From a virus, in IMG/VR virus record IMGVR_UViG_3300040801_003241, positions 1-21,879 of that record: a DNA stretch of 21,879 bases. One strand, given 5' to 3'. The number at the start of each line of letters is the position of its first letter. Position 1 is the first letter of the stretch. The position numbers and the translations under genes are program-made. Below are positions 1 to 21,879 of this stretch, piece after piece. Under the pieces are notes generated by a model. That model saw nothing but the letters and a program-made list of their open reading frames with translations. It had not been told where the DNA came from and did no database searches.

Positions 1-170
1 ATGGCGATGCCGGCATTCGGGGTGTTATCGGGGATGTTCGAGCCCTCGATGCTGACCCCGGAGATCGACTGCGATCCGGACGCCGACTGGGACCCTGCGA
101 GCGCGTTCTGCGCCATCGCCGAGCCCGTGGAAAGCAGCATCACAGCTGCAAAGATCATAGTGGTCTTCAT
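1..170 (-). CDS. Small secreted protein, 3' end outside window
   Basis: The reading frame starts at the ATG at 170 and runs off the left edge with no stop, so only the first 56 residues are visible. The N-terminus is a clear Sec signal peptide: MKTT, a hydrophobic core (MIFAAVMLL) and a small-residue cleavage site (GSAMA before QN). The visible mature part is rich in Ser, Gly, Ala and Asn. AAAGGGGA just upstream is a good ribosome binding site and decides the start. The gene follows a second secreted-protein gene on the same strand (245-703), separated from it by a perfect hairpin. I do not recognise a family. Export to the periplasm or beyond is inferred from the signal peptide. Confidence 0.72.
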   Translation of the reverse strand, partial: MKTTMIFAAVMLLSTGSAMAQNALAGSQSASGSQSISGVSIEGSNIPDNTPNAGIA

Positions 171-211
171 GGTGGTTCCCCTTTCGGAACAAGAGATGGA
201 TGCCCCCGAGT

Positions 212-237
212 AGGAGGGGCGGCGAACCGCCCCTCCT
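212..237 (-). terminator. Perfect 11-bp hairpin with TTCG loop, terminator-like
   Basis: Arms 212-222 (AGGAGGGGCGG) and 227-237 (CCGCCCCTCCT) are exactly complementary and enclose a four-base loop, which reads TTCG on the minus strand, a very stable tetraloop. It begins 7 bases after the stop of the 245-703 gene and precedes the next minus-strand gene. No T-run follows, so it may be a partial terminator or an mRNA 3'-end stabiliser. Confidence 0.6.
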
Positions 238-244
238 GTGGATG

Positions 245-703
245 TCACCACTTCTCGAAGCCGAAGCCCTTGAAGCTGCCCGTGGCGAACGCACCACCGC
301 CCGAGACGGCGACGCCGCCACCGATGCCAGCGGTCCCGGTGCCCCGGTCCTTGACCTCGGTGAACGACCCCTGCACGCCCTCGCTGTAGGTCGCCACGTC
401 GAGATCGACCTTGATGGCGTCGAGGTTCGTTGCGGGCTTGTTCCAGCCGCCCCACGACTGCCCGTCGAGCTGCGTGAAGCCGAGATGGGCCGAGGCCCCG
501 GCGCCATGCGCGGCATACTGGCCGTTCTCGACAGACGAGAAGCCCTTGTTGCCGTTGCCGGCGATCCCGCCGGTCGCTGCGATCCCGCCCGTGATGGACG
601 TGGACATGGCCGCGCCTTCGAACCCGCCGAAGGCGATGTCCGTGGCGGCAGCAGGGCCGACCACGAGAGCCGCGAGCGCCGCGGCGGAGAGGAGAAGCTT
701 CAT
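245..703 (-). CDS. Secreted Gly/Ala/Ser-rich protein of unknown function
   Basis: 152 residues. The ATG at 703 is chosen over the one at 718 because AGGA lies six bases upstream and because it places a textbook signal peptide at the N-terminus: MKLLL, a run of Ala/Leu/Val, then GPAAA as the cleavage site before TD. The mature part is low-complexity and Gly-rich, with stretches such as ITGGIAATGGIAG and GIGGGVAVSGGGAFATG, and ends in an aromatic tail (GFGFEKW). There are no cysteines or membrane helices after the signal. The composition suggests an exported beta-rich or cell-surface protein. It is the last but one gene of the modification/polymerase operon, about 107 bases after the polymerase stop, and may have its own promoter. 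No family recognised. Confidence 0.75.
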   Translation of the reverse strand: MKLLLSAAALAALVVGPAAATDIAFGGFEGAAMSTSITGGIAATGGIAGNGNKGFSSVENGQYAAHGAGASAHLGFTQLDGQSWGGWNKPATNLDAIKVDLDVATYSEGVQGSFTEVKDRGTGTAGIGGGVAVSGGGAFATGSFKGFGFEKW

Positions 704-720
704 TGGTAGTCCTTTCATTT

Positions 721-795
721 GCCTAACTAGGCGTTACAGCACCCAGCTAGAAGACGGTATCGGACTTCGGCGAGTTGCCTCAAGGCCTAATACCG
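721..795 (-). promoter_or_regulatory. Intergenic regulatory region upstream of secreted protein
   Basis: The 107-base gap between the polymerase and the secreted protein holds a palindrome at 721-732 (GCCTA-AC-TAGGC) just before the ribosome binding site, and inverted 6-mers CGGTAT (755-760) and ATACCG (790-795). A weak minus-strand promoter reading is TTGAGG (783-778), 16 bases, GATACC (761-756). The symmetry is visible; its function is a guess. Confidence 0.28.
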
Positions 796-810
796 AACCA
801 ATCGATTTCC

Positions 811-2760
811 TCAATCCGCCTCGCCCCAGCGTGCGCCAGTCTTCCCATCCACAAGGATCGGGACGCGCAAGGACGGAACGCAGTTCTGCATGATATGCAC
901 CATCTCGACCCACGCCGGACGGTTCGGGTCCCCGAGGTCATCGAAGTCGAGCTCATCATGGACGGTCAGGAGCGGGATGCCGGTATCATCGAAGATGCCC
1001 GCTTCATAGCAGTCCACCATCGCCTTCTTCATGATATCGGCCGCGCCTCCTTGCAGGCGGCGGTTTAGCGCCTTATGCGTGAACGCCCGCTTGATCTTCC
1101 CGTATTTCATCAGGGCTTGGTCGAAGGGAAGGGCCGGGGCCTCGCGATCATACTTCGCGGTAGTCCACATAGGGAAGTCCGAGTATCGCCCAAGGATCGT
1201 GCGGATGTACCCGTTCTTCTCGGCCTCATCGCTGGCGGAGCGAGCCGTTGCCCGGGCGAAGGGGACCGCGGTGTGGTAGGCATCGAAAAGGCTCGATCCG
1301 TCCGTCTCCTTGAGGCCGAGGCGGCGGATGAGCTCTGCTTGGCTCATCCCGTAAATGAGGCCGAAGTTGATGGTCTTCGCCGCCCGCCGCTCCAGCTCGA
1401 TCCCGACCATGGAATGCAGGAGGTCAATCGTGGCTTCGTGATAGTCCGTGTCAGGGCTGGCATTGTAGCGCGCTCGAACCTCGTCCGCCCCTTGGCCGAC
1501 AGCATGGTGGGCCAACAGGCGGTACTCAATCTGGGAGTAGTCGTATTTCCGCCAAAGCCCTTGCGCCACGAAGAGGTTACGGATGAGGCGCCCGAGCTCC
1601 GTCCGCACCGGGATGTTCTGGAGGTTCGGGTCCGAGCTGGCGAAGCGTCCGGACCGCGCCCCGTTCTCGTCGCCCTTGAGCGGATGGAACTGGCAGTGGA
1701 CGCGCCCGTTGATCTGGTTCTTGAGGATGTAGCTTTCGATGAAAGTGCCACGGATCTTCTCGCGCCGGCGTATCTCCAGGATGGTCTGAGGGAGCCAGTG
1801 ATCGAGCTTTTCGAGCGCAGCGGCAGGGAAGGTCGGGTTGCCCCTTGCGGTCTGGCCGAAAGGGAGCCCCTCTTGCGTGAACGCCTTGACCATGCTCTCG
1901 GAGGCCGAGGGGTTGACCTCGAACCCAAGTCGCCGCTTTAGATCGATCTGGAGTTCCTTGATCTCGCCGGCGAGCCTATCGTGAAGCTCCTCCGCCGCGG
2001 CGACGTCTACGGGCGCGCCCTTCCAACGCATCTTTAGCAGGAGCGGGAATAGGCGGCATTCAAGTTTGAAGAGGTCGAGGACCCCACGCTTCTCCATCTG
2101 CGCCCATTGGCGCGTCATGATCTGGATCGGCAAACGGGCGTCGGCTTCGCCGTAGGGTCCGACAAGTCGAGGCGGGGCGCGGTAGATATTGGCACGCTGT
2201 CGATCTGTGGGCCCGCCGCCGTAGAAGTCCGCGCACCATTGATAAAGGATCGAGGTCTCCTTGCCGATGCCGAGATACTTCTCGGCGAGGGAGTCAAGGG
2301 AGACGTCCGGGGCCTCGCTGTTGAGCAGCGCCTCGGCGCTCTGGATGTCGTAAAGCGGCCCGTTGACGTGGATATCCTCGGTCAGAAGCCAACCCAGGTC
2401 GTAAACAAGGTTTGCCCCGATCTTCGGCATAGGCAGGGCGAGCAGCTGGCGAAGCCACGCAAGCGCCGCCGCGGTGTCGGGCATATTCCATTCGCGCTCG
2501 ACTTCGTGGCGAAGCGGGAAATACCAAGAATGCCCCGAAGGGACCGCAACGGAGAAGCCGACAATATGGCCCTTCCCTCGGCCCCATCCCGGCCCCTCGT
2601 TGCGAAGCTCCGGGTCATAGGTCTCGGTGTCGATAGCGATGGCCGAGGCTTGCGAGAGGTCCGGGAAGTAGCTTGGCGGGGCCCATCCCGTGTCCGGGAT
2701 CGGCGGCTGCACGCGCACAGTATTGCGCGTCCCGGTGCTCGGGCGATCCTCCCAGAACAT
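811..2760 (-). CDS. Family A DNA polymerase (Pol I-like) with 3'-5' exonuclease
   Basis: 649 residues from the ATG at 2760. The N-terminal 3'-5' exonuclease domain has all three motifs: Exo I IDTET (D44, E46), Exo II NLVYDLG (D121), Exo III YGEAD (Y203, D207). The polymerase domain has motif A KYDYSQIEYR (D407), motif B RRAAKTINFGLIYG (R459, K462, F466, Y470) and motif C VHDE (H601-E603), so both activities look intact. There is no 5'-3' nuclease domain, as usual for phage enzymes. Start: the frame stays open to 2832, overlapping the clamp gene. A TTG at 2781, overlapping the clamp stop with TAGGA 8 bases upstream, is a plausible alternative that adds seven residues. It is the replicative polymerase, next to a putative clamp and downstream of the DNA-modification genes. 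Confidence 0.96.
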   Translation of the reverse strand: MFWEDRPSTGTRNTVRVQPPIPDTGWAPPSYFPDLSQASAIAIDTETYDPELRNEGPGWGRGKGHIVGFSVAVPSGHSWYFPLRHEVEREWNMPDTAAALAWLRQLLALPMPKIGANLVYDLGWLLTEDIHVNGPLYDIQSAEALLNSEAPDVSLDSLAEKYLGIGKETSILYQWCADFYGGGPTDRQRANIYRAPPRLVGPYGEADARLPIQIMTRQWAQMEKRGVLDLFKLECRLFPLLLKMRWKGAPVDVAAAEELHDRLAGEIKELQIDLKRRLGFEVNPSASESMVKAFTQEGLPFGQTARGNPTFPAAALEKLDHWLPQTILEIRRREKIRGTFIESYILKNQINGRVHCQFHPLKGDENGARSGRFASSDPNLQNIPVRTELGRLIRNLFVAQGLWRKYDYSQIEYRLLAHHAVGQGADEVRARYNASPDTDYHEATIDLLHSMVGIELERRAAKTINFGLIYGMSQAELIRRLGLKETDGSSLFDAYHTAVPFARATARSASDEAEKNGYIRTILGRYSDFPMWTTAKYDREAPALPFDQALMKYGKIKRAFTHKALNRRLQGGAADIMKKAMVDCYEAGIFDDTGIPLLTVHDELDFDDLGDPNRPAWVEMVHIMQNCVPSLRVPILVDGKTGARWGEAD

Positions 2761-2777
2761 CCCGATGGCGTCGAACC

Positions 2778-3740
2778 TCAATGCGTCATTCCTACCATCG
2801 CTCCGCGCAGCCCTTCGCCGTAGAAGATACAAGGGCGTGGGTACATGCCGAAGTCGATCCGGTCAGCAACAGCGAGGACCAGCTGTAGCTGCCCGACGCT
2901 GAAGATAGGTCCGGCCGGGAGCCCCTCGACTTCGATATGCACGCCATCCTCCTCCGTCTGCGAGGTTGACAGCTCGTCCTCCGAGAAGTAGACCGCCGAT
3001 GAGCGGCCCTCAGTAAACGGGGAGAGCGTCTCGACGGCGTCCTTGAGGGCCGAAGGGATCGGGCCAGCCGCGTCATCCACGTTCAAGATCGAGTTTAGCT
3101 TGTCGTCCGGCCATTTATGATCGAAGAGCTGCGTGCGCAGCCATCGCCCGCCCGGGTAATGGAACGTGATGTCGCTCTCCGAGATCGAGGCGCGCTCCGG
3201 GTCCGTGCCGATCCGGGCGATCTCTTGCACCGCGAACCGCGGAAGGTTGATGCGCGGGAACTTATGCCCCGTCCACTTCTGGACCAGCACCACGTTATTG
3301 GTCGCCGTGAGCATCCCGTCCGCGAGCAGCAGGCCCATCGACCACGGGCGCGAGGCGTCCTCCGACACGAAAGGAAGCAGCTGGCCAAGCGTCGCCGCAA
3401 GCCCCTTCGGCACTTCATACTCTTCGCCCCGCGGTGCGGCGTTGTAGCCGACATCATCGAGACACGGCACGTAGGCGCGGAAGCCTCCCGACCGGATGGC
3501 CAAACGCCCGTTATCGGTCATGGACAGGGCGACGGCGTCCTTGCACGCTTCCACGGCGCGATAAAACCGCTGCGCATTCGGGTAGGCGTTCAGGTCGAGA
3601 TCGAGCGGGGCGGAGAGCGCCATGTAGCCGTTGTAGCCGGTCACACGCCCATCACATATGCGGAAATGCTCCAGTTCTGGAGCCAATGCGTTCTTCTTGA
3701 TGACACCTTGCACGAATTTGAGACTGTCTAGGATTGTCAT
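2778..3740 (-). CDS. Sliding clamp-like protein (DNA polymerase processivity factor), putative
   Basis: 320 residues, about the size of a two- to three-domain DNA clamp subunit. The N-terminus (ILDSLKFVQGVIKKN, then ICDGRVTGYNGYMAL) has the helix plus 'ligand-like' strand pattern seen in beta-clamp/PCNA domains. A second such segment occurs near residues 130-155 (WSMGLLLADGMLTATNNVVL), which matches the repeated-domain layout of clamps. The gene sits between dpdA and the polymerase in one operon; GGAG lies seven bases before its ATG and it starts two bases past the dpdA stop. This fits a processivity factor for the adjacent polymerase. The call rests on fold-like pattern and context, not a catalytic motif; an unrelated DNA-binding protein remains possible. 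Confidence 0.55.
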   Translation of the reverse strand: MTILDSLKFVQGVIKKNALAPELEHFRICDGRVTGYNGYMALSAPLDLDLNAYPNAQRFYRAVEACKDAVALSMTDNGRLAIRSGGFRAYVPCLDDVGYNAAPRGEEYEVPKGLAATLGQLLPFVSEDASRPWSMGLLLADGMLTATNNVVLVQKWTGHKFPRINLPRFAVQEIARIGTDPERASISESDITFHYPGGRWLRTQLFDHKWPDDKLNSILNVDDAAGPIPSALKDAVETLSPFTEGRSSAVYFSEDELSTSQTEEDGVHIEVEGLPAGPIFSVGQLQLVLAVADRIDFGMYPRPCIFYGEGLRGAMVGMTH

Positions 3741-3744
3741 CTTA

Positions 3745-4665
3745 TCACTCCGCGAACAGGACGGGCTGCTTGACCCGGAACGGTTTGCGCCAATGGTCGT
3801 CGCCCATGCGTTTGCCGATCTGGTCGAAGGCGAAGGCGTTGAGCGCCCATCTCGGTTTATAGTCTGTCGCCAGCTCTTCGGGCGTGAGCCCGTAGTAGCG
3901 GATCAACCCTTCGATGTAGGCGCGCGCCTCCTGTGGGTAGGTCGAGAAATGGCGCAGGAAGTCCTTGGCGCGAGGCGACCGGGCGGAGATGTCGATCTTC
4001 TGGAGGAGCTCGGGCAATTGGATAAGCCCGTTCGCCGCCGCCTGCACCCATGAGGAGCTGTCCACGGAATACCACGGGTAGCGATACATCAGGGGCAGTG
4101 CCGTCAAGCCGAAGCCGTGGACCTTCGTCTTCGCATACCCGTCCTTGTCGGTGAGGGCGTATTCCCACAGCTCGTCCAGCCACGGGCCTAGCTTCTGGTT
4201 CGGGACGGGGACCATGCCGCCGATGGTGATGTATTCGTAGTTGTCGGCGTAGTATTTCGCCAGCTCCATAGGCTCCCCGAAGTGGAAGCACGGGAGGACC
4301 GGACGCGGGAGATTGCGGCGTTCGAGATCCTGCTGGTTGCGAAACGTCGCCTCATGGTCGCCGATGGCGTCCAGCACCGATGCCATAATAACGATGTCTT
4401 GGTTCTCGGCGATGAACTCGGCATACTCCCCTATGTCGATCTCGTGGCCGAGCGTGAAGGCCGAGAAGGCGCCGCTGTCGAGGAAGACCTTGACCCCGTC
4501 CTCGCGGATCTTGCGGGTGAACTGGCCCTTCTTGATGTAGTGGTAGCTTTCCAGGTGGTGGGTCACCTGATCCCGTAGCATCTGCGCATTCGGCGGGGCT
4601 GCTCGGTAGGCGTTGGACGTCCTGCCGAAGTTGGAAGTATACAGGCCGGCGATATACACGTGCAC
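3745..4665 (-). CDS. dpdA: DpdA-like DNA guanine transglycosylase (7-deazaguanine insertion into DNA)
   Basis: 306 residues starting at GTG. It belongs to the Tgt superfamily: LDSGAFSAF (D63) matches the DSGGFQ active-site loop of tRNA-guanine transglycosylase, ASVLDAIGD supplies D99, YITIGGM (residues 145-151) matches the conserved Gly-Gly loop, HGFG follows at 183-186, and YSVDSSSW (D202) stands at the place of the catalytic aspartate nucleophile. Unlike Tgt it has only one cysteine (C126), so the CxCxxC zinc site is absent. DpdA enzymes replace guanine in duplex DNA with preQ0 or a derivative. Directly upstream are queC, folE, queD and queE, which make that base. Downstream are the clamp-like protein and the polymerase, so modification and replication are co-expressed. 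Confidence 0.9.
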   Translation of the reverse strand: MHVYIAGLYTSNFGRTSNAYRAAPPNAQMLRDQVTHHLESYHYIKKGQFTRKIREDGVKVFLDSGAFSAFTLGHEIDIGEYAEFIAENQDIVIMASVLDAIGDHEATFRNQQDLERRNLPRPVLPCFHFGEPMELAKYYADNYEYITIGGMVPVPNQKLGPWLDELWEYALTDKDGYAKTKVHGFGLTALPLMYRYPWYSVDSSSWVQAAANGLIQLPELLQKIDISARSPRAKDFLRHFSTYPQEARAYIEGLIRYYGLTPEELATDYKPRWALNAFAFDQIGKRMGDDHWRKPFRVKQPVLFAE

Positions 4666-4682
4666 GGGATCAGGTTCCTGGG

Positions 4683-5471
4683 TCAGGCGACGAGAGCTGC
4701 GATCCGGGGCAGGAAGCGTTCGACCTGCCGAGGGCCGTAGTTGTCCGTGTCGGGCAGTGCCATGAGGCCTTCGAAGTTGGCGCGCAGGACCAGCGGGTCC
4801 GGGACGCCGGCTTCCTCGAACCCCTTCGCCCGCAGGAGCGTCGCGTGGTCGTGGCCCTTCGGCGGGTATTGCCCGTCATAGGAGGTGTGCGAGAACGCGA
4901 GCGCCTCATAGCACCCGTCGAGATCGAGCGCGAGGTTGACCGTGGCCGCCTTCGTCATATGCATGAGGGGCGTATGAATCTTGAGCGGGCCGGGCGCGCC
5001 GTCCTCGCCGGTGAACGTCCCGAGGTTGATTGCGGTCTCCAGCGCCTCGATGAAGACCGACCGGCAGTCTGGGTATCCGCCAAAGTCCTCCTCACAGACC
5101 CCAGTCACGAGATTCAACGCCCCTATGCAGTAGGCGCGGTTCGCCGCGAGCGTCAGGAAGAGCTGGTTGCGCATCGGGACGAAGGTCTTCTCCAGTCCGC
5201 CCGGGAGCGAGTGGTGGTCAGCGTATTGTTCGAGCTCGTGATCCGTTGAAACGAGCGGCGACGTCCCTTTGAGGATCGGACCCACGTCAACGATCTCGTG
5301 CACGATCCCGAGGTCGCCGGCGATCTTCTTCGCCGCCTCGATCTCAGCGGAGTGGCGCTGGTTGTAGTTGAACGTGACCGCGGCGACTTCATCGAAGACG
5401 CGCAAGGCGTAGAACAGGCAGGTGGTGGAATCCTGCCCTCCTGAAAACACGACAAGGGCTTTGCGGGACAT
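4683..5471 (-). CDS. queC: QueC-like 7-cyano-7-deazaguanine (preQ0) synthase with altered zinc site
   Basis: 262 residues, an ATP-dependent amidoligase/nitrile synthase converting 7-carboxy-7-deazaguanine (CDG) to preQ0 through an amide intermediate. The PP-loop SGGQDSTT (residues 10-17) binds ATP; FNYNQRH (34-40) and TGVCEEDFGGYPDCR (123-137) are family segments. The C-terminal zinc knuckle is degenerate: in the usual pattern CYxG...CGxCxxCxxR the four cysteines are replaced by S197, K205, D208 and T211, while the framing residues Y198, G200, G206, R214 and F218 remain. The ribosome binding site TAGGAG overlaps the folE stop, followed by ACCACCATG. The gene lies between folE and dpdA. Family assignment is firm; retention of the full two-step reaction is uncertain. 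Confidence 0.92.
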   Translation of the reverse strand: MSRKALVVFSGGQDSTTCLFYALRVFDEVAAVTFNYNQRHSAEIEAAKKIAGDLGIVHEIVDVGPILKGTSPLVSTDHELEQYADHHSLPGGLEKTFVPMRNQLFLTLAANRAYCIGALNLVTGVCEEDFGGYPDCRSVFIEALETAINLGTFTGEDGAPGPLKIHTPLMHMTKAATVNLALDLDGCYEALAFSHTSYDGQYPPKGHDHATLLRAKGFEEAGVPDPLVLRANFEGLMALPDTDNYGPRQVERFLPRIAALVA

Positions 5472-5480
5472 GGTGGTCTC

Positions 5481-6062
5481 CTATGCTGCAAGTTTCATGA
5501 ATTCCTCGCGAGCGGCGAGGTCGTCCCGGAAGACTCCGTGTAGGGCGCACGTCACGGTATGGTGCCCCTGCTGGCAAATCCCCCGGCTCTCCATGCACAT
5601 GTGCCGCGCACGGATAATGACGCCGACGCCGCGCGGAGCGAGGTGCTCCCACAGGGCGTCCGCGATCTGCTGCGTCATTCGCTCCTGCACTTGCAGGCGG
5701 CGCGCATACATATCGACCACTCGCGACAGCTTCGAGAGGCCGACCACGCGCCCCTGTGGGATATAGGCGACCGAGGCCGTCCCGAAGATGTCGGCAAGGT
5801 GGTGCTCGCATTTCGAGTAGACGGGGATGTCCCGGACCAGCACCATCTGGTCATAGCGTTCCCCTCCGTCTTCGAAGGTCTTGAGGACCGAGGCAGGGTC
5901 CTGCCCATACCCCGAGGTCCAGTGATCCCACGCCTTGGCAACCCTCGCCGGGGTCTCGCGCAGACCCTCACGCAGACCTGAGGAGTGGTTTTGATGTTCG
6001 AGCTGAAACAGCAGCTCGTTGATCTTGCTTGCGATGATCTCGCGGCGACGTATGCGATCCAT
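5481..6062 (-). CDS. folE: GTP cyclohydrolase I
   Basis: 193 residues. It converts GTP to dihydroneopterin triphosphate, the first step toward preQ0. The zinc-binding CEHH motif (C85, H88) and the later RHMCMESRG (C156) are present, as are GLSKLSRVVDMYARRLQ (108-124) and the C-terminal LHGVFRD. The open frame extends upstream to 6326, but that part reads through queD; the ATG at 6062 gives a family-length protein and shares one base with the queD stop (TGATG), showing translational coupling. In a phage next to queD, queE, queC and dpdA it supplies 7-deazaguanine synthesis rather than folate. No key residue is missing. Confidence 0.96.
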   Translation of the reverse strand: MDRIRRREIIASKINELLFQLEHQNHSSGLREGLRETPARVAKAWDHWTSGYGQDPASVLKTFEDGGERYDQMVLVRDIPVYSKCEHHLADIFGTASVAYIPQGRVVGLSKLSRVVDMYARRLQVQERMTQQIADALWEHLAPRGVGVIIRARHMCMESRGICQQGHHTVTCALHGVFRDDLAAREEFMKLAA

Positions 6063-6583
6063 CAGCGGGGTCCTTTCAGCAGGGTTGGGCGCGGCGGGGG
6101 CTCGTTCCCCGGATCGGCCTTGATCTTGATGGTCTGCGGGCGGAAGTAGGTCGCTGAGTTGGCCCCGTGTTCCCTGACCGTGACGTGGTGCATCCGGACG
6201 CGCGGGGCATACCCGTTGTCCTTGAGCCAGATCTCGGCCGCCTCGAAAATAAGGTGGGCGAAGGCCTCGCAGCCAAGGGCCGGCAGGACGACAACGTCTG
6301 CGACGCCCATACCCGCAAGCGAGCACAGGAGGTCCTTCTCGGGGTCGTCCTCAGCGACCAGGAGCTTGTGGTCGAAGGCGTCTTCCAGCATTCCCTTCAA
6401 GGACTTGAGGGAGCCGAAGTCGACCACCCAGTTGCGAGCGTCCAGCTCGTCCGCCTCGAATTCAAGGTGGATCGAGAGGGCGTAGCCGTGGATGTAGCGA
6501 CAATGGCTGTCCGCGCGCCATTGGCGAAACGCCGCCGAGAGTCCAATCTCGTGGCCGTAGGTCTTCGAAGAACGATAAGGCAT
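6062..6583 (-). CDS. queD: QueD-like 6-carboxytetrahydropterin synthase, variant zinc site
   Basis: 173 residues. QueD converts dihydroneopterin triphosphate to 6-carboxy-tetrahydropterin, step two of preQ0 synthesis. The catalytic cysteine is kept in CRYIHGY (C28), and FDHK (around residue 90) and VREHG near the C-terminus match the catalytic Asp/His and substrate-binding Glu regions. Two of the three usual zinc histidines are replaced: the AAH histidine by Phe (SAAF, F19) and the second His of HGH by Tyr (HGY, Y34); H32 remains, and H11 and H27 are possible substitutes. The segment FRQWRADSHCRYIHGYAL recalls a divergent QueD branch I associate with phages and marine alphaproteobacteria. It shares single bases with queE upstream and folE downstream (TGATG at both junctions). 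Confidence 0.9.
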   Translation of the reverse strand: MPYRSSKTYGHEIGLSAAFRQWRADSHCRYIHGYALSIHLEFEADELDARNWVVDFGSLKSLKGMLEDAFDHKLLVAEDDPEKDLLCSLAGMGVADVVVLPALGCEAFAHLIFEAAEIWLKDNGYAPRVRMHHVTVREHGANSATYFRPQTIKIKADPGNEPPPRPTLLKGPR

Positions 6584-7317
6584 CAGGGAAGCTCCGCATA
6601 CTTGTGCATCTGGAGGCAGAGGCGACGCCGACCGCGGTCGAGCATCAATGCCGACTTGACCGCCTGCGCCATATTCTGCTGGTTGCTGTAAAAGTCCTTC
6701 TCGTCCGCAGGTTGGACGAAGATATCGCCCCGGAACGCCGCTGGCGGGCGGGCGACGCGCTCGTGTTTCGGCACGGGGTGGTCAAGGGCGTGAATGGGGA
6801 GGCCGTCTTCGTCCACGTCGCCTGCCCGCACAACGTATTTGAAGGCGGAGGCGAGCTCGCCATATTCCTCGCGAAGCTTGTGGGTCTTCGGGGAGACAAC
6901 GATGGAGACAAAGCCCTCGCCCACAAGGCCGCGGATCTTGTCGACCGCTTGGATCGGAAGCATCCCGTTGGTTTCGACTTGCGAGTGCATCCCGAGGACG
7001 CGCAGCAGCTCCTCCATGAGCTGGGACAGGTTCTGGCGGAAGGGCTCGCCACCCGTGATCACGGCGAGACTTACGCCCGGGACGCGACGCATGGCTACCT
7101 CGTCCACGATCTGCTTGACGGTCAGGGCTCCGAGACCATTCTGCGTGTATTCGGTATCGCAGAGCGGGCACTGCAGGTTGCAGTCGAGCAGGCGGATGAA
7201 GACCGCAGGGCATCCTGCGAAAGGGCCTTCGCCTTGGATCGTGGGGAAGATCGAGTGGACGTCTAGCGTGCGCCCATCAGACTGCACGGGCGGCCTTGGC
7301 CGCTGTTGGTTTTTCAT
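6583..7317 (-). CDS. queE: QueE-like radical SAM 7-carboxy-7-deazaguanine synthase
   Basis: 244 residues. QueE contracts the pterin ring to form CDG, the step that creates the 7-deazaguanine skeleton. The N-terminal family signature SIFPTIQGEGPFAG (22-35) is followed by the radical SAM [4Fe-4S] motif CNLQCPLC (C46, C50, C53; CX3CX2C) and the SAM-binding GGEP (89-92). VETNG (about 115-119) and VSPK are also family-like. GGAGGA lies seven bases before the ATG. It is the first enzyme gene of the cassette, about 100 bases after a small conserved gene that heads the operon. All cluster ligands are present, so it should be active. Confidence 0.93.
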   Translation of the reverse strand: MKNQQRPRPPVQSDGRTLDVHSIFPTIQGEGPFAGCPAVFIRLLDCNLQCPLCDTEYTQNGLGALTVKQIVDEVAMRRVPGVSLAVITGGEPFRQNLSQLMEELLRVLGMHSQVETNGMLPIQAVDKIRGLVGEGFVSIVVSPKTHKLREEYGELASAFKYVVRAGDVDEDGLPIHALDHPVPKHERVARPPAAFRGDIFVQPADEKDFYSNQQNMAQAVKSALMLDRGRRRLCLQMHKYAELP

Positions 7318-7376
7318 CGGGTGTCCTCCGAGGGGTCTGGGATGGAACGGGGCGGCAGCTTGACCTCGGGAGGAGG

Positions 7377-7393
7377 AAAGGGGCCGCCGCCCC
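7377..7393 (-). terminator. Weak hairpin/attenuator-like element before queE
   Basis: On the minus strand GGGGC (7393-7389), loop GGCG, GCCCC (7384-7380) is followed by TTT. It lies in the 102-base gap between the first gene of the left operon and queE. The stem is only five base pairs and the T-run short, so any effect would be partial read-through control. Confidence 0.3.
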
Positions 7394-7419
7394 GGCGATG
7401 GAGAAGGGCAGGGAGCCCC

Positions 7420-7764
7420 TTACTCCGCCGCTTCGGCAGGAGCCGGCGCGGACTTCGCCTTCTCCTCTTCCTTGTGCTTCCGGAGCGTCGCCCCGTCGAG
7501 CCCGTAGAACGTGCACCACTTGCCATACTGGGTGGCGATGGTGCCCTTCTCCAGCCCGGCCGCGGTCGCCGCGTGCATGACCTCGTCCCGGAAAGCCGGG
7601 CGGCCCTTCTCGGCGGCGATCTGGTCGGCGATGGTCCAGACGGCGCGGGTCTTCGTCCCGTCCTTCGGCATCGTCACCCCGTTCTTGCGGGGCATCTTGA
7701 TCTTCTCTTCCTTCGGCGCGGCGGGCGCTTCGCCCTCGGCGGCTTCGGGTTTCGTCTTGGCCAT
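7420..7764 (-). CDS. Small phage protein with VW-I-D...TQYxKW domain, possible regulator
   Basis: 114 residues from the ATG at 7764, which is preceded by AAGGAGG. The N-terminus and C-terminus are charged and Ala/Glu/Lys/Pro-rich, probably disordered. The core (about residues 40-88) reads VWTIADQ..., R..EV..A...G, then GTIATQYGKW. The same pattern appears in the C-terminal half of the divergently transcribed protein at 7969-8403, so the two are paralogous over about 50 residues. I recall this domain as common and uncharacterised in phage small proteins; its predicted helical pattern could be a winged-helix or HTH-like fold. It is the first gene of the modification operon, so an early regulatory or DNA-binding role is possible but unproven. 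Confidence 0.82.
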   Translation of the reverse strand: MAKTKPEAAEGEAPAAPKEEKIKMPRKNGVTMPKDGTKTRAVWTIADQIAAEKGRPAFRDEVMHAATAAGLEKGTIATQYGKWCTFYGLDGATLRKHKEEEKAKSAPAPAEAAE

Positions 7765-7807
7765 GGTGCTGCCTCCTTCTGGCAATGGGTGTGAGCGTAG
7801 CAAAGCG

Positions 7808-7837
7808 ATCCTACCCTACCCGGCGAGGCCCCCGCAA
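7808..7837 (-). promoter_or_regulatory. Sigma70-like promoter for the left (modification/polymerase) operon
   Basis: Minus strand: TTGCGG at 7837-7832, an 18-base spacer, TAGGAT at 7813-7808. The start codon of the first gene lies 44 bases downstream of the -10 box. The same TAGGATCG -10 with an 18-base spacer recurs at 17953 and 21339 on the plus strand, which supports it. Confidence 0.55.
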
Positions 7838-7901
7838 GCGTTTTCTTGAGGGGCGCAGCGAGAAAAGCGATATGGGAACCGATGTGGTTCGACAACACCT
7901 G

Positions 7902-7930
7902 TTGCATTGTTGAGGTGGTGCGGCTATCTT
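7902..7930 (+). promoter_or_regulatory. Sigma70-like promoter for the 7969 gene
   Basis: TTGCAT (7902-7907), 17-base spacer, TATCTT (7925-7930), 38 bases before the ATG at 7969. An almost identical promoter (TTGCAT-17-TATATT) precedes the 19907 gene. It diverges from the minus-strand promoter at 7808-7837 within a 204-base gap. Confidence 0.6.
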
Positions 7931-7968
7931 ACTCGTATCGGAAGCACACGGGAAGAAGGAACCCAGCC

Positions 7969-8403
7969 ATGACCACCAAGTTCTACAGCACGAAAGCCAA
8001 CGCCAAGCGCGCCCTCAAGGTTGCTCTCGCGAAGATCGACCTCACGCCCGAAGACGTGGCGTTCCAGATCGACGGCGAGGACGGGCAATACTTCGTCCAC
8101 CTCACGTTCGACGCCGCCGAAGTCCCCGATGGCATCGAGACGCTCGAAGGCTTCAACGTCGAGCTTGTGGGCGAGGACGCCCCCGCCCCGGCGAAGAAGT
8201 CGGCCTACATTCGCGAGGTCTCGGACCATGGCGGCGTCTGCGCCGAGGTCTGGGGCATCTGCGACGAGATGCAGGCCGAGGCGGACGAGGCGGGGGAGAA
8301 GCTCTCGCGCAAGGCCGTGATCGAAGCCTGCCGGCAGCAGGGCATCGCCTTCGGGACTGCCCGGACCCAGTACCAGAAGTGGAAGACGAAGCGGGGCGCC
8401 TGA
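7969..8403 (+). CDS. Phage protein with TQYxKW domain, paralogue of divergent neighbour
   Basis: 144 residues. The ATG at 7969 has AAGGA nine bases upstream. Residues 1-70 form an alpha/beta segment (TKANAKRALKVALAKIDL, then QYFVHLTFDAAEV) that resembles small single-domain phage proteins. Residues 85-140 carry the domain shared with the protein at 7420-7764: EVWGICDEM, R..VIEA....G, GTARTQYQKW. The fused N-terminal segment is therefore what distinguishes the two copies. It has its own promoter and a strong hairpin terminator directly after its stop, so it forms a single-gene unit. Function is unknown; binding to nucleic acid is a guess from the helical shared domain. Confidence 0.85.
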   Translation: MTTKFYSTKANAKRALKVALAKIDLTPEDVAFQIDGEDGQYFVHLTFDAAEVPDGIETLEGFNVELVGEDAPAPAKKSAYIREVSDHGGVCAEVWGICDEMQAEADEAGEKLSRKAVIEACRQQGIAFGTARTQYQKWKTKRGA

Positions 8404-8427
8404 GCCCCGCGACTTCCTCACCAGCGC

Positions 8428-8468
8428 AGGGTGGGAACCGAACAGGTTCCTGCCCTTGCTCCCTTTTG
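8428..8468 (+). terminator. Rho-independent terminator after the 7969 gene
   Basis: Arms 8428-8439 (AGGGTGGGAACC) and 8445-8456 (GGTTCCTGCCCT) pair over 12 bases with two G-U wobbles around a five-base loop, followed by CTCCCTTTTGT. It starts 25 bases after the stop codon. Confidence 0.7.
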
Positions 8469-8470
8469 TG

Positions 8471-8499
8471 TTGCAGCACCCCTCTCGACATGGGATAAC
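8471..8499 (+). promoter_or_regulatory. Sigma70-like promoter for the 8524-9087 gene trio
   Basis: TTGCAG (8471-8476), 17-base spacer, GATAAC (8494-8499), directly behind the terminator and 25 bases before the next ATG. The -35 box resembles TTGCAT of the promoters at 7902 and 19850. Confidence 0.5.
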
Positions 8500-8523
8500 T
8501 AATCATCGAAAGGGAGACGAGAA

Positions 8524-8688
8524 ATGCTCTACGACATCCAGTACTCGGCCAAGGAAATCAACGGCGAAGCCCGCATCACCAACAAAGTGCTCCGCGTGGC
8601 GGCCTTCTCGACGGACGAAGCGGTCGCCAAGCTTTCCGCCGATCTTCGCCAGAAAGGCTACCTGCTCACCGAAGGCAAGTTCCTCTAA
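8524..8688 (+). CDS. Small phage protein, 54 residues, unknown function
   Basis: The frame runs from ATG at 8524 to TAA at 8686. It begins MLYDIQYSAKEING and contains TDEAVAKLSADLRQKGY, an alternating strand-helix pattern ending in a strand (LLTEGKFL). AAAGGGAGA lies about six bases upstream. Third codon positions are mostly G or C, as in the neighbours, and a promoter stands just ahead, so I consider it real. No family recognised. It heads a three-gene group with spacings of 17 and 10 bases. Confidence 0.75.
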   Translation: MLYDIQYSAKEINGEARITNKVLRVAAFSTDEAVAKLSADLRQKGYLLTEGKFL

Positions 8689-8705
8689 TTGAAAGGGCTA
8701 CCACC

Positions 8706-8864
8706 GTGCAGACGATCATCCTCACCCGCGACGACTTCAGCAGCGAGCTCCACCCGAACCGGTGGCGCGAATTCTGCGAAGAGCTGGGCCTCAGCTTCGA
8801 CCCCGAGACGGGCGAGTGGCCCGAAGAGATCACGCTGCGCGTCGCAGTCGTTAACGCCAACTAA
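8706..8864 (+). CDS. Small phage protein, 52 residues, GTG start
   Basis: The frame opens at GTG 8706 (AAAGGG eight bases upstream, in the ACCACC context common in this genome) and closes with TAA at 8862. The protein begins MQTIILTRDDFSSE and contains WREFCEELGLSFDPETGEW and a terminal strand TLRVAVVNAN. The pattern resembles other compact phage accessory proteins, but I do not recognise a family. Neighbour spacing and strong GC3 support it. No other frame here gives a protein with its own ribosome binding site. Confidence 0.72.
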   Translation: MQTIILTRDDFSSELHPNRWREFCEELGLSFDPETGEWPEEITLRVAVVNAN

Positions 8865-8874
8865 GGAGGGCAAC

Positions 8875-9087
8875 ATGCTCGTTAAGTTTTCCACTCTCGC
8901 CGGCGGGGTCTTCATCGAGGTCGAGACCTCGGACAGCTGCGGGTACCTCCCGCACGCCCGCTGCTTCCGCTTCGACGCCGAGGGGCGGGCGGAATACGCC
9001 CACCACTCCGACCTCTGCATGCACGGGGCGCGCGGGGCACGTTGGTATGGCCACCAGTTCCGGGAGGCGGACTTCACGTTCGCCTAG
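8875..9087 (+). CDS. Small Cys/His-containing phage protein, unknown function
   Basis: 70 residues from the ATG at 8875 with AAGGAGG immediately upstream. The frame is open further back to 8689, but that part shadows the 8706 gene. It starts with strands (MLVKFSTLAGGVFIEVET) and holds three cysteines (C22, C30, C48) and several histidines, among them AHHSDLCMH, that could bind a metal. Its TAG stop lies in the palindrome CTAG shared with the stop of the convergent minus-strand gene. Function unknown. Confidence 0.75.
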   Translation: MLVKFSTLAGGVFIEVETSDSCGYLPHARCFRFDAEGRAEYAHHSDLCMHGARGARWYGHQFREADFTFA

Positions 9088-9329
9088 AACGGGGGCAGCT
9101 CCGCATACGCCTCGCAGCCAAGCGCGATCACCCTAGCCGGTGGTCGCGCATTCCATTTCTGGCATTGCTCGGTCTTCTCATCGAAATTCATGCATGTCAG
9201 GCAACTCCGGTGCAGGCGGGCGGCCTCGATCAGGTCCGCGATCCGCAGCTGGAGCTGGACCCGCTCCTTGGCCGGGGACCACGAGAAGGCCGCGTGGGTT
9301 GGGCTCAAAGCCTGATCCCGTGAAGTCAT
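9084..9329 (-). CDS. Small four-cysteine phage protein overlapping the helicase 3' end
   Basis: 81 residues. The C-terminal half has CLTC (C43, C46), C56 and a tail ARPPARVIALGC (C72) ending in ELPPF. This CxxC...C..RPPA.VI..GC...PF pattern is familiar from small zinc-binding-like phage proteins. The N-terminal half contains an amphipathic helix (KERVQLQLRIADLIEAARLH). It overlaps the helicase frame by 152 bases in another frame; GGAG lies ten bases before the ATG at 9329, so the exact start is less sure than the gene. It closes the minus-strand recombination block. A DNA-binding or partner role is only inference. Confidence 0.78.
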   Translation of the reverse strand: MTSRDQALSPTHAAFSWSPAKERVQLQLRIADLIEAARLHRSCLTCMNFDEKTEQCQKWNARPPARVIALGCEAYAELPPF

Positions 9330-10974
9330 AGGCGATGATCTCCGGATACTTGAGGTTGGTGACGACCTTGATGTGCGTCGGGACGCGGATATGCTCGATC
9401 ACGTCCAGCAGGGCCGTGGTCGTTCGCGGGAGCGCGGCGTTCTTGACCGGGGCGTGGAGCGCCCACCACTTGCGAGCACGCATCTTCATGAAGCCAGAAT
9501 GCTCTACCCCAACAAAGTCCGTAAAGCGTCGGGACCCGCAGTAGTAGGAGACGCGGACGCTATCGGGCTTCCCCGCCTTCTGATGACGCACCGCGATCAC
9601 GCGATCCACGGCAAAGACCTCGACCTGCTTCGGCTCCGCCTGTGGGCGTTCGCCAGCGATCAGCGCCGAGGTCGAAGCCCCAGGAGCCACCTTCTCTTCG
9701 CGCGGGAACTCGTGACCGCACTCAGGGCACACGCGAACGCTGATGTGGACGTATGTCGCGCACTCGGGGCAGACCCGGGTCGGCGGCTCCCCCGAACCCT
9801 TGCCGCGCTTCTTCGGGATCGTCGGGTAGTTGATCGGGCCGAGGCGTTCGGTATTCCCGGCGAAGTCGAGGACGAGGCAATTGCGTTTAGGCCCTGCGGC
9901 GATGGCGGCGAGCCTCCCCTCCGGCGTATCGAGATCGAAGCCCGAAGCAAAGACGGGGCGCGTCCCTCGCCCTAGCATCTGGACCCATAGCCCCGGCGAC
10001 TGTGTCGGGCGAAGCATCAGGATGCAGTCGATATGGGGGAAGTCGAAGCCGGTGGTCAGGATATCCTTGTTGACGAGCGCGCGGTAGGTCCCGTCCCGAA
10101 AGCCAGCGATGGCGGCGTCCCGGTCCTTGTTGCTCATCTTCGAGTGGACGAAGGCGGCGGGGATATCCATCTCGTTGAGCATCTCAGTAATACGCTCGGT
10201 GTGTTCGATGCTCGATGCGAAGACCAACCAGTGGTTACGATCCGCGGCGATCCCGCGCGCTTCCCACAGGGCTGCGCCAATCACGTTCTGTTGGTCGATC
10301 TGTTCGGTCAGAGCCGACTGGACGAATTCCCCGCCCCGGATGCCCACGCTCGAAGTGTCGATCATCACCTGCGGCTTCTTCGGGACCAGTGGGGCGAGGT
10401 AACCTTGCGCCAGCATCCAAAGGAACGCCGGCCCCGAGGTCAGGTCGAAGCAGATATCATCGAAGAGCTGCCCGTCCGTGAGCATCCCCGTCCCGAGCCG
10501 GAAGGGCGTCGCCGAGAGCCCGATGACCTTCAGGGCCGGGTTGTAGGCGCGGACGGCGGCGATGAACTTCGCATACATCGCGCTGTCGTTATCCGACACG
10601 AGATGGCATTCATCGATCATGATGATGTCGGTGTCGCGGAAGAGTTTGGCGCGCTTGGCCACCGAAGCGATCCCGGCGAACGTGACCTGCGCGTGGACAT
10701 CCCGTCGCCCGAGCCCAGCCGAGTAGACACCGGCCGGGGCGGTCGGCATGATGCGCAGGAACGTCTTGTAGTTGTTCTCGATGAGCTCCTTGACGTGCGT
10801 CAGGCATATCACCTTGGTCGTCGGGTAGGCTAGCAGCATCGAGCGGGTCAAGTCCGCCTGCACAAAACTCTTACCCGTCCCGGTGGGCAGGGCGAGGATC
10901 GGGTTGCCGGACTTCGTCCGAAAGTAGTCCCAGACGGCAGCGACCGCGGCCTCCTGATAGTCTCTCGCCTTCAT
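9178..10974 (-). CDS. Superfamily 2 DNA helicase with zinc ribbon
   Basis: 598 residues. Motif I PTGTGKS (30-36), motif II DECH (121-124), motif III SAT (154-156) and motif VI QMLGRGTRP (332-340) identify an SF2 DEAD/DEAH-type helicase of the RecQ/UvsW/Rad3-like 'ATP-dependent helicase' class common in siphophages. A C4 zinc ribbon follows (C402, C405, C416, C419). The ATG at 10974 overlaps the nuclease stop as ATGA; the earlier frame to 11052 shadows the nuclease. The last 30 or so residues (rich in Gly, Pro, Ala) overlap the next gene and look like out-of-frame reading, so the ancestral stop may have been near 9300. Likely partner of the Cas4-like nuclease in end processing, replication restart or recombination. 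Confidence 0.93.
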   Translation of the reverse strand: MKARDYQEAAVAAVWDYFRTKSGNPILALPTGTGKSFVQADLTRSMLLAYPTTKVICLTHVKELIENNYKTFLRIMPTAPAGVYSAGLGRRDVHAQVTFAGIASVAKRAKLFRDTDIIMIDECHLVSDNDSAMYAKFIAAVRAYNPALKVIGLSATPFRLGTGMLTDGQLFDDICFDLTSGPAFLWMLAQGYLAPLVPKKPQVMIDTSSVGIRGGEFVQSALTEQIDQQNVIGAALWEARGIAADRNHWLVFASSIEHTERITEMLNEMDIPAAFVHSKMSNKDRDAAIAGFRDGTYRALVNKDILTTGFDFPHIDCILMLRPTQSPGLWVQMLGRGTRPVFASGFDLDTPEGRLAAIAAGPKRNCLVLDFAGNTERLGPINYPTIPKKRGKGSGEPPTRVCPECATYVHISVRVCPECGHEFPREEKVAPGASTSALIAGERPQAEPKQVEVFAVDRVIAVRHQKAGKPDSVRVSYYCGSRRFTDFVGVEHSGFMKMRARKWWALHAPVKNAALPRTTTALLDVIEHIRVPTHIKVVTNLKYPEIIAYDFTGSGFEPNPRGLLVVPGQGAGPAPAADRGPDRGRPPAPELPDMHEFR

Positions 10975-11804
10975 GCAATGGGGTCCCAGCTGCCGCACGC
11001 CTTGCGGAGGAAGTCCTTCGGGATGTTCGCTTCGTGTTTCGCGCAGCGCCACTGCCCGTCCTCGACCGGGGAGGCGAAGGCGCAGGAGCGGCAGTTAATC
11101 GAGGGCGGCTCCTCATGGTGGCATATCTCGCGGTAGTCGCAAAACTTGCAGACCCACCAGGAGCTGTCTTCGCTGATGCGAGGCGGCGGCTTGTGGGCTT
11201 CGATGACCTGCGCCGCGATGTCCCGATAACGCTCGGCTACCTCGCGCTTATAAGGCACCACCACGAAGTGGAGCTCATCATCGTTCTTGTTGACTGCGAC
11301 GAAAAGGCCCCACCGCAGGCCAAGGTAGTGCATATAGACCTGCATCTGGGCGTAGTAGCCCACATTCGAGAGCGCCAGCCCCTTCTCGACCAGCTGCTTG
11401 AAATACTTGTCGCCCATCGTCTTCATCTCAAGCAGGCCCTCGCCTTCGAGCCCGAAGCGGGCGAGGTTTCGCACCTTACCGTCGCATGAGCCGCCGAAGT
11501 GCCCGTCATGATCGATAATGCGGAACTGTTCTCCTGTGCTCGGATCACAGTCCTCCACTACGGCACCAATCCCGCGCAAAAGCGCGATTAGGCGCGGTTC
11601 CTCGTCATGGCCGCGCTGCCAGATGCGAAGGGTCCTCGCCTTGTGCTTCCCTGTCTTCGCCCATCGGAACGAATACCAAATCTGGCGAATACACTTCTTC
11701 CCGATCTGGGACGCGCCGAGATGACCGCGGAAGCCGTCACCCTGTTCGCGCTCCCCTATCCGGTCGATCTCCTTGCGGATTTCTTCGCCGGCGTCCTTGG
11801 CCAT
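10971..11804 (-). CDS. PD-(D/E)XK nuclease, Cas4/RecB-like, with predicted Fe-S cysteines
   Basis: 277 residues. The nuclease core is visible: GGSCDGKV (D108), LLEMKTM (E126, K128) and QMQVY (Q153-Y157, the RecB motif). One N-terminal cysteine (C38, KKCIRQIWY) plus C219, C222 and C228 (CKFCDYREIC) match the Cas4/AddB layout for a [4Fe-4S] cluster. A second Cys group follows (C238, C241, C254, C270), giving an extra C-terminal metal-binding-like module. The start ATG (AGGA nine bases upstream) lies 68 bases inside the RNase H frame. Such nucleases in phages act as exonucleases in recombination and DNA-end processing; helicase and ssDNA-binding neighbours support that. No CRISPR array is present. 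Confidence 0.9.
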   Translation of the reverse strand: MAKDAGEEIRKEIDRIGEREQGDGFRGHLGASQIGKKCIRQIWYSFRWAKTGKHKARTLRIWQRGHDEEPRLIALLRGIGAVVEDCDPSTGEQFRIIDHDGHFGGSCDGKVRNLARFGLEGEGLLEMKTMGDKYFKQLVEKGLALSNVGYYAQMQVYMHYLGLRWGLFVAVNKNDDELHFVVVPYKREVAERYRDIAAQVIEAHKPPPRISEDSSWWVCKFCDYREICHHEEPPSINCRSCAFASPVEDGQWRCAKHEANIPKDFLRKACGSWDPIA

Positions 11805-12234
11805 AGCCGAGTTCCTTTCGCTGCTCGATCATGATGCGCTTCGCATTCGCGTCGCACCAGCGGTTCACGAAGAAGCGTGCTTCTTCTCGATTAGTATGCC
11901 CTTTCACGTGCCGAAAGGATACCGTGGCGTCTGGAAACGCCGCGGCCTTCGCCGTGAGGAAGGCGGCGTTGTTGCTTAGGCATTTATCGATCACCGTCAG
12001 GCAATCGGTCTGTGCCAGGATCTCGCGAGCGCCCCGCTGGTAGGCGAGCCACAGGCCGTTGTATAGAGCCCATTCCTCGGCCTGCGTCGAATGCTCGGGC
12101 AGTCGATGAAAGGCCCCGAAGCGTTTGATCCGCTCGGGGAAGACAAGGTTATTCGAGAGCGTGATCCAAGCCGCCCACCCCGCAGCGCGGGTCTCAGGGC
12201 AAAAGCTCGCATCAGCGATGACCGTTGCACGCAT
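11737..12234 (-). CDS. RNase H-like ribonuclease
   Basis: 165 residues with an RNase HI-type fold: IADASF (D8) in the first strand, STQAEEW (E53 or E54), QTDCLTVID (D77) and HVKGH...WCDANAK (H113, D128). These are the four acidic residues and the loop histidine of the active site. It should cleave RNA in RNA-DNA hybrids, for example Okazaki primers or origin transcripts. AGAGG lies seven bases before the ATG. The basic C-terminal 20 residues overlap the nuclease gene by 68 bases and are probably a non-conserved tail. Tandem hairpins separate it from the ssDNA-binding protein upstream. Confidence 0.85.
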   Translation of the reverse strand: MRATVIADASFCPETRAAGWAAWITLSNNLVFPERIKRFGAFHRLPEHSTQAEEWALYNGLWLAYQRGAREILAQTDCLTVIDKCLSNNAAFLTAKAAAFPDATVSFRHVKGHTNREEARFFVNRWCDANAKRIMIEQRKELGYGQGRRRRNPQGDRPDRGARTG

Positions 12235-12252
12235 TGGATACCTCTTAAAGAT

Positions 12253-12289
12253 GCGGGGCTTTTCACCCCGCTCGGGCGGTCGAGCCGCC
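12253..12289 (-). terminator. Tandem hairpins between ssDNA-binding protein and RNase H genes
   Basis: On the minus strand a GGCGG/CCGCC stem (12289-12275, five-base loop) is followed by a GCGGGG/CCCCGC stem (12271-12253, seven-base loop) and then ATCTTTAA. It lies in the only sizeable gap of block 3. The short T-run suggests a leaky terminator or RNA-processing site reducing expression of the distal nuclease/helicase genes. Confidence 0.45.
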
Positions 12290-12303
12290 TAGCCCATAGC
12301 GCC

Positions 12304-12978
12304 TCAGGAGGGCTGCTGCGCCCACGGAGGGGCCTCACCCGAGGACGCCGGAGGGGTCGGAGCCGGAGCACCCGATGCCCACGGAGGTGCTGCGCCGCCA
12401 GCGGGTTGCGGGGCAGGGGCAGGGGCGGGAGCCGGCATTCCCGCAGGTGCAGGTGCCGGTGCCGGCGCAGCAGCCGGGGCCGGGGCCGGGGCAGGGGCCG
12501 AAGCCATCGGAGGCTGCGGGGCCGCCGCAGGTGCCGGGGCAGAAGGTGCGCCACCGCCACCCGGTGTCGGGGGGTTTCCCCGGGCGTCGAGATACCCCTT
12601 GATCTCGTTCCCCATCTTCGAGGGATCGTCCTGACGCGGCACGGCCTCGACCTTGACCTGGAACGGACGCCCGTGCAGTTCCTGGCTGTCGTTTACGACC
12701 ATGCAGCCGGTCACGTGGCAGATGGCCGAGAGCTCGCCCATGGCGATCTCGACCGCCTGCGGGTTCGGGTTCTGGACGTTCAGGCGAGCGATCAGTTTCT
12801 TGCCCACATGGGCTCCGTCGATCACCGTCAGGGTGAGGACAAGCATATACCCGTCCTGCCGCTTCGTCTGCTTGTATTCCGACCCCGTGATCTGCACGGC
12901 GTAGGTCCCCGAGGGGAGGACGTCAATGCCGCCGGCGTTCGGGGCATACTGGTTGGCGTTAAAATTCAGCTGGACCAT
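12304..12978 (-). CDS. DUF669-like single-stranded DNA-binding protein with Pro/Ala tail
   Basis: 224 residues. Residues 1-130 match the DUF669 pattern of phage ssDNA-binding proteins: LNFNANQYAP near the start, VLPSGTYAVQITGSEYK, LTLTVIDGAHVGKKL, a central HVTGC and GRPFQVKVEAV, and GNEIKGYL. From about residue 137 a long Pro/Ala/Gly linker of AP repeats follows, containing two copies of PPWA near the end (APPWASG and APPWAQQ). Disordered tails with a terminal motif recruit partner proteins in other SSBs; that role is inferred here. It lies directly after the Sak4-like ATPase, its usual recombination partner, with a five-base gap and ACCACCATG start. Confidence 0.85.
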   Translation of the reverse strand: MVQLNFNANQYAPNAGGIDVLPSGTYAVQITGSEYKQTKRQDGYMLVLTLTVIDGAHVGKKLIARLNVQNPNPQAVEIAMGELSAICHVTGCMVVNDSQELHGRPFQVKVEAVPRQDDPSKMGNEIKGYLDARGNPPTPGGGGAPSAPAPAAAPQPPMASAPAPAPAPAAAPAPAPAPAGMPAPAPAPAPQPAGGAAPPWASGAPAPTPPASSGEAPPWAQQPS

Positions 12979-12983
12979 GGTGG

Positions 12984-13661
12984 TCAGGCTCCCTTCTCTA
13001 TCTTGTTGAAGATGGCGGTCAAGTCCGGGTACTCGATCTCAGCCAAGACCCCGGACCGGTCTTTGGCATCCACCTGCGCATCAGGCTTGGTGCGGAGGTA
13101 GTAGTAGGTGGCCCCGTTGGCGTCCTTGCCGACCGAGGCGTGGAATACCTCATCGAAGAGGTAGGGCAGCTCGGGCCCGACCGTCTGGCCCGGAGCCTTC
13201 GGAGCGTAGCGCGAGACGCCGGTCACCCCGTTGACGGTCTGATCCTCCTTCGCCGTGACCACTACGTGCTTGCCGGGCAGGTCCCGGAACGCCTTGGTCA
13301 GGGGGATCATCTGATCGATGAGCCCACCGTAGGCCGCGCGCCCATCCTTGGTCTTCTTCTTTTCGGCCTCCAAGACCTTCTCCGCGATCTCGCTAAGGCT
13401 GTCGAGGCACACGGTGCGAACGTGGCGAGCCTCGGCCGAGGACCTGAGCCAAGTGAAGGCATCCCAGACGTCTTTGATCTCGGTGACCTCGATCACCGGG
13501 ATCTTCTTATGGCGCAGCGGCATCAGGCCGCTCTCCGCCGAGATAATGAGCGGGGCCGGGGCCGTCCCGCAAAGGGTCGTCTTCCCCATACCGGCCCGCC
13601 CGTAGACGAGGACCTTGATGCCGTTGCGCTGCGCGAGCTGGTCCGTGGTCACGATCTTCAA
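12984..13661 (-). CDS. Sak4-like P-loop ATPase (ssDNA annealing/recombination)
   Basis: 225 residues. Walker A is GRAGMGKTT (21-29) and Walker B is VCLDSLSE (D87). The layout (short N-terminus, Walker A near residue 20, ISAESG after it, VVVTAKEDQ near residue 145) matches the AAA_24/Sak4 family of RecA-core phage ATPases, which anneal or pair ssDNA with the help of an SSB. The adjacent DUF669 protein fits that partnership. The ATG overlaps the stop of the upstream 72-residue gene (ATGA), so translation is probably coupled. A general RecA-like role is the main alternative. Confidence 0.87.
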   Translation of the reverse strand: MKIVTTDQLAQRNGIKVLVYGRAGMGKTTLCGTAPAPLIISAESGLMPLRHKKIPVIEVTEIKDVWDAFTWLRSSAEARHVRTVCLDSLSEIAEKVLEAEKKKTKDGRAAYGGLIDQMIPLTKAFRDLPGKHVVVTAKEDQTVNGVTGVSRYAPKAPGQTVGPELPYLFDEVFHASVGKDANGATYYYLRTKPDAQVDAKDRSGVLAEIEYPDLTAIFNKIEKGA

Positions 13662-13876
13662 ATATCCCTCCTGTCATCAATGAGCCATCGGGCGAGCGTT
13701 TCGAGCCCTTCGATGACCAGCGCGGCGTTGTTGAGCCGCAAGACGTCTTCGAGCGTCTCGACCAGCATGGTGTTGGACATGTCCGGGAGGTCGTCGCGGA
13801 TCTTAGCCTGCAGGGCGAGAAGCCGGCGCTGATCCAGCTCGGACGGGGGCCCAGATATGATGGGACGGTCGTTCAT
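13658..13876 (-). CDS. Small helical phage protein, unknown function
   Basis: 72 residues, starting MNDRPIISG. The rest is predicted helical (SELDQRRLLALQAKIRDDL, VETLEDVLRLNNAALVIEGL) with a repeated leucine pattern that could form a helical bundle. It is joined to its neighbours on both sides by ATGA overlaps (13873-13876 upstream, 13658-13661 downstream). I do not recognise the family. Position next to the Sak4-like ATPase suggests an accessory to the recombination block, without direct evidence. Confidence 0.8.
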   Translation of the reverse strand: MNDRPIISGPPSELDQRRLLALQAKIRDDLPDMSNTMLVETLEDVLRLNNAALVIEGLETLARWLIDDRRDI

Positions 13877-14052
13877 TTATCGAGCTCCTTCAAAGTGAGG
13901 TCCGCGATCTCAACCGCGAATTTGGCGACCTTCTCCGGCGGTATTTCCGCCGTGGTGTGGGGGCTGGCAAGCAGCCCTTGCAGGGCGACCGCGGTGAAGT
14001 GGTCGCGGCGCCTGCCTATCAGCTCGCGCCCCGCTCGTGGATCGTTCCACAT
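13873..14052 (-). CDS. Small phage protein, 59 residues
   Basis: Frame from ATG at 14052 to TGA at 13875-13873. The protein starts MWNDPRAGRELIGRRR and contains ALQGLLASPHTTAEIPP followed by a helix (KVAKFAVEIADLTLKEL). The segment 'LQGLLA...A..A..IAD..L.EL' is common in small proteins of phage replication regions. It shares one base with the upstream stop (TGATG) and overlaps the next start by four bases, so it fits exactly into the translational chain. That fit is the main support for so short a gene. Confidence 0.82.
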   Translation of the reverse strand: MWNDPRAGRELIGRRRDHFTAVALQGLLASPHTTAEIPPEKVAKFAVEIADLTLKELDK

Positions 14053-14441
14053 CAGATCACCTCAATGGTTGGCGCGCCGGGCTTCGAGACGACCGCCTCG
14101 TTCACGATCACGAGGAGCTCGGGCGCGAGTTTCTTGTAGGGGCCGACCTGCAAATCGATCTTCGTCTTGAAGATGTCGTCAAAGGTGACCTCATTCGTGG
14201 CCTTGGCGAGCGCCTCGCGCATCGCCGGGATCGCGGCCTCATCGACGGAGCGATTGATCTTGTGGGTCATCTTGAAGATGCGCCCGTCCACGAGCTCGCG
14301 CTTGTTGACGCCCTCGGTCGGTTTAGGGAACGCCGCGGCGCACAGGGCGTCCCGGAGCTTGCGTTCCTCGGTTGCGAGGCGCTTCGCCTCCGCCGCCGTC
14401 TTCTGCCAGACGGTCAGCAGTTCTTCGAATGTCTGCGACAT
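14052..14441 (-). CDS. Phage protein of unknown function, first gene of recombination block
   Basis: 129 residues. The N-terminal 30 residues are a charged helix (FEELLTVWQKTAAEAKRLA, EERKLRDALC), probably coiled-coil, followed by a more globular part with strands (GRIFKMTHKINRSV, IDLQVGPYKKL) and a final hydrophobic strand (LLVIVNEAVVSKPGAP). I recall similar proteins in phage replication modules, with no known activity. The start has the ACCACCATG context, with only a weak AGG upstream, and lies 36 bases after a good promoter -10 box. The gene heads the minus-strand block of DNA-processing genes. Confidence 0.85.
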   Translation of the reverse strand: MSQTFEELLTVWQKTAAEAKRLATEERKLRDALCAAAFPKPTEGVNKRELVDGRIFKMTHKINRSVDEAAIPAMREALAKATNEVTFDDIFKTKIDLQVGPYKKLAPELLVIVNEAVVSKPGAPTIEVI

Positions 14442-14476
14442 GGTGGTGGCCTATGTTTCTTCTTCCGAACCCCTCC

Positions 14477-14506
14477 TGTATATCCCGCCTCGATTGGTTG
14501 CTTCAA
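14477..14506 (-). promoter_or_regulatory. Promoter for the minus-strand recombination block
   Basis: Minus strand: TTGAAG (14506-14501), 18-base spacer, TATACA (14482-14477), 36 bases ahead of the ATG at 14441. The -35 box is the left arm of the inverted repeat at 14501-14527. Confidence 0.6.
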
Positions 14507-14527
14507 GCGAAAAATTCCCCCTTGAAG
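14501..14527. promoter_or_regulatory. Inverted repeat/operator embracing two divergent -35 boxes
   Basis: CTTCAAG (14501-14507) and CTTGAAG (14521-14527) are exact reverse complements 13 bases apart. Each arm contains the TTGAAG -35 box of one of the two divergent promoters, so one bound dimer could control both blocks. The neighbouring plus-strand gene encodes a small HTH-like protein that is a candidate ligand. Confidence 0.5.
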
Positions 14528-14550
14528 AAAATTTCACCGTCCCTTATCGA
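14522..14550 (+). promoter_or_regulatory. Promoter for HTH-like protein and primase-helicase
   Basis: TTGAAG (14522-14527), 17-base spacer, TATCGA (14545-14550), 36 bases before the ATG at 14587. It mirrors the divergent promoter at 14506-14477. Confidence 0.55.
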
Positions 14551-14586
14551 TGGAGGGGCCGACCACCGAAAAGTCCCGAGGAATCA

Positions 14587-14787
14587 ATGACAAGGTTAAG
14601 CGACGTCACGCGGGAGCTCTGCCGCGAGAAGAACGTCACGCCTGCGCAGCTGGCACAGATAACGGGTAACACGAAGCAATGGGCCAAGCTGTACCTCGCT
14701 GGCAAGATCAAGGTCCCCGCCGCCGATACGGTCCAAGCGATCTATGAGCATTTGACCGGCGCGCCCCTTGTGGGCAGGGGGGAATAG
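14587..14787 (+). CDS. Small HTH-like DNA-binding protein, putative regulator
   Basis: 66 residues from the ATG at 14587, with GAGGA seven bases upstream. The longer open frame to 14167 shadows the minus-strand gene. The sequence MTRLSDVTRELCREKN, VTPAQLAQITGNTKQWAKLY and a following helix reads as helix-turn-helix: 'LAQITGNTKQWAKLYLAG' is similar to the second and third helices of Cro/YdaS-like proteins. It is the first gene after an inverted-repeat divergent promoter and two bases before the primase-helicase. Autoregulation and control of both blocks is a reasonable inference. It could instead be a replication accessory protein. Confidence 0.72.
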   Translation: MTRLSDVTRELCREKNVTPAQLAQITGNTKQWAKLYLAGKIKVPAADTVQAIYEHLTGAPLVGRGE

Positions 14788-14789
14788 AC

Positions 14790-17141
14790 ATGGCGAACCC
14801 GAGACTCAGCCAAGTATCTCGCCTGCCCCAGGAGCTACGGGAGCGGAAGCAGTGGGCGATCTCGACCCTGCTTCCTCATCCGGTCACGGGGAAGCCCGAT
14901 AAGGCCCCGCGCCACCCACAGACGGGCCGCCTGCTCGACCTGACCAATCCTGAGATGTTTTCGACGTTCGATGAATGCATCAACTCGCCCCATGCGAACG
15001 CCATCGGATTCATCCTGACCGCGGACGACCCTTACTGCATCGTAGATCTCGACCGTCCGGCGAACCTCACGCCGCAGGACGCCAAGGCGCAGGAAAACGC
15101 CTACAACCATCTCGACAGCTACAGCGAATTCTCGCAGTCCGGGCAGGGCGTCCATATCATCGTCCGCGCGAAGATCGGCGGCGGGCGTCGGCGCGGTCCC
15201 ATCGAAGTTTACGACCAAGAACGCTATATGATCTGCACGGGCAACGTCTTCCGGGACAGTCCTATCGTGGAGCGGCAGGCCCTGATCGAGCAGCTGGTGC
15301 TGGAGATGATGCCCAGCGCCTCGAACCTCGGGGACCTGCCGACCTCGGAGCCGGAGACGCTCGGGGATGACGAGATCATCGCCAAGGCCGCCGCAGCGGC
15401 GAACGGCGATAAGTGGAAGCGCCTGTTCGAGGAAGGGCCCCGCCCGGGTGATGACCATTCCCAGCTCGACGCCTCGCTTGCCCAGCTCATTGCCTTCTAC
15501 ACGCTCAACCACGATCAGGCGCTGCGCCTCTTCCAACGCTCGAAGCTATGGCGACCAAACTCGAAGGGCAAGAACCCCGAGCACTACACCCAGTATTATC
15601 TGCTGGAGCGGACGTTCGGGCGCGCCTTCCGGGCCGAATTGAGACGCCGGAACGAGAAGAAGGCGGACCTAGAGGTCGGTCGCCTCGCGCAGCTGAAGGC
15701 GATGGTGACCCGCGAGATCGCCGAGCTACAGACCCAGGTAGCGCCGCCCATCGGGTCGGAAGCCTCCTTTGCCCCGCCTTTGGGACAAAGTGCTTCGAAC
15801 ACCTTATCCTTTCCGCCCGGGATCGTGGGAATGGTCGCGGACTTCATCTATAAGGCGGCCCCGCGCCCCGTCAGGGAGATCGCCCTCGCCGGCGCGCTCA
15901 CCTTCGTTTCGGGCATCGTGGGGCGGCAATTCAATATCTCGGGAACGGGCCTGAACCTCTACATCGTGATGCTGGCCGAGACCGGACGAGGCAAGGAAGC
16001 CGCCGCCTCGGGCATCGACGCCCTGATGGCCGCGCTCCGCCCCAACATGCCGATCATCGACGCCTACCGCGGACCGGGGCATATCGCATCGGGGCAGGCC
16101 CTGATCCGGACCTTGGACGAGCACCCGTCCCAGTTCTCGCTGCTGTCCGAATTCGGCCACACCTTGCAGGCGATCACGCACCCGCGCGCCAACGCCGCGG
16201 ACGTCCGGCTCCGACAGGCCCTGCTCGATCTCTTCTCGAAGTCAGGCAAGCACCAACTCCTCCAGTCGTCCGCCTACGCCGACAAGGAGAAGAACACCAA
16301 GAGCGTGCTCGCCCCGTGCTTCGCCTTCCTCGGGGATACGACACCGGAAGCCTATTATGCGGCATTCGGGTCCAGCATCGTCGCCGAGGGCCTCCTGCCC
16401 CGTTTCATCACCATCAGCTATGACGGGCCACGGGTCGAGCGCAACCCCTTCGCCAATGGCGAGCCCGATGCCGAGCTGATTGGCTGGATGCAGAACCTCG
16501 TCAGCGCCGTCGCCCAGATGTACCACAACGGTACGTTCATGGACGCCCGGGTCGATCCTGGGGCACTGTCGCTGCTGGACGCCTTCGACCGTGAGTGCGA
16601 CGCCCGCATCAACGACCGCGCGCAGGACGCCTTTGTCGAGGTCTGGAACCGCGCGCACCTCAAGGCCCTGCGGCTCGCGGCGCTAATCGCTGTGGGCTGT
16701 AATTGGCACGACCCTATCGTCTCCCCCGACCACGCGCGATGGGCCATCGACCTCATTCGGGCGGAGATCACGAACATCGTCCGCAAGACCGAGGAAGGCG
16801 AGACCGGGCAGGGCGAGGTCAAGCAGCTGCCGACCGTGATTAAGGTCGCCCGGGCCTACTACGAGACGCCCAAGGCGAAGCGGGTCAAGACCTATAACGT
16901 CGCGGAGCAGATGGCTGATTATATCCCATACCACTACCTTCGCAAGCGACTGCGGATGCATAAGGAGTTCACAGGGGACCGGCGTGGGCTGGAGTCTTCA
17001 ATCAAGGCGGCGATACAAACCGCGGTCGACCTCGGTCAGCTCCAGCAGCTGACGCCCGATCAGGTCGCTGCCATCCCGGGATCGCGCAAGGATACGAAAC
17101 TGTATGTGCTTGGTGCGGAATTCGGTAACGGCGTCTATTGA
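14790..17141 (+). CDS. Primase-helicase: prim-pol-like N-terminus with DUF3987-type ATPase
   Basis: 783 residues. The N-terminal 170 residues look like a bifunctional primase-polymerase domain: IVDLDRP (D86, D88), SQSGQGVHIIV (115-125, catalytic His) and IEVYDQERY (138-146). After a linker, residues 340-700 resemble the DUF3987 ATPase: LAETGRGKE (395-403) is a Walker A-like loop with Glu after the Lys, as I recall for this family, and SLLSEFGHTL provides the acidic Walker B-like residue. The C-terminal part is helical and may bind DNA. It should unwind and prime at the origin. The AT-rich iteron region begins at its stop codon, supporting an initiation role. GGGGGGA lies upstream of the ATG. 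Confidence 0.88.
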   Translation: MANPRLSQVSRLPQELRERKQWAISTLLPHPVTGKPDKAPRHPQTGRLLDLTNPEMFSTFDECINSPHANAIGFILTADDPYCIVDLDRPANLTPQDAKAQENAYNHLDSYSEFSQSGQGVHIIVRAKIGGGRRRGPIEVYDQERYMICTGNVFRDSPIVERQALIEQLVLEMMPSASNLGDLPTSEPETLGDDEIIAKAAAAANGDKWKRLFEEGPRPGDDHSQLDASLAQLIAFYTLNHDQALRLFQRSKLWRPNSKGKNPEHYTQYYLLERTFGRAFRAELRRRNEKKADLEVGRLAQLKAMVTREIAELQTQVAPPIGSEASFAPPLGQSASNTLSFPPGIVGMVADFIYKAAPRPVREIALAGALTFVSGIVGRQFNISGTGLNLYIVMLAETGRGKEAAASGIDALMAALRPNMPIIDAYRGPGHIASGQALIRTLDEHPSQFSLLSEFGHTLQAITHPRANAADVRLRQALLDLFSKSGKHQLLQSSAYADKEKNTKSVLAPCFAFLGDTTPEAYYAAFGSSIVAEGLLPRFITISYDGPRVERNPFANGEPDAELIGWMQNLVSAVAQMYHNGTFMDARVDPGALSLLDAFDRECDARINDRAQDAFVEVWNRAHLKALRLAALIAVGCNWHDPIVSPDHARWAIDLIRAEITNIVRKTEEGETGQGEVKQLPTVIKVARAYYETPKAKRVKTYNVAEQMADYIPYHYLRKRLRMHKEFTGDRRGLESSIKAAIQTAVDLGQLQQLTPDQVAAIPGSRKDTKLYVLGAEFGNGVY

Positions 17142-17428
17142 GTTGGATAAGCTGGAATAGATGGAATGGCCCGTCTATCTTTATAACCCCTTGAAATCGT
17201 TAAATAAACCAGCGAGATGGAAGATGGAATAAAATCTGGGGGAAAGAGAGAAAAAGACAGTATTAGTATTATGAAACTCATTCACGTGTTATATAAGCCT
17301 TTTGATCGTATATATTATTCTATCTATTCCATCTATTCCATCTTATTAAATTTCAATGGGTTAGGGACGTGTTTAGATGGAATAAAAGATGGAATTGGAA
17401 TAATGTGCGAAGTATGCGGGCTGGAATG
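17142..17428. repeat. AT-rich iteron region, candidate replication origin
   Basis: No convincing gene lies between 17142 and 17494. The stretch is strikingly AT-rich compared with the GC-rich genes on either side and carries many copies of a 9-mer near GATGGAATA. On the plus strand: GCTGGAATA (17151), GATGGAATG (17160), GATGGAATA (17223, directly after a partial GATGGAA at 17216), GATGGAATA (17376), GATGGAATT (17388) and GCTGGAATG (17420). On the opposite strand there are three tandem copies at 17316-17342. A-T-rich blocks stand between them. Repeated initiator sites plus an easily melted region beside a primase-helicase are typical of origins; the function itself is inferred. Confidence 0.68.
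17316..17342 (-). repeat. Three tandem 9-bp iterons
   Basis: TATTCTATC (17316), TATTCCATC (17325) and TATTCCATC (17334) are head-to-tail. On the minus strand each reads GATGGAATA, with one mismatch (GATAGAATA) in the first. They face the opposite way from the plus-strand copies on both sides. Confidence 0.85.
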
Positions 17429-17494
17429 CGACTAAATGGAGAATAGACCGATGTGGAAGAATCTTTCGGTTCGGTTATACGACAGGGGATCGGG

Positions 17495-17932
17495 ATGGGC
17501 GGCCTGAGTAGCAAGCGGAAGGGAGCGAACGGAGAGCGGGAAGCGGCAAAGCTCCTCGTGGAGTGGATCGCTCCGGTCTACCAGTCTCTGCAACTGGACC
17601 CGCCGACGCTTGAGCGCAACCTCATGCAGTCGAGGATGGGCGGCTTCGACCTTGTGGGCCTAGAGTGGCTCGCGCTCGAAGTCAAGCGGCAGGAGAACGT
17701 GTCGCTGCCTGCATGGTGGAGGCAGACCCTCCGGCAAGCGAACACCGAGCAGGTCCCATTCCTGCTATGGCGGCAGAACCGGACGCCGTGGCGGGCTCGG
17801 GTGCGGATCAGCTGCGCGCATGGGCGTGGGGAGCGGTGGGCCCTCGATGTGCTGGACGTCGATCTCGATGCCGACCGGGCAAGGGACTGGTTGCAGCGGG
17901 AGGCCTACTGGCGGCTCGTCCATGGGGGTTGA
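17495..17932 (+). CDS. Hjc/VRR-like PD-(D/E)XK nuclease, resolvase-like
   Basis: 145 residues from the ATG at 17495, which has AGGGGA seven bases upstream; the frame is also open from GTG 17453. The pattern KGANGEREAAK (E14), GGFDLVG (D52) and LALEVKRQE (E62, K64) is the active site of small PD-(D/E)XK enzymes such as archaeal-type Holliday junction resolvases and related phage nucleases. The following LPAWWRQTLRQA and VPFLLWRQN fit the helix and strand after the ExK motif. A role in resolving junctions or branched replication intermediates is likely from the position next to the candidate origin. An 18-codon frame (17451-17507, MWKNLSVRLY...) overlaps the start and might couple translation. 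Confidence 0.8.
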   Translation: MGGLSSKRKGANGEREAAKLLVEWIAPVYQSLQLDPPTLERNLMQSRMGGFDLVGLEWLALEVKRQENVSLPAWWRQTLRQANTEQVPFLLWRQNRTPWRARVRISCAHGRGERWALDVLDVDLDADRARDWLQREAYWRLVHGG

Positions 17933-17958
17933 AGTCAACTCAGGCGAGGGCGTAGGAT
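17929..17958 (+). promoter_or_regulatory. Promoter with palindromic -35 region for the 17979 cluster
   Basis: TTGAAG (17929-17934), 18-base spacer, TAGGAT (17953-17958), 20 bases before the ATG. The -35 box is inside TTGAAGTCAA and continues CTCA; the same TTGANNTCAACTCA...TAGGATCG layout occurs at 21315. Confidence 0.6.
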
Positions 17959-17978
17959 CGAGGCGAAAGGAGACCACC

Positions 17979-18341
17979 ATGAAACCGCGCAACTACATCG
18001 AGGGCTCGCAGCACCAACTCAAGGAGTGGGTCGAGGGCCGCCCGTGGCATAATCCGTTCACGCCGGACGGCGACTACCACGACAACCCAAGAGAGGGCGG
18101 TGAGTGCTGCCCGGACTTCTCGTGCTGCGTCCCGGACCTCCTGTGGGCGAAAGAGCGCCGCCTTGCGTTCTTTCACGCCTCACCCGACGCTCAGGAGCGC
18201 ATGATGATGGGGGCCCTCGGCGCGCTCATGGGGGCCCCGGTCGAGGCGTTCGCGCCGGGCGTCTACGTCATGCGGATCGATCAGCATATCCCGATCAGCG
18301 ATGAGGTCACCGAGCTGTTTCTCAAGGAGCCCAGACCATGA
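17979..18341 (+). CDS. Phage protein with CC...CC motif, unknown function
   Basis: 120 residues. GGAGACCACCATG sets the start; upstream reading to 17820 shadows the nuclease. After a charged N-terminus comes the segment ECCPDFSCCVPDLLWAKERR (about residues 43-62), with two Cys pairs, then AFFHASPDAQERMMMGAL and a final strand region (GVYVMRIDQHIPI). The CCPDFSCC segment is familiar from small phage proteins and may bind a metal. It has its own promoter and begins a chain of ATGA-overlapping genes up to 19685. No function is known to me. Confidence 0.85.
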   Translation: MKPRNYIEGSQHQLKEWVEGRPWHNPFTPDGDYHDNPREGGECCPDFSCCVPDLLWAKERRLAFFHASPDAQERMMMGALGALMGAPVEAFAPGVYVMRIDQHIPISDEVTELFLKEPRP

Positions 18342-18547
18342 CCGACTACCAGCATTGCCGGACCTGCCGCTACTTTTCGAATAACGCGAACGACCACCAG
18401 ACCGTCCTGCCGGATGGGCAGTGCGTGCGTTATCCGCCGCAGATGGTGCAGATGAGGCCGAACGAGCTCACTCAGCGTTGGCCGCAGGTTCAGCAGACCC
18501 ACTGGTGCGGCGAGTGGGTCGCCAATCGCAATGGAGGTCGAGCATGA
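18338..18547 (+). CDS. Small four-cysteine zinc-binding-like protein
   Basis: 69 residues. CRTC (C7, C10), C29 in GQCVRYPP and C57 in HWCGEW form a CxxC...C...C pattern typical of small zinc-ribbon-like phage proteins that end in WCGEW. AAGGAG lies eight bases upstream, and ATGA overlaps link it to both neighbours. The last gene of the minus-strand block (9084-9329) has a related arrangement, so the phage carries more than one such protein. Role unknown; protein or nucleic-acid contact is possible. Confidence 0.83.
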   Translation: MTDYQHCRTCRYFSNNANDHQTVLPDGQCVRYPPQMVQMRPNELTQRWPQVQQTHWCGEWVANRNGGRA

Positions 18548-18840
18548 AGGCGGGCGATATGCGGCCCTGCGTGGGTTGCGGGCGAGGGGTCATGGCCGAC
18601 CACTCGCTGGTGTTCTACCGGGTTCGGGTCGAGCCCATGGTCATCAACCTCGACAACGTCCGGCGGGTCCACGGGATGGAGCAGCTCCTGGGGCCGGCTG
18701 CCGCGCTGGCGTCGGTCCTCGGCGATGATCCAGACATCGCCACGCCGATTGAGGAGGTGCGGGCTGACGGCCTTCTGTGCTTAACATGTTACACGACTGG
18801 TTACAGCGTGGCGCAACTCGCCGAGGATGCCAATGACTAG
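18544..18840 (+). CDS. Small phage protein with two CxxC pairs
   Basis: 98 residues from the ATG at 18544 (ATGA overlap). CVGC near the N-terminus (C9, C12) and CLTC near residue 81 form two pairs that could hold a zinc ion. Between them are strands (HSLVFYRVRVEPMVINL) and a helix (VRRVHGMEQLLG) followed by an Ala-rich stretch. I recall similar conserved hypothetical proteins in phages of Proteobacteria. Its end overlaps the start of the metalloprotease-like gene by eight bases. Confidence 0.82.
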   Translation: MKAGDMRPCVGCGRGVMADHSLVFYRVRVEPMVINLDNVRRVHGMEQLLGPAAALASVLGDDPDIATPIEEVRADGLLCLTCYTTGYSVAQLAEDAND

Positions 18841-19249
18841 GCGTCGGCGGGCACCAGCCTTTAACATGTTCGAGAAGCACCCATATCCGGTGACGGTCTA
18901 TTTCGCCTCGGTCGAACAGTGGCCCGCGCTGATGGAGCACCTCAAGGTCAGGGACGACCGCAGCTACCCGGACGCCTCGGCCTGCACGGTCACGTTCCGG
19001 GACGATTTGCGGCACGCCTCGGTCGTGGTCACCATCCGAGACATCGAGGATCGCACCGCGGTCGAGATCGTCGGGCTGCTCGTTCACGAGCTGGTCCATG
19101 TCGTGCAGATCATGCAGAAGGAAGCGGGCTCGACCTTCGATGCCGAGACGCAAGCCTACCTCACGCATGCGCTGACCATGTGGGTGCTTGACGCCTATGA
19201 CGAGGCCGGGCTAGCATCGTGGCTGGACAAGGAGAGGATACCGAAATGA
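18833..19249 (+). CDS. HExxH zinc metalloprotease-like protein
   Basis: 138 residues. VHELVHVVQ (H85, E86, H89) is the zincin motif, and ETQAYLTHAL places E105 sixteen residues after the second His, where gluzincin-type proteins have their third ligand. The N-terminal half has strands (YPVTVYFASVEQW, ACTVTFRDD, SVVVTIRD). The ATG at 18833 is preferred to 18827 because GAGG is six bases ahead. Whether it cuts a protein or is a ligand-binding relic is unknown; an anti-host protease role is possible. The same ATGA-linked cluster includes several Cys proteins. Confidence 0.8.
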   Translation: MTRRRRAPAFNMFEKHPYPVTVYFASVEQWPALMEHLKVRDDRSYPDASACTVTFRDDLRHASVVVTIRDIEDRTAVEIVGLLVHELVHVVQIMQKEAGSTFDAETQAYLTHALTMWVLDAYDEAGLASWLDKERIPK

Positions 19250-19419
19250 CCACCGAAGACTTGGAGAGGGAGCTCCGGATCGCCCGCCGCAACGAGGCGC
19301 GATGGCAGGCGAAGTGTGCGAGGCAGGCCGCGGTCATCCGCGAGCTGCACGAGCGCCTTTCGGTCACGCGGCTGGCGAACATCCAGCTGCGTCGCAAGGC
19401 CAAGGAGCTTGAAGCATGA
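19246..19419 (+). CDS. Small coiled-coil protein
   Basis: 57 residues from the ATG at 19246, with AAGGAGAGG upstream and an ATGA overlap with the previous stop. Nearly the whole protein is one charged amphipathic helix (TTEDLERELRIARRNEAR, then VIRELHERLSVTRLANIQLR) with leucine spacing of a coiled coil. It has one cysteine and no recognisable domain. Dimerisation or binding to a partner is likely; function unknown. Confidence 0.75.
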   Translation: MTTEDLERELRIARRNEARWQAKCARQAAVIRELHERLSVTRLANIQLRRKAKELEA

Positions 19420-19685
19420 TCCCAAGTACCTTTCCCCGACGCATCCGCCGGCGCTTCGAACGGGCGATCCTGAATCTGGATGTCGAGGCGGCCAAGCAGC
19501 TAGCGGCCGAGCACGTAACGCTCGGGGGCTTCACGCCGAGCTCCGACCGTGTCGTGCTGGCAGGGCTGCATAAGGCGAGGGCGGAGTTGCCCTCTGCCTC
19601 GGCCGAGCAGCGGCTGGAGAGCCTCGAATGGTTGCGGCGAAACGGCTTCCGGGCTTTCGGCGGGAAGCCTGCCGGAATGCACTAG
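19416..19685 (+). CDS. Small basic phage protein, unknown function
   Basis: 89 residues, starting at an ATGA overlap. The N-terminus is basic (FPRRIRRRFERAI), followed by helices (VEAAKQLAAEHV, DRVVLAGLHKARAEL, AEQRLESLEWLRRNG). The composition would allow nucleic-acid binding. The stop TAG shares its last base with the GTG start of the next gene. I do not recognise a family. Confidence 0.78.
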   Translation: MIPSTFPRRIRRRFERAILNLDVEAAKQLAAEHVTLGGFTPSSDRVVLAGLHKARAELPSASAEQRLESLEWLRRNGFRAFGGKPAGMH

Positions 19686-19846
19686 TGCTGATCCGCTTGG
19701 CCGACTGGGTCACGGCCCGCCTCTGGACCCGCGAACCGTTCCTGGTGCTCCTGGGGCGGATCGTCGCCGGGCTGTTGGCGGTGCAAGTTGCTTACCTGCG
19801 TTGGCGGCTCGGTATCCGGCCGTTATGGGGACCGCGCGACAGATAG
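19685..19846 (+). CDS. Small single-helix membrane protein, GTG start
   Basis: 53 residues. The open frame runs back to 19628, but the GTG at 19685, overlapping the previous stop as TAGTG, gives an economical start; GGA lies nine bases upstream. After an N-terminal segment (MLIRLADWVTARLW) there is one transmembrane helix (EPFLVLLGRIVAGLLAVQVA) and a basic C-terminus rich in Arg. Topology by the positive-inside rule would place the C-terminus in the cytoplasm. Small membrane proteins of this kind in phages may be holin-like, exclusion or host-takeover proteins; nothing here decides between them. Confidence 0.65.
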   Translation: MLIRLADWVTARLWTREPFLVLLGRIVAGLLAVQVAYLRWRLGIRPLWGPRDR

Positions 19847-19849
19847 GTG

Positions 19850-19878
19850 TTGCATCATCGAGGGCCTGCGACTATATT
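19850..19878 (+). promoter_or_regulatory. Sigma70-like promoter for the 19907-20555 genes
   Basis: TTGCAT (19850-19855), 17-base spacer, TATATT (19873-19878), 28 bases before the ATG at 19907. It matches the promoter at 7902-7930 in both boxes and spacing. Confidence 0.65.
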
Positions 19879-19906
19879 CGAGGGAGTAGGAAGAAGGAGC
19901 CTCGAT

Positions 19907-20107
19907 ATGACCGCCGCGACCATCAACAAGATCAACACCGCCATCGCAAAGCACGGGGTCGAAGTCGTCAAAGGCGACGGCTACTTCTACTTCGCGGACA
20001 TCGGCGACGACTTCGTGGCCGACCACATCCCGAGCGTCTACAGCATGACGCTTCGGTGCATGAGCCTCGAAGACTGGATCTCGCACGTTGAAGGAGCCCT
20101 CGCATGA
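19907..20107 (+). CDS. Small conserved phage protein, 66 residues
   Basis: Begins at the ATG at 19907 with AAGAAGGAG nine bases upstream. The sequence INKINTAIAKHGVEVVKGDGYFYFADIG followed by SVYSMTLRCMSLEDW resembles a small family seen in many tailed phages, consisting of a helix, two strands and a final helix. No enzymatic motif. It heads a three-gene unit (19907, 20104, 20340) joined by overlaps. Confidence 0.82.
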   Translation: MTAATINKINTAIAKHGVEVVKGDGYFYFADIGDDFVADHIPSVYSMTLRCMSLEDWISHVEGALA

Positions 20108-20340
20108 CCGACTGCATCAATACTGAAATCACGGCCACCATGATCGACCAGCTCGCCGGTGTCAAAGCCGACCTTGAAGCGATCTACGCCCACCAGAAGT
20201 TCCGGGTGGCGGTCATCGAACCGCAGGACCTGCATCGCTTCACGGTCTACGCCGTCAGCGAGAACGGGACCCACACCCTCGAAGTCGAGCGCATCGGCTC
20301 GACCCGGGTCCTCGGCTACCCCGAGCGGGGGGCCGCGTGA
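20104..20340 (+). CDS. Small phage protein, 78 residues
   Basis: Starts at an ATGA overlap (20104-20107) with GAAGGAG upstream. A helix (ITATMIDQLAGVKADLEAIY) is followed by strands (RVAVIEPQ, RFTVYAVSENGTHTLEVERI). This helix-plus-sheet layout is common in small phage proteins of unknown role. The stop TGA shares one base with the next ATG (TGATG). No family recognised. Confidence 0.8.
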   Translation: MTDCINTEITATMIDQLAGVKADLEAIYAHQKFRVAVIEPQDLHRFTVYAVSENGTHTLEVERIGSTRVLGYPERGAA

Positions 20341-20555
20341 TGGCAAAGCCCCTCGACACCCTGATCAACTGGGCCGCCGCTATCCTCGAAGAAGGGGACA
20401 ACGGTTCCACGATCACGCTGGCCGAGCTCCGTGAGGAGATAGAGCGCGATCAGCAGCCCGTCGAAGCCTACACGGCGCTTCAGCGCCTGCTCAAGGCAAT
20501 CGAACACGCCGCGGTGCGCGGCGATATCCTGGAGGAGATCGAGAAGGGGCGGTGA
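20340..20555 (+). CDS. Small acidic helical protein, 71 residues
   Basis: The ATG at 20340 overlaps the preceding stop by one base; a GTG three bases earlier is a less likely start. Almost entirely helical and acidic (ITLAELREEIERDQQPVEAY, then LLKAIEHAAVRGDILEEIEK). Such Asp/Glu-rich phage proteins sometimes mimic DNA or inhibit host factors; this is only a composition-based idea. The end overlaps the -35 region of the next promoter. Confidence 0.78.
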   Translation: MAKPLDTLINWAAAILEEGDNGSTITLAELREEIERDQQPVEAYTALQRLLKAIEHAAVRGDILEEIEKGR

Positions 20556-20580
20556 CGCCTCTTCCATCCTGCCGTAGACT
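20552..20580 (+). promoter_or_regulatory. Weak sigma70-like promoter for the DUF2786 gene
   Basis: GTGACG (20552-20557), 17-base spacer, TAGACT (20575-20580), 27 bases before the ATG at 20608. Both boxes match the consensus at four of six positions. Confidence 0.38.
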
Positions 20581-20607
20581 TGCCCCATTGGAAGAAGGAG
20601 ACCACCC

Positions 20608-21318
20608 ATGACCGACCAATCCAAAATCCTCGACCGTATCCGCAAGGTGCTCGCGCTCGCCGAGGGGACCAACAATCCCGCCGAGGCCGAGACCATGATG
20701 GCCAAGGTGCAGGCGATGCTCGATGAGCATAACTTCACGCTTCTGGACGTCGCCTCGGCGTCGGACGATCCCATAGGGACCGACATGCGCGCCGCGCATT
20801 GCTACGTGTCTAACTCCTGGATCAAGAAGGTGGCCGGCCCGCTCGCTCGCCTCTACGGCTGCCGCATCGTCATCACCGAGATCGGCAACAAGATTTACAT
20901 CTCGATCTCGGGCCGGGAGTCCGGGCGCGTGACGTGGTCGCTGATGCTGCCCTTCGTCCTCGATCAGGTCAAGGCCGAGGCGAAGAAGCTGCGCGAGGCG
21001 GACATCGCGCTGTATGGCGAGCCCTCGGTGAAGGGGATCGGCGTCTACCAGCGCGCGGTCGGCAACGCCCTTTCGGGCCGCCTGTGGACCATGGTTCACG
21101 AACAGGACGCTCGCGAGGCGGGCCGCGTCGCCAACGGGGAGCGCGCTCTGGTCCCCGTCGATCTGGTTGAGGCCGAGATGTCGAGGGCCTTCCCGTCGCT
21201 CTCGACTTCGAGGGCTCGCGCGCTCTCGACCACGCCCGAGGCTCGCCGGGCTGCCGCCAACGTCTCGGTGCATCGCCAGACGGGCGGGTCCGCGGCGGCG
21301 ATGATCGGACGCTCTTGA
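20608..21318 (+). CDS. DUF2786-containing protein
   Basis: 236 residues, with AAGGAG and ACCACCCATG at the start. Residues 5-48 (ILDRIRKVLALAE, TNNPAEAETMMAKVQAML, EHNF) match DUF2786, a small helical domain of unknown function found in phages and bacteria. The next 100 residues (WIKKVAGPLARLYGCRIVI, YISISGRES, TWSLMLPFVLDQVKAEAKKL) look like the alpha/beta domain that often follows it. The C-terminal 60 residues are Ser/Arg/Ala-rich and probably disordered. No catalytic motif is apparent. The last bases overlap the -35 region of the following promoter. Confidence 0.88.
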   Translation: MTDQSKILDRIRKVLALAEGTNNPAEAETMMAKVQAMLDEHNFTLLDVASASDDPIGTDMRAAHCYVSNSWIKKVAGPLARLYGCRIVITEIGNKIYISISGRESGRVTWSLMLPFVLDQVKAEAKKLREADIALYGEPSVKGIGVYQRAVGNALSGRLWTMVHEQDAREAGRVANGERALVPVDLVEAEMSRAFPSLSTSRARALSTTPEARRAAANVSVHRQTGGSAAAMIGRS

Positions 21319-21344
21319 TATCAACTCACGCCTTGCGATAGGAT
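21315..21344 (+). promoter_or_regulatory. Promoter with palindromic -35 region for the 21382 gene
   Basis: TTGATA (21315-21320), 18-base spacer, TAGGAT (21339-21344), 37 bases before the ATG. TTGATATCAA is a perfect 10-base palindrome over the -35 box, followed by CTCA as in the 17929 promoter. Confidence 0.62.
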
Positions 21345-21381
21345 CGCAGGGCGTAACCACCACCTGGAAAGGACCACCACC

Positions 21382-21594
21382 ATGAACGACCTGATGACTA
21401 CCCTTTCGCACGCCGCGGTCGCGTGCCTTGATCACGCAGTGTTCTACGTCCCTGCGAACCACCCCAACCACCACGCCGTGGTCGAGCAGCTGTCAGCCTT
21501 TGGGCTGCGGCTCGCTCGGCAGGAGGGCTTCGCATATGAGCGGCACGCCGACGCCAAGGGGACCCGCCTCACCTTCGGGAGGGAGATGGAATGA
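21382..21594 (+). CDS. Small phage protein, 70 residues
   Basis: The ATG at 21382 follows AAAGGACCACCACC. The N-terminal helix (LMTTLSHAAVACLDHAVFYV) is followed by a His/Asn stretch (NHPNHHAVVEQL) and strands (AYERHADAKGTRLTFG). Several histidines could bind metal, but no known motif is present. It overlaps the next gene as ATGA. Unknown function. Confidence 0.78.
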   Translation: MNDLMTTLSHAAVACLDHAVFYVPANHPNHHAVVEQLSAFGLRLARQEGFAYERHADAKGTRLTFGREME

Positions 21595-21875
21595 CGAAAA
21601 CACATAGACTTATCCCGAACGTCGAGTACAAGCGGCTCGTTGAACGTGTCGGGCCAGCGGCTGCCGCTATCCTCATGGGGATCAGCCAGTCGCAGGCCAG
21701 CGCCCTCAAGGGTCAGGACGAGATCCGAGCGGTCTACGAGAAGTATGCCGGCGTCCTGAACCGGCAACAGGTTGGCCCTCCGGCCCTGCTCGCGGTCAAG
21801 GTCCCGGCCGACAAGGTCGAGATGGTCAAGATGTTCTTGAAGGGGGCCGAGTGCGGCTTCATGGAGTGGAAATGA
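21591..21875 (+). CDS. Small HTH-like protein, 94 residues
   Basis: Starts at an ATGA overlap with GGGAGG upstream. Residues 14-35 (LVERVGPAAAAILMGISQSQ, then ASALKG) read like a helix-turn-helix with the Ala/Gly turn and Ser-Gln recognition start of Cro-type proteins. The second half (VKVPADKVEMVKMFLKGAECGF) is a separate helix-strand segment. A DNA-binding regulator or accessory is plausible; certainty is moderate. An ATG at 21875 overlapping this stop (TGATGAG) suggests that another gene begins at the right edge of the window. Confidence 0.75.
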   Translation: MTKTHRLIPNVEYKRLVERVGPAAAAILMGISQSQASALKGQDEIRAVYEKYAGVLNRQQVGPPALLAVKVPADKVEMVKMFLKGAECGFMEWK

Positions 21876-21879
21876 TGAG

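Follow-up and report, generated by a model that had tools for sequence, protein, structure and literature searches.

The window, a 21,879-base stretch of viral DNA (positions 1 to 21,879 of IMG/VR record IMGVR_UViG_3300040801_003241, probably a genome fragment), encodes a five-gene preQ0 cassette in which QueD and QueC lack their canonical zinc ligands. The cassette itself is already known and ordinary for phages; what is new is the QueD and the QueC without these ligands. Among the matches listed by our search of the CC-licensed literature, no title or abstract mentioned a zinc-less phage QueC or a QueD with an HGY motif. We consider it probable that the cassette is a phage operon for 7-deazaguanine modification of DNA, a known means of evading restriction, giving dPreQ0 and protection, with a QueD and a QueC that work without the canonical zinc ligands.

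Gene layout and predicted product

Gene content and order were established from a list of open reading frames and from matches to family profiles (Table 1). The order is queE-queD-folE-queC-dpdA, followed by the genes for the clamp and PolA.

Table 1. Features of the cassette and of the replication genes that follow it
Feature	Coordinates	Strand	Evidence
queE-like radical SAM gene (CDG synthase)	6583..7317	-	244 aa; phrog_2076 3.9e-41; PF04055 (Radical_SAM) 8.1e-9
queD-like gene (CPH4 synthase family)	6062..6583	-	173 aa; PF01242 (PTPS) 1.4e-17; phrog_2389 1.3e-41; variant metal site
folE (GTP cyclohydrolase I)	5481..6062	-	193 aa; PF01227 (GTP_cyclohydroI) 3.5e-66; TIGR00063 204 bits, above cut-off
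queC (preQ0 synthase family)	4683..5471	-	262 aa; PF06508 3.1e-55; TIGR00364 187 bits, above cut-off
dpdA (DNA guanine transglycosylase)	3745..4665	-	306 aa; phrog_887 1e-64
DNA polymerase processivity factor (clamp), same gene series	2778..3740	-	phrog_947 3.8e-63
Family A DNA polymerase (PolA)	811..2832	-	PF00476 1.2e-63; phrog_17 3.4e-99

The sequence-only reading had placed the five genes in a single minus-strand series, with 1-base overlaps or short gaps, upstream of clamp-like and polymerase genes. Coordinates, strand and family matches, including those to phrog_947 and phrog_17, confirmed this layout. The queE/queD and queD/folE junctions each have one base in common (TGATG), and the gaps are 9 nt between folE and queC, 17 nt between queC and dpdA, and 4 nt between dpdA and the clamp gene. 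The listed open reading frame of folE, from 6326, is over-long, and the queD stop is overlapped by an ATG at 6062; PolA has a TTG start inside its overlap with the clamp gene, the first internal ATG being at 2760. Five adjoining same-strand genes of one pathway, matched at these E-values, exclude a chance arrangement. dpdA was followed by the clamp gene in 40 of 48 other ordered loci; most of the compared loci were picked by their similarity to the window, and locus counts are therefore not prevalences.

QueE has the radical SAM motif Cx3Cx2C (as CNLQCPLC) and is 43% identical to QueE of Escherichia phage CAjan, and its score lies under every NCBIfam equivalog cut-off listed. DpdA had no Pfam match at an E-value of 0.001. 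It keeps both catalytic-Asp blocks (FLDSGAFSAF and YSVDSSSW), and the earlier proposal of a DpdA-type enzyme is supported by its 43% identity to CAjan DpdA.

The claim of a complete preQ0 pathway ending in dPreQ0 stood as far as the gene identities are concerned. QueD and QueC fail the canonical metal motifs, so both the complete pathway and its product are what we infer. Every reaction of the route is predicted. FolE would convert GTP to dihydroneopterin triphosphate, QueD would form 6-carboxytetrahydropterin and QueE would form CDG, QueC would make preQ0 via ADG, and DpdA would replace guanine in DNA with preQ0 after replication, yielding dPreQ0, which may shield phage DNA from some restriction enzymes. 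The rebuilt QueD and QueC sites would do the canonical jobs in the phage of the window and in many relatives. For this phage, it is reasonable to predict that modification follows soon after replication and protects against restriction. Missing steps could come from host enzymes, a point that we counted against the best explanation.

dPreQ0 is our best guess at the product, by analogy with phages in which it was measured. In Hutinet 2019 (PMC6884629), dPreQ0 is the product of the minimal FolE-QueD-QueE-QueC-DpdA set in both CAjan and Rosebush, and deletion of dpdA in CAjan abolishes the modification. The cassette is therefore of a known kind, and dPreQ0 is favored. CAjan shares with the window the five activities, the DpdA family and a downstream clamp, but it has a zinc-type QueC (four Cys), a canonical QueD (His, HGH), an annotated preQ0 transporter and another gene order. 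Rosebush, a Mycobacterium phage for which the record of Hedgerow (same species) served as a stand-in, also has the minimal set and measured dPreQ0 (PMC6884629), whereas in Hedgerow DpdA is distant (31% identity), the zinc residues of QueC and QueD are canonical and the gene order is different. Because CAjan and Hedgerow have the canonical residues, the dPreQ0 call leans on enzymes with other metal sites.

The same caution applies to dPreQ0 calls for Iggy-like phages, which are made by analogy with enzymes of another type. Pseudomonas phage Iggy (Iggyvirus, MN029011) resembles the window in having QueE, QueC, QueD, FolE and DpdA (42, 50, 62, 64 and 44% identical, respectively), then the clamp and polymerase, and in its zinc-less QueC and HGY QueD. 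Its order is E-C-D-F-A with small open reading frames between the genes, against E-D-F-C-A in the window, and its QueC has a different replacement block, YPPTKNNHSNLLRAQ. AA17, which is closely related to Iggy, withstood 8 of 16 restriction enzymes (PMC11945000); this resistance carries little weight, because two Pbunavirus phages in the same test resisted ten and seven. Pseudanabaena phage Pan1 (Nanhaivirus) likewise has a zinc-less QueC and an HGY QueD, but it has QueF as well and a different, longer transglycosylase.

A QueF, an amidotransferase or another gene beyond the fragment could turn preQ0 into an intermediate only, the final base being dPreQ1, dG+ or a further derivative. The fragmentary state of the record leaves room for such a gene, and QueF or a QueF-like gene is found in the related cassettes of Pan1 and MMDA13. 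The earlier statement that the window holds no QueF or amidotransferase fusion was borne out by a profile scan of its proteins: the QueF profile matched FolE alone, below its cut-off, and QueC lacks the Gat domain, its match covering positions 144-382 of the 418-position phrog_1550 profile. Ten related records (16-75 kb, possibly incomplete) had no separate QueF or Gat-QueC. A QueF or amidotransferase hidden in them was rejected, since every QueF-profile match was folE (2 of 10 above the QueF cut-off) and the phrog_10428 matches covered the QueC part only. The two loci with the gene order of the window (L007 and L046) also had no QueF. Among the nine zinc-less-QueC loci with QueF, eight have a different, DpdA3-like transglycosylase, and one has none in reach. 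We thus regard preQ0 as an intermediate only as rather improbable.

QueD with an HGY metal site

QueD of the window has CxxxHGY instead of CxxxHGH, and two of the three zinc histidines are lost. Sequence, profile alignment and relatives agree on a Phe at the first zinc-His position and on the motifs SHC and HGY, that is, an invariant His beside the catalytic Cys and a Tyr replacing a zinc His. H27, C28, Y34, D71, H72 and E138 are invariant across 71 aligned sequences. Among these, C28, D71-H72 and E138 correspond to the catalytic Cys, Asp-His and Glu of the T-fold, as in canonical bacterial QueD (PTPS-I). The T-fold is predicted to be kept (pLDDT, 95.3), with E. coli QueD (4ntn) matched at a Z score of 14.1 and an rmsd of 1.7 over 114 aa. 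The protein misses the TIGR03367 equivalog cut-off, with 42.7 versus 89.25 bits.

In the fetched stretches of 152 viral loci, 122 had only the variant QueD, 22 had only the canonical one, 8 had neither, and none had both. In operons ordered E-C-D-F-A, the QueD slot was taken by the variant in 29 loci and by canonical QueD in 15. Confinement of the variant to phages was rejected, as it is present on the bacterial plasmids L244 and L247 and in L240, a bacterial MAG; on an Aminobacter plasmid, it lies between queE and queC. Phage QueD clustered with bacterial homologues in Hutinet 2019 (PMC6884629).

The absence of metal ligands usually deemed essential could mean that QueD or QueC is degenerating or has lost its function, with the host providing preQ0 or precursors, and phages carrying DpdA alone are known (PMC8306585). 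However, conservation of the replacement residues resembles that of catalytic residues: HC and HGY occur in 128 of 128 QueD loci, and the replaced stretch of 60 zinc-less QueCs has invariant and nearly invariant columns. Decay is therefore disfavored, and we hold it to be highly improbable.

QueC without the zinc cysteines

The zinc motif C(x)8CxxCxxC is gone from QueC of the window, and HTSYDGQYPPKGHDHATLLR stands in its place, with S, K, D and T filling the four zinc-Cys columns. The protein keeps SGGQDS, YNQRHSAE, VPMRN, YPDC and the Tyr at Y189, which are features of canonical QueC (PF06508 cluster 1). Canonical bacterial QueC and QueD share the predicted fold, the ATP loop and the substrate-pocket residues with the proteins of the window, whereas their zinc motifs are intact. 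The QueC model (pLDDT, 95.0) matched B. subtilis QueC (3bl5) with a Z score of 21.7 and an rmsd of 2.8 over 187 aa. Cap9 and QatC were also structural neighbors of the model (Z scores of 20.6 and 16.0), but identity as such a defence protein was rejected: the neighboring genes here are preQ0 genes. PADLOC matched only its QueC model, at residues 3-64.

The zinc-less state is conserved in 61 viral loci. When 68 zinc-less QueCs with the relevant columns filled were counted (the window copy and duplicates included), YxQxHxxE, SGGxDS and the Tyr at Y189 were each retained in all 68, VPxRN in 67 and YPDC in 66. Most zinc-less QueCs carry the signature HT[SA]YDGx[YF]PP. In a tree of 92 rows, from which the zinc columns had been taken out, zinc-type QueCs (L161-L163 and L052/L087) were nested among zinc-less ones. 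The tree requires at least 4 changes, which led us to reject a single loss of zinc, but with numerous open forks and several long branches it fixes neither the direction nor the number of losses.

The rebuilt enzymes might have a changed product: QueC could stop at the amide, giving dADG, or QueD could use CDG as its substrate and lead to a different 7-deazaguanine, the missing step being provided by the host. In favor of such a change, we counted further 7-deazaguanine bases of phages and a CDG decarboxylase, reportedly described by Cui in 2023. The zinc-ligand loss is also complete and conserved, as in an altered enzyme, and ADG is an intermediate made by QueC en route to preQ0 (PMC13329287). 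Against this, the equivalents of Y35, R99, Y131 and Y189 of E. coli QueC, whose Ala mutants are inactive (PMC13329287), are all kept in the window, and a second, canonical QueD accompanied the variant in the fetched stretch of 0 of the 152 loci. Furthermore, a same-strand QueF with its Cys and Asp motif kept lies within 1.6 kb of a zinc-less QueC in 9 contigs. Since the substrate of QueF is the nitrile preQ0, QueC in those contigs should make preQ0, unless the host does. A changed product is thus unlikely in our view. The two QueD types occupy the same operon slot and were never found together in the fetched stretches, and in nine contigs QueF lies close to zinc-less QueC, so the operon context suggests that variant QueD and QueC do their canonical jobs.

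Zinc ligands across the pathway

The motif CxCxxC is the zinc motif of bacterial TGT. DpdA of the window has a single Cys and lacks this motif, which a motif check found in 0 of 51 related phage DpdAs (CAjan included) and in 0 of 8 DpdA3-like proteins. The bacterial queuosine pathway has four zinc-requiring steps: FolE1, QueD, QueC and TGT (PMC9508795). Tentatively, this phage lineage may have rebuilt three of the four without canonical zinc ligands as a zinc-sparing route, HGY QueD being a CPH4 synthase that has no metal or is differently metallated, and QueC a preQ0 synthase without structural zinc.

In phages, two textbook zinc enzymes exist in conserved forms that lack the zinc ligands, with QueD occupying the same operon slot, and these variants allow a direct test of the need for zinc in QueD and QueC. 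They also raise the question of what a phage would gain from a low-zinc base-modification pathway. For annotation pipelines, two signatures are added: HGY QueD and, in most members, the QueC signature given above. FolE keeps its zinc ligands (CxHH and a distal Cys, as CEHH and CMESRG), and so do 97 of 97 viral relatives with a score of at least 90 bits.

The cassette and its neighborhood

An open reading frame (ORF) listing combined with family scans confirmed the coordinates, order and overlaps that the sequence-only reading had assigned to the five cassette genes. The window, a virus record of 21,879 bases, was treated as a fragment. In the family scans, the cassette was flanked by phage replication genes (helicase, Cas4-like exonuclease, RNase H, SSB, Sak4, primase and RusA-like), and several further ORFs of the window gave either no match or unknown families only.

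Cassette and following genes, from the ORF listing and family scans
Gene	Position	Strand
queE	7317-6583	-
queD	6583-6062	-
folE	6062-5481	-
queC	5471-4683	-
dpdA	4665-3745	-
clamp, then family A polymerase	after dpdA	-

Most comparison loci were collected by similarity to the window QueC or QueD, two of the searches keeping the best 80 of at least 598 and the best 80 of 190 matches, and the counts therefore describe relatives, not prevalence. Gene order was compared in 48 loci besides the window whose FolE, QueC and DpdA genes could be placed relative to one another. The order QueE-QueC-QueD-FolE-DpdA occurred with a variant QueD in 29 of them and with a canonical QueD in 15, and the window order (QueE-QueD-FolE-QueC-DpdA-clamp-PolA) was seen again in two (L007 and L046). 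Because a clamp gene followed DpdA in 40 of the 48 (7 of the remaining 8 gave no match after DpdA), gene order supports, but does not prove, expression of the cassette together with replication genes.

DpoZ is an aminoadenine-incorporating polymerase. The polymerase at 811-2832 (minus strand) was not classed as a DpoZ: its score with the NCBIfam DpoZ model was 276 bits, far under the cutoff of 500 and near its generic DNA polymerase I score of 286 bits. Directly upstream of queE, two small proteins are encoded on opposite strands (7420-7803, minus; 7966-8403, plus). Both matched the uncharacterized PHROG families phrog_18634 and phrog_7864 and therefore look like paralogues; they are possibly regulators of the divergent transcripts. 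The step from 17001 to 18000, spanning the primase end and the RusA-like gene, had a GC content of 0.55, against 0.60 to 0.67 in the remaining 1-kb steps, and a GC skew of +0.18.

QueC without zinc cysteines

Canonical QueC is characterized by SGGxDS, YxQxHxxE, VPxRN, YPDC, an essential Y189 and the zinc motif C(x)8CxxCxxC (PMC13329287). The window QueC has all of these except the zinc motif, and its residues at the four cysteine columns are S, K, D and T. By comparison, all four cysteines are retained in CAjan, EC151, M39, phi38:2, BcepGomr, nt-1, CP220 and Hedgerow; for BcepGomr a simple pattern failed to match, and the alignment shows the four. Among the gathered loci, 176 had a QueC match, with four cysteines in 103, none in 71 and a partial set in 2. 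Three of the 71 were gapped there, leaving 68 usable loci, window copy and duplicates included. After removal of the window and known duplicates, zinc-less QueC was found in 61 of the gathered viral loci; named phages account for 8 of these (VPv64, PSASB_03, Pan1, ART, MMDA13, RHph_X3_2, RHEph05 and Iggy).

In the stretch replacing the zinc motif, Y198, G200, L213, R214 and G217 were invariant among 60 sequences, and P203, P204, D208 and H209 were kept in at least 90% of them. The model of the window QueC, like the other structure models a monomer without metal, was confident across this stretch (block means, 92 to 96) and matched Bacillus subtilis QueC 3bl5 (Z of 21.7, rmsd of 2.8, 187 residues); Foldseek and VIA matches were taken as evidence on fold, not chemistry. 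Most phage QueCs split from bacterial QueCs at a strict threshold, according to Hutinet 2019 (PMC6884629).

A bacterial megaplasmid of Microvirga lotononidis (L246) carried a zinc-less QueC (HTSYDGKYPPTDMNHSNVLRAQ) with QueE and a canonical QueD; this QueC may belong to a prophage or to the host. Three metagenome-assembled contigs titled Proteobacteria, Cyanobacteria and Melainabacteria (L161-L163) had a zinc-type bacterial QueC, 54 to 60% identical to the window QueC and less than 2 kb from QueF, which nested within a mostly zinc-less phage group in the tree; this may reflect gene exchange or regain.

QueD with a rebuilt metal site

We assigned catalytic and metal residue roles in QueD as in Escherichia coli QueD. 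The window QueD reads CxxxHGY, with F at the first zinc His position, and a profile alignment against E. coli QueD 4ntm gave the same substitutions; the signature of PTPS-I (QueD) is given as CxxxHGH in PMC5041015. Among the gathered loci, 128 (duplicates included) had a variant QueD above 80 bits. HC and HGY were present in every one of the 128. The first zinc His position was F in 82 and Y in 46, and an Asp-His pair matching the pattern was found in 119. The residue after the late Glu was His in 87 and a different one in 5, with 36 not fitting the pattern. In 71 aligned sequences, 25 columns were invariant, including the catalytic Cys, the Asp-His pair and the Glu. Canonical viral QueDs served as the control: of 22, 4 fell outside the pattern, and the 18 that could be parsed all read H, KC and HGH. 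In the sections available, Hutinet 2019 deems phage QueD isofunctional on network clustering and makes no mention of the metal residues (PMC6884629).

Co-occurrence was counted within the fetched stretches of 152 gathered viral loci, duplicates dropped. Variant QueD alone was present in 122, canonical QueD alone in 22, both in none and neither in 8. Zinc-less QueC was paired with variant QueD in 44 loci and with canonical QueD in 17; zinc-type QueC was paired with variant QueD in 13, with canonical QueD in 5 and with no QueD in 5, and 2 loci had a partial QueC. Every combination of the two changes was thus found among the gathered loci.

Zinc-less QueC and HGY QueD were combined in three loci (L004, L005 and L039) where FolE and QueE matched weakly and the flanks gave no match to DpdA; these loci may use a different transglycosylase. 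Stenotrophomonas phage Mendera (L075) has an HGY QueD, with no QueC, QueE, FolE or DpdA annotated within 5 kb. On Rhizobium rhizogenes plasmid pC6.5b (L247), an HGY QueD lies close to folE and a condensation-domain gene, with no QueC, QueE or DpdA match in the fetched stretch. A PTPS-family gene adjoining NRPS/SDR genes on a Streptomyces californicus plasmid (L245, 5001-5387) reads CHR..GKC..HGY, with the first zinc His retained and the third altered; it may represent an intermediate form associated with secondary metabolism.

DpdA, FolE and the predicted product

The zinc motif of TGT is CxCxxC. A motif search did not find it in the window DpdA, in any of 51 related phage DpdAs (that of CAjan among them) or in any of 8 DpdA3-like proteins. 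CAjan, whose modification has been measured, thus resembles the window in DpdA and differs from it in the zinc losses of QueC and QueD. FolE zinc ligands were retained in 97 of 97 sequences; therefore, the missing motifs are not a pattern-search artefact. Rebuilt QueC and QueD occurred together in 28 of 50 loci that had a window-type DpdA and filled QueC columns. Missing canonical ligands do not prove missing metal, and the new conserved His and Asp could bind it. TGT, FolE1, QueD and QueC are listed as zinc dependent in PMC9508795.

QueF uses preQ0 as its substrate. On nine contigs, a QueF that retains two functional residues, Cys and Asp, within the motif FTSLCPxTGQPD lies on the same strand as a zinc-less QueC and less than 1.6 kb from it; this QueC should therefore deliver the nitrile, unless the host supplies preQ0. 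On an Aminobacter plasmid, queE and a zinc-type queC flank a variant QueD, and a search of the 10 kb fetched gave nothing similar to the window DpdA.

With CAjan DpdA, the window DpdA shares 43% identity, and it has both catalytic-Asp blocks; a tblastn search with it matched 228 of 50,697 phage records, each below 60% identity. Given this resemblance and Hutinet 2019 (PMC6884629), in which phages CAjan and Rosebush produce dPreQ0 with the minimal five-gene set, the cassette adds a member to an already known type, with dPreQ0 as the best single guess. The pathway proposed from sequence was upheld, and dPreQ0 is probably the product on our analysis; the qualification is that the metal sites of QueC and QueD are unlike those in phages with measured dPreQ0. 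What deserves testing is the zinc-less versions, which are conserved in many phages. As for protection, of 16 restriction enzymes tried on DNA of AA17, a phage near Iggy, 8 failed to cut it, but for two Pbunavirus phages tested alongside the numbers were ten and seven (PMC11945000); low-level dPreQ0 in plasmids left EcoRI unblocked (Hutinet 2019, PMC6884629).

Follow-up and report, generated by a model that had tools for sequence, protein, structure and literature searches.

A putative phage replication origin behind a primase-helicase gene, with iteron words that differ among relatives

Introduction

What is the role of an AT-rich, apparently gene-free island directly behind a phage primase-helicase gene, and which protein would read the short repeats that it carries? 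The window (the whole stretch of viral DNA analysed here, 21,879 nt, a virus record in IMG/VR) is, judging by its gene content, a fragment of a 7-deazaguanine (Queuovirinae-like) siphophage. Its leftward genes encode PolA (811-2832), a clamp-like processivity factor, a queuine tRNA-ribosyltransferase-like (DpdA-like) protein, QueC, FolE, QueD and QueE, as well as a helicase, a Cas4-type exonuclease, RNase H, a DUF669 single-strand binding protein and Sak4; the genes from the DpdA-like protein to QueE are consecutive (3745-7317, minus strand) and make up a full 7-deazaguanine DNA-modification set. Rightward, the order is a 66-aa helix-turn-helix (HTH) protein, the primase-helicase, the island and a RusA-like/PDDEXK_15 nuclease (Table 1), and much of the gene order of the window is shared with Pseudomonas phage Baskent_P4_1. 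Our search of the literature accessible to searching returned no described origin for 7-deazaguanine-type siphophages. A preliminary description of the window had read the island as a likely replication origin, a reading that now gains comparative support from the islands of relatives; we consider it likely that the island is an initiator-bound phage replication origin for which the 14790 primase-helicase serves as its own initiator.

Table 1. Features of the candidate origin region and its neighbours (window coordinates)
Feature	Coordinates	Strand	Basis or remark
Small Cro/C1-type HTH protein, 66 aa, companion gene	14587..14787	+	
Primase-helicase, candidate initiator: AEP primase + helix bundle + MCM-like AAA+ (DUF3987) + predicted C-terminal winged helix	14790..17141	+	
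Predicted C-terminal winged-helix domain, residues ~673-775, candidate iteron reader	16806..17118	+	
Putative replication origin island, noncoding, AT-rich	17142..17494		Repeats, composition, position kept in relatives
Iterons 1-2, GCTGGAATA and GATGGAATG, abutting	17151..17168	+	
Left box copy, TATAACCCCTTGAAATC	17182..17198	+	14.5 bits; 0/400 shuffles reach the second-best score
Iterons 3-4, GATGGAAGA and GATGGAATA, two-base overlap	17216..17231	+	Starts 17216, 17223
AT-rich core between left and right iterons, candidate unwinding element	17232..17315		Composition
Iterons 5-7, three inverted tandem copies, period 9	17316..17342	-	
Right box copy, inverted, CCTAACCCATTGAAATT	17349..17365	-	18.0 bits, best match in the window; 0/400 shuffles
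Iterons 8-9, GATGGAATA and GATGGAATT, starts 12 bp apart	17376..17396	+	
Weak tenth site, GCTGGAAT	17420..17427	+	8-mer count, offset 278
RusA-like/PDDEXK_15 nuclease	17453..17932	+	Open from GTG 17453

An AT-rich island between two rightward genes

The island starts directly after the primase-helicase stop codon (17141) and extends to the nuclease gene, which probably begins at ATG 17495. GC content is 0.36 at 17101-17400 versus 0.63 for the window, and 17176-17475 is the lowest-GC 300-bp segment of the window (0.35; next lowest, 0.54). The preliminary description of an AT-rich island of ~300 bases without a credible gene, preceded by a primase-helicase and followed by a resolvase-like nuclease, is thus borne out: the GC minimum of the window lies here, the 72-aa open reading frame within the island (17217-17435) matched no PHROG family, and the nuclease is of the RusA-like/PDDEXK_15 kind. 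An Rfam comparison gave one sub-threshold match to a microRNA family, which we judged to be chance.

Two genes that stand ~350 bp apart on one strand need at least a promoter or a ribosome site in between, and the HTH companion is repressor-like; on these grounds, the island might be a regulatory region, with a promoter for a rightward operon headed by the nuclease and with operators to which a phage repressor or activator binds. Against this, a scan for sigma-70-like promoters and intrinsic terminators returned nothing in the island, and two further observations, on the position of the array in relatives and on its likely reader, are taken up below.

Iterons in the island

The interval 17151-17396 holds nine GATGGAATA-like sites, four of them exact and five with one mismatch, spread over both strands, with plus-strand starts at 17151, 17160, 17216, 17223, 17376 and 17388 and minus-strand starts at 17316, 17325 and 17334. 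Across the window, GATGGAATA occurs at 13 sites with at most one mismatch, as against a shuffle mean of 2.66 and 0/100 shuffles reaching 13, and nine of the 13 fall within this interval. Both repeat claims of the preliminary description, about nine 9-mer copies in both orientations and three tandem copies among them, hold up, the number of copies being far above chance and the first of the tandem copies carrying one mismatch. The pair formed by iterons 8 and 9 begins 41 bp past the start of the last inverted copy. When 8-mers were counted instead, the best had 10 sites over the 320 bp that follow the primase stop, a count matched by none of 60 dinucleotide shuffles of the island and none of 262 other 320-bp windows. 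None of the iterons falls within the upstream coding sequence, unlike in the lambdoid origin, where they are inside the O-type initiator gene. We make no claim of helical phasing for the spacings (R 0.57 at 10.5 bp), as that value stems mostly from a single 44-bp cluster.

A similarity search of phages with the island DNA gave weak, chance-level matches only, and an exact 18-mer search of viral contigs returned 49 matches, none with a detected copy of this primase; some of them are dense one-strand arrays with the look of intragenic repeats. Dense arrays of GATGGAATA on one strand (24-29 copies) were seen in three unrelated viral contigs (L035, L038 and L041); these are probably repeats in a gene (Asp-Gly-Ile).

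Equivalent islands in related phages

Annotated phages with the same primase retain a noncoding gap after it, with other repeats in the gap: GGGGGATA is the repeat word in Baskent_P4_1, VPv64 and Bhz54, TAGGGAAA in Vibrio phage 033B and GTTGTATA in Kharn. Conservation of the repeats, put forward earlier as a check, had an unexpected outcome: even the closest relative found (L142; primase ~53% identical) lacks the exact 9-mer, its word being GGGGGTA, but island, position and spacing are present there with that other word. Dozens of related phages have the same repeat layout with differently spelled words. In Stenotrophomonas phage Bhz54, a perfect 77-bp tandem duplication lies within the island (L061:6464-6617).

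For a word-independent view, 154 loci, non-identical over the 300 bp up to the primase stop and totalling 1.40 Mb, were searched for a tandem with period 8-10 and inverted copies on both sides. This search gave 46 clusters as against 3.3 in all from shuffles, although some of the compared loci are near-duplicates and the cluster counts are therefore not fully independent. Of these clusters, 22 fall in the 400 bp past the primase stop (~4% of bases; ~2 expected), 11 within 0.4-2.5 kb and 13 elsewhere. A count-based search agrees: among the 36 loci whose both-strand clusters were strongest, 24 have them in the post-primase gap and 29 within 2.6 kb. In four loci (L060, L091, L103 and L096), inserted genes have shifted the array 1-2 kb downstream; the array is therefore not tied to one gene start, which argues against operators of a nuclease operon. 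For about half of the relatives, no iteron island was detected downstream of the primase. Septimatrevirus Ab26 (L057) carries the same primase family with no iteron array detected in its short gap, and may have its origin at another site.

Where it is clearest, the layout runs from plus copies through an inverted tandem (period near 9) to further copies 41-47 bp on. For loci whose arrays are clear, 24/34 tandem steps have a period of 9; the next downstream site lies 41-47 bp from the start of the last tandem copy in 12/20 loci, and the downstream copies are often paired, with the second site 11-12 bp later. Successive spacings are 9, 9, 41 and 12 in the window, 9, 8, 43 and 12 in 033B, 9, 7, 44 and 12 in Baskent_P4_1, 9, 9, 44 and 12 in Paracoccus R3, and 9, 9, 45 and 12 in L091, i.e., five different words at near-equal spacing. 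In one clade (L139, L225 and L227), the downstream pair is equally spaced but opposite in direction.

This regularity bears on a further alternative, namely, a stem-loop origin of the pRN1/BIP-1 kind, in which inverted arms, and not the repeats as such, would form the recognised structure. The island does contain long inverted repeats (21 nt, 95% complementary), single-strand DNA folding gives z = -2.25, and pRN1, whose genes are in the same order, has an origin that is conserved in fold and not in sequence (PMC4234260). A hairpin, however, needs neither extra same-sense copies downstream nor fixed 9/12/44-bp spacings; the fold is mildly better than that of shuffles, and the predicted pairing covers part of the array only. 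As the words also track a DNA-binding domain (see below), we regard a stem-loop origin as very improbable.

An inverted 17-nt box flanking the core

Certain short words are common to islands with different iterons; AGTCATTG, for instance, is present in 9/39 islands versus 0.2 expected. Such shared words led to the identification of a 17-nt box with the consensus gcTAAGTcaTTGATATc, and this conserved box (TAAGTcaTTGA) recurs in islands whose iterons differ. When a box profile trained without the window was run over the whole window, its two best matches proved to be an inverted pair, both within the island and flanking the AT-rich core. With each locus left out in turn, an inverted box pair was found in 16/54 loci versus 0/270 shuffles.

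AT-rich DNA breeds repeats, and one could suppose that the island is non-functional or else some other cis site, for packaging or partition. The repeat counts, which shuffles and other windows failed to reach, and the conservation of layout, box and position across phages weigh against this; moreover, no partition gene was recognised among the window proteins searched, and the terminase genes of Baskent_P4_1 are several kilobases off. We consider such an explanation extremely improbable.

Architecture of the primase-helicase

The structure model of the primase-helicase has a mean pLDDT of 90 (model rows cover metagenome loci, the four rows from annotated phage records having been left out). 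Its N-terminal AEP primase and helix bundle resemble NrS-1 (Z ~19, but with a 10-14 Å rmsd over two mobile domains), and among solved structures the best sequence match of the N-terminal primase part is 7ola, which we take to be SaPI5 Rep. Residues 343-670 correspond to DUF3987 (Pfam) and model as an AAA+ domain closest to MCM (Z 17.8, 3.6 Å over 269 residues); DUF3987 fused to AEP has been predicted to act as a helicase (PMC5862659). The C-terminal domain, modelled alone, is similar to a wide range of winged helices (best Z 8.6, 2.4 Å over 82 residues), those of MCM and ORC among them near Z 7; the models thus support a predicted winged-helix fold but do not single out a specific relative.

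Candidate readers of the iteron word

Two proteins come into question as initiators, the primase-helicase and the small HTH protein encoded before it. Distances between iteron words were compared with distances between proteins over 40 loci, the main word set being hand-curated. The best correlate of word distance was the C-terminal 90 residues of the primase (r 0.45), which kept a correlation given the rest of the primase (r 0.29, p 0.0005); across 29 non-redundant loci, the corresponding value was 0.20 (p 0.0017), as against 0.01 for the rest given the C terminus. A sliding scan, for which no region was singled out beforehand, peaked at residues 665-744. With automatically chosen words and 37 non-redundant loci, the C terminus given the rest gave 0.22 (p 0.001) and the rest given the C terminus 0.01; the full redundant set of 56 yielded small residuals for all parts, the HTH protein included. 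These effects are modest, and residual phylogeny is not fully removable from them. The joint variation of the word and the C-terminal part of the primase-helicase suggests this protein as the reader, and iteron binding is, on the basis of this covariation, a candidate function of the C-terminal domain. The same tracking of the primase C terminus, rather than of the HTH protein, speaks against control by a repressor or activator, and we consider a regulatory region, as an explanation of the island, quite improbable.

The island might still be an origin whose iterons are read by the HTH protein (14587-14787), which would recruit the primase-helicase as lambda O recruits P. A small HTH-type gene stands directly upstream of the primase in 111/154 loci, HTH divergence correlates with the word when taken alone (r 0.28), and the recognition-helix segment given the N-part of the primase retains r 0.12 (p 0.026) in the non-redundant set. 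Given the whole primase, however, the HTH protein leaves no significant residual (r ~0.04-0.05, p 0.20; 0.04, p 0.24 with automatic words and 37 non-redundant loci). There is also a natural swap: L113 and L130 share the word GTATAATA with C termini that are 83% identical, whereas their small HTH proteins are 36% identical. In three further loci (L140:3787-3963, L105:3779-3970 and L110:3649-3954), the small gene encodes a ribbon-helix-helix-like protein in place of an HTH protein, as judged by eye from sequence, and yet the island persists. Covariation thus favours the 14790 primase-helicase, with its predicted C-terminal winged helix, over the 14587 HTH protein as the candidate initiator; we deem recognition by the latter unlikely and see in it a likely autoregulator or accessory factor. 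In L113 (1678-2175), the HTH protein is followed in the same open reading frame by a GIY-YIG nuclease-like stretch, again judged by eye.

A model for initiation

In our preferred reading, the primase-helicase would bind the GATGGAATA iterons, most likely via its C-terminal winged helix, and would assemble as hexamers on the two opposed iteron groups; these hexamers would then melt the AT-rich core, and the protein would prime synthesis for the PolA-type polymerase, clamp and single-strand binding protein of the phage itself. The inverted 17-nt box would serve as a second binding site, for a component of unchanging specificity, which might be a host factor or a further surface of the primase-helicase. 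GC skew, put forward earlier as a check on the origin, lends it no support in three complete relatives: the island is not a turning point of the cumulative skew in Baskent_P4_1 or Kharn, and in Paracoccus R3 it merely lies near the minimum.

More tentatively, with somewhat less than even confidence, we propose that this large siphophage family has one origin layout (fixed spacing plus inverted box) within which word and winged helix change together, giving rise to mutually non-interfering replicons, and that its natural pairs are enough for a recognition code. The layout offers a means of locating origins in hundreds of environmental phages whatever their word; a candidate initiator is put forward for DUF3987, a domain of unknown function whose fold is MCM-like; and change in initiator-origin specificity becomes testable with natural pairs and swaps.

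Comparison with known systems

The island differs from a DnaA-dependent origin in that it holds no DnaA boxes (TTATNCACA); two one-mismatch matches lie elsewhere in the window, where 3.4 are expected by chance. NrS-1 PrimPol has N-terminal AEP and helix-bundle domains that match those found here in sequence and fold, but its helicase part is described as SF3, and it has two copies of an 8-nt template site, mid-genome (PMC7102993), in place of an iteron array.

Similar in gene order are pRN1 and the Bordetella phages BIP-1/BPP-1, with a small DNA-binding protein gene, an AEP-helicase-winged-helix gene and a downstream origin region, the origin sequence of pRN1 being, as here, not conserved (PMC4234260). 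The pRN1 origin is reported to be a large stem-loop with no iterons, and its authors proposed this gene order with a stem-loop origin for the Bordetella phages as well (PMC4234260); here, iterons are present and the DNA fold reaches the modest z value given above. The BIP-1 stretch that we compared gave no convincing sequence match to this primase-helicase. In the alpha protein of P4, a single polypeptide unites primase and helicase with a winged helix at the C terminus, which binds origin repeats (PMC4234260); our model predicts such a combination of domains here as well. Its primase is of the Toprim type, whereas the present one is of the AEP type, as its matches to NrS-1 and 7ola indicate.

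SaPI origins have two iteron groups around an AT-rich stretch, and so does the island. Several short iterons directly 3' of an initiator-helicase gene are common to the SaPI (SaPI5/SaPIbov1 Rep) and SCCmec Cch2 systems and to the island, as are an AEP primase, an AAA+ helicase and a C-terminal winged helix (here from predicted structure) to the SaPI type and the present protein. Both SaPI Rep and Cch2 recognise iterons located just 3' of their own genes, by way of the C-terminal domain; in the case of Cch2, binding by this domain in isolation has been demonstrated (PMC7581432). The SaPI helicase part is of the D5/DUF927 kind and the present one is DUF3987 and MCM-like; because of this difference, we do not file the island as a SaPI-type member. 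It differs further in belonging to a lytic-type siphophage, in its second conserved inverted box, and in a word that changes among members of one family at constant spacing. Ultimately, the best reading, by analogy, is that the island would work like the origins of staphylococcal SaPIs and phage P4.
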